Assembly: GCA_026710155.1 (NCBI GenBank)
Contig: JAPORQ010000078.1
Coordinates: 1 to 55,534 of the forward strand
DNA length: 55,534 nt
Direction of reading: 5' to 3'
DNA from: Paracoccaceae bacterium
Lineage (GTDB): Bacteria > Pseudomonadota > Alphaproteobacteria > Rhodobacterales > Rhodobacteraceae
The notes under the pieces: generated by a model
Told to the model about the DNA's origin: nothing
The model's input: the letters and a program-made list of their open reading frames with translations, nothing else
Database searches by the model: none
In this document: positions 1 to 55,534 of the stretch, in pieces
Layout: every line of letters starts with the position of its first letter
Numbering within the stretch: the stretch's first letter is position 1
Translations under genes and position numbers: made by a program

Positions 1-1
1 G

Positions 2-172
2 ACTGTCCGTTGTGTTGGTGATGGTCGCAGGAAGGGGACCCTTTCCGGATGGTGCAGGGGCTTGTCACAAGAGCAGCTGGGATCGATCGGGAGTGTCGGC
101 ATGGACATGTGGCCGGCCTACATCACTTCGACCCTTGGCCATGTTCCTAGTGCCAGTGACAAGATTGCCTAA
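2..172 (+). pseudogene. ISL3-family transposase fragment
   Basis: The frame beginning at base 2 reads as an internal piece of an ISL3-family DDE transposase. It contains the hallmark stretch GMDMWPAYITSTL at about 98-136, preceded by a region resembling the family's 'VxGR-K-L...L--EQ' block. The reading stops at a TAA at 170-172, before the expected D-FH motif, and the fragment is cut by the window edge on the left. It is therefore a relic whose tail abuts the next gene. The family assignment rests on motif recognition only. Nothing here can be functional as it stands. Confidence 0.6.
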
Positions 173-199
173 GCCCCCAATAAAATTCGTGGACTGTTG

Positions 200-3100
200 A
201 TGCCTATTTCAAGGGCAGAACTATTGGACGCTTTTTCTCGGTTGCGGGCTGCTCTGCTGCTGTCGCTTTTTGTTGCTTTTGTATCTGGGGCGCATGAGGC
301 CCGGGCCCAGGATCAGGTTCTGGTTTCGAATATCGGACAGGCAAATCCAACGACAACTTTCTTAGGGTTACAGGGGGCGTCCCCTGTTGTCAGCAGTTGG
401 GGAGTGTACGATCATGCTCAGGGCTTCACCACCGGTACCAACAAAGGGGGCTACAAATTGCACAGCGCCGAAATTCAGTTCGGGCGCATTGGTACGGGTC
501 TTACCTATACGGTCAGAATTCAGAATCCTCTCGCGAATGGCAAGCCGGGCAGTGTGGTTGGGACGCTGACCACTCCCACCTTTTCCTCTTCGAACGATGA
601 TCAGATAGTGACCTTTACCGCTCCGCAAGGTGGAATAGACCTTGAGGCGAGTAAAGAATACTTGCTCGTTCTTGCTGTCTCAGGAACACGAGATGAGCAA
701 ATAACAGGATGGAATTACACAGAATCAGATGCGGAGGATTCTGGGGGGCTGAGCGGTTGGCAAATTGCTAATACACATCAGTTCAGATCAGAAATGGCAA
801 TTTCAATACTTAACATTACGGCCGGATGGCAAGATAACCTGCTTGATGGAGCGCTTCAGTTTCGCCTTAAGGGTGATGTGGCACCTTCTTTTGCCATTGC
901 CGATGCTGAGGCTACGGAAGGTGATCCAATTACCTTTACAGTTAATCGAAATGGTGCCTCAGGGGCCGCCGTATCGGTCCAATGGACGACATCAACAACT
1001 GGTGGCACTTACACCGCCGCAAGCAGCGACTTTACTGCTCAAACCACGGCACAAACACTAAGTTTCGCCGCAGGTGACACCAGCAAAACCATAGAGATAC
1101 AAACCACGGAGGACAGCATTGACGAGGCAGATGAGACCTTCGGTGTGATTCTGAGTGCGCCGAGTACAGGGACTTCCATTTCTGACGGCACAGCCATCGG
1201 AACCATTACCGATGATGACACCAGGGGGGTAACGGTTAGCGCGAGCGCGCTCACCCTTGATGAGATTGATGACGGGTCAACCCAAGGGACGACGGAAAAC
1301 GAGGGAACCTATACCATCAAGCTTAACACCGAGCCCACCGCCGATGTCACAATCACGCCGACGGTGCCAAATGGTGCACCCTTCACCATCTCCCCGACGA
1401 CGAGCCTGACCTTTACTCCTCTCAACTGGGAGACTGCCCAGACCATCACCGTGACCGCCATAAACGACGACTTAGACAATCCCGCCGATCAGCGCGAGGC
1501 CACCATTACGCATACCCTTGTTGCCGCCGACGGTTCGGATTATTCAGGTGTATCGGTATCCGATGTAACGATAACCGTCACCGATGATGATGCTGAACCT
1601 TCTTTTGCCATTGCCGATGCTGAGGCTACGGAAGGTGATCCAATTACCTTTACAGTTAATCGAAATGGTGCCTCAGGGGCCGCCGTATCGGTCCAATGGA
1701 CGACATCAACAACTGGTGGCACTTACACCGCCGCAAGCAGCGACTTTACTGCTCAAACCACGGCACAAACACTAAGTTTCGCCGCAGGTGACACCAGCAA
1801 AACCATAGAGATACAAACCACGGAGGACAGCATTGACGAGGCAGATGAGACCTTCGGTGTGATTCTGAGTGCGCCGAGTACAGGGACTTCCATTTCTGAC
1901 GGCACAGCCATCGGAACCATTACCGATGATGACACCAGGGGGGTAACGGTTAGCGCGAGCGCGCTCACCCTTGATGAGATTGATGACGGGTCAACCCAAG
2001 GGACGACGGAAAACGAGGGAACCTATACCATCAAGCTTAACACCGAGCCCACCGCCGATGTCACAATCACGCCGACGGTGCCAAATGGTGCACCCTTCAC
2101 CATCTCCCCGACGACGAGCCTGACCTTTACTCCTCTCAACTGGGAGACTGCCCAGACCATCACCGTGACCGCCATAAACGACGACTTAGACAATCCCGCC
2201 GATCAGCGCGAGGCCACCATTACGCATACCCTTGTTGCCGCCGACGGTTCGGATTATTCAGGTGTATCGGTATCCGATGTAACGATAACCGTCACCGATG
2301 ATGACATACCCGTGGTAAGTTTTGTTTCTGCTTCGTCACAAGCAGCAGAGAATGGCGGTATGCATTATATTATGGTTACAATTGAACCGGTATCATCGGG
2401 GAATTTCATGATTAATCTTCTTGAAGAAGGTGATGCGACTAACGGTGAAGACTACAAGTTGAAACCGGATGTCATGATTGCTGCTGGTAAATCTTCGGTC
2501 CGCCTCCAAGTAGAAATCATGGAGGATGACATTGTAGAGGAAGATGAAACCCTCAAAATAACATTGCAAAGCCCAAATAACAATCAGGAGATTAAATGGG
2601 GACAAAAAACACACGAAGTAAAAATTGTAGATCATACACGACTTGCTAATTCCCGTAACTTGTCAGAATGGCAGGTAAGGTTTGGTCGTGCTGTCACCGA
2701 GCAGGTACTGGATGGAATTACCAAAAGAATCGAGGCCCCGCGGCATGCCCCAACTCAGATACAAATAGCCGGTTATCCGCTTGATTTGAATGGGACTGAC
2801 CACACCTCCGTTCAGGATTCGGCTCTAACATTCAACAATAATACCAACCTAGGAGATACTACAAACAACTCTTTCGTTTCTCAAAATGATCTCACAGAAC
2901 AGAATATAATGAGCTTGCGAGAAGCCCTGTTGGAAAGCAATTTCACTGTGATCGGGCAAAATCCGTCTACACAGGAAAACCATGCCTTTTGGGGACAGAT
3001 ATCCCAATCGTTCTTTGAGGGCCGCGAGGGGGAGTTATCACTTGAAGGGGATACAACAACGGCCATGCTTGGTACCGATGTGACAAAGGGGAAATGGTTG

Positions 3101-4078
3101 ATTGGTATGGCAATCCTGCAAAGTGTCGGTAAGGGTTCCTATACACAGTCGGATAAACCAAAAAATGCCATCGACGCCACCTTGACCGCCCTAGTCCCCT
3201 ATGCTTCCCTAACCGCATCGGAAAGGTTCAGCATATGGGGCACTCTCGGCTTTGGAAGCGGTTGGATAACGCGGAGTCCTGATCCGAAACAGATTCAAAA
3301 AGCGGACATTGAATGGTCAATGGCTGCAATTGGTTTTCGAAATAACCTGATGATGGGTGTTGAAACTGGTGGTCTTAACCTTGCAGTTGTTGGTGATTCA
3401 TTTTATACTGCCACCAAATCAGAAAAGACGGAGGATCTCGATGGCACCTCTGGAAAAGTGACTAGGGTCCGGTTGGGTTTAGAAGGTGCCCGAAAAATAA
3501 CTCTCAAGGACAACAAGTCTCTTACACCCAGGTTCACTGTTTCCCTTAGACAGGACGGTGGAGATGCCGAGACGGGATGGGGTATGGAAGTCAGTGTAGG
3601 AATGAGCTGGCAAGATACTGAAAGCGGTTTAGAAGCAGACTTTTCTGCAAAGAATCTGGTTGCCCACACTTCCAATGGTTTTTCGAACTGGGGATATTCC
3701 CTGTCGGTGACTTATGATCCAAATCCCTACACGAAAAGGGGTTTTTCAGCTAGCTACAACCAATCCTTAAGCGGGTCAAACAACGACATATTCAATACCC
3801 TTCCACAAGCGGGGCAGTTTGGCCAGGAGGAAATTGGTGCTATCAGCAGGCAAGCTGAAGTATCTTATGGCTTTCCGGCCTTTGACGGGAGTTATGCAAA
3901 CATCCCGTTCGTAGCTGTGAAGGAGTCTGGATATACCCGTGACCTTACTCTTGGAGGACGATTGACCCGAGAGCATGGTTCACCACAGCTGGACGTTAGT
4001 TATAGGGCAAAGAGAATCGAGGGGAGTGGTCATGTGCCGAATTACGCTGTTGGGTTGGATTTGAAAACACATTGGTAA
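200..4078 (+). CDS. Calx-beta repeat surface protein with C-terminal beta-barrel-like domain
   Basis: This 1292-residue protein is predicted to be exported. A signal peptide occupies residues 1-37 (hydrophobic core LLLSLFVAFVSG, likely cleavage after AHEARA). Residues about 40-228 resemble a choice-of-anchor or sugar-binding-like beta domain. Residues 229-466 and 467-702 are two identical units, each with a Calx-beta domain ending in TDDD followed by a second Ig-like beta domain. Residues about 703-815 form a third, diverged Calx-beta domain. Residues from about 980 to the end are rich in alternating polar and aromatic strands and look like an autotransporter-type outer-membrane barrel. TTG at 197 precedes the chosen ATG at 200; no clear ribosome site is visible. 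Calx-beta domains bind calcium and mediate adhesion in other proteins, so a calcium-dependent adhesin is an inference. The repeat part looks more GC-rich by eye than the 3' half. Confidence 0.8.
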   Translation: MPISRAELLDAFSRLRAALLLSLFVAFVSGAHEARAQDQVLVSNIGQANPTTTFLGLQGASPVVSSWGVYDHAQGFTTGTNKGGYKLHSAEIQFGRIGTGLTYTVRIQNPLANGKPGSVVGTLTTPTFSSSNDDQIVTFTAPQGGIDLEASKEYLLVLAVSGTRDEQITGWNYTESDAEDSGGLSGWQIANTHQFRSEMAISILNITAGWQDNLLDGALQFRLKGDVAPSFAIADAEATEGDPITFTVNRNGASGAAVSVQWTTSTTGGTYTAASSDFTAQTTAQTLSFAAGDTSKTIEIQTTEDSIDEADETFGVILSAPSTGTSISDGTAIGTITDDDTRGVTVSASALTLDEIDDGSTQGTTENEGTYTIKLNTEPTADVTITPTVPNGAPFTISPTTSLTFTPLNWETAQTITVTAINDDLDNPADQREATITHTLVAADGSDYSGVSVSDVTITVTDDDAEPSFAIADAEATEGDPITFTVNRNGASGAAVSVQWTTSTTGGTYTAASSDFTAQTTAQTLSFAAGDTSKTIEIQTTEDSIDEADETFGVILSAPSTGTSISDGTAIGTITDDDTRGVTVSASALTLDEIDDGSTQGTTENEGTYTIKLNTEPTADVTITPTVPNGAPFTISPTTSLTFTPLNWETAQTITVTAINDDLDNPADQREATITHTLVAADGSDYSGVSVSDVTITVTDDDIPVVSFVSASSQAAENGGMHYIMVTIEPVSSGNFMINLLEEGDATNGEDYKLKPDVMIAAGKSSVRLQVEIMEDDIVEEDETLKITLQSPNNNQEIKWGQKTHEVKIVDHTRLANSRNLSEWQVRFGRAVTEQVLDGITKRIEAPRHAPTQIQIAGYPLDLNGTDHTSVQDSALTFNNNTNLGDTTNNSFVSQNDLTEQNIMSLREALLESNFTVIGQNPSTQENHAFWGQISQSFFEGREGELSLEGDTTTAMLGTDVTKGKWLIGMAILQSVGKGSYTQSDKPKNAIDATLTALVPYASLTASERFSIWGTLGFGSGWITRSPDPKQIQKADIEWSMAAIGFRNNLMMGVETGGLNLAVVGDSFYTATKSEKTEDLDGTSGKVTRVRLGLEGARKITLKDNKSLTPRFTVSLRQDGGDAETGWGMEVSVGMSWQDTESGLEADFSAKNLVAHTSNGFSNWGYSLSVTYDPNPYTKRGFSASYNQSLSGSNNDIFNTLPQAGQFGQEEIGAISRQAEVSYGFPAFDGSYANIPFVAVKESGYTRDLTLGGRLTREHGSPQLDVSYRAKRIEGSGHVPNYAVGLDLKTHW
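884..2304 (+). repeat. 714-bp tandem duplication inside the Calx-beta gene
   Basis: Bases 884-1597 are repeated at 1598-2304 with a 714-bp period (238 codons). By eye the two copies show no base difference until 2305, where the second copy diverges. The in-frame duplication adds one Calx-beta plus one Ig-like domain. Perfect identity means the event is recent, is kept uniform by gene conversion, or reflects an assembly choice about copy number. Confidence 0.95.
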
Positions 4079-4087
4079 GAAGGATTA

Positions 4088-4108
4088 ACTCCTTCCCTGC
4101 AAAGGAGT
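4088..4108 (+). terminator. Small hairpin just after the surface-protein gene
   Basis: A 7-bp perfect stem (ACTCCTT at 4088-4094 with AAGGAGT at 4102-4108, 7-base loop) lies 10 bases after the stop codon. No T-run follows, so it is a weak candidate for an intrinsic terminator and may simply be an mRNA-stabilising hairpin. Confidence 0.3.
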
Positions 4109-4351
4109 AAATTGGGGCCCATCGATAGATAAACTAATTCAGAATGGAAGTTCAACACTACCTTGTTTTACCTTTCAAGAATTCCCGAAATCGCCCCTAC
4201 CATCAATAGCATTTCATTTAGCCGGAAAATTTAAGCCAAAACCATTCAAATATCGCTGAAAGCCCATTTCTATGAGGCTTTGAGAGCACTAAACCCTTTT
4301 TGAAACACCATTGCGGGAACCCCTCCCAGAAAAAGTGGTACACTTTTAAAC
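4109..4351. other. Non-coding stretch without a recognisable gene
   Basis: No convincing coding sequence, RNA gene or terminator is visible. A short minus-strand open frame crosses the inverted-repeat element that follows and matches nothing I recognise. The region is probably insertion-sequence debris between the surface-protein gene and the relics downstream. Confidence 0.4.
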
Positions 4352-4580
4352 GGTGCTTATATACCTGACTAGTCATACTATTCCTTATCCCCCATGGGTA
4401 GGGTAGTCGCAATGGTTTCAGTCTAATGCGGATGGAAGTACCGACATTTCCATGACTCAAGGAAATCCAGACCTGGTGACAAGTGCCATGGTTAATTGAT
4501 TTCCCGTCATTTACAACCTTGTGGGTAAAGGGGCGATTTTTTGAATTGGATATGTTTGGCTAGTCAGGTATATAAGCACC
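4352..4580. repeat. MITE-like element with 20-bp perfect terminal inverted repeats
   Basis: Bases 4352-4371 and 4561-4580 are perfect inverted repeats of 20 bp, beginning GGTGCTTATATAC. Weaker pairing extends to both sides (GACTAGTC against GACTAGCC inward, TTTAAA-type sequence outward). The 190-bp interior has no plausible gene. The right end lies about 40 bp from a truncated transposase. The arms share the TTATATAC core with elements at 10222 and 42799. Structure suggests a non-autonomous transposable element; no transposase for it is evident. Confidence 0.75.
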
Positions 4581-4617
4581 TTTTAAACAGTTAATATTGG
4601 TACATATTTAAACGTTT

Positions 4618-5628
4618 AGTGACAGTTCCTCCTGTTATGTCAGGAACCACCGGAGCGGAACCAGGACCTGTCGGCACCGGATGATGGGTGGCGCCCTCGT
4701 CCATCCCGACTCCCACATTTTCATTCCCCCGGCACCGGAGACGGTCACCAGGCAGGACGGAACCGGCAGGAACGATTGCGGGCGCAACGCCGCCGGGCGG
4801 TTCATCACCCGATTCCGCAAGGACCATCCCCATCCCGGGACGATCATCACCGGGGATGCCCCAACCTCCAACGGTCCCCACATCCGGCATCTCGGGGACA
4901 ACAGCATCCGTTTCATCCCGGGCGTGAAGCCGGGAGACCACGGGTTCCCTTCCGACTGGGTCGCCAGCCATCCGGATGTCCGGACCCACACCAGGACCGA
5001 AAGGACCGCAAGAGGGGTCATGACACACCACTCCGGGTGGTGCACGGATGTTCCCCTGAACGGGGCGGACATCGACCCTGGGGTCACCTTCCTCCACTGC
5101 ACCGGGACCGGTCCCGATGGCGGACGCAGGACCTGGTCCCGGGCAGCCGGTCTCCCCCTCCAAAAGGAAGGGATGATGCGAATGATGCGTGCGGGCCGGG
5201 CCCGCCGGAAGATGGAAATGAAAATCTTTCGGCCCCGGAAAACATGTCCGGCCACAATCCCGGGCATGATCATGGCCATGGAAACCAATGCCCTGCCAAT
5301 GCGATGGCAAACCTGTGCGTGCCGATGTTCCCGGTCGAACAGGCGGCGGAGCCTTGCTGCCGTGCCCATCGGGAACCCCTGAAGAGAGTACATGCGGGAA
5401 AGGACACGGATGCTGTTCACGCCTGTTCACATCAGGGACTGGGAACACTTCCACCGGTTGCTGTCCGAACCCCGCCGGAAGATGTTCCCGGAGGCCATCC
5501 TGGAGGAGCCCTGGCCTGACAACCATGCACCGGATGGGACCGTGGCCGGTTTTTCAGGGTCGGGAAAAAAGACGGAAACAGGAACCATGGGGGCAATGCC
5601 CTTCAATGCCACTTGTCAATTTGTTTGA
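4618..5628 (+). pseudogene. Truncated, frameshifted DDE transposase (ISNCY/IS4-like)
   Basis: This unusually GC-rich stretch is the 3' two-thirds of a DDE transposase. The first frame (4621 to about 5220) starts inside the C-x-V-x-NHR-x-G-T block and reads through MMGGALVHPD, QDGTGRNDC, TGDAPTSNGPHIR, GVKPGDHG and MRAGRAR. The homology then moves to another frame (about 5220-5400, with GHDHGHGNQ, NAMANLCVPMF and LKRVHAGKD) and to a third (about 5400-5628, with DWEHFHRLL and EEPWP). At least two frameshifts and the missing N-terminal part make it non-functional. The long open frames on the opposite strand here are by-products of high GC. Family assignment is from remembered motifs; the IS group name is less certain than the transposase identity. 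Confidence 0.75.
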
Positions 5629-6134
5629 GGGTAGTGCAAAAAGCCAACGGAAAAAACTCTGGCGGGAATCACTGAGTTAAGGGTTTTTGCCTTGGTCGTG
5701 GCAAGCAATACTTCAGAATTTATACTGAATAAATGAAAGGGAGTTCCTACAGCTGCCCATATCAAAGAATGGTTCAACAATTCGGGATCCATATAAACTG
5801 CCAACTCTTCCTTGTGGGCAAAAGGTGGCACACTTCCTATCACAAAGCCCGTTTGGAATCGTATTATTTGGGCATCAGCCTTTTGCAAGGTAAAACCGAG
5901 AAGGCTTTCTACCTTATGGACATCAACAAAATTGCCACCAGCTGTCAGAAACAAAACCAGATTATCTGATGAAGGTGCTGAAAATATTATCGATTTGACG
6001 ATTTGATTCAGGTGGCACCCAATTCCATCTGCAGCCTCTTGAGCCGTTCTAGCGATTTGATCTGTCTTTCTGAGTTCGTATTCAATTTCATTTGCAATTA
6101 AATATTGGGTTACTTGATTTAAACTCTTGCTCAA
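5616..6134 (-). CDS. YbaK/EbsC-type aminoacyl-tRNA deacylase
   Basis: The 172-residue product matches the YbaK/ProX fold that hydrolyses misacylated tRNAs in the cytoplasm (Cys-tRNA-Pro and relatives). Visible family features are the TAQEAADGIGC-LNQIVKSI segment near residues 30-50, the central LTAGGN turn, and FVIGSVPPFAHKE at about 95-108, including the G-V-P-P element of the active-site pocket. The start is an ATG. The gene is divergent from the indolepyruvate oxidoreductase, with 227 bp between them. The last 12 bases overlap the end of the transposase relic, and the final ~20 residues do not look like family sequence. The original C-terminus may thus have been replaced at the insertion junction. 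The catalytic part appears complete. Confidence 0.85.
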   Translation of the reverse strand: MSKSLNQVTQYLIANEIEYELRKTDQIARTAQEAADGIGCHLNQIVKSIIFSAPSSDNLVLFLTAGGNFVDVHKVESLLGFTLQKADAQIIRFQTGFVIGSVPPFAHKEELAVYMDPELLNHSLIWAAVGTPFHLFSINSEVLLATTKAKTLNSVIPARVFSVGFLHYPQTN

Positions 6135-6361
6135 AACTTAATCCTTTAACAGTATTTTCAAATTTTGAATTTCTTGTTTATTCAATTTTGGGGTATTCTT
6201 GTTTAGACCTCCGGTATAAGTATTTTTGAATTTGCAGAAAATAATGCCTTGGTTGCAAAATTCAGTCAATTAAACCAAGTCTTGATTGTTGACCTGCAAA
6301 TCGGTCTCCGTTGGTCATAAAAAATTCGCTATAACGACTTGATCTGAATATTACTTTGGAC

Positions 6362-9300
6362 ATGACAGAATCAAACAAACAACTACTCAAGGATTCTTCC
6401 TTGGAAGACAGGTATGACCTGTCAAAAAATGAAGTGCTGTTGAATGGTACTCAAGCTCTGATCAGATTTCTTCTTATCCAAAAGCAAAGAGATTTAAAGG
6501 CCGGATTGAACACGGCTGGATATGTATCCGGATACAGGGGTGCACCTCTTGGAAACCTTGACTTTCTATTGGTCCGGGAAAAATCAAGACTTGATCAATC
6601 GGATATAGTGTTCAACCCCGGACTGAATGAAGATATAGCAGCTACAGCGTTATGGGGAACCCAACAAGTTGAACTTCGGGGCGAAGGCAAATTTGATGGT
6701 GTGTATGGCCTTTGGTATGGTAAGGGTCCTGGAGTTGATCGTTCAGGCGATGTACTGAGACACGCAAACATGGCAGGTACATCCCAATACGGGGGCGTTC
6801 TTATGGCCCTTGGAGATGATCATACAGGGGAAAGTTCAACGACATTGCATCAATCGGATATGGCGCTTCTGGATGCTTATATGCCGATATTTTCCCCCGC
6901 TGGAGTACAGGAAGTTCTGGATTATGGTGTTTATGGCATAGCCTTGTCCAGGTTTTCCGGCAACTGGGTTGGCTTGAAATGCATGAAGGAAACCATTGAA
7001 TCAACGGCTGTGGTTGATGGAAATCCATTCAGAATTAATTATGAGATTCCCCATTTTGACATACCCGATGGTGGGCTCAATATCAGGATATGGGATACAC
7101 CCGGTGAACGTGAAGCCCGAATTCTGGATTATCGAAGGTATGCCGCCGAAGCCTTTGCCTACCAAAACAATATCAACCACAGGGTGACAGGTAAACCCGG
7201 AGCAAAAATCGGTATTGCTGCCGCGGGAAAAAACTGGTTTGATTTGATTCATGCCCTGAGTTTATTGGGATTGGATGACCAAGAACTTGAACGGCTTGGA
7301 ATAACGACCTACAAGATTGGCTTGACTTGGCCGCTTGATCAAAAGGGCATGCTCGAATGGGCAGAAGGATTGGATACAATCATTGTTGTCGAGGAAAAAC
7401 GCAAGCTCATTGAGGCACAAATAAAGGAATTGCTGTTCAACCAGCGAGAATCCTATCAGGTATTTGGTCACAGGGACCACAAGGGAGAAATATTGTTCAC
7501 GGCAAAATATGGGCTTAATCCCATACAGGTGGCAATCGGGATCGGTGAGTTACTGGGATACAAGGAACTGCAAACTGAAAGGATTTTGGCCAATTTACAG
7601 ATATTGAAGGATTCAACCAGAGAAGAAAATGCCCCCGATATTCTGAAAAGAAGTCCCTATTTTTGCTCGGGCTGTCCTCATAACACTTCTACCAAAATCC
7701 CTGAAGGGTCAAGAGCATATGCCGGAATCGGCTGCCATTACATGGTTCAATGGATGGACCGAGAAACCCTTGGTTTCACACATATGGGAGGAGAAGGTGC
7801 AAACTGGATAGGAGAGGCACCCTTTTCCAATACGCCTCATATCTTTCAGAATATGGGTGATGGAACTTATAACCATTCTGGTATTCAAACCATAAGGGCT
7901 GCGGTAATTTCCGGAGTCAATATGACCTACAAAATTCTCTACAATGATGCGGTTGCAATGACGGGTGGCCAACTAAATGATGGGGATTTGACACCCCAAA
8001 AGGTCATCAGGGAACTTGTTGCTATAGGAGTAGGCAAGGTTGCCGTCGTATATGATGAAAAAGAAGATTTTGATAAAGGGGAATTGCCTGACCGGGTAAA
8101 ATTATATCCCAGGGAAAAGCTTGACGAGGTTCAGAGGCAATTCAGGGAACTTCCGGGTGTCAGTGCCATTGTTTATATCCAAACCTGTGCCGCAGAAAAG
8201 AGACGACGAAGAAAAAGGGGTATTTTCCCAAAAATCAGTGAAAGGGTCTACATCAATACCGATGTTTGTGAAGGCTGTGGTGATTGCGGGGTTCAATCCA
8301 ACTGTGTGTCACTGGTACCAGTGGAAACAGAACTTGGAAGGAAAAGGGCTGTCGATCAATCAAGTTGCAATATGGATTTGAGTTGTGTGAAAGGTTTTTG
8401 TCCATCTTTTGTAACTTTGGAAGGAGCAGAACCCAGAAAGGAAAAGACCAGGCAAATCGACATACCTGATCTGGTTGAGCCGGAAATACCTTCCATCGAC
8501 AAGACATATAACATTGTGATTACCGGTGTTGGCGGTACAGGGGTAGTAACCATTGGTGCCCTCCTGGCCCAGGCTTCATATCTTGAGAAAAAGGGCGTTG
8601 GAGTTATAGAAATGGCGGGTTTGGCCCAGAAGGGAGGTGCAGTTACCATTCATTGCAGGATTGCCAACAAAAAGGAGGATATTTCGGCGATCAGGGTCGC
8701 CAACAATGAGGCTGATTGCATAATTGGAGGAGATCTGGTCGTCACTGCCGTGTCCGATATTCTCCAGATCATGAAACCGGACAGGACTAGGGTTGCCCTC
8801 AACTCATTTGAAATCATTACCGGGGATTTTACGAGGGACACTACTTTTACCATACCAAGCGAAGACCTTGTACAAAGAATTGTGGCCAAATTGGGCCCTT
8901 CATCCGTTCAGATCGTCGATGCCAACACCTTGGCCACAGCACTGCTGGGGAATTCAATCTATTCCAATATCATTTTGTTGGGAATAGCCTGGCAGAATGG
9001 GACCATTCCACTTGGCAAGGAAGCGATTTTACGGGCAATTGAGTTGAATGGTGTCAACGTCAAGGACAATATCCAGGCATTTGAAATAGGCAGGTGGGCG
9101 TCAACCGAAAATGATCTGCTCAACAAGATTGGTTCTGATAACTCAAATAACGGTGAGTCAGTTGAAATCGACCCCATCGATTTCAGACGCAAGCATTTGA
9201 CTGAATTCCAGGGAAACACTTTGGCCAATGAATATATCAAGGTTGTCAATGAATTTAAGAATCCCCTACTCAAGGAGGTCGTGGCAAAGAGTTACCATAA

Positions 9301-9790
9301 ATTGCTGGCTGTCAAGGACGAATACGAAGTTGCCCGACTTCACCTGAAGACCGCTGATAAGGTAAACAGGGAATTCACAGGAGATTTCAAAATCAAGTTT
9401 CATTTGGCCCCACCCTTGATCAGCAAGGCAGTTAATGGAACTCGACCACCCAAATATCAATTTGGCGGCTGGATGATCCATGTTTTCAGGTTATTGGCAG
9501 CGCTGAAGGGGGTTAGAGGTACCGTTTTTGATCCATTTCGTTTTGGTGAGGAAAGAAAGTTGCAGGGGAAACTCAAAAAGGATTATCTCGATGATCTTGA
9601 TAAGATCAGAAAGCTGGATTCTCCCGACATGGATCCTGAAGTTTTGGAACTTGCTGAAATTCCCCAACAGGTTAGTGGATATGGCCCGGTTTGGAAAGCA
9701 AATTATCTTTCCGCAATGAAAAGGCGTGATGAGTTGAATACCTCGATTGATTCTCTTTTGAATGGAACTGAAACCAACATACAGAAATAA
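6362..9790 (+). CDS. Indolepyruvate ferredoxin oxidoreductase, fused large form
   Basis: The 1142-residue enzyme oxidatively decarboxylates aryl or branched 2-oxoacids to acyl-CoA, using thiamine diphosphate and iron-sulfur clusters. The N-terminal half is IorA-like. It has a cysteine pair in YFCSGCPHN near residue 435 and a TPP-binding stretch near 500 (MGDGTYNHSG then LYNDAVAMTGGQ). A ferredoxin-like cysteine set (CEGCGDC, C-N-C, C-VKGFCP) lies around 637-680. The IorB-like gamma domain follows, starting with TGVGGTGVV near 720, and then the C-terminal extension typical of the fused proteobacterial form. Length and order match that form. ATG at 6362 is preferred over an in-frame TTG at 6356. 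The gene converges on the TusA-like gene with an 18-bp gap. Confidence 0.93.
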   Translation: MTESNKQLLKDSSLEDRYDLSKNEVLLNGTQALIRFLLIQKQRDLKAGLNTAGYVSGYRGAPLGNLDFLLVREKSRLDQSDIVFNPGLNEDIAATALWGTQQVELRGEGKFDGVYGLWYGKGPGVDRSGDVLRHANMAGTSQYGGVLMALGDDHTGESSTTLHQSDMALLDAYMPIFSPAGVQEVLDYGVYGIALSRFSGNWVGLKCMKETIESTAVVDGNPFRINYEIPHFDIPDGGLNIRIWDTPGEREARILDYRRYAAEAFAYQNNINHRVTGKPGAKIGIAAAGKNWFDLIHALSLLGLDDQELERLGITTYKIGLTWPLDQKGMLEWAEGLDTIIVVEEKRKLIEAQIKELLFNQRESYQVFGHRDHKGEILFTAKYGLNPIQVAIGIGELLGYKELQTERILANLQILKDSTREENAPDILKRSPYFCSGCPHNTSTKIPEGSRAYAGIGCHYMVQWMDRETLGFTHMGGEGANWIGEAPFSNTPHIFQNMGDGTYNHSGIQTIRAAVISGVNMTYKILYNDAVAMTGGQLNDGDLTPQKVIRELVAIGVGKVAVVYDEKEDFDKGELPDRVKLYPREKLDEVQRQFRELPGVSAIVYIQTCAAEKRRRRKRGIFPKISERVYINTDVCEGCGDCGVQSNCVSLVPVETELGRKRAVDQSSCNMDLSCVKGFCPSFVTLEGAEPRKEKTRQIDIPDLVEPEIPSIDKTYNIVITGVGGTGVVTIGALLAQASYLEKKGVGVIEMAGLAQKGGAVTIHCRIANKKEDISAIRVANNEADCIIGGDLVVTAVSDILQIMKPDRTRVALNSFEIITGDFTRDTTFTIPSEDLVQRIVAKLGPSSVQIVDANTLATALLGNSIYSNIILLGIAWQNGTIPLGKEAILRAIELNGVNVKDNIQAFEIGRWASTENDLLNKIGSDNSNNGESVEIDPIDFRRKHLTEFQGNTLANEYIKVVNEFKNPLLKEVVAKSYHKLLAVKDEYEVARLHLKTADKVNREFTGDFKIKFHLAPPLISKAVNGTRPPKYQFGGWMIHVFRLLAALKGVRGTVFDPFRFGEERKLQGKLKKDYLDDLDKIRKLDSPDMDPEVLELAEIPQQVSGYGPVWKANYLSAMKRRDELNTSIDSLLNGTETNIQK

Positions 9791-9808
9791 TCGAAATCAA
9801 GATTAGAC

Positions 9809-10048
9809 TCAGTTTTTTTGAATCAAGAATTTGCTATTGCCATTTGCTTCTTGCTTTAGAAGTAAATGACCAGATTCACGACAGTAATTGGGTATGTCAA
9901 TGGATGCTACAGGATCATCAGATATGATTTCCAGTAAATCTCCCTGGTTCAATCCCTTGATGGTTTTTTGAATTTTGAGTACCGGAAGCGGGCACAACAA
10001 TCCCGTCGTGTCAAGTTTGGCAATTTTATTGTTATTGGAGTTTGGCAC
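9809..10048 (-). CDS. TusA-family sulfur carrier protein
   Basis: This is a 79-residue cytosolic protein of the TusA/SirA fold. The signature LDTTGLLCPLPVLK near residues 12-25 includes the CPxP motif whose cysteine carries persulfide sulfur, and an ISDDP turn follows as in the family. Homologues relay sulfur for tRNA thiolation, molybdenum cofactor or sulfur oxidation; the sequence does not say which applies here. The reading frame begins at a GTG (10046-10048) with no strong ribosome site. It ends 18 bp from the convergent oxidoreductase gene. Confidence 0.85.
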   Translation of the reverse strand: MPNSNNNKIAKLDTTGLLCPLPVLKIQKTIKGLNQGDLLEIISDDPVASIDIPNYCRESGHLLLKQEANGNSKFLIQKN

Positions 10049-10221
10049 TGCAAACCGTAGAACTTGTTCGATAGGGGTGGTTTTCTGATACAGTAGAATT
10101 CACGTATATTTTTTCCTCAAAACCGGACTTTGCTTTTTTATTCAAATCTGTCTATCTTCCAACCATTAATGTGTATTGATTGTACTTTGGTAATGATAAC
10201 CTGGTTATGCCTTTGTTAAGT

Positions 10222-10389
10222 GGATTATATACTTAAGTGACCATTGCAGGATCTAACCTGCTTTTGTTTTGGATTTTGCTTATGCCAATATCGAGTTGAT
10301 TTTGGTTCGGCTTTCAACAAAGGTCTCGTTAACATTGATGATTCACAGTTTTTCAAATTTGAAAGAATGGTCACTTAAGTATATAATCC
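10222..10389. repeat. 168-bp MITE-like element with 24-bp perfect inverted repeats
   Basis: Bases 10222-10245 and 10366-10389 are perfect inverted complements, beginning GGATTATATACTTAAGTGAC. The interior holds no open frame of note. The TTATATAC core is shared with the elements at 4352 and 42799, while the rest of the arm is different. The element lies in the 475-bp gap between the TusA-like gene and the Uma2-like gene. A stem of this length would also fold strongly if transcribed. Confidence 0.8.
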
Positions 10390-10522
10390 CCTTTCTTACG
10401 GAAAGAAATGAGGCAGATCAACTATGGATATTATGTTAGTGAAAGCTTAATGGAAATGGTATAATGCCAATCATATTTTAAATATGAGCTTTGAAGTAAA
10501 CATAAACTGATTACCGGATGTC

Positions 10523-11251
10523 ATGACAACCAAATCATTTGAATATCATGTTTTAGGTCCTCTGGGCTCTGATTTCTGGCAAATCAAGGTTCCGCCCGAA
10601 CTGGTCCCGGCCATGGCAATGGAGATAGATTGGAACCGTTTGGGCAGGCGTGTGATGATTGATGTCAGGGAGGGTATCATTGCATGGATGAATCCATCAG
10701 GACCACATGAGGTACTCGGTGATGCTTCCGATAAGGTAATTGAGTGGACAGGACAACTTTCGGGATTAAGTACCAGATCCATGCGTGGAACTCGTTGGAA
10801 GGGACCCGATGATCCAAAAAATACTGGCATTGAAGCTGATGCAGCCTTTTACATTGGGATCAATGCAGAGTGTTGGTATAAAGCCAGAAGGAGTGGATTG
10901 AAGGCGGTTGGGGTATTCGAGGACAAAACGCCACCCGATCTGGTGGTTGAAATAGAAGTAATTCATCTTGACGTCAACAAACTCAACCGTTATGCCAAAT
11001 TGGGAATTCGTGAAATGTGGCGGGTTGAAAGAAATATCGAAGATGAGAAGGTGTTGGTGGCGATACTGGATTTGCAGGCTGATGGTGGTCCACAAGAAGA
11101 AAATAAATCAAAGGTTTTGGAAGGGTTGACTACAGCCAATCTACCCCAAGCTTTTGAGCTGGCCGAATATGGTCAAATCCAGACTCTCCAAAACATGTTG
11201 GCTACAGAACTTGCTATCTCGCCAGACCTAAATCTGGAATCAGGTTCTTAA
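10523..11251 (+). CDS. Uma2-family (DUF820) PD-(D/E)xK nuclease-like protein
   Basis: The 242-residue product carries the Uma2/DUF820 pattern. GIEADAAFYIG (about residues 107-117) supplies the upstream acid, PPDLVVEIEVIHLD (about 139-152) gives the PD...ExE core, and KLNRYAKLGIREMWRV (about 155-170) follows as in the family. This is a restriction-endonuclease fold, but cellular roles are largely unknown. The start is an ATG at 10523. A TATAAT at 10460-10465 could be a -10 box, without a convincing -35. It stands alone next to an inverted-repeat element, and such genes are much commoner in cyanobacteria and planctomycetes than in alphaproteobacteria. Horizontal acquisition is therefore plausible but not shown. 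Confidence 0.8.
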   Translation: MTTKSFEYHVLGPLGSDFWQIKVPPELVPAMAMEIDWNRLGRRVMIDVREGIIAWMNPSGPHEVLGDASDKVIEWTGQLSGLSTRSMRGTRWKGPDDPKNTGIEADAAFYIGINAECWYKARRSGLKAVGVFEDKTPPDLVVEIEVIHLDVNKLNRYAKLGIREMWRVERNIEDEKVLVAILDLQADGGPQEENKSKVLEGLTTANLPQAFELAEYGQIQTLQNMLATELAISPDLNLESGS

Positions 11252-11627
11252 TAGATACAGGCAGAGATGTAGATGGAACTTGTATCATGTTTTTAGCATA
11301 ACATACTTCAAGGTAAGGTTCAGATTTGCCCCAAGACCCCAAATCCTTATAATGGCCAGTCTATTATCCTTATGGTGATATATATTTTTGGAAACACTTG
11401 GCTAACATCATTGTGATTTACCTTCGGGAATATTTGAAATAGAATATCTCAAACACAGATATCCCATCAAGCATACTTCAGGCAGGTATTTTCGTTGATG
11501 AATACCAGATTCATGCATATCAGTCTTATTTTATTACAACCGAGTGGGGGTATCAATGATTGCACAACACGGATATTTTGCTGTCAGCACTGAATAATTT
11601 CATGAAGGTTTAGGTAAAGTCAAAATT
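11252..11627. other. 376-bp intergenic region, nothing recognised
   Basis: This AT-rich spacer between the Uma2-like and CcdA-like genes has no open frame, long repeat or obvious promoter that I can support. It presumably holds the promoter of the downstream membrane-protein gene. Confidence 0.5.
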
Positions 11628-12371
11628 ATGGAAATTCTAGATTCTGGCATGTTGCTATCTATTCTGATAGCCTTTACGGCTGGAGTATTGAGCTTTGTTT
11701 CACCATGCGTACTGCCGGTTGTGCCTCCCTATCTTGCCTTTATAAGTGGAGTTTCATTTTCGGAAATGAATTCCCGTAAGGGTAACAGGAACCAGGTGGT
11801 GTATTCAGCCCTATTCTTTTTCCTGGGCCTTTCATTTGTCTTTCTTGTATTGGGTTTTACTGTTTCGACCCTCGGGAGGTTTTTCCTGCAAAACCAAGTT
11901 ATTTTTGGTCAAATTGCCGGGGGAATCATCATCATATTCGGGCTTCATTTTCTGGGACTATTCAGAATTTCCATACTGGACCGCGAATTCAGATTCAATC
12001 TGGGAAACAAGGGGGGTAAATCATTAAGCGCATTTGTCCTTGGACTGGCCTTTGCTTTTGGTTGGGTGCCTTGCATCGGTCCACAACTCGGTGCCATTCT
12101 GTCCTTGGCAGCTCAGGAAAGCTCCGTGGTCAAGGGAACCTTTCTGTTGGGGGTGTATGCTATGGGGCTTGGTCTCCCCTTCGTCTTGGCTGCCTTTTTC
12201 ATCAACAGTTTCATTGATTTTTCAAACCGGATAAAAAGGCATTTCAGACTGATCGAAATAATTATCGGTATCATCCTCATTGTGGTTGGCGGTTTGTTGC
12301 TCACCAACAGGTTTTCGGTTCTTTCCTATTGGTTGCTTGAAAACATACCCTGGCTGGCAATGGTGGGTTAA
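11628..12371 (+). CDS. ccdA: CcdA-like cytochrome c biogenesis / thiol-disulfide membrane protein
   Basis: The 247-residue protein has six hydrophobic segments and belongs to the CcdA/DsbD transmembrane family, which carries reducing equivalents from cytoplasmic thioredoxin across the inner membrane. The two redox cysteines are visible: Cys27 in FVSPCVLPVVPP and Cys149 in GWVPCIGPQLG, in symmetric positions in the two three-helix halves. The length fits stand-alone CcdA and not DsbD, which has extra periplasmic domains. The partner thioredoxin is not adjacent. The gene converges on the dehydrogenase operon with a 30-bp gap. Confidence 0.9.
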   Translation: MEILDSGMLLSILIAFTAGVLSFVSPCVLPVVPPYLAFISGVSFSEMNSRKGNRNQVVYSALFFFLGLSFVFLVLGFTVSTLGRFFLQNQVIFGQIAGGIIIIFGLHFLGLFRISILDREFRFNLGNKGGKSLSAFVLGLAFAFGWVPCIGPQLGAILSLAAQESSVVKGTFLLGVYAMGLGLPFVLAAFFINSFIDFSNRIKRHFRLIEIIIGIILIVVGGLLLTNRFSVLSYWLLENIPWLAMVG

Positions 12372-12401
12372 AGCAAACCAACTTCTCAAAAAGCCACAGG
12401 A

Positions 12402-14852
12402 TCAATTTTTCATTCTGGAGTGAGTGGGATCAAACAATGGTTTGATACTTGGTTTGGCCTTAAATCTGGCACCTGCGATTTCAATATCATAATCAGAACT
12501 CAACAGATTCTCTGCAGTTTCTCCATTCATAGGTACATAACCCATACCGATGGAAGCTCCTAAATGATGACCGTAGCTGCCGGAAGATAAATATCCAACA
12601 ATTTCCTTATCCCTGACGATGGGTTCATTGTGATAGAGAAGGGGGATGGGATCTTCCAGAATGAATTGCAGCAACATTTTATCCAAGCCGGTTTCCTTCT
12701 TTCGGATTACCGCTTCCTTGCCAATAAAGTCTTCCTTGGATGTCTTTACCGCAAAACCGAGACCTGCTTCCAAAACATGATCCTCGGCGGTAATGTCATG
12801 GCCGAAATGACGAAACCCCTTTTCTGATCTGCAACTATCCATCATGTGAAGACCACATAGTTTCAAATCCAGGGAATTGCCTTGTTCAAGAATCACATCA
12901 AAGACGTGAGAGGCCATATCGGTGGCAATGTAAATTTCCCAACCCAATTCCCCAACATAGGAAACACGGTGTGCGCGTGCCTGACCCAATCCAATCTCGA
13001 TTTCACTGGCAGTACCGAACGGAAAAGCATCATTGGAAAAGTCGTTGGGTGAAACCTGTTCAAGCAATTGACGTGAATTTGGCCCCATTAGTGCCAAGGT
13101 TCCCTCACTTGAGGTTAAATCGGTAATCACGACATTGAAGTGCTTGGCAAAATGGACAAGATGGGCCTGGTCGGCCAGTCTTGTTGCAGCAGGAGTGACA
13201 ACCAGATATTTTTGTTCGGCCAGTCTGGTTATGGTAACATCAGCTTCAATACCTCCATTGGTGTTGAGAAATTGGGTATAAACAATTTTACCGTTTGGTA
13301 TTGATAAGTCAGCACCACAAACATGGTTCAGGAATTTTTCCGAGTCGCTTCCCTGGACCAGCAACTTGCCGAAAGAGGACATGTCGTAAAGACCTATGTT
13401 GTTACGTATGGCCTTATGTTCCTCAGCCCAGTTGTCAAACCAGTTTTGTCTTTTCCAGCCATATTCATAGGAAGGAGTTTGATCCTTTCTGGCAAACCAA
13501 TTGGCTCTTTCCCAGCCAGCCAGTTCACCCATTACGGCACCGTTTTCAACCAGCCGGTCATGGAAGGGCGTTCTTCGAATACCCCTGGCAGTATTCTTTT
13601 GGCGATATGGGAAGTGGTCGGCGAACAACAATCCCAAGGTCTCCGATACCCTTCGATAAAGATAGGTTTTGTTTCCCTGAAAGGGTTGGACTCTGGAAAT
13701 ATCGACATCTCCGAGATCAAAGGGCTTTTCATTATCTTGCATCCATTGGGCCAGGGCAAATCCTGCTCCTCCGGCAGAAGCTATACCCACCGAGTTAAAA
13801 CCACAGGCAACAAAATAGTTCTCGATTTCAGGTGCTTTCCCCAGATAATACGCATTGTCTGGAGTGAAACTTTCCGGTCCATTGAAAAAAGTATGGATAC
13901 CAGCACTTTCCAAAATGGGCAGCCTGTTTATGGCCATTTCCAATACAGGCTCAAAATGATCAAAATCCTCTGGGAGTTGGTCAAACTCAAAATCTTCAGG
14001 AATACCGTCCATTCCCCAGGGTTTGGCAATTGGTTCAAAAGCACCAACCAGAAGTTTGCCGGCATCTTCCTTGTAGTAGGCGTGTTCATCAGGGACTCTG
14101 AGGACCGGCAGGCGGGTTAATCCCTCAACGGGTTCAGTCACGATATAAAAGTGTTCGCAGGCATGCAAGGGAACATTTACACCCGCCATCAAACCGATTT
14201 CCCTTCCCCACATGCCACCGCAATTAACTACATATTCACAATTGATGGTTCCACTTTCCTCGTTGTTTTCCCAGGAAACCGAGGGCACCCGCCTATTTTC
14301 ACTGGCACAGCCTGTAACCTTGGTACCCTCAATTATTTTTACACCAAATTGTCTGGCTCCCTTGGCAAGTGCCTGGCAAATATTTGCAGGATCACCCTGG
14401 CCATCCAGGGGCAGGTAAACACCTCCAATTACATCCTTGTGGTTGATATGGGGGTATCTTGCCTTGACCTCATCTGGCGCAATTTCCTCTATTTCCACAC
14501 CGAAGGCTCTTGCCATTGAGGCAGAACGATAGATTTCCTCCTTGCGGTCTTCGGTCAAGGCAACGGTAATGGATCCAGTTCTAACAAACCCCGTTGCAAC
14601 ACCAGTTTCTTCTTCCAAAGTACCATAAAGCTCTTGGGAATACCTCGCCAGTTTGGTCATATTGGCTGTTGCGCGCAACTGGCCAATCAAACCTGCCGCA
14701 TGCCAGGTTGTACCACAAGCCAGTTTTTTCCGTTCAAGCAGAACAATATCTTGCCATCCCAGTTTTCCAAGATGATAAGCTACCGAACAACCTACAACAC
14801 CTCCGCCTATGATTACCACGCTGGCATTTTGGGGAATGAAAGAGTTACTCAT
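12402..14852 (-). CDS. Dimethylglycine/sarcosine dehydrogenase-like flavoprotein (second gene of pair)
   Basis: This 816-residue cytoplasmic enzyme has an N-terminal DAO-type FAD domain (GGGVVG dinucleotide motif at residues 16-21) and the TTWHAAGL segment near residue 50, whose histidine is the covalent FAD attachment site in characterised relatives. A linker follows, then a C-terminal GcvT/aminomethyltransferase domain (from about residue 430 to the end) that binds tetrahydrofolate. Family members demethylate dimethylglycine, sarcosine or other N-methyl compounds and pass the one-carbon unit to folate. Exact substrate cannot be read from sequence. It starts 35 bp after the stop of its paralogue, so the two are probably co-transcribed. 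The start is an ATG. Confidence 0.88.
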   Translation of the reverse strand: MSNSFIPQNASVVIIGGGVVGCSVAYHLGKLGWQDIVLLERKKLACGTTWHAAGLIGQLRATANMTKLARYSQELYGTLEEETGVATGFVRTGSITVALTEDRKEEIYRSASMARAFGVEIEEIAPDEVKARYPHINHKDVIGGVYLPLDGQGDPANICQALAKGARQFGVKIIEGTKVTGCASENRRVPSVSWENNEESGTINCEYVVNCGGMWGREIGLMAGVNVPLHACEHFYIVTEPVEGLTRLPVLRVPDEHAYYKEDAGKLLVGAFEPIAKPWGMDGIPEDFEFDQLPEDFDHFEPVLEMAINRLPILESAGIHTFFNGPESFTPDNAYYLGKAPEIENYFVACGFNSVGIASAGGAGFALAQWMQDNEKPFDLGDVDISRVQPFQGNKTYLYRRVSETLGLLFADHFPYRQKNTARGIRRTPFHDRLVENGAVMGELAGWERANWFARKDQTPSYEYGWKRQNWFDNWAEEHKAIRNNIGLYDMSSFGKLLVQGSDSEKFLNHVCGADLSIPNGKIVYTQFLNTNGGIEADVTITRLAEQKYLVVTPAATRLADQAHLVHFAKHFNVVITDLTSSEGTLALMGPNSRQLLEQVSPNDFSNDAFPFGTASEIEIGLGQARAHRVSYVGELGWEIYIATDMASHVFDVILEQGNSLDLKLCGLHMMDSCRSEKGFRHFGHDITAEDHVLEAGLGFAVKTSKEDFIGKEAVIRKKETGLDKMLLQFILEDPIPLLYHNEPIVRDKEIVGYLSSGSYGHHLGASIGMGYVPMNGETAENLLSSDYDIEIAGARFKAKPSIKPLFDPTHSRMKN

Positions 14853-14887
14853 GGTTTTTTTCCAACTTTGACAAGAAAGTGATGTGG

Positions 14888-17332
14888 TCAGGATTTCAAA
14901 CGGCTATGGGTAGGATCGTACAAGCCATTGCCACCCTGTACGACTGCAGGATACATTTCACCGAATACATCAACCATTAGTTCAGTTCCTGGTTTGACCA
15001 GATCAGCTCTCAAAATTGCCAATGCGATATTCTTTTTTACCCTGTAGCCCCAGGAACCGGAAGTCGTTTCTCCAACCATTGCCCCATCATGCCACAATGT
15101 TGACATATAGGGTGTATCATATTCATCCTGTTCTATTGTCAATACCGCAAAGCGTTTTTTGCTGCCAGACTGTCTTTCTATCAGTAGGGCCTTTTTCCCG
15201 GGGAATTCCTGGGACTTGTCAAACTTGACAAATCGATCAAGGGAACTTTCAAGGAGTGAATAATCCGTTGAGAGGTCACCCTTCCAGGCTCGGAAACCCT
15301 TTTCTATCCTGAGTGAATTCAGGGCATACATTCCAAAAGGTTTTACCTTTTCTTCACACAGGGTATCATAGATATCGGGAACATGATCATTTCGGGAATG
15401 GATTTCCCAGCCCAATTCGCCTGCAAAGCTGACACGAACCAAGGTTACGGGCTTTCCGACAACTTCGGCAGTTTGGTGGCTTAACCAGGGCAGGCTTAAA
15501 TCCGCATTCGAAATTTTATGAAACACCTCTTTGGATTTGGGGCCGGAAACCACCAAGGTGGAAAATTGATCAGTAACATCTGCAAGTTTCAGATTTGAAG
15601 GCAAATCCATTTTCAGAACCTCATAATCATGCCATTGTGCTGTGGCGGCGGTAATGAGGGTAAAAGAGTTTTCGCCATGTCTCAAGATTGACATTTCAGT
15701 TAAAACCCGACCTTTGTTCGTAGGAAAATACCCCAGATTCATTCGTCCAATTTTCGGTAAACTTCCAGCAATCCTGGTTGCCAACCATTCTGATGCACCA
15801 TCTCCGTTCAGATTGAATCTAGCAAATCCCGGCAAATCCAAAACACCCACAGATTCATGAACAGCTTCGCATTCCTGCCTTATCCTTGGTTCCCAAGGCC
15901 CTTTTCTGTACCAGGTCAAGGTTGCTTCTTCGGTTTTATCATCTTCAGGATGGGCAAACCAATTCGCACGTTCCCACCCATTGTATACCCCCATCTGTCC
16001 GCCAAGGGCAACTATCTTGTCATGGATTGGTGATAATTTTTTATTTCTGGCAGACGGCCATTCATGGTATGGAAAATGGATGGCATACTCGTTTCCATAA
16101 ACTTCCCTCGCCTTGGCTTCGCAATAACTTTGATCTGTATAATCCGTGTATCTACGGGGATCACAGGACCACATATCCCATTCTGTCTGTCCTTCTGCAA
16201 TCCATTCTGCCAAGACTTTTCCGGCACCGCCAGCCTGTGCAATTCCAAAGGTAAATACACAACATTCGAAGGCATTGCGTACACCAGGCATGGGGCCAAT
16301 CAATGGATTGCCGTCCGGAGCATAGGGAATGGGACCATTGATTACATTCTGTATTCCGGCTTTACCAAGTAATGGAACCCTGTTGCAGGCATCCTCGATA
16401 TAGAATTCCAGACGTTCGGTATCACTTTCAAAAAGCTGGAAGGAGAAATCATCAGGCATGGGAGCTCTTTCCAAATTCCAATGTGTTAAACAATTCCTTT
16501 CATATGGTCCAAGATTCAATCCATTTTTTTCTTGGCGAAGGTAATAGGAGATATCCACATCCCGCAACAATGGCAGTTTTTTTCCTTCCTGCTTTGTCCA
16601 CTCTTTCAACTCGGGTATTTCCTCGGTTAGGATATACTGATGACTCATGGTCGCCATCGGAACCTTGCGTCCTCCAAAGGGAAGAAAATAGTCTCCGACC
16701 CTTTTTGAATAATACCCGGCCGAATTAACGACAATTTCACACCTGATGTTTCCCTCAGGGGTATGGACAATCCACTCATTGTTTTCCCTGGAAATAAATG
16801 TCACTTCAGTATTCTGGAATATCTTTGCACCCAGGTTTCTTGCTCCCTTGGCCATAGCCTGGGTCAATTGAGCCGGATCAATATCCCCGTCATTGGGGTC
16901 GTACAAGGCGCCAATCAAGTCGTGGGTTTCAATAAATGGATATAGTTCCTTGATTTCATCAAGATCAAGAATGGATAGGTTGAGGCCCTGGTATTTTCCC
17001 ATTCCCACGGCACGATGGAATTCCTTCAGGCGATTTTTAGTATGAGCCAGTCTTATCGAACCTGTAACATGGTAATTCATGGGATAATCCACTTTAGTAC
17101 CCAAGATTCTGTAAAGTTCTGCGGAATAGCGCTGAAGATTCATGATTGACCAACTACCTGAAAAGGTGGGAACATTACCTGCTGCATGCCAGGTTGAACC
17201 AGCCGTCAGTTGATTTTTTTCAAGCAGAAGGGCATCATTCCAGCCCCTTTTGCACAAATGGTACAATGCCGATGTTCCAACGGCACCTCCACCGATAATA
17301 ATTACCCGTGCTGCGGTAGGTAGTTCAGGCAT
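14888..17332 (-). CDS. Dimethylglycine/sarcosine dehydrogenase-like flavoprotein (first gene of pair)
   Basis: This 814-residue protein has the same architecture as the gene that follows it: a GGGAVG FAD motif near residues 14-19, STWHAAGN near residue 50 with the likely covalent-flavin histidine, and a GcvT-like folate domain in the C-terminal half. The two proteins are clearly paralogous but well diverged, so they probably act on different methylated amines or successive steps such as dimethylglycine then sarcosine. It begins at ATG 17332, after a 760-bp gap, and is likely the first gene of the two-gene operon. No dedicated regulator is next to it. Confidence 0.88.
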   Translation of the reverse strand: MPELPTAARVIIIGGGAVGTSALYHLCKRGWNDALLLEKNQLTAGSTWHAAGNVPTFSGSWSIMNLQRYSAELYRILGTKVDYPMNYHVTGSIRLAHTKNRLKEFHRAVGMGKYQGLNLSILDLDEIKELYPFIETHDLIGALYDPNDGDIDPAQLTQAMAKGARNLGAKIFQNTEVTFISRENNEWIVHTPEGNIRCEIVVNSAGYYSKRVGDYFLPFGGRKVPMATMSHQYILTEEIPELKEWTKQEGKKLPLLRDVDISYYLRQEKNGLNLGPYERNCLTHWNLERAPMPDDFSFQLFESDTERLEFYIEDACNRVPLLGKAGIQNVINGPIPYAPDGNPLIGPMPGVRNAFECCVFTFGIAQAGGAGKVLAEWIAEGQTEWDMWSCDPRRYTDYTDQSYCEAKAREVYGNEYAIHFPYHEWPSARNKKLSPIHDKIVALGGQMGVYNGWERANWFAHPEDDKTEEATLTWYRKGPWEPRIRQECEAVHESVGVLDLPGFARFNLNGDGASEWLATRIAGSLPKIGRMNLGYFPTNKGRVLTEMSILRHGENSFTLITAATAQWHDYEVLKMDLPSNLKLADVTDQFSTLVVSGPKSKEVFHKISNADLSLPWLSHQTAEVVGKPVTLVRVSFAGELGWEIHSRNDHVPDIYDTLCEEKVKPFGMYALNSLRIEKGFRAWKGDLSTDYSLLESSLDRFVKFDKSQEFPGKKALLIERQSGSKKRFAVLTIEQDEYDTPYMSTLWHDGAMVGETTSGSWGYRVKKNIALAILRADLVKPGTELMVDVFGEMYPAVVQGGNGLYDPTHSRLKS

Positions 17333-18092
17333 ATTCCTTCCCTCAAGAAATCAACAGATATAATGATCAACTAATTGGATTGAATAGCAATTAATTTTTG
17401 TGACTCCAAAAGCAATCACTAGTTTGCCGCAATTTCCACCAAGCAATTGCTTCATAAATGAGGCAACAAGTCAGTAATTGATCTATTAATGAAGCAAATC
17501 AATTAAAACCTATTTGCAAGCAAATCTGGTATCTCACCATCATTGAATTGATTGATGGCGACTCCAACTTTATCCGCGTATCCTCTATCCTGAACCACCT
17601 GTTCATCAACCTGGTTTCCCATTTGAGATACCTCTCCCGCACCCCGATTTCCTTGATCACCTTTTCCAGGGAGGGGCAGCCCCCTCCCCGGGGAATATTC
17701 TATCCTGAATGCCTGCCTTCAACCAGAACGATTACCGCTGCCGAAAAAAGGCAAGGCTGTTGGTCAAGTTGAATTGGTGAATTGACTGCAAAAAATTGCA
17801 AAGAACGAAAGAATGATGGTGGTTTGCAATTGATCTGCTTCAATGATGATTGAGAATATGTGTCTTGTTCAAGCCCGAATCAAATAGCAGCTTAAATATC
17901 GAGCAACAAAAAAGTTTTAAAATCAACCAAATCCCCAAGCTTTTCTGAATGGGGATTTGAATGGATTCGAGGCTTCCGTATTGGCACAAAATGCCGCTGG
18001 ATCTTCAAGATAATCAACCGATTGGAATTTCTCTCAATCAAGGATGTCCAGTACTAAAATGACCCAGCGGGAAAACTCAAGTATTCAAGCTA
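17333..18092. other. 760-bp intergenic region with one unrecognised minus-strand frame
   Basis: The part near the dehydrogenase start should hold that operon's promoter. A minus-strand stretch at about 17499-17703 is open for about 68 codons and has protein-like composition (for example EIGVRERYLKWETR), but I do not recognise it and it has no clear start. It may be a gene relic. The rest shows nothing I can support. Confidence 0.4.
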
Positions 18093-18647
18093 TCAAAACT
18101 TGCCTGCCAGTGGTTTTTGCAAGGGGGCAGGAGTTTTTGACGAATTGGTAGGAGCAGGTTTTTTGGTTTCGCTGTTAATTTCCTTTTTACCAGAAAACCC
18201 GAGCGGCTCTTCGGTTCGTTTTACCGTTCCCTCGAAAATCGCACCCGCCTCGATTGCAATTGAACCATGAATGATATCACCCTGTACCCGGGCAGACTTG
18301 TTCAAACGAATTTTCGAACCGCGAATTTCGCCCTTGACGAATCCTTCCAGGATAGCCTCTTCAGCCCTGATATGACCTTCAATATCTGCTGATTCCCGGA
18401 CCGTTAGTACTCGGGCGGAAATATCACCCTCCACCTTACCTTCAATGAGAATATCATGTTGTGTCTGCAGATTCCCGGAGATCTTGAGATCCTTTGATAT
18501 GACTGAAGGGCTTTTTGAAGTTCGAGACTGGGAAACCGGCCCCGAAGGGGGTGGTCTTTGAATAGAACTAATCTCTGGCATGCTTTCATTCTCCTTTCGT
18601 TGGTTTTTGACAGGTGCTTGACTTTTTTCTTTATTAGATGCAAACAT
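18093..18647 (-). CDS. Bactofilin (polymer-forming cytoskeletal protein)
   Basis: The 184-residue protein has a bactofilin core at about residues 50-145. Short hydrophobic-glycine repeats (GNLQTQHDILIEGKVEGDI, then VRESADIEGHIRAEEAILEG, then ARVQGDIIHGSIAIEAGA) build the beta-helix that polymerises into membrane-associated filaments. Both ends are low-complexity, rich in proline and lysine, as is usual. It follows the M23 peptidase gene with a 3-bp gap. That pairing is common, and in known systems the bactofilin localises the peptidase to shape the cell wall. It is therefore probably part of a local peptidoglycan remodelling unit. Confidence 0.92.
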   Translation of the reverse strand: MFASNKEKSQAPVKNQRKENESMPEISSIQRPPPSGPVSQSRTSKSPSVISKDLKISGNLQTQHDILIEGKVEGDISARVLTVRESADIEGHIRAEEAILEGFVKGEIRGSKIRLNKSARVQGDIIHGSIAIEAGAIFEGTVKRTEEPLGFSGKKEINSETKKPAPTNSSKTPAPLQKPLAGKF

Positions 18648-18650
18648 TTT

Positions 18651-19877
18651 TTATACTTCCATGAATATAAGGGGATTTAACGCCTTTTCATAGCGTGTTA
18701 TTTCATAATGCAAATGAGGTCCGGTGGAAATACCGGTCGAGCCAACTGTACCAATTTTATCATCATGGGCAACAAACTCACCGTTCTTTACATTGATGCT
18801 ATTTAAATGGGCATAAATTGTTCGCAATCCAGAGATGTGACGAATAATAATTGTTTTTCCAAAACCACCATTGGTGCCCACAAATTCCACAATGCCGTTG
18901 CCAGTGGCATATACGGGTGTTCCAATCTTGGCGCCAAAATCTATTCCATTATGCATTTTTACTATACCCGATACCGGATGCCTGCGCATTCCAAATCTTG
19001 AAGTCGTGCGCAAGGTACCTTTCAAGGGTTTGCCGAATGGCAGTGAATGATACCCCGTATTCAAAATATTCATGTATTCCAAAGACGCTTCAAGTTGGAT
19101 TGTGTTGCCAGATAATGTTGAACCGGATAAACTTTCCGAGGTTTTCAGCTCCAAATCTCCTTGCAGGGCTTGATCTTGATTGCGAAACAGCGTTCTGAGC
19201 TCATCCTGAATTCTGGCAGGTGATACATTCACCCGGCTCAACACATCTTCGATTCCGTTGGTTGCCTTAGCAATATTGAGTGAAAGGTCATTCAAAAGCC
19301 TTGCCATTCGCTGACTGTTTGCATCAAGCAGGTTTTGACCCTTTTGAACTTTGTTCTCGAGAACTGTTATTCTATACTGAGATTTCCTTAAATTTTCTGT
19401 GCTATCGGAAAGAACTCTGGACAGGGTGGAAACAAGGTCAGAATCATTTGATCCAGCAATGATACCCGATGAATTTGCATTGCCGGGATTTGAGGATTCA
19501 ACACCCAATTCGGCAATCTCCTTCCTAAGCAGATTCAATTCCTGTTCCTGTTGATATACAAGATCAATCGCTTTTTGGGTTTGGCTGATCAATGCCTTGT
19601 TTTCAACAATAAGGCTGTCGCGCTCCCTGAGCAGAGTTACCAGATTGCTGTTCAAATTGTCATTGGAAATGATTTGATAATTACCGCCTTGATATTTGTT
19701 GTTTACAACCAGAAAGGAGGCAATTACCGCCCACAAAAAAATGATTGCTGTCAGGGTAACCAGCAAAAACCTGGCCTTGGAACCAAGAAATATATACTTG
19801 GTATCACCCCCTGATTGAATGGAAACAATCCAATCACCCATCTGCACAAAAGATAATTTATTTGGGATATCCTGCAC
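18651..19877 (-). CDS. M23-family peptidoglycan endopeptidase, membrane-anchored with coiled coil
   Basis: The 408-residue protein has an N-terminal transmembrane segment (about residues 33-53), a long periplasmic coiled-coil region (about 75-225) and a C-terminal LytM/M23 domain (about 290-405). Zinc-ligand motifs are present: HNGIDFGA early in the domain, HLHYE near its end, and IYAHLNS between them. This domain cleaves peptide cross-links in peptidoglycan or, if degenerate, activates amidases; here the metal motifs look intact. GTG at 19877 is used, and an ATG at 19841 is an alternative. It is co-transcribed with the bactofilin gene and divergent from the AsmA-like gene across 205 bp. Confidence 0.9.
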   Translation of the reverse strand: MQDIPNKLSFVQMGDWIVSIQSGGDTKYIFLGSKARFLLVTLTAIIFLWAVIASFLVVNNKYQGGNYQIISNDNLNSNLVTLLRERDSLIVENKALISQTQKAIDLVYQQEQELNLLRKEIAELGVESSNPGNANSSGIIAGSNDSDLVSTLSRVLSDSTENLRKSQYRITVLENKVQKGQNLLDANSQRMARLLNDLSLNIAKATNGIEDVLSRVNVSPARIQDELRTLFRNQDQALQGDLELKTSESLSGSTLSGNTIQLEASLEYMNILNTGYHSLPFGKPLKGTLRTTSRFGMRRHPVSGIVKMHNGIDFGAKIGTPVYATGNGIVEFVGTNGGFGKTIIIRHISGLRTIYAHLNSINVKNGEFVAHDDKIGTVGSTGISTGPHLHYEITRYEKALNPLIFMEV

Positions 19878-20082
19878 CGTCCTGCTACTTCTGACTGTAT
19901 AAATCTTATAGTTTTTATGTTATCCTAATCTAGTAAAAGAAATTGTCAATTGGAAATAACAATCTCGAAACTAAATCAAGAGATAGGTTTATTTCATTGG
20001 TAGTTTGCAGGCGCTCCAAATAACTTCTTAGGAGTAGTTTCATTCGATTGCACGGGCTTGCAGTAGTAAATACGAAATAATT

Positions 20083-23000
20083 GTGAACTTTCTTGACATA
20101 AAAACATTATTTTCCAAGTCACTCGTTCGACGGATTTTCATTGGTGTGATGGGTTCATGCCTTGCTGCGTTTGTATGGTTGATCGTTGGTCCAATTCCCA
20201 TTCCCAAATTTTTCGAAAACATTGTTATCGAGAGGACAATTGAGATTGCCAACATTGAGGATGTGGAAATCAGTGATTCCAAAATATCACTGGATATTGC
20301 CAGATTTCGTCCTGAAATACATTTTAAAGAAGCAGAAATCCAGTTAATTCAGGGAAACAACAAGGTAAAACTTACCGATGGTGAGATTTCATTCAGTTTG
20401 ATATCCTTGATCAGAGGTTCGTTTGTTCCGACAACCATCACTGGCAATGAAATTACCATTGCCATTTCCCCAGGTGAGTTGGGATTGCCTTCCGTTGATG
20501 GGGAAACCGGTGATTCCCTAACTGATTTAGAACCGTTATCAAAAATCATTGAATTTCTTGAATCACTTCAAATTAACACTCTGGAATTGATTGAATTCAA
20601 AAAAATCATCATTCCATATGTATCGCAGGCTGAGCAAGCAGAATTTACCTTTGAGGGGCTGTTTCAACTGATCAGTAATGAATCCGGCTTTGATGGAAAT
20701 TATTACTATCCTGACGAATCGGAAGAAGCCAAGGTCAAGTTGGTCCTTAAGCGATACTTAAACAATCAGGATATTTCATACAGGCTAAATATTGCTGGAG
20801 ATGCAGGCATTTTGAATGATCTTATCAACACCGGAAAATATGAACCTGAAATTAATGAAAGGAAGGATTTCGGAACCGTACTTTTGGAACTCAAAACCCA
20901 TCAGCCCTACGAAACAATAGAGGGATCATTCAATATCCTGGATACCAATTTTGAAATGGCAAACTTTTTCACTCCCTTGCATGTAGGTAGCATGAATATT
21001 CAATTCCAATACCTGCTTGACCAGAGTATGATTAATTTGGAGACCATATATCTGCGGTCAAATTTGTTTACTTCCAGTGGTGATGGAACAATAAACCTAA
21101 AATTTCTGAATGAGGGTATAGACATTAATGGCAAAACTGCACTTGAGACCATTTTAGCCGACAGGATAGGTGTAAGTGAAGGAATAGACCATTCGGGGAA
21201 GGTTTCTTTTGCATTTCTGATACCCTTTGACGGACAGTCGGGAAGTTATAACATTGAGACGGAATTCACAGGCTTTACTTCTGGCTCTGAGGAAAATTCA
21301 TTAATCGCCTATCTGTTGCAGGAAAATAGCAAGTTTACCGGAAATTTATCTGGGGAGTTGAGTTCACAAAGATCCGTCAACTCGTTGAAGGGGCATTTTA
21401 GTTGGATTAATGACCCGGACATTCCTGTCAATGATACCACAAGATCCAGTATCGACATACCCGTGAGGTATGATGAACAAATCGATAGTTTTATTGCCGA
21501 GGGAATTAATGTATCAATTGCAGAATTATCCCTGAATATAGATGGCAAGCTTGTACTGGAGCAGTCTGGTGGTGATACCAGCCCATCATATTATGGTGAA
21601 TTTGATTTACACGAAAAATCACAGGTTAATCCCGTGCTCAAAAAGATTGGAAACATAGGGATAAATGGAAATCTTGAATCCGAGGGTTTGAATTTTTCAT
21701 ACAATCTGGCCCTGGACCGGGGTGACGCTTCAATTTGGGACAGAAATTCACCTGCGTTTTCCTCCAGGGGAAACATCAATCTAAATACCGCTTCCGATGA
21801 TGGAATAGGGATTGGTGGTTCGATCGAAATGACCTTGGGCGACTCCAATCGAAATAATGATCTTCAAGTTAATTTTGCAGGTGAACTGCAACGACAGGAA
21901 ATCAACCTTGAAGAATTGGTTATGAAATTGGATCCAATCTCCATGAGTGCCTCCGGCAAGATGGAAATCACCAATGATGAAAGTTCATCTCCATTTTCCG
22001 GTCATTTCAACGTCAGGCAAATTGATTTCCTGGGTTCGGAACAACAACTGACCTTTGGTTCGGCTGATGATATCAAGTTGCAGTTATCGTTGGATGATGA
22101 AAAGATTTATGGTGAAATTACCGCGCCTCAAAAACTGCTTTCAACACTTTACAGTTTGCAGGCTCATGAAGTTCCCGGATTGTTTCAGCAGAAAAATGGC
22201 GAGGGGCGAATTTCTCTCAAGGCAGGGTATAACTGGATTACTTCTGAAATAGGAGGTGAAATCAGGGGTTCATCACTTGTATTACCTGTTGACAGCAATA
22301 ACCTTCATGTCAACAATCTGTTTCTGTCCTTTACCTATCCTCTGGGTACAGGGCAAAACATTATCAAAATTGATGAATTGTCTGCGGATTCCAAGCATTT
22401 TTCAATTTTGGCAAATGGAAATCTATATGCTGAATCATTCTATTTCCATCCCCAATTGGTTGGCAACATTGTTCTGGAAAAGGGAACTTTGAAGAAAAGC
22501 CAGATATTTGAGGAAACACTGGATAACATTACAGGAAGTTTTGATTTGCAGCTTGACTTGGAAAAAAGGCAACTGAAGATAGCTAGAGCCCATTTCAAGG
22601 AAGCGGTAACACAGATTTGGGGCGAGGGTGATTTTACTCTTGATAATCAGGAAAAACTTGGAACCATCCAGTTTTGGTCAAGAAATCTGGGTAAGAATGA
22701 ACTGATCGGGTTCTGGCCATTGGATTTTGTGGCAAAGACCAGAACCTGGTTGAAAACAAACATTCATTCCGGAGAAATCAATGATTTGACAGGTGGACTG
22801 ACCTTGTTTCGCAATGAAAGGCCTCGACTGGAAGTCACCTACACCTTTTCCGATGTTGATTTTACCTATCTGAAAGGATTTCCTCCGATTGTAAATGGGA
22901 GCGGTTATGCTACCCTGACCGAAAATGACCTGTCCCTTCAAATGGAAGAGGGGTATACCGAAGCATTTGAAAATGGCACATTGACACTTGATGGCAGCAG

Positions 23001-24642
23001 TTTTTATATACCCAAGATAACCAACAACAAAATCCCTTCGGAGGTTCACCTGAAGGTAGATGGCAAGATCTACCCTCTGTTTGTATTACTTGATCTGCCT
23101 CCCTTCAATTTCATTGCCAAGGCAAATCTGACTCCGGTCTTTGTCAGCGGTGATGCCAAGGGCGAGATTAGAATTAGATTTCCCCTCATCGGTAAAATAC
23201 CCCTGGATAAAATTACTTTCGAGGGTGCTGGTGAGTTCAATAACTTTGAAACCATCGGTTTGTTTTATGGAAAGTCCTTTCAATCCGACAGATTAAAAAT
23301 AGATTTCGATGAAAAGGGGTTGGTTATCGAGGGGGGTGGAAAATTTGGCAATTTGCCGATTCAAACGACCATGATTCAAAATTTTGAACAAGGGGTAACC
23401 GAACGTCTGAATATTAACGGTTTCTTTGAGATTTCCGACCTTCTCTTTGAGGAGTTCAATGTGGATTTTTTACCGGAGATAGTTTCCGGTTCAAGCAGGG
23501 TGGATTTCAACATGAGGTTTCCCCAGGATGCACCAGCGGTAATGACTGTTGAATCAGACCTTTATGGTACAAGTGTGGATATTCCGGTAATTGATTGGCA
23601 AAAATCCTCGGAAGAAATGGGCAGGATGGAAATAGGTGTCAGAATCACCAACCCCCTTGATTTGTATTCATTTGAAATTTCAGCCAAGGGGCTGGATGCA
23701 GCAGGAAGACTTAACCTCACACAGGATGGAGGTTTCGAATCATTTTATTTCGACCGGGTTGAATTGGAGAATTTCTATTCCGGGGAACTGAATATTTCGT
23801 TGACTGAAAATGGTAATTTACAAATTGAAATACCAGGCACCATAGAATTGGTTGATTCCGAAATGCTGTCCCAATACGCTTCAGATGAGGATTCAGAACG
23901 CAGTTTCAGCATTTATTTGGGTGAGTTGAAAATTTCTTCCCGACTATCCATAACAGAAATCACAGGCATGATTCAGAGGGATGGGGATTTAAGGGCAAAT
24001 TTCAATGGTAAAATGAATGGTGGTGCCACCCTGAATGGTTGGCTGTTTGACCGGGAAGGATCCTGGATGTTAAGAATTGCCTCCGACAATGCCGGACAGG
24101 TGGCACGTGATGCAAAAATTATCGAATCATTGGGTGGTGGTAAAATCTGGGTGGATATAAGCCCCGGTGAGGAAGCGGATGAATTCCAGGGAACAATCAT
24201 AATAAGTGATATAACAATACCCCCGTTTTACGAATTGGGCACCGCCCCAGCGAATGGTGGTGATTCGCCAAATGAAGAGACAACGGAGATAAAAATGGAC
24301 CAGATCAGGTCCGATTTCCTTGTTACCAGGGAAAAAATGGTTTTTAACGATGCTGCCGGTATTGGTACACAGGTGGGATTTTCATTTTCGGGTGACTATT
24401 CCCTTGTGGATAAAACCATGAATTTTGAGGGTACGGTAGCACCCCTCAGGGTCATTACAACCCTGATCAAGATCATCAATCCGATCAGTTTTCTGGTACC
24501 CCGGCGAATCTCCGGTGAGATTGGTACATTCGATTTTACTCTCAGGGGAACGCTATCCGAACCGGATTTTAACATAGAGCCAACTTCCATAATCAATCCC
24601 GACAATTTAACTGGTTTCCTCTTTTTGAATATTGCACCCTAA
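20083..24642 (+). CDS. Large AsmA-like / DUF3971 (YhdP-type) envelope protein
   Basis: This 1519-residue protein has one N-terminal transmembrane segment (about residues 16-34) followed by a very long periplasmic region of short amphipathic beta strands. A DUF3971-like part lies in the first half and middle, and an AsmA-type C-terminal domain includes the closing pattern MNFEGTVAPL...NPISFLVPRRISGEIGTFDF. Such proteins belong to the repeating beta-groove lipid-transfer group (TamB, YhdP, AsmA) that bridges the inner and outer membranes. A phospholipid-transport role is inferred from the family. The start is a GTG at 20083; a later ATG would lose the membrane anchor. queA follows 14 bp after its stop, so the two are likely co-transcribed. 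Confidence 0.85.
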   Translation: MNFLDIKTLFSKSLVRRIFIGVMGSCLAAFVWLIVGPIPIPKFFENIVIERTIEIANIEDVEISDSKISLDIARFRPEIHFKEAEIQLIQGNNKVKLTDGEISFSLISLIRGSFVPTTITGNEITIAISPGELGLPSVDGETGDSLTDLEPLSKIIEFLESLQINTLELIEFKKIIIPYVSQAEQAEFTFEGLFQLISNESGFDGNYYYPDESEEAKVKLVLKRYLNNQDISYRLNIAGDAGILNDLINTGKYEPEINERKDFGTVLLELKTHQPYETIEGSFNILDTNFEMANFFTPLHVGSMNIQFQYLLDQSMINLETIYLRSNLFTSSGDGTINLKFLNEGIDINGKTALETILADRIGVSEGIDHSGKVSFAFLIPFDGQSGSYNIETEFTGFTSGSEENSLIAYLLQENSKFTGNLSGELSSQRSVNSLKGHFSWINDPDIPVNDTTRSSIDIPVRYDEQIDSFIAEGINVSIAELSLNIDGKLVLEQSGGDTSPSYYGEFDLHEKSQVNPVLKKIGNIGINGNLESEGLNFSYNLALDRGDASIWDRNSPAFSSRGNINLNTASDDGIGIGGSIEMTLGDSNRNNDLQVNFAGELQRQEINLEELVMKLDPISMSASGKMEITNDESSSPFSGHFNVRQIDFLGSEQQLTFGSADDIKLQLSLDDEKIYGEITAPQKLLSTLYSLQAHEVPGLFQQKNGEGRISLKAGYNWITSEIGGEIRGSSLVLPVDSNNLHVNNLFLSFTYPLGTGQNIIKIDELSADSKHFSILANGNLYAESFYFHPQLVGNIVLEKGTLKKSQIFEETLDNITGSFDLQLDLEKRQLKIARAHFKEAVTQIWGEGDFTLDNQEKLGTIQFWSRNLGKNELIGFWPLDFVAKTRTWLKTNIHSGEINDLTGGLTLFRNERPRLEVTYTFSDVDFTYLKGFPPIVNGSGYATLTENDLSLQMEEGYTEAFENGTLTLDGSSFYIPKITNNKIPSEVHLKVDGKIYPLFVLLDLPPFNFIAKANLTPVFVSGDAKGEIRIRFPLIGKIPLDKITFEGAGEFNNFETIGLFYGKSFQSDRLKIDFDEKGLVIEGGGKFGNLPIQTTMIQNFEQGVTERLNINGFFEISDLLFEEFNVDFLPEIVSGSSRVDFNMRFPQDAPAVMTVESDLYGTSVDIPVIDWQKSSEEMGRMEIGVRITNPLDLYSFEISAKGLDAAGRLNLTQDGGFESFYFDRVELENFYSGELNISLTENGNLQIEIPGTIELVDSEMLSQYASDEDSERSFSIYLGELKISSRLSITEITGMIQRDGDLRANFNGKMNGGATLNGWLFDREGSWMLRIASDNAGQVARDAKIIESLGGGKIWVDISPGEEADEFQGTIIISDITIPPFYELGTAPANGGDSPNEETTEIKMDQIRSDFLVTREKMVFNDAAGIGTQVGFSFSGDYSLVDKTMNFEGTVAPLRVITTLIKIINPISFLVPRRISGEIGTFDFTLRGTLSEPDFNIEPTSIINPDNLTGFLFLNIAP

Positions 24643-24656
24643 ATCCTTTCAATAGC

Positions 24657-25718
24657 ATGGATCTGAACTATTTTGATTACGACCTTCCTGCGCGCCTAAT
24701 TGCACACAATCCTGTGAATCCACGAAGTTCCTCCCGGTTGCTCGTATCGCGCACGAATCGGATCGTTGATGCCGGTTTCATGGATCTACCCTCCTTTCTG
24801 AATGAAGGGGATCTGCTGGTTATTAACAATACCAAGGTTTTTCCAGCCTTGCTGGTCGGACATAAAATGAAATCCGATCCCTTTTCTGCCGACACGGTTC
24901 CCGGAGCAAGAATTTCCCTTAACCTTGATTCACAAAACCGAAATGGAATCTGGTCATGTCTGGGAAAACCAATGAAAAAATTGCGTGTTGATGATGTCGT
25001 TCGATTTGGCATGCACATTGAGGGAAAAATTATACGGATCGATGGCAGATGGTGTGAGGTTGAATTCAATCAACAAGGTGAAGATTTTTTCAGGGAAGTA
25101 CAAGCAATAGGTCATACACCCCTTCCAGGTTACATAACTGCCAAGAGGCCTGAATTACCTGCTGATCAAACCGATTATCAATCCTATTTTGCTCGGCATG
25201 CCGGAGCTGTGGCTGCACCCACGGCATCACTGCATTTTGATGAAAAGATTGTTTCCAGGCTATTGCAGAAAGGCATCAAATTTACCGAATTAACACTTCA
25301 CGTTGGCGCCGGGACCTTCCTGCCAATGACTTCGGATAGGATTTCGGATCATAAAATCCATGGTGAGTGGGGCAGTATTACGCAATCTGCAGTTGATGAG
25401 ATTCTAACTGCCAAAAGAAAAAACAGGAGAGTAATTGCCGTAGGCACAACATCTCTCAGGTTGATTGAAACTGCTGCAAGGGAGGGTCGGATCGAAGCTT
25501 GGGAAGGTGTAACAGATCTGTATATTACTCCGGGATTTGCGTTTAAAGTTGCCGATGGATTATTGACCAACTTTCATCTCCCAAAATCCTCCCTTCTGGT
25601 TCTCGTCGCCGCTTTTGTGGGTGGCAAGAAAATGAAGGAAATTTACCATCACGCACTTCACGAGGAGTATCGGTTCTTGTCATATGGCGACAGCTCCCTG
25701 CTTCTCAATTCATCCTAA
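24657..25718 (+). CDS. queA: S-adenosylmethionine:tRNA ribosyltransferase-isomerase (QueA)
   Basis: This 353-residue enzyme transfers and isomerises the ribosyl group of S-adenosylmethionine onto 7-aminomethyl-7-deazaguanine in tRNA, giving epoxyqueuosine at the wobble base. Family features are YDLPARLIAHNPV at the N-terminus, GDLLVINNTKVFPALL, HAGAVAAPTASLHFD, LTLHVGAGTFLPM, and the C-terminal TNFHLPKSSLLVLVAAF. The length is normal. It begins with ATG 14 bp after the AsmA-like gene, suggesting a shared transcript. No tgt gene is adjacent in this window. Confidence 0.97.
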   Translation: MDLNYFDYDLPARLIAHNPVNPRSSSRLLVSRTNRIVDAGFMDLPSFLNEGDLLVINNTKVFPALLVGHKMKSDPFSADTVPGARISLNLDSQNRNGIWSCLGKPMKKLRVDDVVRFGMHIEGKIIRIDGRWCEVEFNQQGEDFFREVQAIGHTPLPGYITAKRPELPADQTDYQSYFARHAGAVAAPTASLHFDEKIVSRLLQKGIKFTELTLHVGAGTFLPMTSDRISDHKIHGEWGSITQSAVDEILTAKRKNRRVIAVGTTSLRLIETAAREGRIEAWEGVTDLYITPGFAFKVADGLLTNFHLPKSSLLVLVAAFVGGKKMKEIYHHALHEEYRFLSYGDSSLLLNSS

Positions 25719-26173
25719 ATCCCTTGTTGAATAACTTCTTCACAAATCAAAAAAAGAGGCTTATAAACAATAGTATCATTCTCTTGAAATAATCGAAATA
25801 GGCCGAACAGCTCAGGAATCGCTTTCCTAGTTCCCCATTCCCGAGGATATTGGAAGAAATCCTTAGACAATCGGCAAATTCTCCATGGCGGTAGTGCGAG
25901 TTGGTGAGTATCATCGTCCATCTCCTGCAGGACAACTGTATCATCCTACTTTTTGTAAGGAAAAATATCTTTTTTAATTGTTGCTTGCCTAGGCATAATC
26001 TATCCCTCTCTTGGAGAAGGTAGAAGGATCATTGGGATCAACCTTTAGCTTGATTTTCCTCATTGTACCGTTCTTTTCTTCTGGTTACTATGAGAGTAAA
26101 AAATATTGCTTCATAATCCCCTTTAAATCATAAAGGAAATTCCAATATTCGGATTTTTTCGAAAGGAGATGTG
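25719..26173. other. 455-bp intergenic region with a possible unrecognised relic
   Basis: Two overlapping minus-strand open frames lie between about 25715 and 25944 and encode protein-like text (for example FFQYPREWGTRKAIPELFGLF). They are in different frames, lack a credible start and match nothing I can name. They may be debris of a mobile element. The right part supplies an AAAGGAG ribosome site for the following gene. Confidence 0.4.
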
Positions 26174-27430
26174 ATGTTGACAATTCTTGGTCAAATATGG
26201 GCTTTGCTCTTTGGAATTTTCCTTTTGATGGTTGGGAATGGAATCCATGGAACACTCATCGGCATCAGGGGTGTACAGGAAAAATTTACGACGTTGGAAC
26301 TATCCATTATCATGTCTGGATATTTCATAGGATTCCTGTTTGGTTCAAGGCTAACACCACACATGATCTTGCGTGTTGGCCATGTCAGGGTATTTGCTGC
26401 CTTGGGGTCACTGATTTCTGCGGCCTTGATTCTGTTTGCCCAATTTCCTTATCCCTGGGTTTGGTTCATCCTCAGGGTTTTGATTGGTGTAGGTTTTTCA
26501 GGTGTGTATGTTGTTGCTGAAAGCTGGCTCAATGAAAGTTCTACCAATCAGAACAGGGGAAAAATCCTGGCTATCTACATATCCATTCAGATGTTTGGTG
26601 TTATTTCGGCACAGGTATTATTCAACTTTGCCGATACCACTGGATTTTTGCTGTTTGTAATTGCCTCGGTTCTGGTTTCCCTGTCCTTCACACCGATATT
26701 GCTATCGGTATCACCGACTCCACGGCTGGAAGCAACACGCCCCATGAAAATTGTCCAGTTGTGCAAGGTTTCACCACTTGGAGTGGTTGGGGCCTTATGT
26801 CTTGGTGCTGTATTTGCAGCATTATTCGGTATGGCCGCGGTCTATGGATCCAGAATTGGAATGTCGCCCTCGGAAATTGCCCTCTTTATCAGTATGATTT
26901 ACCTTGGTGGGATGGTCATGCAGTATCCAATCGGGTACATTTCAGATAGAATGGATCGAAGGAAATTGATTTTCATTGTTGCAGCTATCTGCACGAGCTT
27001 TGCCTGTCTGGGGGTGTTTACGGGTTCGACCCTGACGATCCTACTGGGTGTTACCTTTGTAATTGGTGCCACTACCATTCCCTTGTATTCACTCATGATT
27101 GCCTACACCAATGATTATCTGGATGTAAGTGACATGCCGGCAGGTGCAAGCGGTTTGATTTTTGTCAATGGACTGGGAGCAATCAGCGGTCCCTTTCTAG
27201 TTGGCTGGATAATGGATTTCATCGGTCCACATGGCTTCTTCATTTACATATCATTTTCCATGGCGTTACTGGCAGTGTTCTGTATAATCAGAATGACCAT
27301 AACAGAGCGACCGGAAATTGCAGAAACAATGTCCTACACTCCCATCAGTCCTACTTCAACGCCTGTTGTGTCTGATATGGCCCAGGAACACGCCATTGAA
27401 CAACAATCTGAGGAAGGTAAATTGGAATAA
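26174..27430 (+). CDS. MFS transporter (YcaD-like)
   Basis: The 418-residue protein has about twelve hydrophobic segments of the major facilitator superfamily and most resembles the YcaD-like branch. Supporting features are the N-terminal GNGIHGTLIGIRG turn, the GYFIGFLFGSRLTPHMI segment and the cytoplasmic-loop motif YPIGYISDRMDRRKL between helices 8 and 9. The substrate is unknown for this branch. AAAGGAG at 26162-26168 favours the ATG at 26174 over the overlapping GTG at 26171. The C-terminal tail (about residues 385-418) is hydrophilic. The gene is followed by insertion-sequence debris. Confidence 0.88.
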   Translation: MLTILGQIWALLFGIFLLMVGNGIHGTLIGIRGVQEKFTTLELSIIMSGYFIGFLFGSRLTPHMILRVGHVRVFAALGSLISAALILFAQFPYPWVWFILRVLIGVGFSGVYVVAESWLNESSTNQNRGKILAIYISIQMFGVISAQVLFNFADTTGFLLFVIASVLVSLSFTPILLSVSPTPRLEATRPMKIVQLCKVSPLGVVGALCLGAVFAALFGMAAVYGSRIGMSPSEIALFISMIYLGGMVMQYPIGYISDRMDRRKLIFIVAAICTSFACLGVFTGSTLTILLGVTFVIGATTIPLYSLMIAYTNDYLDVSDMPAGASGLIFVNGLGAISGPFLVGWIMDFIGPHGFFIYISFSMALLAVFCIIRMTITERPEIAETMSYTPISPTSTPVVSDMAQEHAIEQQSEEGKLE

Positions 27431-27481
27431 GAGATGTGAATACCGAGGGGTGAGATTCCTGTATTGCGGTGCATTTTTTGA

Positions 27482-28879
27482 TCAAGCTGCCTTCTTTTTT
27501 TCCTGCCAGTGATTCCAATTTTTATTGGCAGGATCCCTCTTCTTCAGTTCTTCTACAATATAATCCCATGATTTGTCAAAACGACCCGACTTGATCAACG
27601 AACGAATGCTCGGAATGGCCTGGCCACCAGCCATGCTCCAACACATCTCCGATATCTTCATTCGCTCCCCGGCATGGGTCTTGTCCGCTGCCTCCACATG
27701 ACCCGACCCAATCGGTAAACCACGGCGCCTGAGATTCGCATGGTGCATCAGGCCACGCCGCCCGTTGAAGTGATTACAAACCGTCCGCAATTCCTACCTG
27801 GCCATATCCGGGGCAGCACAGTTCCAGAGACCGCGGATGGCCCTAGGAACACGGTCAACGCGCAATTGTCTTCCTCCAGCAGGACAGAACGCCAGCTCTC
27901 ATACCAATCACCCTTCGAATGCGCATGACCCGAAGCTGTCGAAAGACAGGTCGTGGGATGGTAAAAGTCGACAATCTCCCCATTGACTTCCCCGCCGGAC
28001 AAAAAATGTCCGGTTGCCCTTCGCGCCATCTGCGGCGCCGACACTAGTCAAGTCGGGATGCCTCGCCATGATCACCTTAAACCCGTCAGACAACCATTTC
28101 CTCAATGTCCCCTTCATGTGTTCCGGTATCCAGCCCGAACCGATCGTATGCAGGGGTTCCACCTTGCCGGCAGGAAAGGGAGGAACCACCTGCCGGTTGC
28201 CCTTGTGTCCCGTATCATAACTCCCAGCAATTCCGATCGGATGTTCACTAGGGCGAAGAATGTCATGAACACCATCAAGGGACAGGATAACGCCGGTTGC
28301 ACCCTCGGGAATGTCCTCGCCAATGCAGATATCCGAAAGCGTCTTGCCGGATGCATTCTGCCAGGATCGGCCAACCATCCGCGACAGTTTCCACCTGGTG
28401 GATGCTGCAGGGGAGGTGCCAACGAACCCATCAAAAACATCCATAACAGTCCTTGTCGGCATCTCCGCAAGCAAACGGGTCGCAATCCTTCCGGCCAGCA
28501 GGCAAAGGTTTTCATCAGTGGGACAGATGGAGTTCCCGACCGTGCTGTTCCGGTACACAGAACGCTGGTATTCAACCCTGCCGAAAAGGCAGGTCAAGGT
28601 TCCCGTGGAGGGTTTGGTACGGTACCACGACCTGCCATCACGCTCAATTGTACAGGCACCATCATCACGTTTTTCAACGGCCTTCGAGACAGGTTTCCGG
28701 ATGTACTCGCGGATGATCGGATTCCGGAATGTCCTCCGACAATTCCGCAAACTCGGCCAAGGCATCACCCAATACTTCCGATACCTCCAACCTGATTGTA
28801 CCCTTGCCAAAATCATTTTTTTCGTCGATGTTTCCTGCCATCGGGACTGCTCCTTCCCCGAAAAGTCATGATCCTGCAC
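27482..28879 (-). pseudogene. Frameshifted ISKra4-family transposase
   Basis: Read on the minus strand, three frames together make one ISKra4-type transposase. The first (28879 to about 27975) contains LFGRVEYQRSVY, MDVFDGFVG, VILSLDGVHDILRPSEHPIG and VIMARHPDLTSVGAADGAKG. The second (about 27990-27780) has the EIVDFYHPTTCLS stretch expected after the catalytic aspartate. The third (about 27790-27482) carries RRGLPIGSGHVEAADKTH and the C-terminal GGQAIPSIRSLIKSGRFDKSW. Two frameshifts interrupt it, so no active enzyme is made. GC content is visibly higher than in the flanking genes, consistent with import. Confidence 0.85.
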
Positions 28880-29002
28880 GTTTCTGCCACTTGGAAACGG
28901 AAAACGAACGAATCAAGCCAAAAAAGAGCGAAAACACCAAATTCGGGCTGTTTCATGGCAAAATTTACCGCAATATGGAAAACACACCCGTATCAACTTA
29001 TT
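28853..29002 (+). repeat. ISKra4 terminal region, copy 1 of a diverged direct repeat
   Basis: The sequence upstream of the transposase relic is repeated, with many substitutions and small indels, at 30208-30378. The best-conserved block is AAAACACCAAATTCGG followed by CATGGCAAAATT and ACCGCAAT. Having two copies of the same IS end in the same orientation implies a second IS copy of which only this end remains. Confidence 0.75.
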
Positions 29003-29232
29003 ATCCAAAACCCTGATCGGCGAGCTAAATCATGATTATTCGTTCCTTCAACATTTCCGGCCACATTCAGCAACCGGTTCAATCATCCAGTTCAAAAAAA
29101 ACGATTTTTGACCTCCGTTTTCCTGATCAAAATCATGTTTTCTACCATCAGTGAACAAAATCGCCTCCGGTGCAATGCCTGCGCACACACCTCCCGCCTG
29201 TCGGACACTTTGTTTCGTTCCTGGTTTTTTCC

Positions 29233-29261
29233 TTGACTTGCACGGATTCCCGTGCTATGTA
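29233..29261 (+). promoter_or_regulatory. Sigma70-type promoter with a dyad filling the spacer
   Basis: TTGACT (29233-29238) and TATGTA (29256-29261) are separated by exactly 17 bp. Twelve of the spacer bases form a perfect 6-bp dyad, GCACGG-ATTC-CCGTGC (29240-29255). An inverted repeat between the boxes is a typical repressor position. The promoter points to the secreted-protein gene at 29309, whose AAGGAGA ribosome site is at 29294-29300. Confidence 0.6.
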
Positions 29262-29308
29262 ACCGACATGGAAAAGCATCCGCAAACATACAGAAGGAGA
29301 ACGTACTC

Positions 29309-29971
29309 ATGAAACGATTGTCAATACCCCCCCCCACTTTTAGCCTGGCCGCCGCCCTGCTGGCCGTGGGGTTCTCCATGCCGGCCCTTGCGGATCCAGA
29401 AGTCTGGCTGCAACACCATGGTTCATGGTCAAAGGATGCGGTCAGTTTCAACTTGACCTGCTCGAACGAATACGCTGTTTCACCTTATGGGCACACTTTT
29501 GATTATGACAACCCGATTGATAACATCCCGGTGACACCAACATCAGGGCCCACCCCCAACTGGATCGCCCCCGGCGGCTATCCGGCCAGCACCCATATCT
29601 ATGTGGAGGCTCGAGACATAGGGGAGGATTTTGCGAAAGTGGCCATGGATAACGAAGCGCTTCCGGCCGACCATCCGGGTCGGGCCTGGGGGAAAACGAA
29701 ATGGTGCGAACTCTGGAATGATTGCAGGGAAGTCCGCACAATGGAAATTGACATACGGCTAACAACTTCACCTTCCGTTTCACCTGCCGTGACCCTGGTC
29801 GACCACAATTCATCCGCATCCGGGGAGAGCACGATTCAGGTGACACGCGGGGCTTATACCTCTTTCAGGGGAAAAATCGTCACGGTCAGCCGGTTATGTA
29901 CCACCGCTGGGCAAAACATACGGGTGACGGTCGGAGGCCAGCAAGTCGGCTCGGCGAGGCCTTTGGATTAG
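29309..29971 (+). CDS. Predicted secreted protein of unknown function
   Basis: The product has 220 residues with a clear signal peptide (residues 1-28, hydrophobic FSLAAALLAVGFSM, cleavage after ALA). The mature part has four cysteines (in LTCSN, KWCELWNDC and RLCTT), which could form two disulfides, and its C-terminal third is beta-rich. I do not recognise the family. ATG at 29309 is supported by a good AAGGAGA site 8 bp upstream; an earlier in-frame start would precede the signal peptide. Base composition is richer in GC than neighbouring chromosomal genes. It sits between two copies of an ISKra4 end, so it may be mobile-element cargo. Confidence 0.75.
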   Translation: MKRLSIPPPTFSLAAALLAVGFSMPALADPEVWLQHHGSWSKDAVSFNLTCSNEYAVSPYGHTFDYDNPIDNIPVTPTSGPTPNWIAPGGYPASTHIYVEARDIGEDFAKVAMDNEALPADHPGRAWGKTKWCELWNDCREVRTMEIDIRLTTSPSVSPAVTLVDHNSSASGESTIQVTRGAYTSFRGKIVTVSRLCTTAGQNIRVTVGGQQVGSARPLD

Positions 29972-30207
29972 CTGTTGCCCCCCTTGGCAGGCACAAGGTA
30001 GGGGCCTGCTCGACCTTTCCCCGTTTTTCCCTTGCTTCCCGCGTATTACCGTGCGTACTGGTTGCAAAAACGCCTTGCTGTGTTGGAGTGTGAACCACAA
30101 GTCTCGATTGAACTGATTCCATTTCCAGTTTTCCCATTTAACAAGCAATCCGGCGCATCAGGAAGCGACATGCCGACAGTGCCACCCACCCCATTGAAGT
30201 ACCGACA

Positions 30208-30378
30208 CTTCTCCGAAAAGCCTTGTCATGCACGCTTCTGCCCCTTGGGGATAGAAAACGGACAAAACTGAAATGGACGATGAACGAATCAAACCGGAAA
30301 AGATCAAAAACACCAAATTCGGTCATTACATGGCAAAATTAACCGCAATGAAAAAAACACACCCGAGGAAAAACTTAT
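30208..30378 (+). repeat. ISKra4 terminal region, copy 2 (solitary)
   Basis: This is a diverged direct copy of 28853-29002, sharing AACGAATCAA, AAAACACCAAATTCGG, CATGGCAAAATT and ACACACCCG in order. No transposase sequence is attached to it. It closes a segment of about 1.5 kb that contains the secreted-protein gene. The remaining bases up to 30570 hold no recognisable gene. Confidence 0.75.
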
Positions 30379-30570
30379 GTTTTGCAACCTTTCAGGAACG
30401 TTATATTTTCAATTTCTTGTTGAAAAGTGCTCAGCCAGCATTCAATAAAATTTTTTTTGTGATCAATCCTTTCTCAGTAGCTGAAGATGATTTTTGATGA
30501 AAATATCTTTACTTTTCAACATAAACAATAAATTTGAAAAGAATATAACCTACCAAAAAGGACGAAGACC

Positions 30571-31500
30571 CTATTTATTAATTGAGTTTATTTTTGGTAA
30601 GTCCATTCCTTTGACCTCAGCCAAAATGAAATCCCGAAAAACTTTCAATTTTTTGGATTCCTTCAATTCGTAAGAATAAGCCAGATAAAGTGGTATTGGG
30701 GCAGATTCCAAATCGGGTAATACCTTTATAAGTTCTGGTACCATTTCGGCTACATAGCTAGGGAGCAAACCAATACCCAAATTATTTTTTACCCCAAGAA
30801 AAACCCCATAGTAATTGTTGATTGTCATTTGATGATTTACCTTCAAGTTCATCATCTCGTTTATGAATGCCTTTGCTTGTGGTGCATCCAAGGTAGAATT
30901 CTTTTGACTGATCAAGCGATGTTCACTCAAGTCTTCGATCTTTTCGGGAATCCCCATGGAACCTGCATATTCCTTGGTCATGAATAGTCCTAGGGAAGTT
31001 GACATGATTTTTTTTCGAACAAGGTCGGCTTCAGAGGGTTCCTTCATTCTGATGGCTATATCTGCCTCACGCATAGGGAGATCAAGAATTTTATCATCCA
31101 GCATCAGGGTCAGATTGAGATCTGGATATCTCTTGAACAATTTGGGCAAGCGAGGTGAGATCCATAACGTGCCAAAGCCGGTTGTTGTCGTTACCCGCAA
31201 TTCCCCGCGGGCCAATTCACTGAAATCCTTGATCTGGTTGCTGGCTTTTGTCAATTGCTTATCCATGACTTCAACTGCATCAAGAAGAATTGTTCCCTGC
31301 TCGGTAAGAATGGTTCCTCTTGCATGACGATGAAACAGTTGGGTGGACAGGTCTGCTTCCAGTGAACGTATCCGCCTGCTGACTACAGATTGGTGCAATT
31401 GAAGAATTTCGCCAGCGCGGTAAACTGAACCTGACTTGGCTACTTCAAGAAAAACCCTCAGTTTATCCCAATCGTTTAGAGGTAAATTCTGATTGGACAT
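30571..31500 (-). CDS. LysR-family transcriptional regulator
   Basis: The 309-residue protein has a winged helix-turn-helix at residues 8-70 (WDKLRVFLEVAKSGSVYRAGE then LHQSVVSRRIRSLEADL) followed by the two-lobed effector-binding domain (about 95-300). This is the standard LysR layout. The effector is unknown. It lies 39 bp downstream of a short-chain dehydrogenase gene on the same strand, so the dehydrogenase is a plausible target or co-transcribed partner. The start is an ATG. Confidence 0.92.
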   Translation of the reverse strand: MSNQNLPLNDWDKLRVFLEVAKSGSVYRAGEILQLHQSVVSRRIRSLEADLSTQLFHRHARGTILTEQGTILLDAVEVMDKQLTKASNQIKDFSELARGELRVTTTTGFGTLWISPRLPKLFKRYPDLNLTLMLDDKILDLPMREADIAIRMKEPSEADLVRKKIMSTSLGLFMTKEYAGSMGIPEKIEDLSEHRLISQKNSTLDAPQAKAFINEMMNLKVNHQMTINNYYGVFLGVKNNLGIGLLPSYVAEMVPELIKVLPDLESAPIPLYLAYSYELKESKKLKVFRDFILAEVKGMDLPKINSINK

Positions 31501-31539
31501 AATCCATACCCATTTAATTTAGACGCCAAATCTACTGTC

Positions 31540-32325
31540 TTACTTGTAGCCAAGTTGAGACAAATCACATTTAATGCAATTAACAACTGCTGAAGTCCCT
31601 CCATCAACTGGAAGGTCTATACCTGTAATCCAATGACTCTTGTTGCTGATCAGAAACATGATGACTTCAGCCACTTCCTGCGGTGTTCCAGGTCGGCCTA
31701 TACGGTTTATCATTTGGGCCGACCGTTCGCCAAAGGCAGAAATAAAATCGTCAAGTATCCTGGTCTGTATGGCTGCCGGACTTACTGAATTAATTCTGAT
31801 TTCCTTCTTCTTAAGTCCTTCGCAACTTGCCATGGTCCAGACGATAACTGCTTCCTTGGATAAATCGTAGGCTCTTACATGATTTAGTTCTTCTTGCTTA
31901 CAAAAAAAAGTCAGGTCAGAAAGATTTGTAATAGGGATCAACTGCTTTATCTGTGGGAGGTTTTCTTTCCAATTTGAACCTGCTTTGGAGGCCAGGTTTA
32001 CCAGTGAAGAACCGGGATTCATTTTGGGAATGATGATTTCAGAAACCTTCCTTAAGGCCATGAAATTGACGAGAAGAATATCAAGCTCATTCGATTCCCT
32101 TGGAGGCAAGCCTGCAGAATTGATCAAAGCATCAAAATTTCCGGCCAATTCATGTTCGAGTTTATCCAGGCTGTCTACATCTGTAAAATCCGCCTTGATC
32201 CAGGCAACATCATTGATATCGGGTTCCATGACATCAATAATCACTATTTCTTCTGCAATCCCCGCCAGCAAATTGCAACATTCTTTACCAATCCCACTGG
32301 AACCGCCGGTAACCACCACTCTCAT
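31540..32325 (-). CDS. Short-chain dehydrogenase/reductase
   Basis: This 261-residue NAD(P)-dependent oxidoreductase has a Rossmann fold. The coenzyme motif TGGSSGIG is at residues 6-13 and an NSAG element lies near residue 68. The catalytic YDLSK (Tyr-x-x-x-Lys) is at about residues 154-158, and the C-terminal GIDLPVDGGTSA is typical. The inserted segment before the tyrosine resembles 3-alpha-hydroxysteroid dehydrogenase/carbonyl-reductase-like members. The substrate cannot be assigned. It is divergent from glnE over 93 bp and is followed by the LysR gene. Confidence 0.9.
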   Translation of the reverse strand: MRVVVTGGSSGIGKECCNLLAGIAEEIVIIDVMEPDINDVAWIKADFTDVDSLDKLEHELAGNFDALINSAGLPPRESNELDILLVNFMALRKVSEIIIPKMNPGSSLVNLASKAGSNWKENLPQIKQLIPITNLSDLTFFCKQEELNHVRAYDLSKEAVIVWTMASCEGLKKKEIRINSVSPAAIQTRILDDFISAFGERSAQMINRIGRPGTPQEVAEVIMFLISNKSHWITGIDLPVDGGTSAVVNCIKCDLSQLGYK

Positions 32326-32418
32326 AAATTTCTCTCCGGGTTTAAGAAATCTGTATAAGGCTAATTTAACAAAATATAATTGTGTTGTAAGATAAATTCA
32401 GTTTTTCAAAGGTTAAGA

Positions 32419-35238
32419 ATGTCAGCCGAAATTAATTTTGAATCAGGGATTACCAGAACACCCGTTCCTTTGGAAGGAGAGGCTCCAGATATTATGCCGG
32501 AATCTGTTGCCCGGCAATATCCGAATTTTGAACAATTGCTATCACATACAGCATGCTGCAGCCCATATTTGAATAGTTTAATCAATACTGATCCCAAGTG
32601 GCTGGAAGAAATTGCCGGGCAAAATCCAAAGGACATCCTTAACCAACTCTGCACTTTACCGGAACATGAAAATGTCACTCAAACAATCAAAAACCTGCGA
32701 GCAAGAAAGAAAAAGATTGCTCTCTTGACAGCTCTTACCGATTTGGGGGGTATCTGGAATCTCTTTGAGGTAACTGGAGCCCTTACACAATTTGCTGATT
32801 TTTCATGCCAAACACTCCTATCGACTCTCGTTAATGAATCTGCTGACAAGGGAAGATTGCAATTGGACCCGGTGGAAGACCCTGCTGGCATGGGGGGCAT
32901 ATTTATACTCGCAATGGGTAAAATGGGGGGCAGGGAGCTTAATTATTCATCAGACATCGATCTTGTGGTTTTATTTGATGAAAAACGGCATCCGGTCAAT
33001 CGCTTCAATTTTGTCAAATCCGAGTTTGTTAAAATCACTAGAAGGTTTGCCAAGCTCATGGGTGAGGTCTCTGCCGAGGGATATGTGTTTCGAACTGACC
33101 TGAGGTTGCGTCCCGACCCTTTTGTCAACCCTGTTTGCATCTCTGTAGGAGGTGCCGAAAGATATTATGAAAGTTTTGCTAGAACATGGGAACGGGCTGC
33201 CTACATAAAGGCCAGACCCTGTGCCGGCGATATCGGCTCGGCTCAAAACTTTCTTTCCAACATAGAACCTTTTGTCTGGAGGCTCAATCTGGATTTTTCT
33301 GCCATTCAGGACTCAAGTGAAATGAGGTTGAGGATTTGGGAAAACAGGGGAACTGGAGATTGGGAAAACCTGCCGGGTTTCAATTTGAAACTGGGGAAGG
33401 GGGGTATCAGGGAAATCGAATTGTTTGTTCAAACATTCCAAATGGTAGCCGGAGGCAGGGATCAAACCTTGCGGGTTCCAGACACCATGGGAGCTTTGGC
33501 AGCCATTAACCACAAGGGGTGGGTAGATGATGATTCAAAAAGGATTCTAGAAGAAAGTTATTGTAAACTCAGGACCTGGGAGCACAGGGCTCAAATGATC
33601 AGGGATGCACAGACCCATGCCATACCCAAGGTGGAAAATGAAATCGTCCGCATGGCTGCCCTTTATGGCGAGGATAATTTGGACAGATTCCTTAAGGAAA
33701 TAAAATTGACACTTGGGGGGGTTCACAAAACCACTGAAACCTTTTTTTCAACCGATACAGAAGGTCAAGATGAATATGACACCTCCTTCATGGAGGAAAG
33801 CGATTGGGAAACGGTAAATACCTGGCGACAATTGCCTGCCTTCAGAACCGAGAGGGCATCCAAAATATTCGCAAGATTGCATCCCACGATTTTCAACCGA
33901 TTGGCCAGATCAAGTCATCCCCGTGAAGCCCTTCTGCAATTGGATGGCTTTCTGCGGGGACTGCCTGCGGGTGTACAACTATTCTCATTATTCGAGGCCA
34001 ACCAGCACCTGTTGGAGCTTTTGGTGGATACTTGTGCCATGGCTCCTCGATTGGCATCGTCCCTGTCCAAAAACACACAGGTATTTGATGCTGTCCTTGA
34101 GCAGGGTTTTATTGTTCCCCTGGAAGACGAAAAGGTACTTGAGAAAACCCTCAGTGATGGTCTTGGAAAGGCTTCGGACTATGAAAGTGTACTCCGAGTG
34201 GCCAGAAGATGGAACAATGAAAACAATTTCAAGGTGGGTGTACACCTGCTAAAAGGATTATCTAATAGTGAACAAGCCGGTAAATCCTATGCACGACTGG
34301 CAAATTGCGTTATCAAGTCATTGGTACCATTTGTTGTCGAGCAATTTTCCACCACTTATGGACCACCACCCGGTAGAGGATTTGTCTTTCTGGCCATGGG
34401 TTCACTGGGCGCCGAAAGCCTGACTTCACAATCCGACCTGGATTTGATCATGATTTATGATCCCCGGAAGGAAGAGTATTCCCAAGGCAAAAGACCTCTG
34501 GCAGTACAAGCATATTATGCCCGCCTGACACAGGCACTGGTTTCGGCACTTTCATCCCAGATGGCTGAAGGAAAGCTCTTTGAAATCGATATGAGGCTTC
34601 GACCTTCGGGGCGAAAAGGGCCGGTGGCAACCTCGCTCAATTCATTTATCCATTATCAGGAAAATAGTGCTTGGACTTGGGAACATTTGGCTCTTACACG
34701 GGCGCGTTCGCTTGCCGGTAATGAGAAATTGGGAATTGAAATTGAGGATTTCAGGCAGAAACTTATCCACAAGCTTGAGGATTATCCCAAGATAATTACG
34801 GATGTCATTGACATGAGAAGGCGGTTATCTGAAAACACACCTGTTGAACAAAAGGAAGATATATGGGAATGTCGTTTGGGCAAAGGCAAATTGCTGGATA
34901 TTGAATTGCTTGCACAAGCAGGCGCATTGATAACCAACTGCATGGAGAGGGATATTGGTTCGCAATTGCTGGCCAGCTCAGCTAATGGTTTGATGGCCCG
35001 GGAAGAATACGAGGAACTTACTTCTCATTATTCATTGCTAAGGCAGATCATGCAGGTTGCCAGATTAACGGTTGAAGGTAATTTCAACCCAGACTCGACA
35101 GGCAAGGGTGTTATCGAGATTTTATTGCAGCAAACCGGCATGGATTCGATTGAGTCATTGCAGGAAAAGGTTCAAAATCAGACAAAAAATTCTAGGGCAA
35201 TAATTTCGGATTTGATTGACGGTCGTTGGATGAAGTAG
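32419..35238 (+). CDS. glnE: Bifunctional glutamine synthetase adenylyltransferase/deadenylase (GlnE)
   Basis: This 939-residue enzyme adenylylates glutamine synthetase and removes the AMP again, in response to PII, and so sets nitrogen assimilation. Two nucleotidyltransferase domains are visible. The N-terminal one carries MGKMGGRELNYSSDIDLVV (around residue 175) and the C-terminal one carries MGSLGAESLTSQSDLDLIM (around residue 660), each with the paired-aspartate metal motif. Each is followed by a helical GlnD-uridylyltransferase-like domain. The length matches alphaproteobacterial members. I prefer ATG 32419 over an in-frame TTG-type extension to 32380, because family similarity begins after it. 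A small conserved gene follows 12 bp downstream. Confidence 0.96.
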   Translation: MSAEINFESGITRTPVPLEGEAPDIMPESVARQYPNFEQLLSHTACCSPYLNSLINTDPKWLEEIAGQNPKDILNQLCTLPEHENVTQTIKNLRARKKKIALLTALTDLGGIWNLFEVTGALTQFADFSCQTLLSTLVNESADKGRLQLDPVEDPAGMGGIFILAMGKMGGRELNYSSDIDLVVLFDEKRHPVNRFNFVKSEFVKITRRFAKLMGEVSAEGYVFRTDLRLRPDPFVNPVCISVGGAERYYESFARTWERAAYIKARPCAGDIGSAQNFLSNIEPFVWRLNLDFSAIQDSSEMRLRIWENRGTGDWENLPGFNLKLGKGGIREIELFVQTFQMVAGGRDQTLRVPDTMGALAAINHKGWVDDDSKRILEESYCKLRTWEHRAQMIRDAQTHAIPKVENEIVRMAALYGEDNLDRFLKEIKLTLGGVHKTTETFFSTDTEGQDEYDTSFMEESDWETVNTWRQLPAFRTERASKIFARLHPTIFNRLARSSHPREALLQLDGFLRGLPAGVQLFSLFEANQHLLELLVDTCAMAPRLASSLSKNTQVFDAVLEQGFIVPLEDEKVLEKTLSDGLGKASDYESVLRVARRWNNENNFKVGVHLLKGLSNSEQAGKSYARLANCVIKSLVPFVVEQFSTTYGPPPGRGFVFLAMGSLGAESLTSQSDLDLIMIYDPRKEEYSQGKRPLAVQAYYARLTQALVSALSSQMAEGKLFEIDMRLRPSGRKGPVATSLNSFIHYQENSAWTWEHLALTRARSLAGNEKLGIEIEDFRQKLIHKLEDYPKIITDVIDMRRRLSENTPVEQKEDIWECRLGKGKLLDIELLAQAGALITNCMERDIGSQLLASSANGLMAREEYEELTSHYSLLRQIMQVARLTVEGNFNPDSTGKGVIEILLQQTGMDSIESLQEKVQNQTKNSRAIISDLIDGRWMK

Positions 35239-35250
35239 GCAGATGGATAA

Positions 35251-35538
35251 ATGAACAAAAAGTTGAATTATCATTCAGCGGATCCAAGGGGGTTGATCTA
35301 TGAAGCTTATCGGATGGAGCCACTGAAGGATGAAGAATACAGAAGCATTTTCCTTGACTGGGCATTGGGCCTTCCTATGGATCAGGACACTTTTGAATTG
35401 ATTAACGACCTGTTGTCCGTGTACCAGATTGAGTATCCCGATCATCCCATGACCAGGATCCTGTGTGAAGGACTGAAAACCAACAAAACCAGAACCAAAC
35501 GACGTAGGTCAAGGACAAGTAGGAAAACTACGTCCTGA
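35251..35538 (+). CDS. Small conserved protein of unknown function downstream of glnE
   Basis: This 95-residue hydrophilic protein has the conserved pattern DPRGLIYEAYRME followed by FLDWALGLP, then DHPMTRILCEGL and a basic tail of Arg/Lys/Thr residues (last ~20 residues). I recall similar short hypothetical proteins in alphaproteobacteria but no function. It is not SdhE/CptB, since the RGMxE motif is absent. It starts 12 bp after glnE and is probably translated from the same transcript. Confidence 0.75.
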   Translation: MNKKLNYHSADPRGLIYEAYRMEPLKDEEYRSIFLDWALGLPMDQDTFELINDLLSVYQIEYPDHPMTRILCEGLKTNKTRTKRRRSRTSRKTTS

Positions 35539-35733
35539 TATATTTTACTAGGATTTTGTATGTTTGATGATCCTTCATAAGGTGTTTTTGCTCAAATCTT
35601 GCAAATTCCCCCTGATTAAATACATGCTTCAAATTGTTATTTCCTGATTGGCTTATTCACCAATCTCTTGTTCCAGCCGAAAACACATCTCCATCAAAAA
35701 TGATGACAGTGTAAAACTGATTGTAGGCAATGC

Positions 35734-36498
35734 TCAACAGGCCAATACATTGACCAATTCACCACGATTCGACCACTGTATAGGATGCACTTGATAATTT
35801 CTTATCGCATCCACAACGTTATAGGAAACAGTTTTTTCAGAGTCGTTTAGGATTGCATAGGCACAAGCATCAGGGGAACGAACTTCTTTGATGTCGATCC
35901 AAGAAAATGCCATCACTTGCGCGGCATTGCGATCCGGATGATTAATGACTTTCAGGATGCGTTCAGGCTGTTTTTTCGATTTTGGTATGACAAAGTCAAA
36001 ACGATAATCATAACCGCTCTTGCCAGTGAATTTGACATTTTGTGTATAGCGGATATCGGAAATATCTAGCCAATCAGCCACATCATCGTTAAACAGGTTG
36101 GTAAAAATGGGTGTGGCTAGATAGAAGAGATCGTTTACAGTTAGCATTGCCTGCACAAGGCTGTGCTTTTTTAAAGAAAAATTATTTTGAGTTACCTTTA
36201 TCTCTAGAGCCCCTTCATTCTCTTTTACACCTTGGCCATTAAGTATGGCATGAAGCATGGATTTTCGCTTGGGACTGTCTATTTTGCAACCAGATAGCTC
36301 CAAATCATCTAGTATATATCCATCATCCGTCAGAACAAAACCATCATTTGTGTTCTTGGCATAAATCTGCAGGTAATCATTATGTCGGTCTAAATATGGT
36401 GTGGTTATTTCGACGTAGTCTTCAACTTCACGAATTTTCGTTCGGTCTTTAAGCCAAGCCGAGTAACTGTCCAAAAGTGCCTGTATATTATTTATCAT
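35734..36498 (-). CDS. DUF1828/DUF1829-type protein
   Basis: The 254-residue product has an N-terminal DUF1828 part (about residues 10-110, with [15 protein letters not shown] and [17 protein letters not shown]) and a C-terminal DUF1829-like part. Function is unknown. Its ATG overlaps the stop of the upstream gene as ATGA (36495-36498), so the two are translationally coupled. The paired arrangement, small size and accessory location suggest a mobile toxin-antitoxin- or defence-like module. That is inference only. Confidence 0.75.
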
Positions 36499-36941
36499 GC
36501 GAACAGTCCCTTGATGATTGGTTGTTCAATTATGTTGCAGTATTGCATGAAATCTTCAAGCATCAGTCGTGGATCAGAGGGATTCGAGAATTTTTTGGAT
36601 GGAACTGGATAAGCCCATTTATCCCCAAACCCTTCCTTGTAAAGATGCAAATGGGGTATATCTATTTCCTCGCCATCCGGGTTGCGATGCGGTGCACCAC
36701 CGAAATCGAGCCTTGCCAAGATCAGGGTTTTTCTTCCGCGATTTTGGTATGTCCCCTTACCAAGAGCAATCTTTGATCACCAAATATCAAGGAAAAAACA
36801 TTCGTTTCCGTCAACTGATACCAAGGGAGCAATGGCTTTTCCACCCAAACCCGAGTAGTTCAAAATATTAGAATCGACACATCTCTTCTCCATGAAAAGA
36901 AGGGCATCAGCTTCTGCTTCAGTAATATTAACTTCAGTCAT
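36495..36941 (-). pseudogene. DUF6978-like protein gene with in-frame TGA
   Basis: From ATG 36941 the minus strand reads 148 codons in one frame to a TGA at 36495. It contains MTEVNITEAEADALLFMEKR at the start and the well-conserved block [17 protein letters not shown][20 protein letters not shown] in the middle. Codon 56 or so (after FFLDIW) is TGA, directly before [17 protein letters not shown]. Both flanks are in frame and look native, so a single base change from an arginine codon (CGA) is the simplest explanation. Internal initiation could still give the 74-residue C-terminal part from 36719. Genes of this type typically precede a DUF1828 gene, as here. Confidence 0.7.
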
Positions 36942-37146
36942 GAAAATCCAATATTGTTTGGTGGACTGATCATTTTCATCTTTATTACTCTATCGGTGAT
37001 TGGAAAATCAAATTCGTTACACTTGAATCCGCTTGAGCCTCCATCAGAAACATGGAATCATAGTGGTCTTTACCTTTTGTTGGGAATATCCCTACGTTAT
37101 TGAAGAATTCTTGCAAAAGAATGCTCTTGGTATCCAATCATGAATA

Positions 37147-38448
37147 CTACTTGGGTCGGTCTTCTACGGGAATATATTCCAGATTGACTTTACCCATGTA
37201 TTTCTGCCTGGGTCTTCCGATCTTCAGTGTGGGATCAACAATCATCTCCTTCCATTGCGAAATCCAACCGACAGTTCTAGACAGGGCAAAAATCGGAGTA
37301 AACATCGAGGTTGGAAAACCCAGGGCATTGAGAATTATGCCAGAATAGAAATCCACATTAGGGTATAGCTTTCTATCTCTGAAATAATCGTCCTCAAGGG
37401 CGATTCTTTCCAGTTCCTTGGCAACATTTAGTATGGGCTTGTTCTTGCTATCAACCAAATCAAGTACTGCATCAGCTGATTTTTTCATTACATGGGCACG
37501 TGGATCAAAGTTTTTATAAACCCTGTGACCAAAACCCATCAACCTGAAGGGATCATTTCTGTCCTTGGCCCTTTTCAGATATTCCGGGATTTTGTCTGGT
37601 GTGCCAATCTCGTGGAGCATCATCAGACATGCTTCATTGGCACCCCCATGGGCAGGGCCCCAAAGGCAGGCAATTCCTGCAGCGATACAGGCAAACGGGT
37701 TGGCGCCTGATGATCCGGCCAACCTGACGGTTGAGGTTGAGGCATTTTGCTCATGATCAGCATGGAGCATGAAAATGCGGTCCATTGCAGTGCTGATGAT
37801 CTCATTGCTTTCATATTTCTCAGCCGGTACAGAGAAACACATCTTCAGGAAATTTGAAGAATAATCAAGATCGTTGCTTGGATAGATATATGGCTGACCA
37901 ATGGAATATTTATGGGCCATGGCAGTGATTGTAGGCAGCTTGGCAATCATCCTGATGCAGGCGATTTCCCTTTGCTGGGGATCATTGATATCAATGGAAT
38001 CATGATAAAACGCCGAAAGCGCTCCAACCACACCTGTGATAATTGCCATTGGATGGGCATCCCGTCGAAACCCTCTGTAGAAATTAATCAACTGCTCATG
38101 AACCATGGTGTGCATGGTAACAAGTTCTTCAAACCGGACCATTTCGTCATAGGTTGGCAAATCACCATAAAGCAGAAGGAAACATACCTCTAGAAAATGG
38201 GAATGTTCGGCAAGATCCTCGATGCTGTAACCCCGGTATTGTAAAATTCCTTTTTCCCCGTCAATAAAGGTTATGTCCGATTGACAGGAAGCTGTGGATG
38301 TAAAGCCTGGATCATAGGTGAAAACATCGGCTTCTTTGTAAAGATTTCTTATATCAATTACATTCGGTCCTGCGGTAGGAGATGTAAATGGAAACTTGTA
38401 TGTCTTACCATTTATATCCATTGAAACAAATCTATTGTCTTTTTTCAT
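37147..38448 (-). CDS. gltA: Citrate synthase
   Basis: This 433-residue enzyme condenses acetyl-CoA and oxaloacetate in the first step of the citric acid cycle. Catalytic motifs are intact: [11 protein letters not shown] with one histidine, [26 protein letters not shown] with the second histidine, and YPNVDFYSG with the aspartate. Length and an N-terminal beta domain indicate the type II hexameric form of Gram-negative bacteria. ATG 38448 has an AGAGG ribosome site about 6 bp upstream; the in-frame TTG at 38463 is less likely. In many alphaproteobacteria gltA follows gltX directly, whereas here 5.4 kb of accessory DNA lies between them. Confidence 0.97.
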
Positions 38449-38590
38449 ATGACCTCTGTGCAATCGTGTTCAGTTGAAATATTGAATGTCAATATTTGAA
38501 AGTAAATCCTGTTTGGTTGAACCAAATCCAAGTAAGTAATGCAACCTCGAAATACCTAACTTAAGGAGGCACTCATTGTGATTTTCAGGA

Positions 38591-38611
38591 GTATTACAAC
38601 TACTGTAATAC
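38591..38611. promoter_or_regulatory. Perfect palindrome upstream of citrate synthase
   Basis: GTATTACA-N5-TGTAATAC is a perfect 8+8-bp dyad, about 140 bp before the gltA start. Its half-site resembles the GT-N3-AC pattern seen for FadR-like GntR regulators. It is a plausible operator for gltA, but the protein is unknown and no regulator gene is adjacent. Confidence 0.45.
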
Positions 38612-38765
38612 ATACTAATGGAAACCATTCTTGTCAACCATATCACGAGCAGGATTATCAATTTTCCAATGATGGTCCACCCACTGTCATCATCCAAAGG
38701 GATAAACTCTACCAAAGGATTACTCACATTTCACCTCCCAACATGCTCGGTCACTTAATGGTTAT

Positions 38766-39372
38766 AATTTTGGGGCTTATAAAGACGGGTTGACAATGAA
38801 TCAACCCACCAGTTTGTCAAGATGGTGTTCAAACTGCCTCTGCCTCAATTCGATTTCCCTGGTTAATTCCTCCCGCAATCAAGTTTTCCGACAATCCCCA
38901 CCTGTTTCTCGATGGGAGGGGTGCTGATTCCAGGATTTGCAAGAACCGCTTTCCGAAGCATCGGAATGGCATGTCCTCTTCCTGGTCGGGATGACATGAG
39001 AATTCCCTGTCTCTGCCTCAAATACATGAAACAGATGTTTTGTCGTAACACCGGGCGTTTTCGACTGTCACAACAAAACAATGCCCCCTCCCTGCCGAAA
39101 ACCAGATTGACATGAAATGCACATGGCCCGCCGATGCACCGCCACGGCTCATGGCAATGGAATCCGGCTCGGCGTTGAATTGATTGTGACATCCAGATGG
39201 CTTGACCCACCCCCCGTTCATGACAGGATATTCCCCGTCATGGCCATGGAGGATTTATTCAACGGGGTTCCAATACGGATTTGTGGCATCTTCGGGTTTC
39301 ATCAGGCGGGATGGTTCAGATCGGGAGAAAATTGCAAATCTATCAGCCCGTCTTTATAGACCCCATAATTTC
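38766..39372 (-). mobile_element. Inverted-repeat-bounded cassette A carrying a half-HsdS gene
   Basis: Imperfect inverted repeats at 38766-38793 (ATTTTGGGGCTTATAAAGAC) and 39344-39372 (complement ATTATGGGGTCTATAAAGAC) bracket a decayed half-hsdS on the minus strand. The core, including about 30 bp before the start codon, is homologous to cassette B at 42799-43444, which is in the opposite orientation. No transposase is encoded. It lies 320 bp upstream of gltA, beside a sequence like the arm of the 10222 element. Confidence 0.65.
38801..39302 (-). pseudogene. Decayed half-HsdS (one target-recognition domain plus spacer)
   Basis: Read from ATG 39302 on the minus strand, the sequence matches one half of a type I restriction specificity subunit. 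The TRD block (MNGGWVKPSGCHNQFN then SIAMSRGGASAGHVHF) and the following LRQRQGILMSS...RKAVLANPGISTPPIEKQ are in different frames. The conserved spacer helix ELTREIELRQRQFEHHLDK needs one more frame. Several frameshifts and an early stop (after MKPEDATNPYWNPVE) inactivate it. It is more decayed than its relative at 42887. Confidence 0.75.
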
Positions 39373-39521
39373 CAAGCTATCGTAATTAATTTCAATCCTA
39401 AAAATTGAAAATGTTATGCCCTTATGCAGATTATCCCGTCAATTAAGTAGGAAAATTATCCCGGAGTATAATTTTCTTTACGCTAGAAGATTCCTTATCC
39501 AATACCATTTTCCATTGAAGG

Positions 39522-40307
39522 TTAGAATTCTTCCACATGCTGAAATAAGTCTTTATAGGAGCCTTGCTTGAGACGGAATTTTGTACCATGATTGTGACCG
39601 GTTCGGGCATCAAAATCTATTTGTATTGCGCCATTATCCATACAATTTATCAACCTATTCTCGCAGATGCCTTCAAGCATGAAAAAACGGGAATACTTGA
39701 ATTGTTCGATGTCGTCATAATTCCTCCTATCCGCAATAGCATATATAGTTTTGTTGAGTTTGTTCCTTACCTTTTTATGAAGGTTTTCAAAACTCCATGA
39801 TGGCTTGGGATCAAGCTCATTCAAACCAACAATTTCCTTTATGGTTTGCAACCACTTGCCATGCTTTTTAGTACAAACATGATTATGGTCAAATGAAATC
39901 TCTATACGCTTACAATCGTAGTTTACCAATGCTGTGAATCCCCTGTCAGTTCTTTGACCTATTGTTATTGTCTGTCGGAAACTCTTTTCGTTGATATCAT
40001 ATTTCCCACCGGCCTCTATATGCGGCCATCCGTATTTAGGCAGTAAGACTGAGGATACAAAATTTTGTTCTCTTGGGTATGGTTCCATATGAAATAGTGT
40101 AATGAGTGAAGAGGTATCAGAACGTTGGCCCTTGAGTTCCCACTCGCCAGCATCAGGTATTTGTAGATTGTTCTCTTCAATACCTAACAAATCCTCAAGA
40201 GTATTACCCACTCCACCATCATTGCCTGGTCGTCTAGTCGTAATCCAGCCACTAGCTCGTATTTGGTTCAATTTAGATTTTAGGGACTGTATAGTAAATT
40301 CGTTCAT
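39522..40307 (-). CDS. MvaI/BcnI-family type II restriction endonuclease
   Basis: The 261-residue protein shows the hallmark N-terminal block TRRPGNDGGVGNTLEDLLGI (residues 24-43) of the MvaI/BcnI family. The catalytic acid/lysine set is Asp52...Glu57-x-Lys59 in PDAGEWELKG. Characterised members cut CCWGG (MvaI) or CCSGG (BcnI) as monomers; the target here is inferred to be a CCNGG-like site and is unproven. Its ATG shares one base with the methyltransferase stop (TAATG at 40307), so it is translated after the methylase. No truncation is visible. Confidence 0.88.
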   Translation of the reverse strand: MNEFTIQSLKSKLNQIRASGWITTRRPGNDGGVGNTLEDLLGIEENNLQIPDAGEWELKGQRSDTSSLITLFHMEPYPREQNFVSSVLLPKYGWPHIEAGGKYDINEKSFRQTITIGQRTDRGFTALVNYDCKRIEISFDHNHVCTKKHGKWLQTIKEIVGLNELDPKPSWSFENLHKKVRNKLNKTIYAIADRRNYDDIEQFKYSRFFMLEGICENRLINCMDNGAIQIDFDARTGHNHGTKFRLKQGSYKDLFQHVEEF

Positions 40308-41281
40308 TAATCAGGTTTCCAGAAATGCAACAAATATTCAAAAGTTACACCCATTGTTATATAATTGCTTGGCCACCCAAAGATCCCAATCCGGTTTACG
40401 ATGTTTCGCCGGTCCCATATGATGATATTCCTGAGTTCGTAACCTCGTCTTCGCATTTCCTCAATTAGGGAAACATGTATAGTGATGCGTTCATTCTCCC
40501 ACCACATATCAGGTACGTTTATGACGCAGTGTCCCTTGGGACGAAGTAAAGGTAGTAAATTTTCAAATATCTCACCCATATTATTGGTATATGTTTCCAA
40601 CGGCATTGTACCCAAATCACGCGGATTCTGGGAATACTGTTCAACTATCCCTAATTGACTATTCTTTCGAACTCGCCTGGATTTATTTTTGCGTTTCCGG
40701 TTCAGTAGATTCGCATAGGGTGGTGATGTGACGATCAAAGATACCGTTTCGGGCGCAAGATATTGGTTAATTTGCCGTGCGTCACACTCGATTGCCAATT
40801 GCTTATGAGACTGAAATAGGCTTGTGCCAAGTCTTTCCTTGCATAATTCCACATATTTTGGCGACAGGTCAAAACCAACAGCGTTCCTCTCAGAGTCCTG
40901 TGCAGCAATTAGGGTAGATCCACTTCCTACAAATGGATCTATCACCAATTCACCTTTGTGGGTAAATTGCTCTATCAAGCGGCGAGGGAGTGCGATTGGG
41001 AAAGTTGCAGGGTGAACGGATTTGTCCCTTAAATCTCGCTTTTCGTAATAAAATTCCCAAACTCCAAGTTGATTCTTGAGCCATTCTTTCGCAGAAAGAC
41101 AACAAATATGACTTGGTTTGCAGTCACAGATTCTCGTTGTTCCAATGTCAATGAATGATTTTTTATTAACCTGGGGTTGTTCAGAAATCTCACTTTGCGT
41201 ACGATCTTCTTGTTCGAATAATGAGGCGATCCCTTCTTGACTTTCACTGCCAGAACATAATTTTGTATTTTTCAAGCTCAC
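40307..41281 (-). CDS. DNA methyltransferase of the MvaI/BcnI-type R-M pair (N4-cytosine likely)
   Basis: This 324-residue enzyme protects host DNA from the partner nuclease. The motif X-like HPATFPIALP is at residues 90-99, the AdoMet-binding motif I DPFVGSGST at 115-123 and the catalytic motif IV TSPPY at 185-189. A motif VIII-like IIIWDRRN lies near 290. SPPY-type motif IV is typical of N4-cytosine methylases, consistent with a CCNGG-type target. The motif order X-I-IV-VIII differs from the beta-class order IV-VIII-X-I. The cysteine-rich segment CDCKPSHICC (53-61) is unusual. It is the first gene of the pair, with a 780-bp repeat-rich region upstream. Confidence 0.9.
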   Translation of the reverse strand: MSLKNTKLCSGSESQEGIASLFEQEDRTQSEISEQPQVNKKSFIDIGTTRICDCKPSHICCLSAKEWLKNQLGVWEFYYEKRDLRDKSVHPATFPIALPRRLIEQFTHKGELVIDPFVGSGSTLIAAQDSERNAVGFDLSPKYVELCKERLGTSLFQSHKQLAIECDARQINQYLAPETVSLIVTSPPYANLLNRKRKNKSRRVRKNSQLGIVEQYSQNPRDLGTMPLETYTNNMGEIFENLLPLLRPKGHCVINVPDMWWENERITIHVSLIEEMRRRGYELRNIIIWDRRNIVNRIGIFGWPSNYITMGVTFEYLLHFWKPD

Positions 41282-41372
41282 TTTTTTTATTAACTCATTG
41301 CATGGTAAAAAATCCTATAAAATGATTTACCGTGTTGGTTTCTAAACTTTATTAGTTACATATTTCTTTATA

Positions 41373-41516
41373 AGAGCCTGCTCCATAAGTCAAAAAATGT
41401 AGCAAATTCAATACATTTTCAGACAAAAAACCATTATTGGTTCCAAAATCAACTCTGAATTTTAGATCAAGCAGCATCATTTTAATTTTTTTTGACTTAT
41501 GTATGATTCAGGCTCT
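41373..41516. repeat. Small MITE-like inverted-repeat element
   Basis: Left end AGAGCCTG at 41373 with ATAAGTCAAAAAA at 41385-41397 is mirrored at the right by TTTTTTGACTTAT (to 41500) and CAGGCTCT at 41509-41516. The two parts of each arm are spaced 4 and 8 bp apart. The element has no gene. It differs in arm sequence from the TTATATAC group, so it is probably a separate family. Confidence 0.55.
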
Positions 41517-41568
41517 AAGATATGCATTTGTTGGTAAGTATATAGTTTATCCGTTTTGAAATCTATTG

Positions 41569-41742
41569 GTAACTATTCAGGTATGGAACTTGTCAATATA
41601 TCGAAATTCAGTACACTTTTTGTCTGTATCTTGAAGGTTTTGGAATTTTAAAGACAACAATTTAATGGATTTTGTAAAAAATTATATTGGGGAATTCCGA
41701 TTCAATCTTTTTTCAGGGCACCTGGGATATCTGAATAGTTAC
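41569..41742. repeat. Second small inverted-repeat element
   Basis: GTAACTATTCAG at 41569-41580 is perfectly complementary to CTGAATAGTTAC at 41731-41742, with further matching bases inward (TAT). The outward complement ATACCTGAATAGT resembles ATACCTGACTAGT in the 4352 element. The interior has no gene. A lone TTATATACTCAAGG at about 41771 may be the end of yet another element. Confidence 0.5.
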
Positions 41743-41805
41743 TATTTTTCGTGAACTCCCGAAGACCGTTTTATATACTCAAGGTACCGTAAGGGCATTT
41801 TGTGA

Positions 41806-41943
41806 ATGTATCGCCTGCCAATTGATCATCATGTTTATGATGTTGGACAGTCAAGGGACTTCTTTCGAGGAACACTTCGAGTGGTTTCCGACCCCAATGT
41901 GCTAAGGGAAGCTAATGCTAAAGGGAAAATATTCGATTGGTGA
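41806..41943 (+). other. 45-codon open frame, doubtful
   Basis: An ATG at 41806 opens 45 codons ending in TGA. The product is hydrophilic with a plausible composition (RDFFRGTLRVVSDPNVLREA), but there is no ribosome site and no family I know. It may be a fragment of a lost gene in this repeat-rich spacer. Confidence 0.25.
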
Positions 41944-42060
41944 GGGATTTGGTTGTTTTTATAATTCTTGCTTCACTTCAATATGGTTAGGACAAGATTA
42001 TAAACAATAATTGTTGTGGCAAATAGAAACAAAGATAATATCAGTTTTAAGGATTAAATC

Positions 42061-42570
42061 ATGGAAACTGACCAGAATAGCTCAATAACCGATACCACAT
42101 ACCAATCTGTTTGGGATGGCCTTTTGGAAGTATCCAGAGCCAGATATTACTATGAGGATCGTGAACATTCACTTTCGTGGCGTGCAGAGTCCCTGAGATT
42201 TGCATTGGCATTAGCTGGTGTAGGTGCAATGGCCTCACTGTTTGAATATTTTGAACAAATAGGTCCATATGCTGGTATTGCGATGGTTGCCCTGGTCATT
42301 ATTGACCTTTTATGGAATGATACTACCCGACTAGCACAACTCAAGCTGGTAAACCATGATTTGTCTACCTTGGAAACCAAGTATCGCGATATCTGGGAAA
42401 AAACACGAAATGGGTCTATCTCCGATGAGGAGGCACAAACCAGTAAACAGGTACTACTCAAAAGTTTGAACCGGATCACTGCAGATGTTGATGTAATGGC
42501 CACCCGGAAAACAAGAAAAAAGATACAGGAATACGCTTTCGAGGCTGAGGTAAAGCGCTATGCCGGATAA
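42061..42570 (+). CDS. Two-helix membrane protein of unknown function (SLATT-like layout)
   Basis: This 169-residue protein has a short hydrophilic N-terminus (1-42) and two closely spaced transmembrane helices (about 45-62 and 71-87). A charged, probably helical cytoplasmic domain (90-169) follows. This layout recalls SLATT-domain proteins, which act as membrane effectors in some bacterial defence systems, but no sequence motif proves it. The ATG is at 42061. It sits between a restriction-modification pair and an HsdS cassette, on the opposite strand to the former, with its own promoter region. Function is unknown and the defence link rests on context. Confidence 0.65.
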   Translation: METDQNSSITDTTYQSVWDGLLEVSRARYYYEDREHSLSWRAESLRFALALAGVGAMASLFEYFEQIGPYAGIAMVALVIIDLLWNDTTRLAQLKLVNHDLSTLETKYRDIWEKTRNGSISDEEAQTSKQVLLKSLNRITADVDVMATRKTRKKIQEYAFEAEVKRYAG

Positions 42571-42724
42571 TTAACTTCCAATCAAACAATGCAAAAGGGA
42601 TCACTGCAAAGAGTACCATCCCAGCACCTCCTAAGCCTACTGAACAAAAAAAGTCTAATTTTTTTCCAGTTGAATAATGGCATTTGGATCGTTTGGGATC
42701 TTTTATTGGGTATTATTCACATTC

Positions 42725-42778
42725 CTATGAAATAACCGAAAGAGGCTGAAAAATAAGTCAAAATTGATATACTTGAAA
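42725..42778 (+). repeat. Dispersed repeat, copy 1 (matches 55352-55407)
   Basis: About 54 bp here match 55352-55407 with scattered substitutions; shared blocks include AACCGAA, GGCTG, AAAA and TATAC. It lies just outside cassette B. It could be an extragenic repeat or the end of a small element. Confidence 0.5.
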
Positions 42779-42798
42779 GACAAAGGATCACTAAAGTT

Positions 42799-43444
42799 AG
42801 GGAATTATATACATAAATAAAATGGGGATTGCATATTTGATTAAGCAGGTTTGCAATTTTCCTCCCGATCCGGATAATCCCACCTGATGAAACTTGGGAA
42901 TGTCGCAGATATCAGGATCGGAACCCAGTTGAACAAAGCCTACATGGTCATGACGGGGGAGTATCCTGTCATGAATGGAGGTATCAAGCCATCCGACCGT
43001 CACAATCAATTCAACGCCGAATGTGATTCCATTGCCATTAGCCAGGGCGGTGCATCGGCCGGCCATGTGAATTTCATGCCAATTCGGTTTTGGGCAGGAG
43101 CCCATTGTTTTGTTGCCGCGTCGAAAAATCCTGATGTCATGACAAAACACCCATGTATTGAAGAAGAGGCAGGGAATTCTCACGGCTTCCCAATCGGGAA
43201 GGGGCCATGTCATTCCGGGGCTTCGGAAGGCGGTTCTTGAAAATCTAGAAATCAGTACTCCCCCCTCCCATCGAGGAACAGGCGGGGATTGTTGAACGAC
43301 TGGATTGTTGGCAGGAATTGACGAGGGAAATCGAATTGAGGCAGAGGCAGTTTGAATTCCATCTTGACAAACTGGTGGATTGATCTCTTCATGTGTGTAT
43401 ACCCAAGTATGCAATCCCCATTTTATTTATGTATATAATTCCCT
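42799..43444 (+). mobile_element. Inverted-repeat-bounded cassette B carrying a half-HsdS gene
   Basis: Bases 42799-42835 and 43408-43444 form a perfect 37-bp terminal inverted repeat beginning AGGGAATTATATACATAAAT. Between them lies only a half-hsdS relic. The right arm supplies the last codons and stop of a minus-strand gene (43427-43747), so the element inserted into or next to that gene. Such a perfect repeat suggests insertion not long ago. No transposase is encoded. Confidence 0.8.
42887..43383 (+). pseudogene. Frameshifted half-HsdS (type I specificity subunit half)
   Basis: From ATG 42887 the frame reads MKLGNVADIRIGTQLNKA, GEYPVMNGGIKPSDRHNQ and SIAISQGGASAGHVNF, then FWAGAHCFVAAS, the classic first target-recognition-domain pattern of HsdS. 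Near 43155 the homology moves frame (LKKRQGILTAS then HVIPGLRKAVLENLEISTPP). At a C6 run near 43260 it moves again (IEEQAGIVERLD then ELTREIELRQRQFEFHLDKLVD, stop 43381-43383). A complete version would be about 165 residues, half the usual HsdS. Half-size subunits can work as dimers, so the ancestor may have been functional. Two frameshifts inactivate this copy. There is no hsdM or hsdR in the window. Confidence 0.82.
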
Positions 43445-43747
43445 TTTTTTATGCCCTCTTTTTATTACTAATCCCAACCTGTTTTGCGCATCATGATCGG
43501 CATCATTTTTATTAAACGAACATTCAAAGACGATTGGTGGAGATTTGGGATCAGCAATCAAAATATCAGGGTGCTTTCCTTCGTTTCCTGCTCCCGTAAA
43601 AACCCCTGTCCTTTCTGCCATTATGAAATCATTTCTCTCTTTCCAAATTGCCGAAATACTTACCAAAGCATCCTTTAGGGTAAAATTACGCCTCTTCAGT
43701 AAGGTTCCCCCGTGGGGGAAGGCAAAAAGTAGGTTACTTTTGTCCAT
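43427..43747 (-). pseudogene. 3'-truncated gene with possible PD-(D/E)xK core
   Basis: From ATG 43747 the 106-codon frame has normal coding character for about 96 residues (LLFAFPHGGTLLKRRNFTLK, then HPDILIADPKSPPIVFECSF). It then runs into the terminal repeat of cassette B, which encodes the final RELYT and stop. The sequence PDILIADP-x-PPIVFECS looks like a PD...E-x nuclease core, but the family is not recognised. The remainder of the gene is not found on the far side of the cassette. It lies 56 bp downstream of gltX on the same strand. Confidence 0.6.
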
Positions 43748-43803
43748 AATTTCTTCTTATTCCAAGCCCAAAGTTCTGTCGAATTTATTAGGATGCCTTG
43801 AAT

Positions 43804-45213
43804 TTATTTCTCCAATTTTGTGGCCAAAACAAGTCTATTTTGACTTTCCTCCTTCCCCAGAACGATCATGACATCAAAAACACTCGGTGAAACCGTTTTA
43901 CCTACCAAAGCTGCTCGAACAGGCTGTAATACCTTTCCTAGACCCAATTCCAATTGTGTCCCAAATACCTTGGCATAATCTTCAAGGATATCCCTTTCCC
44001 AAGAAAGGTTGGCCAATCCATTCAAAAAAGCTTCCAACTGCATCTTTGGAGTTGATGCCAGGATCTTGTGGCTTTTTTCATCGTACCTGACAGTTTCATA
44101 CAATACAAATTCAAGTCCTTCCCATACTTCCTGAAGGGTTTTGGAACGTGCTTGTATCAGTGGAAGGGCTTTTTTGACAATTTCTTCCTTGTTTTCAGGA
44201 ATTTTACCGAAATTGTTTTGCTTCAAAAAATCAAGCAAGTGTTGGTAGAGTTCCTCCGTTTCAAGTTTGGAAATGTATTGACCGGATAGATGCTTCAGGA
44301 TTCCGCCATCAAGTCGGGAAGGGGATTTGCGTAAATCCTCCAACTTAAATCTCTTTATGGCCTCAGCAGCACTGAAAATCTCATCTGTGCCATGACTCCA
44401 CCCCAACCGGGCAAGAAAATTGAATACCACTTCGGAAAGATATCCTTCTTTACGATATAATTCCGTACCGGTTGAACCTTCCCGCTTGGAAAGTTTCTTA
44501 CCTTGTTCATTGAGTATAAGCGGGACATGGGCGAATACAGGCAAATGCCAATCAAATGCCTCATAAATCAATTTTTGCTTGAAGGTATTCGCAATATGAT
44601 CATCACCTCGTATGATGTGGGATACTTCCATATCATGATCATCAACGACAACGGCAAAATTATAGGTCGGCGAGCCGTCTGATCGAAGGATGATCAAATC
44701 ATCAATCGTTTCATTGTCGATGCTGATCTCGCCGAACACCCTGTCCGTGATGATTGACTTTCCGGTTGCTGGAGTTTTAAGCCTGATTGTATAAGGCAAA
44801 TCCAGATGTTGTTCTTCTGGAACATCCCGCCATGGGCTGACAAACAAGGTTGTATTTCCCTTGGCCTTGAGTTCTGCCCTTATCTCTGAAATTTCGTCAG
44901 GAGTGGCGAAGCATTTGTAAGCTTCACCAGATTGTAGCAATTCCAAGGCTTTCTTTTGATGTAATGCCTGTCGAGAAAATTGGCTGATGGGGGCATCATC
45001 CCAATCTAGGTTCAACCACTTTAGACTAGCCAGAATTTGTGCTGTTGCCTCCTCGGATGACCGTTCCCTGTCGGTGTCTTCAATTCGGAGTAGGAACTTT
45101 CCGTTATTGGCTCTGGCAAACAACCAGTTGAACAATGCTGTCCTGGCACCCCCGATATGGAGTTTGCCAGTAGGGGAGGGAGCAAATCTTGTAACAACCC
45201 TTGAAAAGGTCAC
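43804..45213 (-). CDS. gltX: Glutamate--tRNA ligase
   Basis: This 469-residue class I aminoacyl-tRNA synthetase charges tRNA-Glu. The HIGH-type motif is FAPSPTGKLHIGGARTALFN at residues 10-29, and the KMSKS-type motif KKLSKREGST is near residue 240. A C-terminal anticodon-binding helical region follows. Length is normal. The start is a GTG at 45213 with AGGTG upstream. It lies 92 bp downstream of moeA on the same strand; the lexA and comEC genes often found in this interval in alphaproteobacteria are absent. Alphaproteobacteria often have two GltX proteins, so this could be either. Confidence 0.96.
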   Translation of the reverse strand: MTFSRVVTRFAPSPTGKLHIGGARTALFNWLFARANNGKFLLRIEDTDRERSSEEATAQILASLKWLNLDWDDAPISQFSRQALHQKKALELLQSGEAYKCFATPDEISEIRAELKAKGNTTLFVSPWRDVPEEQHLDLPYTIRLKTPATGKSIITDRVFGEISIDNETIDDLIILRSDGSPTYNFAVVVDDHDMEVSHIIRGDDHIANTFKQKLIYEAFDWHLPVFAHVPLILNEQGKKLSKREGSTGTELYRKEGYLSEVVFNFLARLGWSHGTDEIFSAAEAIKRFKLEDLRKSPSRLDGGILKHLSGQYISKLETEELYQHLLDFLKQNNFGKIPENKEEIVKKALPLIQARSKTLQEVWEGLEFVLYETVRYDEKSHKILASTPKMQLEAFLNGLANLSWERDILEDYAKVFGTQLELGLGKVLQPVRAALVGKTVSPSVFDVMIVLGKEESQNRLVLATKLEK

Positions 45214-45305
45214 AATAGCACCTGAATGATTAATTGGTAGGTACCTGAATATATGATTGAATAAGCCGAGTTTAACAAGTTTGCCTGGAAAAATCCCTCA
45301 ATAGG

Positions 45306-46496
45306 TTAAAGAAGTTCCATATACTCGACAATTTCACCAGCATCACGTGTATGATCGGATCTTGGCCTGATCAACAGGGCATTTGAATTGAAAAATGTTC
45401 TAAGCAATGAGCTGTCCTGTCTTTCGTGAACTGCTATTGTTGCTTCGACATTGGTATGTTCCACTTTGGCTCTCATGTAATGCTCGCGGTCACCATTTTT
45501 ACCTAGGGGTGTTGTCAATCGAGCCTTTTTTCTTGGTAAATTGAAATCGGTCAAACCAAGCATGTATTTGATTGCAGGAACAAGGAAAATATAGCCACAA
45601 ACCAGGGCTGAAACAGGATTTCCTGGCAACCCGATCAAAACAGTTGATTCCTTCCTGCCGGCAAAAAGCGGTTTTCCTGGTCGCATGGCAATTTTGTAGA
45701 AGGATAGTTCAAAGCCCAAATTGGATGCTGCCTCCTTGACCAGATCATATTCCCCAACCGAGGCACCACCAACGGTTATAATCAGGTCAGAATCCAAGGC
45801 AAGATCAAGGGAGGTGGATATGGCCTGGAACTTATCCTTGGCAATGGGTAAAATTCTCGCTTCTGCCCCACTATTTTCAAGTATCCCCTGAAGTCCGAAA
45901 ATATTGGATGCCACAATTTTGTTTTCGGGTAATTCAGTGCCTGGCATCATCAATTCGTCACCGGTGGGAACAATCGAAACCACGGGCTTTTTTCTGACCC
46001 TCAATTGACCTGCATTCATGGCTGCCAGCAATGAAATCAAGCTGGGGGTGACTTGTTGGGGTGACTTGACAGAAAATCCCTTTTGAAAATCACCACCTTG
46101 TGGACGAATAAATGGATTGGTTTCAAAAGCATTATTAATGATTATGGTCTCACCACTAACCTCGACATCCTCCTGAATGATGACCCGGTCCGCCCCAAGG
46201 GGAATAGGTGCACCGGTAAAGATTCGATAAGCTTCGCCTGAACCAACTGCAACAGGGGGGATATCGGCTCCAGCGGGTATACTGCCGATTACATCAAGTA
46301 CCTTGTTGGGTATGGCATCATTGGATTGAATGGCATAACCATCCATTGCTGAAGTATCAAATGGGGGCTGATTTCTTTCTGAATGGAAATCCTCAGCCAG
46401 GATTCTGTTGTTTGCGCTGTTGATCGGAATTTCTTCGGAATCTGTTTGAACCAGCAGATTCCTTATTCGATCAGTTGCTTCACGGACAGAAATCAT
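45306..46496 (-). CDS. moeA: Molybdopterin molybdenumtransferase
   Basis: The 396-residue protein inserts molybdate into adenylylated molybdopterin. Family features are the N-terminal VREATDRI and [12 protein letters not shown], the central [11 protein letters not shown] and GGASVGEYD, the [17 protein letters not shown] segment, and the C-terminal beta domain. Its ATG overlaps the moaC stop as ATGA (46493-46496), so the two are translationally coupled. It closes the trp-moaC-moeA run. Confidence 0.96.
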
Positions 46497-46969
46497 GCAG
46501 CCACATACGTTCCCGATTTCCCACCCTCCTTATAGGCAAGGTGGATATTGTTTATGGTAACACCCTTGTCAACGGATTTTACCATGTCATAGATTGTCAG
46601 GGCCGCTACCGATACTCCGACAAGTGCCTCCATTTCAACCCCGGTCTTGCCGACGGTCGTAACCTTGGCCTCAATCAAAATGGCATGTTTATCATTTTGG
46701 ATGTGAAAATCAATCTCGATCGAGGATATCTGCAAGGGATGACACAGGGGGATGGTACCGGAAGTATTTTTGGCGCCCATAATACCTGCCAATCTGGCAA
46801 CTCCAAGAACATCCCCCTTGCCAATACCATCCGTTTCAATCAACTTGAGTGTTTCATGATCAACCAGTACTTCGCCCCTGGCAATGGCAATTCTCCTTGT
46901 TTCGTCCTTGTCGGAGATATTGACCATGTGGGCCTTGCCTTGATCATCAAAATGGGTGAACTTTGTCAT
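46493..46969 (-). CDS. moaC: Cyclic pyranopterin monophosphate synthase
   Basis: This 158-residue enzyme makes cyclic pyranopterin phosphate in molybdenum-cofactor synthesis. The signature [17 protein letters not shown] is at about residues 66-82. [17 protein letters not shown], with the conserved aspartate, lies near residues 112-128, followed by the expected C-terminal [10 protein letters not shown] 46969 lies 4 bp after the trpC stop. The position between trpC and moeA is characteristic of alphaproteobacteria. Confidence 0.97.
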
Positions 46970-46973
46970 TGGT

Positions 46974-47777
46974 TCAATTTCCAGGAAGAGGATTCATCAG
47001 CAGGGCCTGTGTCGCAGATACAATATCCTTTTTCCTCATCAGGCTTTCACCAATCAAAAAACTTCTAATTCCCTGTTCAGCCAGCAGATCAAGATCATCC
47101 TTGGTAAAGAGACCCGATTCCGAAACCACATGTATTCCTTCTGGAATTTCCTTTATCAATTCGAGTGTGATATCCAAAGTTACATGAAAGGTATTCAGAT
47201 TTCTATTGTTGATGCCAATTAGGCTGGATTCCAACTCAAGTGCCCGTTCCAGATCCTCTTTGTCATGGACCTCCACAAGAATATCCATGCCCAGTTTCAA
47301 TGCAACTTCTTCAAGTTCCCTGGCCTGACCATCATCAACCATTGCCATGATCAAAAGGATACAATCTGCACCCTGGGACCTGGATTCATAGATCTGATGG
47401 GTATCCAGCATAAAATCCTTACGAAGGGTAGGGAGGTTAACAGTTTTTGATATCTCACTTAAATATTCTCCCTTGCCTTGAAAACTGGGAAAATCAGTGA
47501 GTACGGAGATACAGGTGGCACCACCTGTTTCATAGGCCTTGGCCAACTCCAGAGGAGTAAAATCTTCCCTGATTATTCCCTTGGAGGGGCTGGCTTTCTT
47601 CACTTCGGCAATCAATCCGTACCCCTGGCCGCTGGCTGCTTTGAGTGAATTTTCAAAACCCTTGGGAAGAGATTGTTCACGAATTATGTCCTCCAGAGCA
47701 CCAAGGCTGTACCTTGACTTAAGGTGTTTTATTTCCTCACGCTTGTAGGATCGGATTTTCTCTAGAATTGAATTCAC
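46974..47777 (-). CDS. trpC: Indole-3-glycerol phosphate synthase
   Basis: This TIM-barrel enzyme of about 267 residues closes the indole ring in tryptophan synthesis. Visible motifs are [10 protein letters not shown] near residue 60 (substrate-binding lysine), LRKDFMLD near 115, the catalytic ILVEVHD near 160, and GINNRNL and VSESG further on. GTG at 47777 gives the usual N-terminus [20 protein letters not shown] at 47786, which overlaps the trpD stop, is the alternative and adds three residues. Confidence 0.96.
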
Positions 47778-47782
47778 TACAA

Positions 47783-48793
47783 TCAACTGCTGGTAATTGA
47801 AACAAGCTGCATGAGCCTGTCCCTAGCTGAACCGGAATCAATACTCTCACTGGCAATTTCAACGCCTTGCCTGAGGGTATCAGCCTGGCCGACAATCATC
47901 AGGGCACAGGAGGAATTCAACAAGACAGCATCACGGTAGGGCGAGTGTTCACCATTCAAAAGCCGCTTTATCGCCTCTGCATTGAACTCGGGCGTGCCTC
48001 CCTTTATCCTGTCCAGCGGGTGAACTGGAAGGCCTGCTTCTTCGGGGTGCAGTATCTTTTCGGCAACGACACCGCCTTCAAGCTGTGCAATATGGGTTAT
48101 GCCCGATATTGAAACCTCATCCGTTCCATCCTCACCATGAACCAGCCATGCACACTTCGTTCCCAATTCCCCAAGCGTCTCAGCCATGGGCACAATAAGT
48201 TCCCGGGCAAATGCACCAGTCAACTGATACTTGACCTTGGCGGGGTTTGTCAATGGCCCCAGAATGTTGAAAATTGTTCTTGTCCCCAATTCCTGCCGAA
48301 CCGGCATGACATGTTTCATGGCCGGATGGTGCATTGGTGCCATCATGAACCCGATACCTGCCTTGTCGATGGCCTCGCTTACAGTATCAGGACCTACCAT
48401 TACATTGATACCTAGATGGGTTAGGGCATCTGCAGCACCGGATTTGGACGACAGGTTGCGATTGCCATGCTTGGCGACGGCTACACCTGCTCCAGCTACT
48501 ACGAGGGCCGTAGCTGTTGAAATGTTCAGGGTGCCTTTGCTGTCACCTCCCGTACCAACAATATCCATGGCCCGGTCAGGTGCATTGACTTCAAGGCACT
48601 TGTCGCGCATGACCGAAGCGGCTGCTGCAAATTCGTCAATTGTCTCACCACGTGCCTTCAGGGTCATGAGGAATCCGGCAATCAACACCGGTGATACTTC
48701 TCCATCCATAATTTCGAAGAAGGCCCGCTCGGCCTGTGACCTGCTTAATGGCCCTTCACAGGCAAGTGAGATCAATTCCCTAAACGTTTCCAT
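47783..48793 (-). CDS. trpD: Anthranilate phosphoribosyltransferase
   Basis: This 336-residue enzyme joins anthranilate to PRPP. The glycine-rich PRPP loop [14 protein letters not shown] is at about residues 81-94. [12 protein letters not shown] near 110 and the metal-binding DEVS near 228 are present, and the length is standard. It begins 10 bp after the trpG stop and overlaps or abuts trpC, consistent with one operon. Confidence 0.97.
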
Positions 48794-48803
48794 AATTCCA
48801 AAA

Positions 48804-49376
48804 TCAGTGTGTTAGCTTCAAAAAATTTTCAAGAATGTTCAAGCCCTTTTCGGTTGCTATGCTTTCAGGGTGAAACTGCACTCCATGGATCGGCAAACTC
48901 TCATGTCGAAGTCCCATGATCGTTCCGTTTTCCAGCCAGCCATTGATTTTCAGGCACTTGGGTAGTGATTCACGTTCCACCACCAGAGAATGATAGCGTG
49001 TTGCATGAACGGGTGACTCCAATCCAGCCATCACCCCAGTTCCATCATGTTCAATCCGGCCTATTTTGCCATGAACGATTTCATCATTGATTATTGTTTT
49101 GCCCCCGAAGGTTACACCAATAACCTGATGCCCCAGACAAACACCAAGAAGTGGAATGCCTGATTGAGCAGCAGCCTGTGTCAGGCTGATGCAGATTCCC
49201 GTATTTTCCGGACCACATGGGCCAGGGGATATGATGATACCCTTGGGATTTGATGCCACAACTTCATCCGAGGTAATCTCGTTGTTTCTGTGAACACTTG
49301 CTTTTGCCCCAAGCACGCCAAGGTGTTGAACCAGGTTGTAGGTGAAACTGTCGAAATTATCAATTAATACGTACAT
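48804..49376 (-). CDS. trpG: Anthranilate synthase glutamine amidotransferase component
   Basis: This 190-residue class I amidotransferase supplies ammonia to TrpE. The catalytic triad is visible: Cys in [12 protein letters not shown] (near residue 80), and His and Glu in [10 protein letters not shown] (near 170). The N-terminal [14 protein letters not shown] is typical. It is a separate polypeptide from TrpE, 98 bp downstream of trpE. Note that the same protein type can serve folate synthesis, but its position favours tryptophan. Confidence 0.96.
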
Positions 49377-49474
49377 CGAAATATCTTGATGAGCATGAAG
49401 TTACAATGACTTTGGTTCCATTCAAAATGATTGTTTCCGGATAAATTGCGTATACATTCAAAAGCCTGGGAATT

Positions 49475-50986
49475 CTATTTGTTTATTTCCGGAATAAATT
49501 GTGGTGCTGCCTCGGCTGCTTTCTGCAAGGCCATTGATTTGGAAATGGTTTCCTGCCATTCAGTTTCGGGGTCACTGTCGTAAACCACTCCAACACCTGC
49601 CTGTATGTATAGCTTGTTGTTCTTGATGACTGATGTTCTGAGCGCTATACACATATCCATGTCACCATTGGACGAGAAATAACCAACACCGCCGGCATAA
49701 ACACCCCGTTTGGAGATTTCGAGTTCGTCAATGATTTCCATGGCCCGAACCTTGGGCGCCCCTGAAACGGTACCGGCCGGCAATCCAGCCATCAACGCCG
49801 AGAGTGCATCCTCTCCATCTGACAATTCACCCATGACATTGGACACGATATGCATGACATGGGAATATCTTTCGATCTGGAACTGTTCAGTTGGATTTAC
49901 AGTTCCAATCTTCGAAACGCGGCCTACATCATTTCGGCCCAAATCCAAAAGCATCAGATGTTCGGCAATTTCCTTCTCATCTGCGAGGAGATCTTCTGCC
50001 AATACCCTGTCTTCCTCAGGTGTATGGCCTCTCGGTCTTGTTCCGGCAAGCGGCCGTATGGTGATCTCTTTCCCGGCGACTTTCACAAGTATTTCGGGAC
50101 TGGCTCCAATGACCTGAAATTCACCAAAATTAAAATAGAACATGTAGGGCGAGGGGTTGGTTCGCCTCAATGCACGATAAAGGGAAATGGGTGGATGGGG
50201 GAAGTTCTTGGTCCATCTTTGACTTGGTACAACCTGAAAAATATCACCTTGCCGGATATAATTCTTGGCCTTCTCGATCATGGCCAGGAACTCATCCTTG
50301 GAAATTTCGTTAATCAGTTTTGCTGAAGGGCTTTCATCGATGGGTCTTGATGAATAATTGAAGGTAGTGTTCTGAAGTGTATTCAGGGTTTTTTCCAACC
50401 GCTCAATACTGGTTTGGTATGCTGCTTCAGCCTTGATGTTTTCATTGTACCAAACAGGACAGACCAAATTCAACTCATCCAGAACTCCATCAAGTACCGC
50501 AATCAGAGAGGGTCTGAGCAGAATGGCTTCAGGCGTTCCTATCGTATCAGGATTAATCAGGGGAAGATCTTCAACCAACCTGACCATATCATAGGAAAGG
50601 TATCCGAAAAGACCGGAAGAACTGGCGGGAAGGTGAGAGGGCAAATCTATTGAGCTTGCCTTGATCAGTGACCTTAGGGAAAGAAATGGATCGCTTGTTG
50701 CGGGAGCGTGTGAAGGTATTTGGTCAAAACCATCCGTCCAGGTTACAAACGAGGAAGTGCCATCACATTGCCAGATTAAATCCGGGTCCATGCCCAGGAT
50801 GGAATAACGCGCCCTGTCTTTGCCGCCGGTGACCGACTCCAAGAGAAAGCAATTTTTTCTGCTGTTGGCCAATTTCAGGAACAGCGATACCGGAGTTTCC
50901 AGATCTGCGGGGATTTTGGCAAACAGTACCTGGTTTTTACCTTCCTTGTATCCTTTACGAAATTGATCAAGGGAAGGGGTAATCAT
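49475..50986 (-). CDS. trpE: Anthranilate synthase component I
   Basis: The 503-residue protein converts chorismate to anthranilate with TrpG. The N-terminal feedback motif LLES, within NCFLLESVTGG near residue 47, suggests inhibition by tryptophan. Catalytic motifs RPLAGTRPRG, LMLLDLGRNDVGRV, GTVSGAPKVRAMEIIDELE and AGGVGYFSSNGDMD are complete. ATG 50986 is preferred over TTG 50989, with AGAAGA upstream. It starts 10 bp after the ppiD-like gene. The 98-bp gap before trpG shows no clear attenuator. Confidence 0.97.
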   Translation of the reverse strand: MITPSLDQFRKGYKEGKNQVLFAKIPADLETPVSLFLKLANSRKNCFLLESVTGGKDRARYSILGMDPDLIWQCDGTSSFVTWTDGFDQIPSHAPATSDPFLSLRSLIKASSIDLPSHLPASSSGLFGYLSYDMVRLVEDLPLINPDTIGTPEAILLRPSLIAVLDGVLDELNLVCPVWYNENIKAEAAYQTSIERLEKTLNTLQNTTFNYSSRPIDESPSAKLINEISKDEFLAMIEKAKNYIRQGDIFQVVPSQRWTKNFPHPPISLYRALRRTNPSPYMFYFNFGEFQVIGASPEILVKVAGKEITIRPLAGTRPRGHTPEEDRVLAEDLLADEKEIAEHLMLLDLGRNDVGRVSKIGTVNPTEQFQIERYSHVMHIVSNVMGELSDGEDALSALMAGLPAGTVSGAPKVRAMEIIDELEISKRGVYAGGVGYFSSNGDMDMCIALRTSVIKNNKLYIQAGVGVVYDSDPETEWQETISKSMALQKAAEAAPQFIPEINK

Positions 50987-50996
50987 CAAATTTCTT

Positions 50997-52862
50997 CTAT
51001 TGAAGTTGGGAATGAACCGAGTTTAGAATCTCCTGATTGATTTCAAACTCCGCATTATTGATCAAATCCACGGTATAGGAGTTGATTATATCTCGTGAAA
51101 GTCCACCCGTAATCTGGGACTCAAGAAATGAAAGATAGCCGGTAAATTCCTCTGAGTCTTCATCGGGAGGAAGAATCTCATCAAGTAAGACCAGGGCAAC
51201 TCTGTTATTTTCACCACCAACAACAGCACCTTTCGCAACAACATCAATCCCAAAGACCTCCTGAAGCAAGTTCTGGGGTGCATCCTCTATGCTGTCTATC
51301 CTCAGGACTGCAGTTTCAAGCCTTGGTTCTCCAAGACCAATGGCTCCAAATGGGGCGCCCCCCTCCAGGGCAGACAGATATTCTTCTGCAAGTTGCAACT
51401 TTTGCCTGCCCAATTCATTCGCCATCCAATTATCCTTCACCTCATCCCTGACACTTTCAAATGGCTGCAATGCTGGCGGTATGGTTTGATCCAGTCTCAT
51501 GGCAATGACTCCACCATTCTCCAGTTCCATCAATTCAGGGAAACTATCTTCATTTATTTGTTCTGCGGTATTTCGGAAGGTGGCGAATTCGGTAATCGCA
51601 TCATCCGAAAGGGCATTGTATTGAATGGTTGCCAAAACCAGGTCTGTTTCTTGAGCCAGTTCTTCCAGTGTGGCGCCTGCGGCCAATGCGTCCTGATAAG
51701 TTTCAAAATTGTCCTGGATGCCGGCAATTGCCAATTCCTGACTTCTTTCAACAAGTAATTCCTCCCGGGCATCTTCAAATGGGGTTTCCCGGGCTGAAAT
51801 TATGCCATTTATTCTGAACAGTGCAGGACCAACCGATGATTGAACAGGACCAAGGATATTTAACTCGTCAGTAGAGAAAAGAAGGTCACCTACTTCAGTG
51901 GGAAGGTCACTGCGGAAAATTTCACCCAAATCAACATCTTCAATTCTTATGCCGCTATCAACCACTACCTGATCAAAATCAATGATTCCTGAATTGATTT
52001 GTTCAAGTGCCAAACTGGCTTCTTCGGTTGTTGGAAAAACCAACCTATCGACAATTCGGCTTTCCGGACGCTTGTATTCATCGATTCGTACATCATACAA
52101 TCTTTGCAACTCTTCGTCCGAAACCGAGAATGAGGAGGAGATCATTTCCGGTGTCAACCAGACATAGGTGATTTTCTTGGAGGAGGGCAGGGTATAATCA
52201 TCGGGATTTTCATCATAAAAGGCCCTCAAATCACTATCCGTAGCCTGAGGGTCGGGCTCCCTGACCATGCCATCAGTGATTTCCAACCAGCGAAAGGTTC
52301 GACGGTGAAAATTGTAATCAATGTACTTATTCCAAAAAACTTCAGAAGGAACAAGGTCCGACAACAGGGAACCACTCAACAAGCTCCTGGAAATTTCCTT
52401 CCTGACCACCTCATCAAACTCGGAACCGTTCATGCCAAGGTTTTCCAATGTAAAGTTGTAGGCATTGGTGTCAAAATTGCCATCCAAACCTTGAAAACCT
52501 GGTTCATTCCTGATCTGTTCCAGAACGACATTGTCACCAACGGAAATGCCAATGTCGTAAGCTTCGTTATCAAGTGCTGCTGTTCGGGATACAATTCCTA
52601 TGGCTTCACGGTCGGCTCCAAGTGAAATGGCCTCGGGGTAGGTTAATTGGGTATTAATCCTGGATGAAAGATTCCGCGTTACCTCCTGCAAGGCCTGGTA
52701 ATATTCATCAACGGTAATCTCTTCATCACCAACTGAGCCGATTTTATCTGTAATTCCTGAGTAATTACCTATACCGAACCCCATTAATCCCAAGATCAAT
52801 AAGCCAAGGAGAATCCAAACCGGGATGTTCATGGCTTTTTTGCGGGAAAACTTTGCCATCAT
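50997..52862 (-). CDS. SurA/PpiD-type periplasmic folding factor
   Basis: The 621-residue protein has one N-terminal membrane anchor (about residues 12-34, VWILLGLLILGLMGFGIG). A SurA-N-like helical chaperone domain with the usual VGDEEITVDEYYQALQ opening follows, then a diverged parvulin-like region and a long helical C-terminal part. Members hold and fold outer-membrane proteins leaving the Sec translocon. The prolyl-isomerase core is poorly conserved, so activity may be chaperone only. Two adjacent ATGs (52862 and 52859) are both possible starts. Location directly before trpE matches alphaproteobacterial genomes. Confidence 0.88.
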   Translation of the reverse strand: MMAKFSRKKAMNIPVWILLGLLILGLMGFGIGNYSGITDKIGSVGDEEITVDEYYQALQEVTRNLSSRINTQLTYPEAISLGADREAIGIVSRTAALDNEAYDIGISVGDNVVLEQIRNEPGFQGLDGNFDTNAYNFTLENLGMNGSEFDEVVRKEISRSLLSGSLLSDLVPSEVFWNKYIDYNFHRRTFRWLEITDGMVREPDPQATDSDLRAFYDENPDDYTLPSSKKITYVWLTPEMISSSFSVSDEELQRLYDVRIDEYKRPESRIVDRLVFPTTEEASLALEQINSGIIDFDQVVVDSGIRIEDVDLGEIFRSDLPTEVGDLLFSTDELNILGPVQSSVGPALFRINGIISARETPFEDAREELLVERSQELAIAGIQDNFETYQDALAAGATLEELAQETDLVLATIQYNALSDDAITEFATFRNTAEQINEDSFPELMELENGGVIAMRLDQTIPPALQPFESVRDEVKDNWMANELGRQKLQLAEEYLSALEGGAPFGAIGLGEPRLETAVLRIDSIEDAPQNLLQEVFGIDVVAKGAVVGGENNRVALVLLDEILPPDEDSEEFTGYLSFLESQITGGLSRDIINSYTVDLINNAEFEINQEILNSVHSQLQ

Positions 52863-53104
52863 TGTACTCTAGTTATGAAAAATGAATGATTTTACCTAAA
52901 TATTTTATAGTAATAATTCAAGTGCCATATCTTGCTTTGACCCAAGTGCTTGAATCATAAGTCATGGAAATAACAATTTTAGTCTTATTCTCGGCATATC
53001 CAGATCATTTTCTGTCCTAAAGATGGTTATTCTGTCCAGCACTTTAGGGAATATCCCAGGTAATCATGCTATGGAACAAACGACAAAGCGAAAATGGTTG
53101 CATT

Positions 53105-54325
53105 CTAAATGTATCCCAGGTTTTCCTTGGTGAACCTGTTTATTCTGAGAAAAAAGTCCTCAATCTGGTTCTGATCAATATTGGCATAGGCAATTCTGAT
53201 TTGCTGACCATATGTTCTAATCTCATCTGCTGGTTTCAGCTGTTCAAACATGGTGTCAGGCAACATCAGCATATTGGTTTTCCTCAGAAATAGTTTGACC
53301 AATTCATCAGATCGCATATCAAATGGATGTGTTACATAGGCAAAATAAGCACCACATCCGAGTAAGTTCCATTCCGGTAAAAACTTAAATCCCTTCTTGA
53401 GTGCTTCCCTGCGTTGCAAGATTATTTTCTTCTCCTTAACCAGCCAGCCCATAAGATTTTTCAGACCAAACAGGGCACCCAATTGACCTAGCTGATTTGG
53501 ACAGATTGAAACGGTATCCAGATATTTCTCGATTTGGGGAACAAAATTATCCGAGGCTATGACCGCACCCACTCGATGACCAGTCAGACGAAAAGCCTTG
53601 GAGAATGAATAGAGGTGGACAAAATGCCTATTCCAATCGGGGTCCTGAAAGATTTCATGCAATTCGTTGTCGTTGGAAAGAAAATCCCTGTAGGTTTCAT
53701 CTACAATCAGTGTCAGATTGTTTTCCTTTGCAAGTTGATAGAATTCCCAGATCGTTTCCTTGGAATATTCGGTTCCACAGGGATTATTGGGAGATATAAG
53801 CGATATGGCCTTGAGATCTTTGGAAATTAATTTCCTTGCCCTCTCTATATTCGGTTGCAGATCCTTTTCAAGAGTAAGTACCGTAGTGTTTATCCCCATC
53901 ATGTCCAACCACATTTTGTGATTGAAATACCATGGGGCAGCAATCAGTACCGAATCTCCTGGCTCAGCAAGCGTTGCAACTGTTGCTGCAAAAGCCTGAT
54001 TACATCCAGAAGTTATAGCCACTTGCGAAGGATTTATTTCTCCCTGATACAATATTGACCATCTGGCAGCAATTTCTTCCCGGAGCTCCGGATTGCCTAG
54101 GACAGGACCATAAATATTTGAGGCAGGATTCATTTTGATCGATTCTGCCATATGATTCAACAGATCATCCGGAGGAGGATCTACTGGTGCAGCCTGTGAC
54201 AGGTTGAGCAGTTCCTGATTGGTCTCAATGGGTGTTTCCTGAAGCCATCTCCTGGCATCCATCACGGGTGGGCTGATTGTATTGACCAGATTTGTATTAT
54301 AGTGAACCATCGAATTCCGCTTCAT
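53105..54325 (-). CDS. Class I/II PLP-dependent aminotransferase
   Basis: This 406-residue fold-type I aminotransferase shows the substrate and cofactor motifs SPNNPCGTEYS near residue 175, VDETYRDF near 208 and the Schiff-base lysine in YSFSKAFRLTGHRVG near 243. A typical N-terminal SQAAPVDPPPDDL segment is also present. The amino acid substrate is not clear; it resembles uncharacterised aspartate-aminotransferase-like proteins. It starts at ATG 54325, alone on its strand, 177 bp divergent from the cupin gene. Confidence 0.9.
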   Translation of the reverse strand: MKRNSMVHYNTNLVNTISPPVMDARRWLQETPIETNQELLNLSQAAPVDPPPDDLLNHMAESIKMNPASNIYGPVLGNPELREEIAARWSILYQGEINPSQVAITSGCNQAFAATVATLAEPGDSVLIAAPWYFNHKMWLDMMGINTTVLTLEKDLQPNIERARKLISKDLKAISLISPNNPCGTEYSKETIWEFYQLAKENNLTLIVDETYRDFLSNDNELHEIFQDPDWNRHFVHLYSFSKAFRLTGHRVGAVIASDNFVPQIEKYLDTVSICPNQLGQLGALFGLKNLMGWLVKEKKIILQRREALKKGFKFLPEWNLLGCGAYFAYVTHPFDMRSDELVKLFLRKTNMLMLPDTMFEQLKPADEIRTYGQQIRIAYANIDQNQIEDFFLRINRFTKENLGYI

Positions 54326-54502
54326 TATTGTTAAAACTCAATACCGTTAGAGATTTACTTTTGTGTATTCAGATGAATGATATCCAGTTGGTAAGCCTAA
54401 TTATTTTGGTATTGCTTTTGCAATTATGTTTCAATTAGAGGTTTTTTGGTAAATTAAAATCAATATGTGTTAGCAAATTAACTCAGTGAATGAGGAAGTT
54501 AA

Positions 54503-54862
54503 GTGTTTGATACCAAAGAGTTATTGATTAACAAAGGGGTTAAGCTCACTCGGGAAGAAATGATTGCCCATATTCCCGAAGAGGCCAAGGTAAGGTTTCA
54601 TATTGGTCTGCAACGAGGTTCTCTCAAGGTTGAATTGTATGTCCCACGGGGAGAGGATCTGCAGAAACCCCATGAGCAAGATGAATGTTATATTGTAACC
54701 AAAGGTAATGGTCAGTTCGTGATGGGTGAGCAAACAGTTGATTTCAAACCAGGTGATTTCTTTTTCGTACCGGCAGGGATTCCACATAGATTCATCAATT
54801 TTGGTAATGAAATGGAGGCTTGGGTGATATTTTATGGACCTCAGGGGGGTGAAGGAAAATGA
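54503..54862 (+). CDS. Small cupin-domain protein
   Basis: This 119-residue single-domain cupin has the metal-ligand pattern PHEQDECYIVTKGNG (motif 1, one His and Glu residues) and PGDFFFVPAGIPHRF (motif 2, with His), at about residues 53-67 and 82-96. Such proteins are metal-dependent dioxygenases, isomerases or binding proteins; no specific role can be given. GTG 54503 follows GAGGAAG at 54492-54498. The GNAT gene begins 10 bp after its stop. Confidence 0.85.
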   Translation: MFDTKELLINKGVKLTREEMIAHIPEEAKVRFHIGLQRGSLKVELYVPRGEDLQKPHEQDECYIVTKGNGQFVMGEQTVDFKPGDFFFVPAGIPHRFINFGNEMEAWVIFYGPQGGEGK

Positions 54863-54872
54863 AAGGCTCGTA

Positions 54873-55322
54873 ATGTCAGGTAAAGTAAGGATTGAGAAAC
54901 TGAATGCTGACCATCGAGACTGTTGGATGCGTCTATGGGGTTTGTATCTTGAATTCTATGAAACAACCAGGAGTGAGGAAATTTTCAACCTGAGCTTCGA
55001 ACGATTGATTGATCCTGATTTTAATGAATGTGAGGGTTTTCTTGCGTTATCTGATGGACAAGGGGTAGGGATGGTAAATTGTCTATACCACATTCATCTT
55101 TGGCAGAAACAAAAGATTTGCTACCTTCAGGATTTGTTTGTTGACAATACTGTTCGCAAACAGGGTATTGGTGGCAGATTAATCAGGAGAGTCTATGAAC
55201 GTACCGATGAATTGGGATATCAAGGCGTCTATTGGACTACACAGGATTTTAATTTAGAAGCCAGGAAACTATATGATAAAATCGGCGTAAAGACTCCCTT
55301 CATTAAATATGCCCGTTCGTGA
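54873..55322 (+). CDS. GNAT-family N-acetyltransferase
   Basis: This acetyl-CoA-dependent acyltransferase has about 149 residues. The core is visible: YLQDLFVDNTVRKQGIGGRLI (beta-4 and the Q/R-x-x-G-x-G/A pyrophosphate loop RKQGIGG) and the C-terminal NLEARKLYDKIG. The acceptor is unknown. ATG 54873 with GAAAGG at 54861-54866 is favoured; the longer reading from 54834 would overlap the cupin gene. It is probably co-transcribed with the cupin gene. Confidence 0.87.
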   Translation: MSGKVRIEKLNADHRDCWMRLWGLYLEFYETTRSEEIFNLSFERLIDPDFNECEGFLALSDGQGVGMVNCLYHIHLWQKQKICYLQDLFVDNTVRKQGIGGRLIRRVYERTDELGYQGVYWTTQDFNLEARKLYDKIGVKTPFIKYARS

Positions 55323-55351
55323 ATATTACTTGCAAAAATTTAATTGGGGCT

Positions 55352-55407
55352 CCCTTGAAACAACCGAATAAGGCTGGAAAACAAATCAAATCGTATATAC
55401 CTTAAAT
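55352..55407 (+). repeat. Dispersed repeat, copy 2 (matches 42725-42778)
   Basis: This sequence aligns with 42725-42778 with scattered differences (shared AACCGAA, AGGCTG and TATAC). It leads directly into a 10-bp hairpin at 55400-55426, which is absent at the first copy. Confidence 0.5.
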
Positions 55408-55426
55408 TTTAAGGGCAAATTTAAGG
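55400..55426 (+). terminator. Perfect 10-bp hairpin after the GNAT gene
   Basis: CCTTAAATTT (55400-55409) pairs with AAATTTAAGG (55417-55426) across a 7-base loop. The stem is AT-rich and no long T-run follows. It could be a weak terminator or the end of the repeat it overlaps. The last ~110 bases of the window show no gene. Confidence 0.35.
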
Positions 55427-55534
55427 AAAGTGTTTATGCGTCCTTTCCATCTGCAAAAATACTTATTCAGAGGTGAATTTGATATTCCATGAATACATGC
55501 AATTGGGTCTTCTAATCTTGCTAATTATGTATTT

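Follow-up and report, generated by a model that had tools for sequence, protein, structure and literature searches.

Half-HsdS cassettes in a Paracoccaceae genome are best read as decayed, transposase-less IS1595-type elements

Mobile insertion cassettes and MITEs (MIC/MITE elements) consist of a passenger gene or a short non-coding core enclosed by IS ends and have no transposase. HsdS, the specificity subunit of type I restriction systems, is not catalytic alone, and half-HsdS subunits can dimerise. The IS1595 family, including members that carry passengers (tIS), was reportedly described by Siguier et al. in 2009. In the portions of the literature available to us, passenger genes are a known trait of that family (PMC11891212), and MIC/MITE elements have been treated in earlier work (for example, PMC3913671), which as listed deals mostly with quinolone-resistance genes. 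From excerpts of another source, Lactococcus and its relatives carry stand-alone (orphan) hsdS genes, without hsdM or hsdR of their own, on plasmids and islands, and these recombine with other type I systems and widen restriction specificity (PMC13335696). Two further systems, again as far as the accessible text goes, indicate that one recognition domain by itself can form a unit: the half form of EcoDXXI, produced by truncation or Tn5 insertion, and the pneumococcal tvr cassettes, which a recombinase shuffles within a single hsd locus (PMC6265443).

The hsdS elements of the Paracoccaceae genome described here resemble the IS1595 family in their GG-starting repeats, in 8-bp A+T-rich duplications and in the PF12762 transposases of the genome, but carry no transposase themselves. 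In having IS ends and a passenger without a transposase they match MIC/MITE elements, although what they carry is a type I specificity subunit and not one of the genes on which that literature, as listed, mostly dwells. Like the Lactococcus orphans, insofar as these are covered by the text available, they hold hsdS apart from its own hsdM and hsdR; unlike them, they form a repeat family, all their readable halves are broken and no fitting hsdM was found. They also appear to be dispersed by IS ends, unlike the EcoDXXI half form, which arose from Tn5 insertion, and the tvr cassettes, at least in the excerpts consulted. The cassette copies are therefore best read as MIC/MITE-like elements of IS1595 type that lack a transposase and carry hsdS as passenger. 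A preliminary description of this DNA knew of no element of this form; the class itself, that of IS derivatives that carry a passenger but lack a transposase, is known, and it is the hsdS passenger that is unreported as far as our searches reach.

The window, the whole 55,534-nucleotide stretch that was analysed, contains two such cassettes. Cassette A, in minus sense, runs from repeat to repeat over 38772-39364; the ends first proposed, 38766 and 39372, are better set by the 8-bp flanks, ATAATTTT (38764-38771) and ATAATTTC (39365-39372), which are equal at 7 of 8 bases. Its 22-bp terminal inverted repeats, at 38772-38793 (plus strand) and 39343-39364 (minus strand), have 0 and 3 mismatches, respectively, to what we call the type-2 repeat pattern, and they enclose a half-HsdS pseudogene of one recognition domain and a spacer, with frameshifts and stops (38801-39302, minus strand). 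In cassette B, an outer repeat pair (42800-43443) encloses an inner one (42824-43419): the left nested repeats occupy 42800-42839 on the plus strand (outer GGGAATTATATAC; inner GGGGATTGCATATTTG, from 42824) and the right ones 43404-43443 on the minus strand (inner end 43419, outer end 43443). The cassette B ends are diverged members of a second pattern, type 1, with 2-3 mismatches each, and the outer, longer repeat recurs at C73:61019. The two cassettes differ in repeat type, as described before; the inverted repeat of B, given there as 37 bp and perfect, is nested and spans 48 nt at 92%. The half-HsdS pseudogene of B lies at 42887-43383 (plus strand), with a Methylase_S match (PF01420, E 8.6e-6) in its open part, 42887-43240. 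The half-HsdS bodies of A and B match at 79.5% DNA identity, from about 40 bp before the ATG (about 30 in the earlier account) to the stop.

Between the cassettes lie an MvaI/BcnI-family restriction endonuclease (39522-40307, minus strand; PF15515, E 3.4e-51) and an N6_N4 DNA methyltransferase (N6_N4_Mtase; 40307-41281, minus strand; PF01555, E 1.9e-31). The repeats, the PF01420 match and these neighbouring Pfam matches thus bear out the original picture of two inverted-repeat-bounded half-HsdS units in opposite orientation around a restriction-modification pair, and stops or frameshifts in both A and B agree with its account of their decay. The pair and both cassettes all sit within the gltA-gltX spacer, in what we take to be the gene order gltA-gltX-moeA-moaC-trpC-trpD, which points to an alphaproteobacterium. 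This spacer is 5340 bp long here; in genus relatives the distance between aligned ends is about 229-771 bp at the 7 of 8 loci in which both genes are present, the eighth locus being cut by its contig. The endonuclease and the methyltransferase are bystanders in the spacer. A composite transposon made of A, the restriction-modification pair and B was considered and rejected because the two ends differ in repeat type and both types occur elsewhere.

The genome is a 3.13-Mb draft in 83 contigs, 98% complete, and both cassettes have many relatives in it. Cassette B as a DNA query gave 50 matches, and in fetched stretches of the genome, counting hsdS bodies only and leaving repeats aside, hsdS-derived sequence was found at 53 places, some of which belong together as the two ends of a copy that the assembly split. 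Copies differ in length: the full element of C70 has 1167 bp, halves have roughly 550-870 bp, and the shortest, which are cores, roughly 220-370 bp. The type-1 repeat (GGGGATTATATACTTG, at most 2 mismatches) matched the genome 157 times against 1 match for a reversed control, and the type-2 repeat (at most 3 mismatches) 25 times against 0. Neither the repeats nor the cassettes are therefore peculiar to the two loci, a result that would have told against a mobile unit had it gone the other way. In eight genus relatives, the type-1 repeat was present in 7 genomes, with 170 matches against 8 for controls (lowest signal, 8 against 2, in G007), and the type-2 repeat gave 1 match.

Paired ends were recognised in 20 of 38 clusters examined; the 18 without them count against insertion of IS-like elements as an explanation. 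Among the 20 paired in-contig copies, five have flanks that match at 8 of 8 bases (C70, C23, two copies on C25, and C48), whereas none of 380 mismatched flank pairings did so and 8 reached 7 or more. Cassette A follows with 7 of 8 and a copy on C32 with 6 of 8; the other 13, cassette B included, have at most 5 of 8, so that no target duplication was found around B. At C7 a lower-ranked pairing would give flanks equal at 8 of 8 bases; the one retained has the better repeats, with flanks that agree at 1 of 8. Contig ends gave further duplications. Five contigs start or stop in one identical 3' cassette end and four in a 5' end, these four being of one lineage. Every one of the four 5' flanks agrees at 8 of 8 bases with a single partner among the five 3' flanks, all other pairings reaching at most 5 of 8. 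The flanks of C44 and C12 likewise pair across contig ends at 8 of 8 (AATAGATT), giving five cross-contig pairs in total, a comparison that left out the C42 end, which the script did not recognise; no contig-end partner was seen for C76, C77, C60 or C41.

A candidate source of transposase is at hand. The IS1595/ISXO2-like transposase domain PF12762 matches 16 stretches of the genome, open transposase frames among them, and in 4 of the 14 transposase loci examined the ends could be paired and are flanked by exact 8-bp duplications: C10:2776-5152 and C51:22135-23917 (the latter with a shifted frame) with type-1 ends, and C11:91-2414 and C64:25317-26583 with close variants of them (3 mismatches, by eye). 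The remaining 10 loci have no convincing ends within 1.5 kb. PF12762 and PF12760 both occur in the frames of the C10 and C11 elements, and the first 19 bases of the C10 element are common to the hsdS element of C70. Among relatives, PF12762 transposases lie within type-1 ends in L174, L176 and L182, and in L175 such ends hold passengers only, for example a methyltransferase. Since type-1 ends surround either transposases or passengers alone, we read the hsdS elements as non-autonomous relatives of the transposase elements. As a separate observation, DNA methyltransferases are carried by IS1595-type elements of the genus in several cases (C10, C11, L175 and L182).

We conclude that A and B are very probably decayed, non-autonomous IS1595-type elements that have no transposase, carry hsdS or half of it as passenger and have type-1 repeats that are most likely read in trans. 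Resident IS1595-family (ISXO2-like) transposases would most likely act on these repeats and place the element at 8-bp targets rich in A+T. The copy number, the type-1 repeats held in common with transposase elements and the exact duplications argue for this reading; the flanks of 14 of the 20 paired copies, B included, which agree at no more than 6 of 8 bases, argue against it, as do the nested repeats of B, for which simple insertion does not account. A further point against it comes from the type-2 repeats of cassette A, which are not shared with the transposase elements: in this genome and the eight relatives no transposase element bearing them was found. Type-2 copies may nevertheless move in the same way as type-1 copies. 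In a tree of nine hsdS bodies, C32 (type 2) pairs with C39 (type 1, of which a single end remains) with support 0.97, and A (type 2) groups with the type-1 copies of C70 and C59 with support 0.73. Because the tree mixes copies of both types, terminal repeats were probably exchanged among hsdS elements more than once.

The passenger is best seen at C70:54511-55677, where both repeats and an 8-bp duplication, AAAAATTC, surround an intact, full-length HsdS of 355 amino acids with two Methylase_S stretches (PF01420, E 1.3e-39). With IS ends, a coding passenger and no transposase, this element fits the definition of a mobile insertion cassette, from which A and B depart in that their passenger is broken. 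No hsdM or hsdR was recognised among frames of at least 130 amino acids in 8 kb around it. The first domain of the C70 protein shares 97% DNA identity with the half at C59. The halves of C23 and C25 have a domain like its second (48% and 50% protein identity) between the same ends, so that two kinds of recognition domain, that of C23 and C25 and that of A and B, lie between common ends, and elements seem to have swapped domains with one another. Half forms may have arisen when the conserved regions that occur repeatedly within a full hsdS recombined with each other.

These features could also be expected if the elements were kept because their HsdS or half-HsdS proteins direct a type I methyltransferase to new targets in trans, in this or other hosts. 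The intact HsdS of C70, on an element with an exact duplication, and the two kinds of recognition domain favour that alternative, as do, by way of a hint, dN/dS ratios among nine copies of 0.30-1.42 with a median of 0.58, 7 of 36 pairs lying below 0.44, the neutral 5% point simulated at kappa 4-6. Those pairs are not independent, however, 29 of the 36 lie at or above that point, and neutral simulations gave medians of only 0.72-0.85, with 5% points of 0.44-0.51. Moreover, none of the 11 half copies that could be read end to end, leaving aside copies cut by contig ends, has an open frame over recognition domain and spacer; the C10 half has one stop and the C59 half a frameshift after the domain. 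An early stop, at codon 8, was seen by eye in 3 of 4 five-prime ends of the contig-end lineage, those reaching that far, the interior of that lineage being absent from the assembly; the most recently multiplied half, it seems, spread without a working protein. The preliminary description had proposed a mobile unit that spreads single recognition domains. Dispersal of hsdS pieces apart from hsdM and hsdR holds, at 53 places and with exact 8-bp duplications; single domains as working cargo find no support, C70 having two domains and none of the halves read end to end being intact.

The partner subunit speaks against retargeting as well. An hsdM/hsdR locus such as the earlier account had suggested looking for exists, in the order hsdR-hsdS-hsdM at C51, and its hsdM is the only one found in the genome; weaker N6_Mtase matches at C29 fall in an Eco57I-like methyltransferase frame and a frame of about 1013 amino acids, neither HsdM-like. 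In other species, 80 loci hold relatives of the C70 HsdS, a few being near-duplicates (for example, L226 and L227), and 71 of them have an HsdM frame. All 71 HsdMs are nearer to that of G005:C54 (52-70% identity) than to that of C51 (35-44%), so the hsdM of this genome belongs, by protein comparison, to another type I family than the partner of the mobile HsdS. No HsdM of the fitting family was found in the 98%-complete draft, and the mobile HsdS is therefore without a fitting partner in the sequence examined. The suggestion that such cassettes could swap the specificity of a type I system elsewhere in the genome thus finds no support here, and we regard their upkeep as working specificity proteins as quite unlikely.

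The C51 locus, with two short hsdS cores 3-5 kb beyond its hsdM (C51:34552-34614 and 36035-36230), and the decayed state of the copies might instead suggest that one hsd locus or several had been broken up where they stood, the inverted repeats having arisen by chance, which the first account had named as a possible refutation; the C51 HsdS is only 25% identical to the mobile HsdS, and 53 scattered places, genome-wide repeats and exact duplications make this extremely improbable, and we reject it. A shufflon-like system for phase variation, in which a site-specific recombinase would move hsdS cassettes, is suggested by the likeness of half-hsdS units with inverted repeats to cassettes at type I loci that undergo inversion; it is no more credible and is dismissed likewise, given the scattered sites, 8-bp duplications that point to a DDE transposase and the lack of any recognised hsdM, hsdR or recombinase among the frames around A, B and C70 (part of them scanned against Pfam).

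The element was also looked for in other genomes. L002 DNA, searched against 81 genomes including its own, had elsewhere only a 22-base end match in G005, among at most 6 candidates scored per relative. With C70 DNA, 7 others of 295 family genomes (own included) matched, in internal hsdS stretches only, among at most 2 candidates scored each. A protein search of plasmids returned 218 records, all below 60% identity, the 15 listed being annotated as restriction subunit S.

A gene that is useful only together with other subunits can thus sit between IS ends and multiply to about 50 places, largely as dead freight, as the hsdS passenger would now mostly be. It is unlikely that bare type I specificity genes are spread by IS1595-type elements acting as vehicles. 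Were this so, a methyltransferase would gain a new target, without a new enzyme, when an element arrived in a host with matching hsdM and hsdR, and recombination of half and full elements would make new pairs of domains. The element of C70 offers one intact mobile HsdS as a test case for transposable specificity.

The window contains a MITE-like element of about 170 bp (10222-10391) with ends GGATTATATACTTAAGTGACCATT and AATGGTCACTTAAGTATATAATCCCC, which are closely resembled by the ends of a methyltransferase-bearing element in a genus relative (G005, contig C42, locus L175). A further inverted-repeat element, AGAGCCTG...CATAAGTCAAAAAA, lies at 41370-41520, and an additional repeat similar to those of this element is found at 42740. 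Separately, a DUF1828/DUF1829 protein is encoded at 35737-36498, upstream of the gltA-like gene.

Repeats of type 1, the type to which the ends of hsdS cassette B belong, also form pairs with a spacing of about 181 bp at several sites in the window's own draft genome, G000 (contigs C29, C51, C54, C55, C70, C78 and C82), one pair being nested within the IS1595 copy on C51. These pairs probably represent a recent MITE family.

A DNA methylase-HNH endonuclease domain fusion adjoins an IS1595 transposase both in G000 (C10:2776-5152, L364) and in genome G004 (C66, L188), and is possibly a one-protein restriction-modification passenger. Both type-1 repeats at L188 have the same orientation, so the ends of that element are not established. 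A complete IS1595 element in G000 (C11:91-2414; L363, L304) has perfect ends and a target duplication, AAAAAAGA. Besides its transposase, this element encodes a DNA methyltransferase (D12) and a nuclease (PDDEXK_11), and it looks like a transposon with a restriction-modification pair of its own.
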